Source: Deltaproteobacteria bacterium (GTDB lineage Bacteria > Desulfobacterota_B > Binatia > UBA9968). From it: DNA of 19,476 bases. How positions within the stretch are numbered: the stretch's first letter is position 1; each line of letters starts with the position of its first letter. Shown here piece by piece: positions 1-19,476 of this stretch. The notes under the pieces are model-generated. The model was not told the DNA's origin and ran no database searches. It was given only the letters and a program-made list of their open reading frames with translations. A program made the translations under genes and the position numbers. Where the stretch lies: positions 1 to 19,476 of the forward strand of contig VBKY01000223.1 in NCBI GenBank assembly GCA_005879255.1, written 5' to 3'.

Positions 1-97
1 TACCAGGATAGGTGCCGCCATCCTTCGGTTGCGCCACGTACGCTTCCATCTTGCCATCAGACGTATTCAATTGAACCGTCGAGTTCGTGACGTCCAT
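1..97 (-). CDS. Dienelactone hydrolase family protein, N-terminal fragment
   Basis: The first 32 codons of a gene that leaves the window at base 1. The reading starts MDVTNSTVQL and contains SDGKMEAYVAQPKDGG followed by YPG. This is the usual opening of dienelactone hydrolase (carboxymethylenebutenolidase) family proteins: a beta strand, then 'DG-x-M-x-AY-x-A-x-P', then the Pro-Gly before the first core strand. The family hydrolyses lactone or ester bonds through a Cys-His-Asp triad, but no catalytic residue lies in the visible part. The start is supported by a GGAGGA at 103-108, five bases upstream. It lies about 100 bases downstream of another alpha/beta hydrolase on the same strand, so the two may be co-transcribed. 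The family call rests on the N terminus alone. Confidence 0.65.
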   Translation of the reverse strand, partial: MDVTNSTVQLNTSDGKMEAYVAQPKDGGTYPG

Positions 98-197
98 AAA
101 CATCCTCCTAGAGGTGATTGTGAATTACGAGGTGGCATTTTTCTATCAAATTTCCTTTTCGTGGTCCACACCCAGACCGAAGGACACGGACCGAAAT

Positions 198-1046
198 TTA
201 ATCATGTTTTCGACAAAACTCTAAAATCCGGTCGCAGACTTTTTGGGTTGTCTGATCCGGTGGCATGACGTTCCAGAATTCGGCCTTTGGCAGAAGCTCA
301 CGCAAATAATGCGCTCCGGAAGTAGCATGGGACGGATCATCGCCGGGAATGATCAGCGCGGGCGCGGTCACGCCCATGACCTCTTCGGGTTCGGCGCCGG
401 GCGCCGTGTCGCGATCGAACAGACTGCGGCCGCTGGTCAGGATGATTCCCAGATATCGCTCTAGATTTTGCGTAGCGAATCGATCGGCGAATCCGCTATT
501 CCGCGCGATCGCGGTCGCCCACGGACCCGCTTCCGGGTCAATCCAGAAACTCTTTCCATCTTGCGCCCGGTCGATAAGGCCTTTCAGGCCATTCTGCTTG
601 GCGAAATTGTAATGGCGTATGAAGCGCTCCCGGCTGTTCGCTTTCCAGCGATAACCGCCCACCGGCCAGTGAAGCAGTAAACCTCGTGTCATCTCCGGGT
701 AGTGGACGCCAAAGGCTAGTGCCACCGAGCAGCCCATGCAGCCACCCATGACCCACGCCGTGTCAATCTTGAGATGATCCAACAACGCTTTGCCCTGCCG
801 AGTGTAACTTGCGAAACTCAATCGCTCGACGCGGCCACCGGATCGGCCGCACTCACGCCGGTCGTAGACGATGATTGTATGTTCAGCGGCGAACGCCTTG
901 ATCGCATCGATTCCCGTCCATGCGCTGGCCACGCGCCACTTGTCGATCGTCGCGTCGAAGCCGCCGGGCGCGAACATTAAAATTGGCGAACCTGAACCGT
1001 GGGTTTCGTAGTAGGTGTCGATTCCATCAATTGTGACGTTGGGCAT
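198..1046 (-). CDS. Alpha/beta hydrolase with Cys in the nucleophile elbow
   Basis: A 282-residue alpha/beta-hydrolase-fold protein. The oxyanion strand (ILMFAPGG) is followed by VYDRRECGRSGG, the 'D-x-R-G-x-G-x-S' loop of the family. The nucleophile elbow reads MGGCMGCS, with Cys103 where Ser is usual. The canonical acid seems to be in PGDDPSH (visible). The canonical C-terminal His before the last helix is not there: that spot reads NVMPPDQT. The enzyme may therefore be a Cys hydrolase like dienelactone hydrolase, use the nearby His of DDPSHATS, or be a non-hydrolytic member. I chose the Met at 1046 (MPNVTIDG) rather than the in-frame ATG at 1067, because GGAGGGA (1052-1058) sits between them and fits the inner start. 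It is divergent from mazG. Substrate unknown. Confidence 0.85.
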   Translation of the reverse strand: MPNVTIDGIDTYYETHGSGSPILMFAPGGFDATIDKWRVASAWTGIDAIKAFAAEHTIIVYDRRECGRSGGRVERLSFASYTRQGKALLDHLKIDTAWVMGGCMGCSVALAFGVHYPEMTRGLLLHWPVGGYRWKANSRERFIRHYNFAKQNGLKGLIDRAQDGKSFWIDPEAGPWATAIARNSGFADRFATQNLERYLGIILTSGRSLFDRDTAPGAEPEEVMGVTAPALIIPGDDPSHATSGAHYLRELLPKAEFWNVMPPDQTTQKVCDRILEFCRKHD

Positions 1047-1136
1047 GATCTTCCCTCCACTCGTCATCTAGACATCGAAAGATGTGCCACGTAAGATCTA
1101 GCACGCTACCCATTTGGAAGGAAGTTCGCTTTTTGT

Positions 1137-1967
1137 ATGGAGAATAAAATCGTGAATCGGAAGGACATCGCACAAAAATTCGGCGAATTGCTCGAGGTGA
1201 TGGCTCAACTGCGCAGCGAAGCGGGCTGCCCGTGGGACAAGGAACAGACCCATGCCTCGCTCAAGCCTTGCCTGCTCGAAGAAACTTATGAGCTGCTCGA
1301 CGCCCTCGACGGGGGCGACCCGCAAAAACTGCGAGAAGAGCTTGGCGATGTCTTGCTCCAGGTCGTGTTTCACTCCCAGATCGCGACAGAGGAAGGCCGA
1401 TTTACCGCGGGCGACGTCATTTCAAGTCTCACCGACAAGCTCGTCCGCCGTCATCCATACGTGTTCGCCGGCGAACCCATACCCGAAGACACCGCGGCGG
1501 TATTGAAGCAACGCTTGCAGATCAAAGCAAGCGAGAAAAGAGCCGGCGAATCGAAGTCCGCCCTTGGCAACATGCCGAAGGCGATGCCAGCATTGGCGCG
1601 GGCCCAAAGCATTACGCGAAGAGCATCGCACTTGGGTTTCGATTGGCCCAAGATCGAACCGGTTTGGGAAAAAATCGAGGAAGAGATTGAGGAGCTAAAG
1701 AACGCCGCATCCTCGGGCGACAAGACGCGCACCGGCGAAGAGCTGGGCGACTTGCTCTTTTCCATCGTAAATTTGGCGCGCTTCCTTGATGTCGAAGCCG
1801 AAGAGGCGCTCGCCGGAACCATCGACCGCTTCACGCGGCGGTTTCAATACATTGAAACCAAATTGCACGAAGCCAACAAGGGCGTAGAGCAATCCTCACT
1901 CGAAGAAATGGACAAGCTCTGGGAAGAAGCCAAGAAAAACGAATTCAAGGAAGAGACCGCCAAGTGA
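1137..1967 (+). CDS. mazG: Nucleoside triphosphate pyrophosphohydrolase MazG
   Basis: A 276-residue MazG, close to the length of the two-domain E. coli protein. It hydrolyses (d)NTPs to NMP and pyrophosphate and is known for clearing aberrant nucleotides and modulating stress signalling. The N-terminal domain carries GCPWDKEQTHASLKP, the EExxE metal motif (LLEETYELLDAL) and the ExxD helix (EELGDVLLQVVFHSQ). The second domain repeats both, with IEEEIEELKNA and EELGDLLFSIVNLARFL, so both domains keep their acidic metal ligands. Two starts are possible: ATG at 1137, with GGAAGGAA about 13 bases away, or the in-frame GTG at 1152, with GGAGA eight bases away. The second is better spaced, but the first is kept here. 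The stop overlaps the next gene's start, so the two are probably translationally coupled. Confidence 0.93.
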   Translation: MENKIVNRKDIAQKFGELLEVMAQLRSEAGCPWDKEQTHASLKPCLLEETYELLDALDGGDPQKLREELGDVLLQVVFHSQIATEEGRFTAGDVISSLTDKLVRRHPYVFAGEPIPEDTAAVLKQRLQIKASEKRAGESKSALGNMPKAMPALARAQSITRRASHLGFDWPKIEPVWEKIEEEIEELKNAASSGDKTRTGEELGDLLFSIVNLARFLDVEAEEALAGTIDRFTRRFQYIETKLHEANKGVEQSSLEEMDKLWEEAKKNEFKEETAK

Positions 1968-2941
1968 GTGACTCGCAGCCCCGCATCGTCTTTCTCGACG
2001 CCGCGACTTACGGTGACATTTCGTTACAGCGTTTCACCGATCTGTGGAGATGCACGATTCACCAAGTCACAAATCCCGCCGACACCGTCGGGCGATTGCC
2101 CGGGCATTCAATCGCCATAACCAACAAAGTCGCCTTCGACAAGACAGTCTTAAATTCACCGGAAGCGATGGATCTCAAATTGATCGCCGTGGCCGCAACC
2201 GGTACCGATATCATCGACCGACAAGAGGCGGCGAAGCGCGCCGTCAAAGTCTGCAACGTGCCCGGCTACGCGACACAGTCCGTGGCACAATTCACCATGG
2301 CGCTGATTTTGGAATTGGCCACCCGCACCGCAAGCTACGCGAACGCCGTGAAGCTGGGCGAGTGGCAGAAAAGTCCTGTCTTCTCTCTTCTTAGCTATCC
2401 CAGCGTTGAGCTCAGGGGCAAGAAGTTAGGCATCATCGGCTACGGCAACATTGGTCGGACAGTCGCGGCGATGGCGCGTGGCTTCGACATGAAGGTATTA
2501 GTCGCCGCACGACCGGGCACCATCGGATCGGTCCCACAGGATCGAATCGCATTGGACCAAATGTTTCGCCAAGCCGACTTTATTTCTTTGCACTGCCCGC
2601 TGGCGACGGAGACAAGGAATCTGATCGACGAGCAAACCTTGGGGTTGATGAAATCGACGGCGTTTCTGATCAACACAGCCCGCGGCGCGTTGATCGATGA
2701 GGCCGCGCTGATTCACGCTTTGCGCAATAAACGAATCGCCGGTGCGGCAGTGGACGTTATTTCCAAAGAACCGCCGCCCGCGGATCACCCGATCATTCTC
2801 GCGGCAAAGGAGCTCGACAACTTAATTGTCACGCCGCATACAGCCTGGAGCGCCCGCGAAACGCGCGAGCGGTTGCTCGAAGAAGTTAAGGAAAATATTG
2901 GCAGTTTTCTAGGAGGGAATCCGAGAAATATCGTGGCTTGA
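1964..2941 (+). CDS. D-2-hydroxyacid dehydrogenase, NAD(P)-dependent
   Basis: A 325-residue member of the D-isomer-specific 2-hydroxyacid dehydrogenase family, which interconverts 2-oxo acids and D-2-hydroxyacids (glycerate/hydroxypyruvate, lactate, phosphoglycerate and others). The catalytic domain surrounds a Rossmann fold with the dinucleotide motif LGIIGYGNIGRTVAAMA. The expected catalytic Arg (NTARGALIDE), Glu (SKEPPPADHP) and His (VTPHTAWSA) are all present in order. The length and the VAQFTMALILELATR segment fit the glycerate dehydrogenase/hydroxypyruvate reductase branch, but the substrate cannot be fixed from sequence. There is no C-terminal ACT domain, so it is not a classical SerA. 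The start is GTG, lying in the overlap GTGA with the mazG stop, which predicts translational coupling. Confidence 0.9.
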   Translation: MSDSQPRIVFLDAATYGDISLQRFTDLWRCTIHQVTNPADTVGRLPGHSIAITNKVAFDKTVLNSPEAMDLKLIAVAATGTDIIDRQEAAKRAVKVCNVPGYATQSVAQFTMALILELATRTASYANAVKLGEWQKSPVFSLLSYPSVELRGKKLGIIGYGNIGRTVAAMARGFDMKVLVAARPGTIGSVPQDRIALDQMFRQADFISLHCPLATETRNLIDEQTLGLMKSTAFLINTARGALIDEAALIHALRNKRIAGAAVDVISKEPPPADHPIILAAKELDNLIVTPHTAWSARETRERLLEEVKENIGSFLGGNPRNIVA

Positions 2942-2974
2942 GGCTTTTTACTTTCCCCATTAGCGTTTATTGAC

Positions 2975-3397
2975 TCAGAACGGTATGTCGTCGTCTACCG
3001 GCGGCGTTCCCGATCCACCCATATCATCGGATCCGGCGGAATCCATCTCAGGCGCCACCCGTGTACCGCCACCGCCGCCTAAGAAGCGAATTCGCTGGGC
3101 GACGATCTCGGTGACGTAGCGTTTGGTGCCGGTTTTGTCATCGTAGCTCCGCGTTCGGATGCTGCCTTCGACATAAACCTGCCTGCCTTTAGCGAGGTAC
3201 TGACCGCACAGTTCACCCTGTTTGCCCCAGACGACGATGTTGTGCCACTCGGTTCTTTCTTGCCGTTTGCCATCGCGGTCGTTCCATTGTTCCGACGTGG
3301 CGATCGAAAAATTCGCCACCGCGCTACCGGTTTGTGTGAAACGGACTTCCGGATCTTTGCCCAGATTGCCAATGAGAATTACCTTATTGACGGACAT
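2975..3397 (-). CDS. ssb: Single-stranded DNA-binding protein
   Basis: A 140-residue SSB. It coats single-stranded DNA during replication, repair and recombination and recruits partners through its C-terminal tip. The OB fold begins [18 protein letters not shown] and continues through [14 protein letters not shown] and [17 protein letters not shown], the standard bacterial SSB sequence. A short Gly/Ser/Pro linker leads to the acidic tip VDDDIPF, which is intact. The start is the ATG at 3397: the upstream in-frame GTG at 3409 overlaps a GGAG that is correctly placed for 3397. It stands alone on the minus strand, tail to tail with the dehydrogenase 33 bases away and divergent from the plsC run. 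Confidence 0.97.
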
Positions 3398-3447
3398 ATC
3401 ATTCTCCACCCCGAAAAAGTTGCGGCCTACAGCGAAAAGGTGCAGCC

Positions 3448-3476
3448 AACTTAGCGCCGGTATATGACAGAGTCAA
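3448..3476 (-). promoter_or_regulatory. Possible sigma-70-type promoter of ssb
   Basis: On the minus strand TTGACT (3471-3476) and TAAGTT (3448-3453) are separated by 17 bases, upstream of the ssb start at 3397. The -35 is good and the -10 weak. Read by eye only. Confidence 0.35.
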
Positions 3477-3511
3477 CCGCGAAATTGCGTTTCAAAGCGT
3501 GCCAAGTCACG

Positions 3512-3540
3512 TTGATTTTTCCTTAGCCGTCAATTACTAT
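3512..3540 (+). promoter_or_regulatory. Probable promoter of the plsC-rnj-ftsK-lolA-rimO-dksA run
   Basis: TTGATT (3512-3517), 17 bases, then TACTAT (3535-3540). This is a plausible housekeeping promoter about 50 bases before the plsC ATG. It is the only clear candidate before the six-gene run, whose later junctions leave no room for strong internal promoters outside coding sequence. Confidence 0.45.
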
Positions 3541-3590
3541 GAATTGAAGTTTTTCCCATAGATACTGCAGCTCAGTTTACACCCATCCTC

Positions 3591-4373
3591 ATGGTTCACG
3601 GATTCAAGCTGACGGTCATCGCGCTGGTCACGGTGCTTTTGGCTTTACTGACGATCGTTTTCGGCTTCCTTGACCCGTATGGCAAGCATGTTTATTGCAT
3701 CAGCCAATTATGGTCCTGGTTAGTTCTGCGGGTTGCCGGCATCTCAATAAAAATAGACGGCCTGAAACATATCGATCCCAGTCGAAACTATGTCTTCATG
3801 GTAAATCATCAAAGCAACATCGATATTCCGGTATTGGTCCAGACCTTGTCCCAGTTTCAACTGCGCTGGATCGCCAAGAAGGAGCTTCTTTGGGTGCCCT
3901 TTTTCGGTTGGGCCATGTGGGCATCGAAGCATATCACCGTCGATCGGTCTGATCCGTTGGACGCGGCGAAAAGCTTGCAGCGAGCCAAAGAGAGAATTGC
4001 CGCCGGGATTTCCGTGGTGGTTTTCCCGGAAGGAACAAGAAGCCGAGACGGCAAACTACTTCGGTTCAAGAAAGGCGGCTTCTTGCTAGCGGCGCAAACC
4101 GGTGCGGCCATCGTGCCTGTAACCATCAACGGCAGCGGTGCACTATTGCCGGCGGGCGCTTGGCGACTACGGGCAGGTACAATTGAAGTCACCGTAGGCG
4201 AGTCGCTACCGGTCGAGGGCTTTCGGCCGGGAAACCTGCGTCTCCTGTCGGAGCAAGTTCGTGAGAGAATTACCGAGCATTTGCGTCCGAGCGGCGCCTC
4301 GCAATTTCACAGTGCCACGGGATTTGAGCAATTGGCGGTTAGCAAACGAGCGCAGGAGAAACAAGGCATCTAA
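3591..4373 (+). CDS. plsC: 1-acyl-sn-glycerol-3-phosphate acyltransferase
   Basis: A 260-residue PlsC-family acyltransferase. The family adds the second acyl chain to lysophosphatidic acid, giving phosphatidic acid, at the inner membrane. A hydrophobic N-terminal segment (residues about 6-27) anchors it. The catalytic NHx4D motif is VNHQSNIDIP, with His73 and Asp78. The glycerol-phosphate-binding motif is VVFPEGTRSRDG, followed by the VPVTINGSGALLP block near the active site. All four family blocks are visible, so it should be active. No good Shine-Dalgarno sequence precedes the ATG at 3591, so the start is less certain than the family. It is the first gene of a packed run: the rnj ATG begins three bases after its stop. 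Confidence 0.9.
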   Translation: MVHGFKLTVIALVTVLLALLTIVFGFLDPYGKHVYCISQLWSWLVLRVAGISIKIDGLKHIDPSRNYVFMVNHQSNIDIPVLVQTLSQFQLRWIAKKELLWVPFFGWAMWASKHITVDRSDPLDAAKSLQRAKERIAAGISVVVFPEGTRSRDGKLLRFKKGGFLLAAQTGAAIVPVTINGSGALLPAGAWRLRAGTIEVTVGESLPVEGFRPGNLRLLSEQVRERITEHLRPSGASQFHSATGFEQLAVSKRAQEKQGI

Positions 4374-4376
4374 AGC

Positions 4377-6032
4377 ATGGAACCGTTAAAAATCATACCC
4401 CTAGGGGGTCTAGGCGAGTTTGGCCTAAATATGATGCTGATCGAATATGGCGATGCGGCCATCGCGGTGGACTGCGGTCTCATGTTTCCCGATGCCAACT
4501 TGCTAGGTATCGATCTGGTGATTCCCGACGTAACCTATCTGCTCGAACACAGGGACAGATTAAGAGGCATCGTGCTCACCCACGCACACGAGGACCACGT
4601 CGGCGCGCTGCCATTTATTCTGAAACACCTTGACGTGCCGATATACGGAACTCGCCTTACGCTCGGCCTATTGGCCAACAAGCTCAGAGAACACGACCTC
4701 GAAGATAGCGCGGATATTCACGAAATTACCGCCGGTGATCCGTGGGACATCGCGCCGTTTCGCATCGAAGGACTGCGCGTAACGCACAGCCTGATGGATT
4801 GCCTGGCGCTGGCCATTGAGACACCTATCGGCACGGTGATTCACACCGGCGATTTCAAAATTGACAATACTCCGATGGAAGGCGAAATGTTCGACTTCCA
4901 GCGCTTTGCCGCCTACGGCGAAAAAGGGGTCCTCTTGCTCATGTCGGACTCCACCAATGTTGAGCGCGCCGGCTATACGCCGTCGGAACGGGAAGTCGGA
5001 ACCAATCTGGAACAGATCATTCAGGGGAGCACCGGCAAAGTGCTGGTTTCGACCTTTTCATCGAGCATTCCGCGCATCCAACAGGTCGTCGATATTTCGG
5101 AGCGTTGCAACCGGCGGGTCGTACTGAGCGGGCGGAGCATGATTCGGAATAGCCAGGTCGCTTCGGATCTGGGTTATTTGCGCCTGCCGCGCAGTTACAT
5201 GACCGAGAACGAGCGCTGGCAAGATCTGGCGGCTGATCGTCTCACGTTTCTTACCACCGGCAGCCAAGGCGAACCGCTCTCCGTGTTGCATCGGGTCGCA
5301 TTGGACGATCATAAAACACTCAAAGTTGAACCGGGCGATACGGTAATACTCTCTTCAAAATTCATTCCCGGAAACGAGAAAACCATCTCCAATTTGATCA
5401 ACCACCTCTATCGACGCGGCGCACAGGTTCACTACGAAAAGGTCTCGGAAATTCATGTCTCGGGTCATGCCAGCCAAGAGGAACTGAAAACCATGCTCCA
5501 ACTGACGCGACCTCGCTACTTCGTGCCAATTCACGGCGAGTATCGCCACCTCGTGCGCCATCGGCGTTTGGCCCAAGATGTCGGTGTGCCTGAAGAGAAC
5601 TGCTTTATCCTCGAAGATGGCGACGTGCTGGAACTGACTGCCCACGGCGCGCGCAAGATACAACCGATCCAAGCCGGCAAAGTTTTCGTCGACGGCAAGG
5701 GTGTCGGTGACGTCGGCGACATCGTTATCCGCGACCGCCGCCATTTGTCGGAAGACGGCATGGTGCTCGCGGTCATGGCGATCCACCAGCAATCAGGAGA
5801 GTTGGTGGCTGGTCCAGATCTGATTTCCCGCGGTTTCATCCGTGCCGAAGAAAGCGAAGAAGTGCTCGAGCACGCCAAGAGACTAGTGCTTGAAACTTTG
5901 GCCGGCATGAACCGCGAAACGCGCACCGATCCAGCCGAACTCAAAGAAGAAGTCCGCAAGGCGCTGCGCCGCTATTTTAGAAAAACCCTCGAGCGCCATC
6001 CCGTGGTGCTTCCCTACATCATCGAAACCTAG
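4377..6032 (+). CDS. rnj: Ribonuclease J
   Basis: A 551-residue RNase J, the usual length. It is a metallo-beta-lactamase/beta-CASP ribonuclease with 5'-3' exonuclease and endonuclease activity in mRNA decay and rRNA maturation. The start MEPLKIIPLGGLGEFGLN and VDCGLMFPDA are signatures of the family. The metal site is LTHAHEDHVGALPF (His69, His71, Asp73, His74), with His137 in RVTHSLMD and Asp159 in HTGDFKID. The beta-CASP domain carries STFSSSIPRIQQ and GRSMIRN, and the last metal/phosphate His is in VPIHGEYRHL. A C-terminal domain follows (VDGKGVGDVGDIVIRDR). All catalytic ligands appear present. It sits three bases after plsC and eight before ftsK, so it is clearly operonic. Confidence 0.96.
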   Translation: MEPLKIIPLGGLGEFGLNMMLIEYGDAAIAVDCGLMFPDANLLGIDLVIPDVTYLLEHRDRLRGIVLTHAHEDHVGALPFILKHLDVPIYGTRLTLGLLANKLREHDLEDSADIHEITAGDPWDIAPFRIEGLRVTHSLMDCLALAIETPIGTVIHTGDFKIDNTPMEGEMFDFQRFAAYGEKGVLLLMSDSTNVERAGYTPSEREVGTNLEQIIQGSTGKVLVSTFSSSIPRIQQVVDISERCNRRVVLSGRSMIRNSQVASDLGYLRLPRSYMTENERWQDLAADRLTFLTTGSQGEPLSVLHRVALDDHKTLKVEPGDTVILSSKFIPGNEKTISNLINHLYRRGAQVHYEKVSEIHVSGHASQEELKTMLQLTRPRYFVPIHGEYRHLVRHRRLAQDVGVPEENCFILEDGDVLELTAHGARKIQPIQAGKVFVDGKGVGDVGDIVIRDRRHLSEDGMVLAVMAIHQQSGELVAGPDLISRGFIRAEESEEVLEHAKRLVLETLAGMNRETRTDPAELKEEVRKALRRYFRKTLERHPVVLPYIIET

Positions 6033-6040
6033 AAAATCCT

Positions 6041-8302
6041 ATGTCAGGCGCTGTGGAAAAAGGTCGGCTCAATCGGGAAATCTGGGGGGTGATCATCGGC
6101 CTCGCGGCTTTGCTGATCGGCATTAGCCTGATTTCGTTTAACGTGAACGACCGCTCTTTCAATACCCCTTCAGGGGCGATAAGTACCCATAATTGGGGTG
6201 GTTTTGTCGGCGCAATTCTTGCCGACTTGCTGTTACAGGGGCTGGGGCTGTCATCCTATCTATTGCCGGTCTTCCTTTGTCTGGCTGCCGCGCAGATGTT
6301 TCGTACGACTTACAAAGGCGTGGCACTCGGCAGGGCGGCAGGCTATTTGATTTTGCTTATCAGCGTCGGCGTCATTCTCAGTGTCATCATCGATACGGAA
6401 AGCGCGCGCGATGCGGGTGGCATTGTCGGCGGCTTTTTAAAGGAAAGCGTTCTTGTGCCGCTATTCGGACGCTTCAGCGCGTCTTTGATCGCTTTTTTTA
6501 CCTTGCTTTTATCGATCATGCTGCTTACGCAGAACTCGCTGGTCGACATTATCGGCTATACCAGAAAGAACTTCGACGAACTCAAGAAATCGCTGGTTCC
6601 CGCGGTCAATAACCGGCTCAAAGAATTCCGTGAGCGCAAAGACAAGCGCAAAGGAGAAAACACCAAGAAGGAAAAAAGGGATTACGTTCCGCCGCCGATC
6701 GTGCTGAAGGACGAACCAAAGAACGAACTGGTCGGCAAAAAATCGCTGAAGAAGCCGGCACCACCGCCGGAACAGTTTAAACTGCCTGAAGTCGGCGAAG
6801 GCTATAAGCTTCCGCCGGTGGAACTGTTGGACCCGTCCGAGGGCGAGCAATTCAAGATTGATAGAGATACCCTGCACGCCAACTCGCTCATCCTGCAAAA
6901 GAAACTGGAGGATTTTGGCGTTGCGGGAGAAGTCGTTGCGGTGCGCCCCGGACCGGTCATCACCATGTACGAGTTTAAACCGGCCGCCGGCGTCAAAGTC
7001 CGCCGCATCGTTCTGCTGGCCGACGATCTTGCGATGGCGCTGCGCGCGGTTAGCGTACGCATCCTCGCACCGATTCCCGGCGAGTCGGTGGTCGGCATTG
7101 AGATCCCAAACCCGCGACGGGAGACCGTTCGTCTCAGGGAAGTGATTGAAAGCGAAGCGTATCGAAGCTCCGAATCAAAGCTCACCCTCGCTCTCGGCAA
7201 AGACATAGGCGGTACACCGTTCGCGACCGATCTGGCCAAGATGCCCCATTTGCTCGTTGCCGGCGCGACGGGTACCGGAAAATCGGTATCGATCAATGCG
7301 ATGATCTTGAGCATTCTCTACAAATCGAGCCCGCAGGACGTCAAATTCATCATGGTCGACCCCAAAATGCTCGAGCTGACCATGTATGAGGAGATCCCTC
7401 ACCTGCTCGTACCGGTAGTCACTGATCCCAAGAAAGCTGCTGCTGCGCTCTTTTGGGCCATGGACGAAATGGATCGGCGCTATCGTCTAATGAGGGACAG
7501 GGGTGCGCGCAATCTCGATAACTACAATCGGACGCTGGAGAAGGAGGCCGGGAATAAGAAGGCCGTAATCGATCTCACAGAGCCGGAAGGGAGCGAGGAT
7601 CCAATCGCGACTGGCGGCGATCGTTCGAAGGAGGGTCCCTTAGTTCACGAAAGATTGCCGAGAATCGTGATCATTATCGATGAACTCGCCGATCTTATGT
7701 TGACCGTCGGACGCGACATTGAGGAATATATCACGCGACTGGCGCAGAAGGCGCGCGCCGCCGGGATCCATCTCATTCTAGCAACTCAACGACCGTCGGT
7801 TGACGTCATTACCGGTTTGATCAAGGCCAACTTTCCCGCCCGAATTTCATTTCAGGTCACCACACGAGTCGATTCGCGGACGATTCTAGACTCCATGGGG
7901 GGTGAAAAACTTTTAGGTAACGGTGACTTATTGTTCTTGCCGCCCGGCACCGCAAGATTAATCCGGGTGCACGGTGCGTTCGTGTCGGACCAGGAGGTCC
8001 GTAAAGTGATGAAATTCATCAAACAGCAAGCCCAACCGAACTACCGGCCTGAAGTTCTGGAAGCCAAAAGAGAAGTCGAGGCGGCCGCGGCTGCGGACGA
8101 GGAATATGACGAAATGTACGATCAGGCCGTCGCTATCGTCACCGAAACCCAACAGGCATCGATCTCTATGGTTCAACGCAGATTACGTGTAGGCTATAAC
8201 CGCGCGGCTCGAATGATCGAGCGGATGGAACGGGACGGCGTCGTCGGCCCGGCCGATGGCGCTAAACCCCGTGAAGTTTATGCGACAAAAATCGAAGATT
8301 GA
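6041..8302 (+). CDS. ftsK: DNA translocase FtsK/SpoIIIE
   Basis: A 753-residue septal DNA pump that moves chromosome ends through the division septum and promotes dimer resolution. The N-terminal about 165 residues hold four to five hydrophobic membrane segments. A charged Lys/Pro-rich linker (about 190-260) follows; it is short, as in most non-enteric FtsK proteins. The motor has an alpha/beta part (AGVKVRRIVLLADDLAMALR), Walker A GATGTGKSVS (from residue 408) and Walker B IIIIDELADLM (Asp about 547), then LATQRPSVDVITG. The C-terminal gamma winged helix, which reads KOPS-like sites, is visible in QASISMVQRRLRVGYNRAARM. All parts are intact. The spacing from rnj is eight bases, and the 3' end overlaps lolA. 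Confidence 0.96.
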   Translation: MSGAVEKGRLNREIWGVIIGLAALLIGISLISFNVNDRSFNTPSGAISTHNWGGFVGAILADLLLQGLGLSSYLLPVFLCLAAAQMFRTTYKGVALGRAAGYLILLISVGVILSVIIDTESARDAGGIVGGFLKESVLVPLFGRFSASLIAFFTLLLSIMLLTQNSLVDIIGYTRKNFDELKKSLVPAVNNRLKEFRERKDKRKGENTKKEKRDYVPPPIVLKDEPKNELVGKKSLKKPAPPPEQFKLPEVGEGYKLPPVELLDPSEGEQFKIDRDTLHANSLILQKKLEDFGVAGEVVAVRPGPVITMYEFKPAAGVKVRRIVLLADDLAMALRAVSVRILAPIPGESVVGIEIPNPRRETVRLREVIESEAYRSSESKLTLALGKDIGGTPFATDLAKMPHLLVAGATGTGKSVSINAMILSILYKSSPQDVKFIMVDPKMLELTMYEEIPHLLVPVVTDPKKAAAALFWAMDEMDRRYRLMRDRGARNLDNYNRTLEKEAGNKKAVIDLTEPEGSEDPIATGGDRSKEGPLVHERLPRIVIIIDELADLMLTVGRDIEEYITRLAQKARAAGIHLILATQRPSVDVITGLIKANFPARISFQVTTRVDSRTILDSMGGEKLLGNGDLLFLPPGTARLIRVHGAFVSDQEVRKVMKFIKQQAQPNYRPEVLEAKREVEAAAAADEEYDEMYDQAVAIVTETQQASISMVQRRLRVGYNRAARMIERMERDGVVGPADGAKPREVYATKIED

Positions 8303-8966
8303 AACCGTTATTGCAATGTCAGTGTGGCTTTTTGTGACCGCCGTCGCGGCACCCGGAACCCCGTTCTGGAGCTTTGCGGCTGAGAGCAGTGCGGAGCCGA
8401 TCGTCGATCGCGTGCAGAAAAGCTACGACGCGACGGTGGATTTCGTCGCCGATTTCCGCCAGGAAACCGAGGTTAAGACCCTGAATCGAACACTCAAAGC
8501 CTCGGGAAAAGTTTCTTTCAAGCGGCCCGGCAAGATGCTATGGCGTTACGAGGAGCCGAAGGGACAGTTCGTGCTTGCCGACGGCAAGCATCTCTATTTT
8601 TACCAGCCGGAGCAAAACCAAGTTATCAAGAGCCCGCTCAAAAATGCTTTTCGCGGCGACATTCCCTTGTCTTTTTTGCTTGGACTGGGCAACTTGAAAA
8701 AGGAATTTAACGCGACGCTAAAGTCCACCGATGAAAACAGTTACGTTCTACGCTTGGAACCGAAAGGCGAGGCCGGAGGATTTAGCGAAATTCTCCTCGC
8801 CGTCAACAAGTCTACATCCGACATTCTTTGGGTCAGCGTCCGCGACGCAGCCGCCAATCTCACAACGATCCGCTTCTCAGGAATGCGCAAAGGCGTCGCG
8901 CTGAACGATTCGCTTTTCCAGGTGCAGATTCCGAAAGGCGCTGATGTCGTGGAACTGGGCCAATGA
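8280..8966 (+). CDS. lolA: Outer-membrane lipoprotein carrier protein LolA
   Basis: About 228 residues. LolA is the periplasmic chaperone that takes lipoproteins from LolCDE to the outer membrane. The mature part matches the family: VQKSYDATVDFVADFRQET, then ASGKVSFKRPGKMLWRYEEP, then DGKHLYFYQPEQNQV and a C-terminal FSGMRKG...FQVQIPKGADVV. The start at 8280 (MRQKSKIE) gives a good signal peptide: a basic N terminus, a hydrophobic core and an Ala-rich cleavage region near FAAES. The longer reading from 8256 lacks a ribosome site and adds only eight residues. Either way it overlaps the ftsK 3' end. Its presence supports a diderm host, and several lipoproteins in this window are likely clients. 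Confidence 0.92.
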   Translation: MRQKSKIETVIAMSVWLFVTAVAAPGTPFWSFAAESSAEPIVDRVQKSYDATVDFVADFRQETEVKTLNRTLKASGKVSFKRPGKMLWRYEEPKGQFVLADGKHLYFYQPEQNQVIKSPLKNAFRGDIPLSFLLGLGNLKKEFNATLKSTDENSYVLRLEPKGEAGGFSEILLAVNKSTSDILWVSVRDAAANLTTIRFSGMRKGVALNDSLFQVQIPKGADVVELGQ

Positions 8967-10327
8967 CCCGCGCAAGACAAAAAATTAGCATTGTCAGCCT
9001 CGGCTGCGCCCGTAACCTAGTGGATTCCGAGGTTATGGCGGGGCTCCTGCAACAAAGCGAATACGTGATGGTCGAGCAGCCAGCGGACGCCGACGTTGTC
9101 ATCGTAAACACCTGCGGTTTCATCGACGCTGCGAAAGAGGAATCGATCGACACGATCATCGAAGTCGGTCGCCTCAAAGAGGAAGGAAACCTCAAGAAAC
9201 TCATCGTCGCGGGGTGCTTGTCGCAGCGCTATCCAGAAGAGCTCGCGAGGGAGTTGCCAGAAGTCGACCTCTTTATCGGCACCGGCGAAGTGCCCCGCGT
9301 CGCAGAAATTCTCCGTGAAAACGAGGCAAACACAAGTCGAAGACAATACGTCGGCATTCCGAGTTACATTTACGACCACGCTACTCCCCGGCTAAGGTCG
9401 ACACCCTCTTACACTGCGTTCGTTAAAGTCTCGGAAGGCTGTGACCACAAGTGCGCTTTCTGCATCATTCCGCAGCTCCGCGGGCCGCATCGCAGCCGGT
9501 CGATTGAATCAGTGGTCACGGAAACAAAAATTCTCGCCGACAGAGGCGTCAAAGAGATCAATCTCATCGCTCAAGATCTAACCGCCTACGGCAGGGAGCG
9601 CAAAGACGGTACGACACTCTATGGTTTGCTGAAGCAAATGACCCAGATACCCGCTCTCGAATGGATTCGGCTTCTCTACTCCTACCCGAATTTTCTAGAA
9701 AAGCCGTTACTCGACTTGATCCGTGACAGTGACAAGATCTGCAAATACCTCGATATCCCGTTCCAACATGTAAGCCGATCCGTGCTCCAGCGCATGCGGC
9801 GAGGAAAAAGCGGCAGCGCAGTGCGCGAGGCCGTGCAGGCACTTCGGGAAGCCATCCCAGAAGTGACTTTACGAACCTCGTTGATCGTCGGATTTCCCGG
9901 TGAAACCGAAGCCGATTTTGCAGCCCTTTTGGACTTCGTCGAGGAGACGCAATTCGATCGGCTCGGCGTTTTTAAGTACTCGGAAGAGGAAGGAACCGCC
10001 GCGGCCAAGTTGGATGGCAAAGTCTCGGAGGAAGACAAAGAAAAACGTTGGCAGGAATTGATGGAAGTTCAGGCTGTGATTTCAAGAAAAAAGAACGAGG
10101 CCTTGATTGGCAGCATTCAGCGGGTTATCATCGATGGCACTGACCGCAACTCAGGCAAACTCGCCGGGCGGACTCAAGCCCACGCGCCAGAAGTAGATGG
10201 TTTCGTTTACGTGGAGGGCTGTGACGCACAGCGGAGGGGAAATTTGCCTCGGTCCGGAGAGTTGATCGACGTAAAGATTACCGGCGCCCTAGACTACGAC
10301 TTGATTAGCGAGATTCTCCATGTCTAA
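8963..10327 (+). CDS. rimO: Ribosomal protein S12 methylthiotransferase RimO
   Basis: A 454-residue radical-SAM methylthiotransferase that modifies an Asp of ribosomal protein S12. The N-terminal domain holds the three cysteines for the auxiliary 4Fe-4S cluster: Cys15 (SLGCARNLVDSE), VNTCGFIDAAKEES and VAGCLSQRYPEEL. The radical-SAM cluster motif is CDHKCAFC (Cys160, Cys164, Cys167), followed by IIPQLRGPHRSR. A C-terminal TRAM domain (KLAGRTQAHAPEVDGFVYV) binds the substrate. 'GCARNLVDSE' and the 'PQLRG.HRSR' block separate RimO from the tRNA enzyme MiaB. The start lies in the ATGA overlap with the lolA stop, giving tight coupling. Confidence 0.96.
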   Translation: MTRARQKISIVSLGCARNLVDSEVMAGLLQQSEYVMVEQPADADVVIVNTCGFIDAAKEESIDTIIEVGRLKEEGNLKKLIVAGCLSQRYPEELARELPEVDLFIGTGEVPRVAEILRENEANTSRRQYVGIPSYIYDHATPRLRSTPSYTAFVKVSEGCDHKCAFCIIPQLRGPHRSRSIESVVTETKILADRGVKEINLIAQDLTAYGRERKDGTTLYGLLKQMTQIPALEWIRLLYSYPNFLEKPLLDLIRDSDKICKYLDIPFQHVSRSVLQRMRRGKSGSAVREAVQALREAIPEVTLRTSLIVGFPGETEADFAALLDFVEETQFDRLGVFKYSEEEGTAAAKLDGKVSEEDKEKRWQELMEVQAVISRKKNEALIGSIQRVIIDGTDRNSGKLAGRTQAHAPEVDGFVYVEGCDAQRRGNLPRSGELIDVKITGALDYDLISEILHV

Positions 10328-10778
10328 AACAGATCCAGAAAAAGAAAAAAAACAGCGAAGAGAGTTCCTGCGGCAAGCTTCAGAAATGCTTGAGGAAATG
10401 AAGCGGGTGGCGATGAAGGAAATGCACGATCGCGTCAAAGACGAGACTGAAGGTGTCAAGGATGAGGGCCGTGATACCTACGATTTGGCGAGCGATGAGA
10501 GAGATCGGGAGATAAACTTCATCCTCAATGACCGCGAGCGGGAAAAGCTCCTGGCTATCGACGAGGCGCTTCAACGCATTGCCGACAAGACCTACGGCAT
10601 CTGTGAGAGTTGCGAGGGCGAGATCCAGCTTGGCCGTTTAAAAGTTCTTCCGTTCACGCGGCTCTGCGTGAAATGCCAGGAAGAAAACGAGAAGGAAAGC
10701 AAGCGCCAAAAGAGTTTGGAAAACGAACGTGCCTACCGCAAGCTAGATATCAGCGATATCGAAGAAGACAGTTTCTAA
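10320..10778 (+). CDS. DksA/TraR family zinc-finger transcription regulator
   Basis: A 152-residue protein of the DksA/TraR family, which binds in the secondary channel of RNA polymerase and, with ppGpp, adjusts transcription of growth genes. The N-terminal two-thirds is a charged coiled coil. At its tip DTYDLA (Asp52, Asp55, Ala57) matches the DxxDxA motif needed for DksA action. The C4 zinc finger is CESCEGEIQLGRL, then LCVKCQEE, with all four Cys present. The length is like DksA and longer than TraR. It overlaps the rimO 3' end by eight bases and ends the six-gene run; no hairpin terminator is evident just after it. Called a DksA-like protein rather than DksA itself, since paralogues are common. 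Confidence 0.9.
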   Translation: MSKTDPEKEKKQRREFLRQASEMLEEMKRVAMKEMHDRVKDETEGVKDEGRDTYDLASDERDREINFILNDREREKLLAIDEALQRIADKTYGICESCEGEIQLGRLKVLPFTRLCVKCQEENEKESKRQKSLENERAYRKLDISDIEEDSF

Positions 10779-10889
10779 TCACACTGTTCTCTTTCGCCTG
10801 TCTCCGATGATTCTGCACCGGAGCGACGGCAGCTCGCCAGGTAACGATACCAAGAAACTAAGTTTTGTCGGTCACGCCAATCTTCAGCC

Positions 10890-10920
10890 AAAAAAAGTGG
10901 GCACGGCTCGCCGTGCCCAC
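10890..10920 (-). terminator. Rho-independent terminator of the B1-A1 cassette
   Basis: A perfect 10-bp stem (GTGGGCACGG, 10897-10906, with CCGTGCCCAC, 10911-10920), loop of four. Read on the minus strand it is followed by seven T (10890-10896). It lies 26 bases past the A1 stop and so ends minus-strand transcription of the cassette. Confidence 0.85.
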
Positions 10921-10946
10921 AAATTCCTGCCAACCGATCCTAGTTC

Positions 10947-11375
10947 TTATTCGCCTTTCGCCGGGGTGAATTCCATTTTGGTGAGAAAGTTCTTCTCGCC
11001 CTTGGTGACGTATTCCACGTTTGCGGACGACCCGAGCCCCACATCGGCCATCTTAACCTTGGTTTCCTTGATCTCCGTCGCCTTGGTCTTCGAGTTGAAA
11101 TCCAAAGTAATCAATTTGCCTTCTTTGGTGACGACGATCATATAGTTCTTTTCGGTGTCCAAAAGGCCGATATCACCCGTCACCTTCTCGGCCTTGGCCT
11201 TGGCCGGTTCGCCTTCTGCTTTGGCCTTAGCTGGCTCACCTTCTGCTTTGGCTTTTGTTGGTTCGCCGCCTTTTTTTGCCTCCTCGGCTTTCTTCTCTTG
11301 GGCTGCAACTGGAACCATCATAACCGCCGCTAGTAACACAGCCAGCCCCCAGACAACCTTAGTTTTCCCTCTCAT
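10947..11375 (-). CDS. Small secreted protein with GLLDTEKNY domain, copy A1
   Basis: 142 residues, function not recognised. A Sec signal peptide (basic start MRGKTK, hydrophobic core, likely cut at PVAA|QE) leads to a Lys/Ala/Glu-rich linker. The linker carries about three copies of a nine-residue unit (EGEPAKAKA). The C-terminal 75-residue domain (DIGLLDTEKNY ... VTKEGKL ... VGLGSSA ... PAKGE) looks all-beta. Its alternating pattern (G-x-I-x-x-LD, I-V-V-x-x-x-EG, TK, DVGLG, V-x-Y) resembles small OB-like or DUF5666-like beta barrels, which is inference only. Copy A2 matches it at 69 of 75 domain residues. A strong AGGAGG precedes the ATG at 11375. It is second in a minus-strand pair behind lipoprotein B1 and has its own terminator. 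Confidence 0.88.
   Translation of the reverse strand: MRGKTKVVWGLAVLLAAVMMVPVAAQEKKAEEAKKGGEPTKAKAEGEPAKAKAEGEPAKAKAEKVTGDIGLLDTEKNYMIVVTKEGKLITLDFNSKTKATEIKETKVKMADVGLGSSANVEYVTKGEKNFLTKMEFTPAKGE
11194..11274 (-). repeat. 27-bp tandem repeat, three units, within A1
   Basis: Units at 11194-11220, 11221-11247 and 11248-11274, each beginning TTGGC on the plus strand; the third diverges toward its end. Each codes for a nine-residue Ala/Lys/Glu/Pro unit in the flexible linker after the signal peptide. The paralogue A2 has only one unit, so the array expanded or shrank after duplication. Confidence 0.8.
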
Positions 11376-11427
11376 TTGTATTCCTCCTGAATCGTTATTA
11401 GCGCGCTATCTATCCAAGAGCGTTTTG

Positions 11428-11845
11428 TTACTCGCCTTTCGCGGGTACGAATTCGATATTTGTTGCAATGCTCTTGTCGCCCTCTTTGGTGTACTGCACA
11501 ACCGCCGACGAGCCCAAGCCGATATCAGTCACTTTGGCTGGTACCGGTTCTTTCTGTGTCGGTTCATACTTCGAGTCAAAGTCGAGGGTAACGAGCTTCC
11601 CTTCCTTGGTCACAAGGATCATGTAGTTCTTCTCAGTGTCCAACAGACCCACGTCGCCCGCGAGCTTGGTCGCCTTGGCTTTTTCTGCAGCCTTTTCCCC
11701 CGGAGCCTCTTTGGTTTCCGCTTTAGCCGCAGGGGCTGGCGCGGGTGCCGCCGGCTTCGGTGCGGGGTTAGGTGCCATTTCCTCTTGGGTCGAACACGCC
11801 GATAGCCCGAACATGACAGCCACTGCTGCTGCGCAGACTTTTCAT
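11428..11845 (-). CDS. Outer-membrane lipoprotein with GLLDTEKNY domain, copy B1 (apparent frameshift at the start)
   Basis: A lipoprotein paralogous to B2. The lipobox is LSAC in FGLSACSTQEEM; +2 Ser suits outer-membrane sorting by Lol. A Pro/Ala-rich linker and the same C-terminal domain as A1, A2 and B2 follow (VGLLDTEKNYMILVTKEGK ... IGLGSSAVVQYTKEG ... PAKGE). The good ribosome site GGAGGG (11849-11854) and ATG (11843-11845) are out of frame: the run of four A on the minus strand (11839-11842) puts the body of the gene one base off. With three A the gene would read MKVCAAAVAVMFGLSAC, a normal lipoprotein signal like that of B2. As written, the only in-frame start is a GTG at 11823 with no ribosome site. 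A sequencing error or a real mutation are both possible. Function unknown; it precedes A1 by 52 bases. Confidence 0.82.
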
Positions 11846-11887
11846 CTTCCCTCCGTACACCGCAAAATATGCCTTGAATAGCGACGA

Positions 11888-11916
11888 TATTTATCGTGAC
11901 CTTCACGTCATCTCAA
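11888..11916 (-). promoter_or_regulatory. Possible promoter of the B1-A1 cassette
   Basis: On the minus strand TTGAGA (11911-11916), 17 bases, TAAATA (11888-11893), about 45 bases before the B1 ribosome site. The -10 matches consensus only partly. A small CGATA/TATCG dyad (11885-11896) covers the -10. Confidence 0.35.
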
Positions 11917-11968
11917 TACGCTTTAGGTATGATTTTTTGGCTGGCAGGAGTAGCTTATTTCGATCTGC

Positions 11969-11986
11969 CTAGGACTAGAGTCCTAG
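11969..11986. promoter_or_regulatory. Palindromic operator-like site, DosR/DevR type
   Basis: CTAGGACTAGAGTCCTAG: two 8-base arms around a 2-base centre. The core GGACT-NN-AGTCC has the same halves and spacing as the known DosR/DevR box (GGGACT-WW-AGTCCC), which is bound by NarL/LuxR-type regulators. It lies between B1 and the response regulator, about 70 bases upstream of the regulator's predicted transcription start, and could control either direction. The following CCCC and five T would also allow a weak plus-strand hairpin terminator or attenuator as an alternative reading. Confidence 0.5.
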
Positions 11987-12013
11987 TCCCCTTTTTGGCA
12001 ATCCGAATATAGA

Positions 12014-12042
12014 TTGGCAAGTGGAAAACTTTGAGTTATTTT
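12014..12042 (+). promoter_or_regulatory. Probable promoter of the two-component genes
   Basis: TTGGCA (12014-12019), 17 bases, TATTTT (12037-12042), giving a leader of about 33 bases before the regulator ATG at 12082. Both hexamers match consensus at four or more positions. Confidence 0.45.
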
Positions 12043-12081
12043 GATCAAAGGGCATAGCAATCGGAAAAGGAGAAGCTATTG

Positions 12082-12744
12082 ATGACTCCGATCAAAGTCG
12101 TAATCGCTGATGATCACGCGTTGTTTCGCGACGGGCTGAGGAAAATCCTTTCCCTTGAGAAGGATATTTTGGTTGTCGGAGAAGCCGCCAACAGTGAAGA
12201 AGTCCCAAAGGTCGTGGAACGGACAAAGCCAGATATCCTTCTCCTGGACCTAAAGATGCCCAAAGGGGACGTCGTCCAAAACCTTCTCGATGTCGCTGCC
12301 AGAAACTCGACGACTCGCGTGATGATTTTGACGGCATTCTCGGACGACGAGAGTGTTTTGAACGCAGCCAAAGGAGGAGCAAAAGGTTATGTCCCGAAAG
12401 GCGTGCCGTCGAGCGCGTTATTGCAAGCAATCAGGGCCGTGCACAATGGCGGCTCCTGGATCGACAAAGACATTTCATCATGGGAGACTTTTGAAGAAAT
12501 CGTCCAAGGCAATGCAACCTCTCGCGACGGGATGCCAAAACTCGATGACAGCATTAAGACGCTCACCAAACGAGAAATGGAAATTTTAAGACTGGTCGCT
12601 GAAGGGCTCACCAATGAGGAGATCGGAAAGAAAATATTCATCAGTGAAAAAACCGTCAAAACACATCTGACCAACATCTTCGACAAACTCAAAGTCAATA
12701 ACCGCTTCAAAGCAGCCCTAATGTTGATGGGACATCCGAGCTGA
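12082..12744 (+). CDS. NarL/LuxR-type response regulator
   Basis: A 220-residue two-component response regulator. The receiver domain has the acidic pair Asp10-Asp11 (IADDHALFRDGL), the phospho-acceptor Asp56 (ILLLDLKMP), Thr84 and Lys106 (GYVPKGVPS). A linker of about 50 residues leads to a LuxR helix-turn-helix: LTKREMEILRLVAEGLTNE, then EKTVKTHLTNIFDKL as recognition and following helix. The recognition helix keeps EKTVK, as in DosR/DevR, which agrees with the DosR-like palindrome upstream. I chose the ATG at 12082 over the TTG at 12079 because GGAGAA (12069-12074) is seven bases from it. The kinase gene follows after 69 bases and is the obvious partner. Confidence 0.94.
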   Translation: MTPIKVVIADDHALFRDGLRKILSLEKDILVVGEAANSEEVPKVVERTKPDILLLDLKMPKGDVVQNLLDVAARNSTTRVMILTAFSDDESVLNAAKGGAKGYVPKGVPSSALLQAIRAVHNGGSWIDKDISSWETFEEIVQGNATSRDGMPKLDDSIKTLTKREMEILRLVAEGLTNEEIGKKIFISEKTVKTHLTNIFDKLKVNNRFKAALMLMGHPS

Positions 12745-12813
12745 GCCGCATGGAGGAATGAGGAGGAAAGACTTCTCTAAGCGCCGCTTCAGTAACACGC
12801 GCTTAGAACGCCC

Positions 12814-14028
12814 ATGGCCACAGTGGAAAAGATTACGCCTGAACAAGGATGGCTCCTGCAAAGGGAAAGAGCCGTCGCTTGGCTTCGAGTGGCGTTTGCC
12901 GCGGTCGCCGTCCTTGTCATTCAGTTCAATCCCGAAAGCGTGGCACGCTTTCCTGAGCTATCGTCTTTTTCACTGGGAACATTTCTGCTGTACAGCTCAA
13001 CCGTTCTCTATTTCACTGCACGCAAAAGGGGCACTTCCTCGCCAATCAGCGTCTTAACCACCGGCCTTGATGTCGTGTGGATTGCGGTCATCGTTTTTTC
13101 CACTGGCGGGACGCACACACCGTTCTTCTTCTATTACTCCTTCCCTGTGATTACCGCGAGCGTACGCTGGGGACTTAGAGGCAGCATTCCCGTTGCGCTG
13201 GTGGGTGTCGGCATCTACGGCATTATTCGACTCACCTTGGCAGCTGAGGCGATGGAATCGCCGATCGGTATCGATACGATCCTGATCCGTAGTCTTTATT
13301 TATTATTGCTAGCCGGAATCTTTGGTTACATTAGCGAATTCGAGAAGAAACAAAATGAGAGACTCCTGGCTCTATCGAAAACGGCCGCCCAGGCGGCGAC
13401 ACTGCGGGAACGCCGAAGGATTATGTATGAGCTGCATGACGGGATTCTTCAATCTTTGGCCACGTTGATCCTGCGATTGGAAGGTTGCCGGGGCCGCCTC
13501 TTAAAAACCCAGACAGAATTGGCGGAAGAAATCGAATCGGTGGAAAATCTCACGCGAGATTCGATGAACGAGATTCGTCAGTTCCTCGCGGGCAAAGATA
13601 GCCAACCTATCGCAAGCGGGATGCTGATGGATAAACTACTCGAAGAGATGCGCTTCTTGCACGAAGGCCTGGGACTGGATGTTATTTTAGAAAGCCAACC
13701 GGAAAATCTGGCACTGCCTGCAGTTATTGAAAGAGAGACATACTATGTTCTCCGCGAAGCGTTAACCAACGTCACCCGACACTCCCACGCGTCGCGGGTC
13801 GAAATTCAGCTAGAACAGATGAACGGAACGCTCAAAGGTTCGTTGACGGATGACGGCGTTGGTTTTAATCAAAAGAACTTAAGGACTGAAACTGGATTTG
13901 GCCTAAGCGGGATGCAGCAGAGAATGAATAAACTCGGAGGCGAACTTCTTGTTGAGTCCTCCCCCGGTTACGGAACAAAAGTATCTTTCGTCGTCCCAAC
14001 CGCAGTGCCGGCGGAGCTTTCCAATTAG
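12814..14028 (+). CDS. Membrane sensor histidine kinase, HisKA_3 (NarL-partner) class
   Basis: 404 residues. The N-terminal about 180 residues carry five to six hydrophobic segments with short loops and no large periplasmic domain, so sensing probably occurs within or at the membrane (DesK-like arrangement). Next come a short coiled coil, then the HisKA_3 dimerisation helix RERRRIMYELHDGILQSLA with phospho-accepting His208. The ATPase domain has the N box (YYVLREALTNVTRHSHA), the G1 box DDGVGF and the G2 box FGLSGMQQRM. All catalytic blocks are present. This class pairs with NarL/LuxR regulators, matching the gene just upstream. No ribosome site precedes the ATG at 12814, and an in-frame stop lies 21 bases upstream, so the start is forced unless a frameshift exists. 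The stimulus is unknown. Confidence 0.93.
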   Translation: MATVEKITPEQGWLLQRERAVAWLRVAFAAVAVLVIQFNPESVARFPELSSFSLGTFLLYSSTVLYFTARKRGTSSPISVLTTGLDVVWIAVIVFSTGGTHTPFFFYYSFPVITASVRWGLRGSIPVALVGVGIYGIIRLTLAAEAMESPIGIDTILIRSLYLLLLAGIFGYISEFEKKQNERLLALSKTAAQAATLRERRRIMYELHDGILQSLATLILRLEGCRGRLLKTQTELAEEIESVENLTRDSMNEIRQFLAGKDSQPIASGMLMDKLLEEMRFLHEGLGLDVILESQPENLALPAVIERETYYVLREALTNVTRHSHASRVEIQLEQMNGTLKGSLTDDGVGFNQKNLRTETGFGLSGMQQRMNKLGGELLVESSPGYGTKVSFVVPTAVPAELSN

Positions 14029-14081
14029 GTTGCCCGCGCCAGCAAGTCTAAACCCCGCCCTCTCGATTCATCGACGGTCAG

Positions 14082-14459
14082 TTACTCGCCCTTGGCTGGG
14101 GTGAATTCCATTTTGGTAAGAAAATTCTTTTCACCCTTTGTTACGTACTCGATGCTGGCGGAAGAGCCGAGTCCGACATCCGTCATTTTCACTTTCGTTT
14201 CTTTGATCTCGGTGACCTTGGTTTTCGTATTGAAATCCAGCGTCACTAATTTACCTTCCTTGGTAACGACGATCATGTAATTTTTTTCAGTGTCCAACAA
14301 GCCGATATCCCCGGCGACCTTTTCGGCCTTGGCCTTCGCCGGTTCCGCTCCCTTCTTTGCGTCATCCCCTTTCTTTTCTTGGGCAACGACTGGGGCTGAC
14401 CAAGCCGCCGCGAGCAACATTGCCGTTCCACACGCAACCATTAATAATCTCGATCTCAT
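14082..14459 (-). CDS. Small secreted protein with GLLDTEKNY domain, copy A2
   Basis: 125 residues, function not recognised. A Sec signal peptide (MRSRLLMVACG ..., likely cut at PVVA|QE) is followed by a short charged linker with a single EPAKAKA unit. The same 75-residue C-terminal domain as A1 follows (DIGLLDTEKNY ... KEGKL ... DVGLGSSAS ... PAKGE). I chose the Met at 14459 rather than 14504 because GGGGAGGGAG lies directly upstream of it. It is the second gene of a minus-strand pair; the lipoprotein gene B2 ends 48 bases before it. It converges with the kinase gene across 53 bases with no recognisable terminator. Protein and linker suggest a soluble periplasmic partner of the lipoprotein (inference). 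Confidence 0.88.
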   Translation of the reverse strand: MRSRLLMVACGTAMLLAAAWSAPVVAQEKKGDDAKKGAEPAKAKAEKVAGDIGLLDTEKNYMIVVTKEGKLVTLDFNTKTKVTEIKETKVKMTDVGLGSSASIEYVTKGEKNFLTKMEFTPAKGE

Positions 14460-14507
14460 TTTTCTCCCTCCCCGTCGGTAAACTAAATATTGTAAACCAA
14501 CCATTTA

Positions 14508-14924
14508 TTACTCGCCCTTGGCCGGGACGAATTCGATACTTTGCGCGACGCTTTTTTCACCCTGCTTGGTATATTGGACAACGGCCGACGATCCTAGGCC
14601 GACATCAGCGACTTTCGCATCGTGTGGGGTTTTTTGGATTGCTTGGAACTTCGTATCGAAGTCAATGGTAACGAGTTTACCTTCCTTTGTGACGAGAATC
14701 AGGTAATTCTTTTCCGTATCCAGAAGCCCGATATCGCCGGCGAGCTTCGTGGCTTTGGCTTTTTCTGGTGCCTTTTCCGTCGGGGCTTTGGCCTCTGGCG
14801 CCGGTGCAGGCGCCGCAGGTTTAGGCGCGGGCTTCGGTGCCATTTCTTCCTGTGTCGAACACGCTGACAAACCCAACATCAACGACGCGACGGCGATTCC
14901 GCCAACTGCAGATGCAATTCTCAT
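14508..14924 (-). CDS. Outer-membrane lipoprotein with GLLDTEKNY domain, copy B2
   Basis: A 138-residue lipoprotein, function not recognised. The signal is MRIASAVGG plus a hydrophobic core, with lipobox LSAC (Cys22) and +2 Ser, which predicts outer-membrane location via Lol. A Pro/Ala/Lys linker of about 40 residues (KPAPKPAAPAPAPEA) probably spans away from the membrane. The C-terminal domain follows (IGLLDTEKNYLILVTKEGK ... VGLGSSAVVQYTKQGEK ... PAKGE). I chose the Met at 14924 (GGAGG at 14931-14935, six bases away) rather than the first in-frame Met at 15005, which would bury the signal and overlap the promoter. It leads the B2-A2 pair. It is the intact counterpart of B1 and shows what B1's start should look like. 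Confidence 0.9.
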   Translation of the reverse strand: MRIASAVGGIAVASLMLGLSACSTQEEMAPKPAPKPAAPAPAPEAKAPTEKAPEKAKATKLAGDIGLLDTEKNYLILVTKEGKLVTIDFDTKFQAIQKTPHDAKVADVGLGSSAVVQYTKQGEKSVAQSIEFVPAKGE

Positions 14925-14975
14925 TTTTTTCCTCCGTAAGTAAGACTTTGGTCGAATATTATCTAGATCACGAGT

Positions 14976-15005
14976 CGTATACTTTACGTTGCGTTGTCTT
15001 GTCAA
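14976..15005 (-). promoter_or_regulatory. Probable promoter of the B2-A2 cassette
   Basis: On the minus strand a perfect TTGACA (15000-15005), 18 bases, TATACG (14976-14981), about 40 bases before the B2 ribosome site. No DosR-like palindrome is seen nearby, unlike in front of the other cassette. Confidence 0.5.
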
Positions 15006-15098
15006 GCGGTAATTGAAGCCTGTACGATCATCTTCGTGACCGAATGCGATCGCGTTTGTCCAGAAATATCGAAGCGCCAGGAAAGAGGCGAAAAATGA

Positions 15099-15670
15099 TT
15101 AGGATGAAGGGCGGCCGCGAGCTTCCACAAAGCGATCCCGGCGATTTTTCTCGAAGCAGTTTTCAGTCGATTCTTTGCACAAGGGCAGCTCCTCGCCGTA
15201 ACTCGTGGTCCTTATCCGGGCAGCTGGTATGCCGAGCGAGACCAGATAATCAAGAGCAGCACGCGCCCTCTTGGCGCCCAGGGCCAGGTTATATTCCGTG
15301 GTTCCACGCTCATCACAGTGGCCCTCGATCTCGATGTTAGCCGAAGGATTGGCTTTCAGCCACGCCGCGTTGGCCTGTAAAATCGATCGAGCTTCGGAAG
15401 TCAAATCGTAGCTATCAAATCAAAACGAATTTCTTTCAGCGGCCCAGATGCCAGCCCTTTTCCCTCACGGAGGGCGTCCAAGCTGGATCCTAATTGACTC
15501 TGGCTAGAAGAGCCCGACGATTTGGCCGTCGATACCTGCGCAGAAGAAGCAGAGAACTTTGGTGAGGCCGAGCTTTCCGGTTTCTTTGCGGTCTCCGATG
15601 CGCAGCCGGCAATAATAACCAAAACGCCCAGCATGAAGACGCAGGATCCAATCTTCGTTTTCGCTGTCAC
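15099..15670 (-). pseudogene. pal: Peptidoglycan-associated lipoprotein Pal, split by a one-base deletion
   Basis: Pal anchors the outer membrane to peptidoglycan. The 5' part gives a lipoprotein signal (VLVIIAGC, Cys23, +2 Ala), a Ser-rich linker and GPLKEIRFD. The reading then ends early at 15401. The 3' part, one frame over, gives SYDLTSEARSILQANAAWL, the peptidoglycan-binding EIEGHCDERGTTEYNLALG and RTTSYGEELPLC. Pal proteins read 'FDFDSYDLT' at the junction, so one base is missing near 15414-15421 (the AAA of ATCAAATC should be AAAA). Apart from this the gene is full length. The best start is the GTG at 15670, with GGAGG at 15680-15684; a TTG at 15694 is the longer alternative. No tolB or tolA lies beside it. 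A sequencing error is as likely as true loss. Confidence 0.85.
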
Positions 15671-15713
15671 AGACAGCGACCTCCAACCTTGCAAAATCGC
15701 GGGTTTGAGCCTT

Positions 15714-15742
15714 TTACTACACTCTAAGAACTATAATGTCAA
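15714..15742 (-). promoter_or_regulatory. Probable promoter of pal
   Basis: On the minus strand a perfect TTGACA (15737-15742), 17 bases, TAGTAA (15714-15719), about 30 bases upstream of the GGAGG of pal. The -35 is strong and the -10 moderate. Confidence 0.45.
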
Positions 15743-15780
15743 TCTAAAGTCGTATAATCGATCCCCAGCTGGACTCTCGC

Positions 15781-15800
15781 GCACCACTAACCGGTGGTGC
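15781..15800. repeat. Short perfect inverted repeat
   Basis: GCACCAC, six-base centre, GTGGTGC. It lies between the pal promoter and the porin terminator and has no T tract. It may be a hairpin or a dyad operator; no role can be assigned. Confidence 0.4.
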
Positions 15801-15817
15801 CCAACGCATCTCACTTC

Positions 15818-15851
15818 AAAAAACGGGGGAGCTTAAGTCAGCTCCCCCGTT
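15818..15851 (-). terminator. Rho-independent terminator of the porin gene
   Basis: A perfect 12-bp stem (AACGGGGGAGCT, 15822-15833, with AGCTCCCCCGTT, 15840-15851) and a six-base loop. On the minus strand it is followed by a T run (15818-15823). It sits 28 bases past the porin stop. Confidence 0.92.
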
Positions 15852-15879
15852 GGAAACCCTGCTAAAAGCCATCTCTACG

Positions 15880-17424
15880 CTAGAACGTATATCTCCAGTT
15901 GAGCATCACATCCACCCAGTCACCGCCGATGCCATTTCGACAACCCGTCGCAGGTGTCACATGAGGCGTATTGCAAATCCCCAAGTTATGCGCAGCTTGG
16001 TTTGCGCCAGTACGCAGATTAGCCGCGTCGTACCACAACACACTTGTTCCCACACTCATGCGCGGCGCGATGAAATACCAAAGATCCCACTCACGCAGCA
16101 GGATACGGTTTCTGTGGAACTGCCCCAAGTGCCCGAGAGCACTGGCGGGGATATTCAGGCCCGCGGCCGTACACGGAATACCTGTACTACCATTACAACC
16201 CAACGACATATCGGCGCGCTCAAAGTGGGTGCCAACCAAGATCGAATTTGGGGTCGTGGCCGAGCCGGTCAAAAATCCCTTCGGACTCCACAAGAAGAGA
16301 TCGTGGCCAATTAAGAAGTTATGCGCCCTTTTCTTCCCCCTCTGGCCGCCGCGGTCTTCGCTCTCTTCGAACGAACCCATCGCGCGTAAAGTGTAGGGCC
16401 CAACGCTGTACACGATGCCCGGACCGTGCGCTCTGGTAAGACCGTCACCGATGCTGCCGGCGCCCGTGTCAAACAAAGTCTGTCGGCCCCCGTCGCCGTG
16501 ATCTTGGATGCGAAATCGGTCGCAGCCATTTTCTCTGGCTCGGTTATCATGGTTACAGAACCATGAGCCGTACTCGAACGTCAAACCGCTGAGCCATTTG
16601 TTCTTGACCTGCGAGAAAGGCTGAATGCTCAGATAAACATTGAAATCTTTGCGATCGGTGAAGCTCTGCAGACCATCGTCGCCTTCGGCGATACTGGACA
16701 TACCTACCTGGAATTTGCCGATTCGCCCAGGAATGCCAATGTCGGTGAGAGACCGATCGTCCCAGTTGAGTACGATGCCTGAGCCAGCGCGGCCAGTGTT
16801 AAATCCGTTGTTGCGGGTGAGAAGGTCATACTCTGCCTGCGCGCCGACTGAACCAGAACCCTGCCTGGCCAAGCTGCCGCCGCCGGCGTTCTGCACTTCC
16901 ATACCGAACTGCACAGTCGGCAGCCACGGGTTTAGGTTCTCCGCATGAAAGTTCACCGCGCCGCGCTGTAGAATCGAACTAGTGGAGGTGTTGGTCGAGT
17001 TTTTGGCGTTACCTGTTCCCCAACCGTCGAGGTCAAGCGTCGCCTCGATTTCCCACAAACAGTTGTTGACGCAGTAAAGGAATCCAGGCCGAAACCGTCG
17101 CCCCATCATCTCGCCGTTACTGCGCCCGATCTGGTCGCGTCCAGATTCAAAGAGGTAACGGAAGTGCGTCTCAACGGTGAAGCGCACGCCCCACGATTTA
17201 TCCGCCGCCTCGATGTTCAGTCCGTTACCCGGACGGTAACTGAAGCTCGGCATTGCCTGCGCCGCCGTTGTCGCCTCTTTCTTCAGCTCGATCTGCTGCT
17301 CTTTTAACTGTAAAAGCTCTTGCTCGAGCGACTTGATCCGATCATCGACGCTCTGGGCTCTCACTGTTCCCGCAGCTAAAAGGAAAACAGCTAGCACGCT
17401 CAACGCCCAAAACCGTGTCTTCAT
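15880..17424 (-). CDS. Outer-membrane porin with N-terminal coiled coil
   Basis: 514 residues. A Sec signal peptide (MKTRFWALSV ..., cut near VRAQ|SV) is followed by a short coiled coil (about residues 26-52, DRIKSLEQELLQLKEQQIEL). Such a coil is typical of trimeric porins of the OprP/OprO phosphate-selective and DcaP-like groups. The rest is amphipathic beta strands with Gly/Asn/Asp-rich loops, and the last residues NWRYTF end in Phe, the BamA recognition signal. Substrate choice cannot be read. Unusually for a porin it has eight Cys, in four close pairs: 118/122, 290/301, 410/418 and 484/495. AGGAGG precedes the ATG at 17424. It is a single-gene unit with its own promoter and a strong terminator. 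Confidence 0.88.
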   Translation of the reverse strand: MKTRFWALSVLAVFLLAAGTVRAQSVDDRIKSLEQELLQLKEQQIELKKEATTAAQAMPSFSYRPGNGLNIEAADKSWGVRFTVETHFRYLFESGRDQIGRSNGEMMGRRFRPGFLYCVNNCLWEIEATLDLDGWGTGNAKNSTNTSTSSILQRGAVNFHAENLNPWLPTVQFGMEVQNAGGGSLARQGSGSVGAQAEYDLLTRNNGFNTGRAGSGIVLNWDDRSLTDIGIPGRIGKFQVGMSSIAEGDDGLQSFTDRKDFNVYLSIQPFSQVKNKWLSGLTFEYGSWFCNHDNRARENGCDRFRIQDHGDGGRQTLFDTGAGSIGDGLTRAHGPGIVYSVGPYTLRAMGSFEESEDRGGQRGKKRAHNFLIGHDLFLWSPKGFLTGSATTPNSILVGTHFERADMSLGCNGSTGIPCTAAGLNIPASALGHLGQFHRNRILLREWDLWYFIAPRMSVGTSVLWYDAANLRTGANQAAHNLGICNTPHVTPATGCRNGIGGDWVDVMLNWRYTF

Positions 17425-17480
17425 CCTTGCCTCCTTTTGCCTCTAAAAATTCTATACACAATTCGTATTACTTTCGGCGT

Positions 17481-17509
17481 TTTTTAGCCTAAGTGGTACG
17501 ACCTGTCAA
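17481..17509 (-). promoter_or_regulatory. Probable promoter of the porin gene
   Basis: On the minus strand a perfect TTGACA (17504-17509), 17 bases, TAAAAA (17481-17486), about 57 bases before the porin ATG. The spacer is itself one unit of a tandem repeat, which suggests regulation at this promoter. Confidence 0.55.
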
Positions 17510-17526
17510 GCCTAAAGTTGTAGACC
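17487..17526. repeat. Imperfect tandem repeat, period 23, in the porin promoter
   Basis: GCCTAAGTGGTACGACC (17487-17503) and GCCTAAAGTTGTAGACC (17510-17526). They share 15 positions if one base is gapped in each. The first unit exactly fills the -10/-35 spacer and the second abuts the -35. This is possibly a repressor or activator operator pair. Confidence 0.5.
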
Positions 17527-17828
17527 AGGCAAAAATATTTAAGCTATTGGTAGGTGCATCTGGGCTATTTGTCGAATATACCCCAATATTCCAAGGCTAA
17601 GGTCGTACGTCTATCCGCCATCCGGGATGAGTGATTTCAGCTATTTTCCAATTACTTAGCTCCTGAAGGGGTTGACATGTCTGTTGTTCGTCCCTGGGGG
17701 AGCTTCATGCCCTTCCCGCCTCCACGTAACTAGGCGACAGAAACTCTTCGTTGACTCATTTTCAGTAGTGATTAAAGGGCACTCGAACTTGTGAACCCGG
17801 TAGGTGTTCGTTAGAGTCTTCTCTACCA

Positions 17829-18614
17829 ATGTTGGCTAAGCGGATCATTCCCTGCCTCGATGTGAAAGCCGGGCGAGTCGTCAAAGGGGTTAAATTTTTG
17901 GAGCTGCGGGACGCCGGCGATCCAGTGGAGATTGCTCGCGTCTACGACCGAGAGGGCGCCGATGAGCTTTGCTTTCTTGACATCACGGCGTCGCACGAGA
18001 ACCGCGGGATTATTCTCGACGTTGTCGCGCGCACGGCCGAACAGATTTTCATCCCACTAACGGTAGGGGGTGGAATCAATAAGACGGAAGATATTCGCAA
18101 TCTCCTCAACGCCGGCGCCGATAAAGTTTCCATCAATACTGGAGCGGTTAACCGGCCTGCGTTCGTCGGCGAGGCCGCCGAATCATTCGGCAGCCAGTGC
18201 ATTGTCGTAGCGATCGACGCCAAGCGAGTCGGCGATCACTGGGAAGTTTTTACCCACGGCGGAAGGAATCCGACAGGGATTGATGCCTGCGAGTGGGCGA
18301 AGCGGATGGAAAATTACGGGGCGGGAGAAATTCTGCTCACGAGCATGGATCGCGATGGCACCAAAGCCGGATATGATTTAGCGCTAACTCGCGAAATTTC
18401 GGACCGGGTTAGTATTCCGGTTATCGCGTCTGGTGGCGCCGGCACGCTTGAGCATATCTACGACGGGCTAACCGAAGGCAACGCCAGCGCTGCGCTTGCC
18501 GCATCGATCTTTCATTACCAGGAATATTCCATCGCCGATTGCAAAAATTATTTGCAAGGCCGCGGCGTCGTTGTTCGCCCGATGGCCTCAGATTTTCTCA
18601 AGTCTCTCAGCTGA
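17829..18614 (+). CDS. hisF: Imidazole glycerol phosphate synthase, cyclase subunit HisF
   Basis: A 261-residue HisF, full length. With the glutaminase HisH it closes the imidazole ring of histidine and releases AICAR to purine synthesis. The TIM barrel starts [20 protein letters not shown] with catalytic Asp11. The second catalytic residue, Asp130, is in [10 protein letters not shown]. The phosphate-binding loops are LTVGGGI and IASGGAG, and SINTGAV and [14 protein letters not shown] are standard blocks. No other his gene is in the window, so it may be separate from a his operon, or the operon may lie elsewhere. No clear ribosome site precedes the ATG at 17829, but the N terminus aligns with the family start. 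Its 3' end overlaps the convergent GcvT-family gene by 27 bases. Confidence 0.96.
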
Positions 18615-19476
18615 CGTTGTCTCTTTTGACCCGTTCGACGAAGCGAAGATCGCGCGTTTGCGGACCGGGTCGTAGAAAGGCAACTGGACAACCGTTACCC
18701 CTGTCGTCTTGCGCGCGTAGTTCACGGTCGCTTCGATCTCAAGTTGGGTTCCGGTTTGATTGAATTCCTGTTCAACCGTCGCAAGCGTAATATATTTTTT
18801 CAATGTCGGTGACCAACCGCCGGTCGTAGCATGCCCCACTTGCTTTTCGTCTTTGTACACCGGCACTCCGCCGCGCCACGCCGCGATCGGGAACTGTGGC
18901 GGCAAACCCGCCTGCCGGAAAAGATATTCGTAATCGCTAAGATTGATCTCCAGGCCGACGATTTGACGCGACGGAGCACGCCCGTTTAATTCCCTCAACG
19001 CCTTAGACCCGACGAAATGATCCTTCTTTAGATCCACGGTCCAACCGAGACCGATTTCGAACGGCGAATATTTTTGCGATGCGATCATCGCCTTCTCGGC
19101 GCCGATGTAATCCACTTCCAAGAGAATAAATCCCGCCTCGAGCCGGGCCACATCGAGTGCCAGCATCCCCGCAGGCTTAATGCCAAAGCCCTTTCCCTTT
19201 TCGACAAGCAGATCCCAGATCGCCTCGGCGTGCGCCGCGCGGAACCAAATCTCATAACCTAGGTCGCCCGTGTACCCAGTACGGGAAATAATCACCGGGA
19301 CCTCAAGGATCTTACCCGGTTTAAACCGAAAAAACCTGAGCTGGCTCAGATCCAGATCGACAATTTTTCTGAGAATCTCAAACGCATTTGGCCCTTGCAA
19401 CGCCAGCGCTGCAATCTGTTCGGACACCTCTTCAATGGAAACGTCCATGCGTAAGGCATTGAGTTTGAGCCAACGA
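18588..19476 (-). CDS. GcvT-family aminomethyltransferase, N terminus outside the window
   Basis: About 295 residues are visible; the reading stays open to the window edge, so the N-terminal part of the folate-binding domain is missing. Family marks are present: [27 protein letters not shown] (folate-site Gly-Tyr-Glu), [11 protein letters not shown] with the conserved Arg, [16 protein letters not shown], and a C-terminal barrel ending [10 protein letters not shown]. The family moves one-carbon units from an amine (glycine-derived aminomethyl, dimethylglycine, sarcosine) or DMSP to tetrahydrofolate. The 'PFYDP.RKR' ending is common in stand-alone GcvT relatives, so it may not be the glycine-cleavage T protein itself; no gcvH or gcvP is visible. 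An in-frame ATG at 19448 is internal, since matching sequence continues upstream ([10 protein letters not shown]). It overlaps hisF tail to tail. Confidence 0.87.

Follow-up and report, generated by a model that had tools for sequence, protein, structure and literature searches.

A NarL-type two-component system between duplicated envelope-protein cassettes in Binatia as a putative reciprocal switch

We analyzed a stretch of 19,476 nucleotides from a Binatia contig (hereafter, the window) and found a two-component system lying between two copies of an envelope-protein gene pair. The locus is probably a dedicated switch that reciprocally exchanges the duplicated envelope proteins and also acts on related, unlinked envelope genes. 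The gene order, the duplication, the domain relationship, and the positions of the sites, together with their concentration at the genes named below, can be read directly from the sequence (Table 1).

Table 1. Genes, promoter elements, and proposed response regulator (RR) sites in the window
Feature	Position	Strand	Details
A1, secreted soluble protein, cassette 1	10947..11375	-	142 aa; DUF5666-like C-terminal domain; no lipobox
B1, lipoprotein, cassette 1	11428..11823	-	conserved frame, GTG-opened; conserved ATG 11843-11845 out of frame
Promoter-like element TCATACCTAAAGCGTATTG, cassette 1	11914..11932	-	conserved; GTATTG taken as -10-like; without -35 box
Inverted repeat TAGGACTCTAGTCCTA, proposed RR site	11970..11985	.	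0 mismatches; score 21.3, best in window
RR, NarL/FixJ-type response regulator	12079..12744	+	PF00072, PF00196
HK, multi-pass HisKA_3 histidine kinase	12814..14028	+	RegB-like membrane domain (TGGTHTPFF), DesK-like core
A2, secreted soluble protein, cassette 2	14082..14459	-	125 aa; from ORF and alignment; no lipobox
B2, lipoprotein, cassette 2	14508..14924	-	138 aa; from ORF and alignment; lipobox
Proposed RR site, cassette 2	14941..14956	.	2 mismatches; score 15.6, second best in window
Proposed RR site, cassette 2	14964..14979	.	overlaps -10; weak copy, 3 mismatches, score 8.2
Sigma-70-like promoter, cassette 2	14976..15005	-	TTGACA-N18-TATACG
Pal/OmpA-domain lipoprotein	15099..15694	-	PF00691; split in two frames, 15401-15694 and 15099-15404
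Proposed RR site, Pal gene	15739..15754	.	abuts its TTGACA; 3 mismatches, score 10.5
Porin-like outer-membrane protein	15880..17424	-	514 aa
Weak proposed RR site, porin-like promoter	17507..17522	.	3 mismatches, score 10.4
Second weak proposed RR site, upstream of porin-like gene	17592..17607	.	3 mismatches, score 9.1

All six genes (A1, B1, RR, HK, A2, and B2) were found at the positions and on the strands given in the initial annotation, and the ORFs confirmed its description of B-then-A cassettes on either side of a divergent RR-HK pair. The starts of A2 and B2 were shifted inward from the longest ORFs to ATGs matching those of relatives. As DNA, the two cassettes align at 69% over 872 columns (E = 2e-102), so the duplication is not a chance resemblance. 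Because the ATG of B1 that bears a ribosome-binding site does not lie in the conserved reading frame of the gene, B1 appears to carry either a true frameshift or an indel in the sequence. The island neighbors DksA, RimO, LolA, and FtsK are also syntenic, without an evident functional link.

The assignment of a NarL-type regulator and a membrane kinase was borne out by Pfam (PF00072/PF00196 and PF07730/PF02518). In RR, the receiver domain (PF00072) and the GerE (LuxR-type) helix-turn-helix domain (PF00196) both exceeded the Pfam cut-off; the nearest solved structures were VraR, NarL, and DevR. The core of HK, with a HisKA_3 dimerization domain, has DesK as its nearest solved relative. The best NCBIfam match of its membrane domain was the RegB redox sensor, a weak match (E = 4e-4 to 2e-3) seen in all three orthologues tried; against NF033792 (RegB/PrrB), HK scored 39.2 bits, below the cut-off of 350. 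HK orthologues retain the PFF of the motif in 14 of 14 and the GG in 11 of 14, with T (13) or A (1) where the RegB motif GGXXNPF (PMC8191878) has N. The N-terminus of HK is hydrophobic with short connections and leaves no space for a periplasmic domain, so the earlier suggestion that the A and B proteins are sensed by the kinase was not supported.

The C-terminal domain said to be shared by all four A and B proteins was confirmed over 76 compared residues, with identities of 92% between A1 and A2, 76% between B1 and B2, and 61-62% between A and B. Judged by pattern and eye, B1 and B2 carry the lipobox LSAC, and in A1 and A2 the N-terminus is hydrophobic and lacks a lipobox. Profile comparison shows the C-terminal domain to be a divergent DUF5666 (PF18914) relative. 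The link runs through an intermediate family: the A/B profile matched a protein (L048; E = 8.9e-8) that itself passes the DUF5666 cut-off (27.9 against 27), and hhalign of A/B against the L048-type family gave a probability of 97.3 (E = 2e-11, 110 columns). In the direct Pfam search, DUF5666 did not match A1, B1, A2, or B2 at E <= 1, and no Pfam model exceeded its cut-off for these proteins. The initial statement that the domain has no named family thus holds at Pfam cut-offs but not once the intermediate is followed. Run against eight genomes, the DUF5666 model gave sub-threshold matches in four and nothing above its cut-off in any, and no role for DUF5666 was named in the titles or abstract openings of the papers found.

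The A/B domain also gave a CusF-like signal, weaker than its relation to DUF5666. CusF binds metal through His, Met, and Trp residues. Among 53 A/B-type domains, Trp occurs in none and His in one, so the CusF ligands are missing, and a profile built from A/B alone retrieved nothing from the PDB at a threshold as lax as E = 10. That the A and B proteins are periplasmic Cu/Ag chaperones of the CusF kind is accordingly highly improbable. No literature was found on CusF, the OB fold, and domains of unknown function together. A general link between DUF5666 and two-component systems was considered and set aside: a weak relative in G172 and a DUF5666 gene in G124 lie near NtrC-type regulators, and the G048 relative does not; the inverted repeat described below is absent upstream of the G048 and G124 DUF5666-type genes.

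In a tree of 53 domains over 77 columns (3 of 56 rows were dropped by a length or motif filter), the A1, A2, B1, and B2 labels require 14 changes against a minimum of 3, and many forks stay open. The A/B alignment omits cassette 1 of L004, A1 of L003, A2 of L015, and fragments from L006 and L009. The tree suggests repeated duplication or conversion without settling the history.

A new 16-bp inverted repeat, TAnGACTnnAGTCnTA, is the putative RR site. Its best copy in the window falls in the intergenic region that separates RR from the divergent cassette 1, centered 58 nt upstream of the cassette-1 GTATTG, an element that is not a canonical -10. Of 19 cassette-1 upstreams taken, one (from L110, which has no cassette 1) was set aside; in all remaining 18, the repeat occurs within 3 mismatches of 12, its center 55-58 nt before GTATTG in 15, 48 nt in one, and 30 nt in two. 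Cassette 1 usually lacks a -35 box, L105 with its TTGAC being an exception. At cassette 2, TTGAC precedes GTATA by 22-23 nt in 15 of 15 promoters, and in each of them the repeat lies over the -10/start; a second copy follows 20-26 nt further on in 14, and L108 has a single copy. Six promoters, that of the window among them, have one weak copy (5.2-8.2) of the two; in the window, the stronger copy is downstream of the predicted transcription start. A fixed distance from the repeat to the promoter of RR itself was sought, and the distance was found to be variable. The arrangement suggests an activator distance in cassette 1 and a repressor position in cassette 2.

Sites were scored with a matrix built from the cassette-1 sites of other genomes, with the window excluded; the scores of these training sites are not themselves evidence because they were picked as best matches. 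All 15 cassette-2 promoters (11.2-19.3) outscored each of 95 control upstreams (maximum 7.6), not all of which are true promoters because many fall inside neighboring genes; the Mann-Whitney p-value of 3e-10 is not corrected for phylogeny. A scan of the window with 14 distinct site strings placed the seven best sites at the RR start and at the promoters of cassette 1, cassette 2, the Pal gene, and the porin-like gene; seven sites scored at least 8, where 60 Markov copies averaged 1.5. Across 16 genomes, near matches to the pattern were rarer than those to a reversed control (22 vs. 32 sites); in a search of 20 genomes, so were matches to the cassette-1 element (29 vs. 46). In 15 of these 29 matches the repeat lies at 29-39 nt, comprising 13 islands (by construction) and two porin-like genes, and the other 14 have no repeat within 3 mismatches. 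Only the placement and pairing of repeat and element are special, not their overall frequency.

The repeat also precedes genes outside the cassettes. A secreted 94-aa DUF5666-like protein gave eight matches, of which five were scorable (21.9, 17.1, 12.0, 11.9, and 7.0), with the repeat 77-80 bp upstream; DUF5666 was the best Pfam match of these relatives, below the cut-off (E = 4e-4 and 4e-3). For the porin-like family, 21 matches yielded 18 genes after omission of three start-less fragments, and 16 upstreams were scored: 10 reach 11.2, and six lack a site, including the island porin of G282 and at least two with mis-called starts. Two of the 94-aa genes and two of the porin-like genes were found via the repeat itself. 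The product of the window gene, which had no Pfam or PDB match, appears porin-like and may belong to the regulon. The Pal lipoprotein, whose gene is a syntenic neighbor with intact relatives, is also a possible member; nine Pal upstreams scored above 10 in four cases, 5.5-7.9 in three, and lower in two. A conserved repeat before both cassettes and before unlinked relatives gives good support, short of proof, to the earlier proposal that the two-component system targets the pair.

The A and B proteins strictly neighbor and co-occur with HK-RR, and a lipoprotein plus a soluble protein is a common layout of ligand relays, as expected if they were a periplasmic input that binds a ligand and signals to HK, with RR feeding back on them. 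We regard such an input role as unlikely, given that the architecture of HK does not accommodate a periplasmic domain and that repeat-bearing DUF5666-like genes also occur on contigs other than that of the island. The A and B proteins and the 94-aa protein instead look like envelope outputs.

We infer that RR is the protein that binds the repeat. Another NarL-type or unrelated regulator could do so, HK-RR being a syntenic bystander as DksA, RimO, LolA, and FtsK may be. We find this improbable: the repeat sits between the divergent RR and the cassette-1 genes, the RR recognition region is invariant (F187-L214, 16 of 16 aligned), and L110, without cassette 1, has no repeat beside RR (best score 2.2) and keeps its cassette-2 sites. 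Moreover, inverted repeats suit NarL-type dimers.

In the proposed mechanism, the membrane-embedded, RegB-like HK would phosphorylate RR in response to a signal that is probably the redox/quinone state or another membrane property, and RR would bind TAnGACTnnAGTCnTA. At cassette 1, RR bound about 70 bp upstream of the transcription start would activate a promoter with no -35 box; at cassette 2, RR over the -10/start and just downstream would repress an otherwise strong promoter. Given these opposite effects, the cell would replace one B-A pair, made up of a lipoprotein and a soluble protein with a small beta domain of the DUF5666-like type, by its paralogue. RR may likewise control the unlinked 94-aa protein, Pal in some genomes, and porin-like proteins, some in tandem pairs.

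A competing and less probable reading, though one we take seriously, is that RR moves both cassettes in the same direction, the duplication providing dosage or redundancy. The site type is identical at both cassette promoters, the high identity of the A1 and A2 domains in the window is suggestive of a shared function or recent conversion, and several genomes have cassette 1 reduced to A alone. The consistent difference in position (about -70 and no -35 box at cassette 1; over the -10/start of a promoter with a good -35 at cassette 2) points the other way, and both arrangements recur in tandem porin-like pairs of G007 and G012, with one promoter of each kind per pair. Extending the reciprocal switch to the clade, we tentatively envisage a "mirrored pair" design in which envelope genes are duplicated and a membrane-redox-sensing two-component system opens one stereotyped promoter and closes the other, so that DUF5666-like and porin-like sets would be exchanged in one step, the former as periplasmic partners of the latter; the odds seem slightly against this broader picture.

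A/B homologues do recur beside HK-RR pairs, yet all within a single group of Binatia; part of the linkage therefore reflects descent. In the window and in 13 of 20 carrier genomes, a single contig has A/B genes to either side of HK-RR; five of the other seven carriers have truncated contigs. Close matches to the HK sensor (E < 1e-25) occurred in 17 of 148 genomes of the class, all of them A/B carriers; in the three carriers without a match, the island contigs stop before HK. Neither a known family with an unrelated, defined role nor a lack of recurring linkage was found. No literature was found combining Binatota, two-component systems, and lipoproteins; for paralogous lipoproteins under such a system, only Borrelia appeared, by title.

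The group is described as yet uncultured (PMC8262859), and the analysis offers for it a testable regulon with a site, regulator, kinase, and targets, each with a predicted sign. It also links secreted DUF5666-like proteins, for which no role has been established, to a putative outer-membrane exchange.

Several known systems invite comparison. The A and B proteins resemble DUF5666/CusF through the profile-profile match to a family with a DUF5666-passing member; they differ in falling below every Pfam cut-off and in lacking the CusF metal ligands. Like RegB/PrrB/ActS, HK has a multi-pass membrane domain with a GGxxxPF-like motif, but it has T for N, a DesK-like HisKA_3 core, and a NarL-type partner. 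In joining a multi-pass HisKA_3 kinase without a periplasmic domain to a NarL-type RR, the system resembles LiaRS, VraSR, and DesKR, with VraR and DesK the nearest solved structures, whereas porin-like genes and the mirrored envelope cassettes make up its apparent regulon. Inspection, as opposed to a profile search, revealed no LiaF-like partner.

Under EnvZ/OmpR, OmpF and OmpC reach opposite levels through differently placed sites. The present locus shares the geometry of that logic, whereby paralogous envelope proteins are driven to opposite levels by a single two-component system. OmpF and OmpC are described as differentially controlled (PMC3050692), and a duplicated ompF is known from Dickeya (PMC10581057). 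Here, unlike in EnvZ/OmpR, the regulator is of the NarL/FixJ type, with a GerE helix-turn-helix rather than an OmpR/PhoB winged helix, the kinase is of the HisKA_3 type, and among the genes presumably exchanged are small secreted DUF5666-like pairs on either side of the regulator. If the mirrored promoters work as predicted, this would be an independent, NarL-type switch of the OmpF/OmpC kind, built from cassettes duplicated around their regulator.

The cassettes align with each other at 69% DNA identity over 872 columns (E = 2e-102). Across 56 rows from the window and its relatives, 2 of which carry no A/B label, the lipobox pattern was found in 24/25 lipoproteins (B) and 1/29 soluble secreted proteins (A), the single A match being a chance one inside the signal. 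A and B share a C-terminal domain of about 76 residues, and 27 columns are invariant in a 36-sequence alignment. The conserved frame of B1 opens by GTG only, with a very short signal, and the conserved ATG that has a ribosome-binding site lies in another frame; B1 is either a frame-shifted gene or carries a sequencing indel. The neighboring gene for a Pal/OmpA-domain lipoprotein (Pal) is split into two overlapping frames, and its relatives are intact (e.g., L005:9036-9599).

Features of the locus in the window
Feature	Position	Strand	Remark
B1-A1 cassette	11823-10947	minus	coding frames
Stretch with the out-of-frame ATG of B1	11823-11845		
Inverted repeat upstream of B1	11970-11985		
Response regulator (RR)	12079-12744	plus	flanked by both cassettes
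Membrane kinase (HK)	12814-14028	plus	flanked by both cassettes
B2-A2 cassette	14924-14082	minus	coding frames
Pal/OmpA-domain lipoprotein gene	15099-15694		
Porin-like gene	15880-17424		

In a whole-genome search, the A/B profile matched 21/148 genomes of the class (E<=0.001), of which G172 was set aside as borderline (E = 9e-4), leaving 20 carriers. In a phylum-level set of 148 genomes, four matched: the center genome G002, G048 (E = 3e-21), G124 (9e-8) and G156 (5e-4). In a protein search, A2 had a 99% match that covers 89% of A2 and is named Candidatus Binatia; the search retrieved 6064 clusters at E<=0.001, of which the best 120 were itemized, and the family is thus abundant in public sequence. 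Outside the carriers, DUF5666-like secreted proteins were also seen near NtrC-type regulators in G172 (L119) and G124 (L120), the regulator's neighbor being a HisKA kinase and a phage integrase, respectively.

The recurrent gene order, followed to the contig ends and apart from insertions or absences of some genes, is Pal, B2 A2, HK RR (opposite strand), B1 A1, DksA, RimO, LolA, FtsK and RNase J. In 13/20 carriers (G002, G003, G004, G005, G007, G010, G012, G013, G275, G276, G279, G281 and G284), a single contig shows HK-RR flanked by A/B genes. In G011 this arrangement is spread across two contigs, G282 has cassette 2 alone, and the contigs of G001, G006, G008, G009 and G277 end too early to judge. 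Cassette 1 is reduced to A alone in some carriers. At E<1e-25 the HK membrane domain had matches in 17 genomes of the class, every one of them among the 20 carriers. The next match had E = 1.4e-22 at 31% identity, and the 24 genomes with weaker matches only include no carrier. The initial annotation had asked for recurrence in other genomes; none was found across phyla, the linkage of HK-RR to the cassettes being clade-specific.

Upstream of B1, TAGGACTCTAGTCCTA is the sole zero-mismatch match in the window to TAnGACTnnAGTCnTA, a 16-bp inverted repeat and proposed RR site. At <=3 mismatches, 7 matches were found against 3.5 expected, and 17/200 shuffles reach 7; the match count alone is therefore unremarkable, and placement carries the argument. 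All 18 cassette-1 upstreams contain the repeat within 3 mismatches. From its center to a conserved GTATTG downstream, the distance is 55-58 nt in 15 of them and 48 nt in L111; in L012 and L117 the center lies 30 nt before CTATTG. If transcription starts about 12 nt past the -10, the repeat is centered near -70, -60 and -42, respectively, which are usual activator positions. TTGAC is missing from 17/18 of these upstreams and present in L105. At cassette 2, TTGAC stands 22-23 nt before GTATA and the repeat overlaps the -10/start in 15/15 promoters, with a second copy 20-26 nt further in 14/15 (none in L108).

Sites were scored with a matrix built from 14 distinct cassette-1 sites, the window being left out. 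All 15 cassette-2 promoters scored 11.2-19.3, and <=2/200 Markov copies of any one of them reached its score. The best of 95 control upstreams (DksA, RimO, LolA, FtsK, RNase J, HisF, GcvT, SSB and HK open frames), many of which fall inside the neighboring gene, scored 7.6. In six promoters (those of the window, L002, L004, L005, L011 and L111), the weaker cassette-2 copy scored as low as 5.2-8.2. Of the window's seven best sites, cassette 2 and the porin-like gene have two each, and cassette 1, Pal and the RR start one each; seven sites scored >=8, against a mean of 1.5 in 60 Markov copies, one of which reached 15.5. Among nine Pal upstreams, four scored >10, three 5.5-7.9 and two lower.

Exact matches in 19 genomes numbered 9, against 1 for the reversed control: five at cassettes, two on G011's island contig, upstream of genes for TctC and a solute-binding protein (SBP_bac_6), and one each at a 94-aa protein gene (G001) and a porin-like gene (G012). 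A stricter one-mismatch pattern gave 22 sites in 16 carrier genomes, 10 of them in the island (one each in 10 genomes); the reversed control gave 32, so there was no overall enrichment. The 16 class genomes without the A/B family had 9 pattern sites against 33 for the control. In G011 (L014:2850-4256), the repeat occurs four times at <=2 mismatches before the SBP_bac_6 and TctC genes, which sit between HisF and Pal; given these copies, a tripartite tricarboxylate transporter may be a regulon member there.

In G001 and G277, off-island sites precede by 79 bp the genes of two orthologous secreted proteins of 94 aa, whose best Pfam match, under the cut-off, is DUF5666 (E = 4e-4 and 4e-3). Searching 20 genomes with this protein gave 8 matches, 5 with a scorable upstream: G001 (21.9) and G277 (17.1), found through the repeat, and G012 (11.9), G013 (7.0) and G007 (12.0, a distant protein), found without it and carrying the repeat 77-80 bp upstream. 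In the Pal upstreams and several of the 94-aa upstreams inspected, TTGACA is directly adjacent to the site or overlapped by it, which puts the site near -40. The other off-island sites inspected, at L084, L088, L091, L094 and L096, fall within or close to unrelated genes.

Sites in G003 and G012 precede porin-like genes. Of 16 porin-like upstreams scored, 10 reach 11.2, including L142 and L143, which were found through the repeat itself, and 6 fall short, at least L134 and L141 having mis-called starts; among those found without the repeat, 8/14 reach 11.2. Many of these promoters are of one or the other cassette type. Some have TTGACA-N17/18-TAAAAG with the site behind it (L136, L145, L148 and L138; TACAAG in L139), others the repeat with the cassette-1 element downstream (L149 and L142; a variant in L133). 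Tandem porin-like pairs in G007 (L136, L149) and G012 (L148, L142) have one promoter of each type. The window's porin-like protein had no Pfam or PDB match; its family comprises 1050 clusters at E<=1e-10, with several paralogues in some carriers.

The cassette-1 element, MTACNTAAAGCGTATTG, was not enriched by itself: in 20 genomes it had 29 hits at <=2 mismatches, and its reversed control had 46. The repeat (<=3 mismatches) lies 36-39 nt upstream in 15/29 hits (29 nt in G284), namely 13 islands, the source of the element, and two porin-like genes, one each in G007 and G012, whose pairings were already apparent from promoter inspection. The remaining 14 hits have, at best, a repeat with 4 to 7 mismatches, and its distance varies from hit to hit. 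Thus, pairing, not element frequency, marks just these promoters.

The placement of the regulator with a cassette on each side, the common site, its two stereotyped geometries and its recurrence at unlinked paralogues support, at the sequence level, a reading of the locus as a dedicated envelope switch that would control the cassettes in opposite directions, for which we infer the binder of the repeat, the sign of control and the signal. A and B are most simply outputs. In G282, both cassette 1 and the repeat at its place are missing (best score there 2.2), which fits the dedicated switch.

The NarL-type RR has an HTH tail invariant in 16/16 aligned sequences. The HK core is HisKA_3, with DesK as the nearest solved structure, and its hydrophobic N-terminus, with short connections, leaves no space for a periplasmic domain. 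Cys225, 17 residues past the phospho-His, is kept in 13/14 aligned kinases and could be a redox switch. The N-terminal ~190 residues of three orthologues all had ActS/PrrB/RegB as best NCBIfam match, far under the family cut-off (E = 4e-4, 2e-3 and 6e-4). The stretch TGGTHTPFF, with PFF in 14/14 and GG in 11/14 aligned HKs, resembles the quinone motif GGXXNPF as it appears in PMC8191878.
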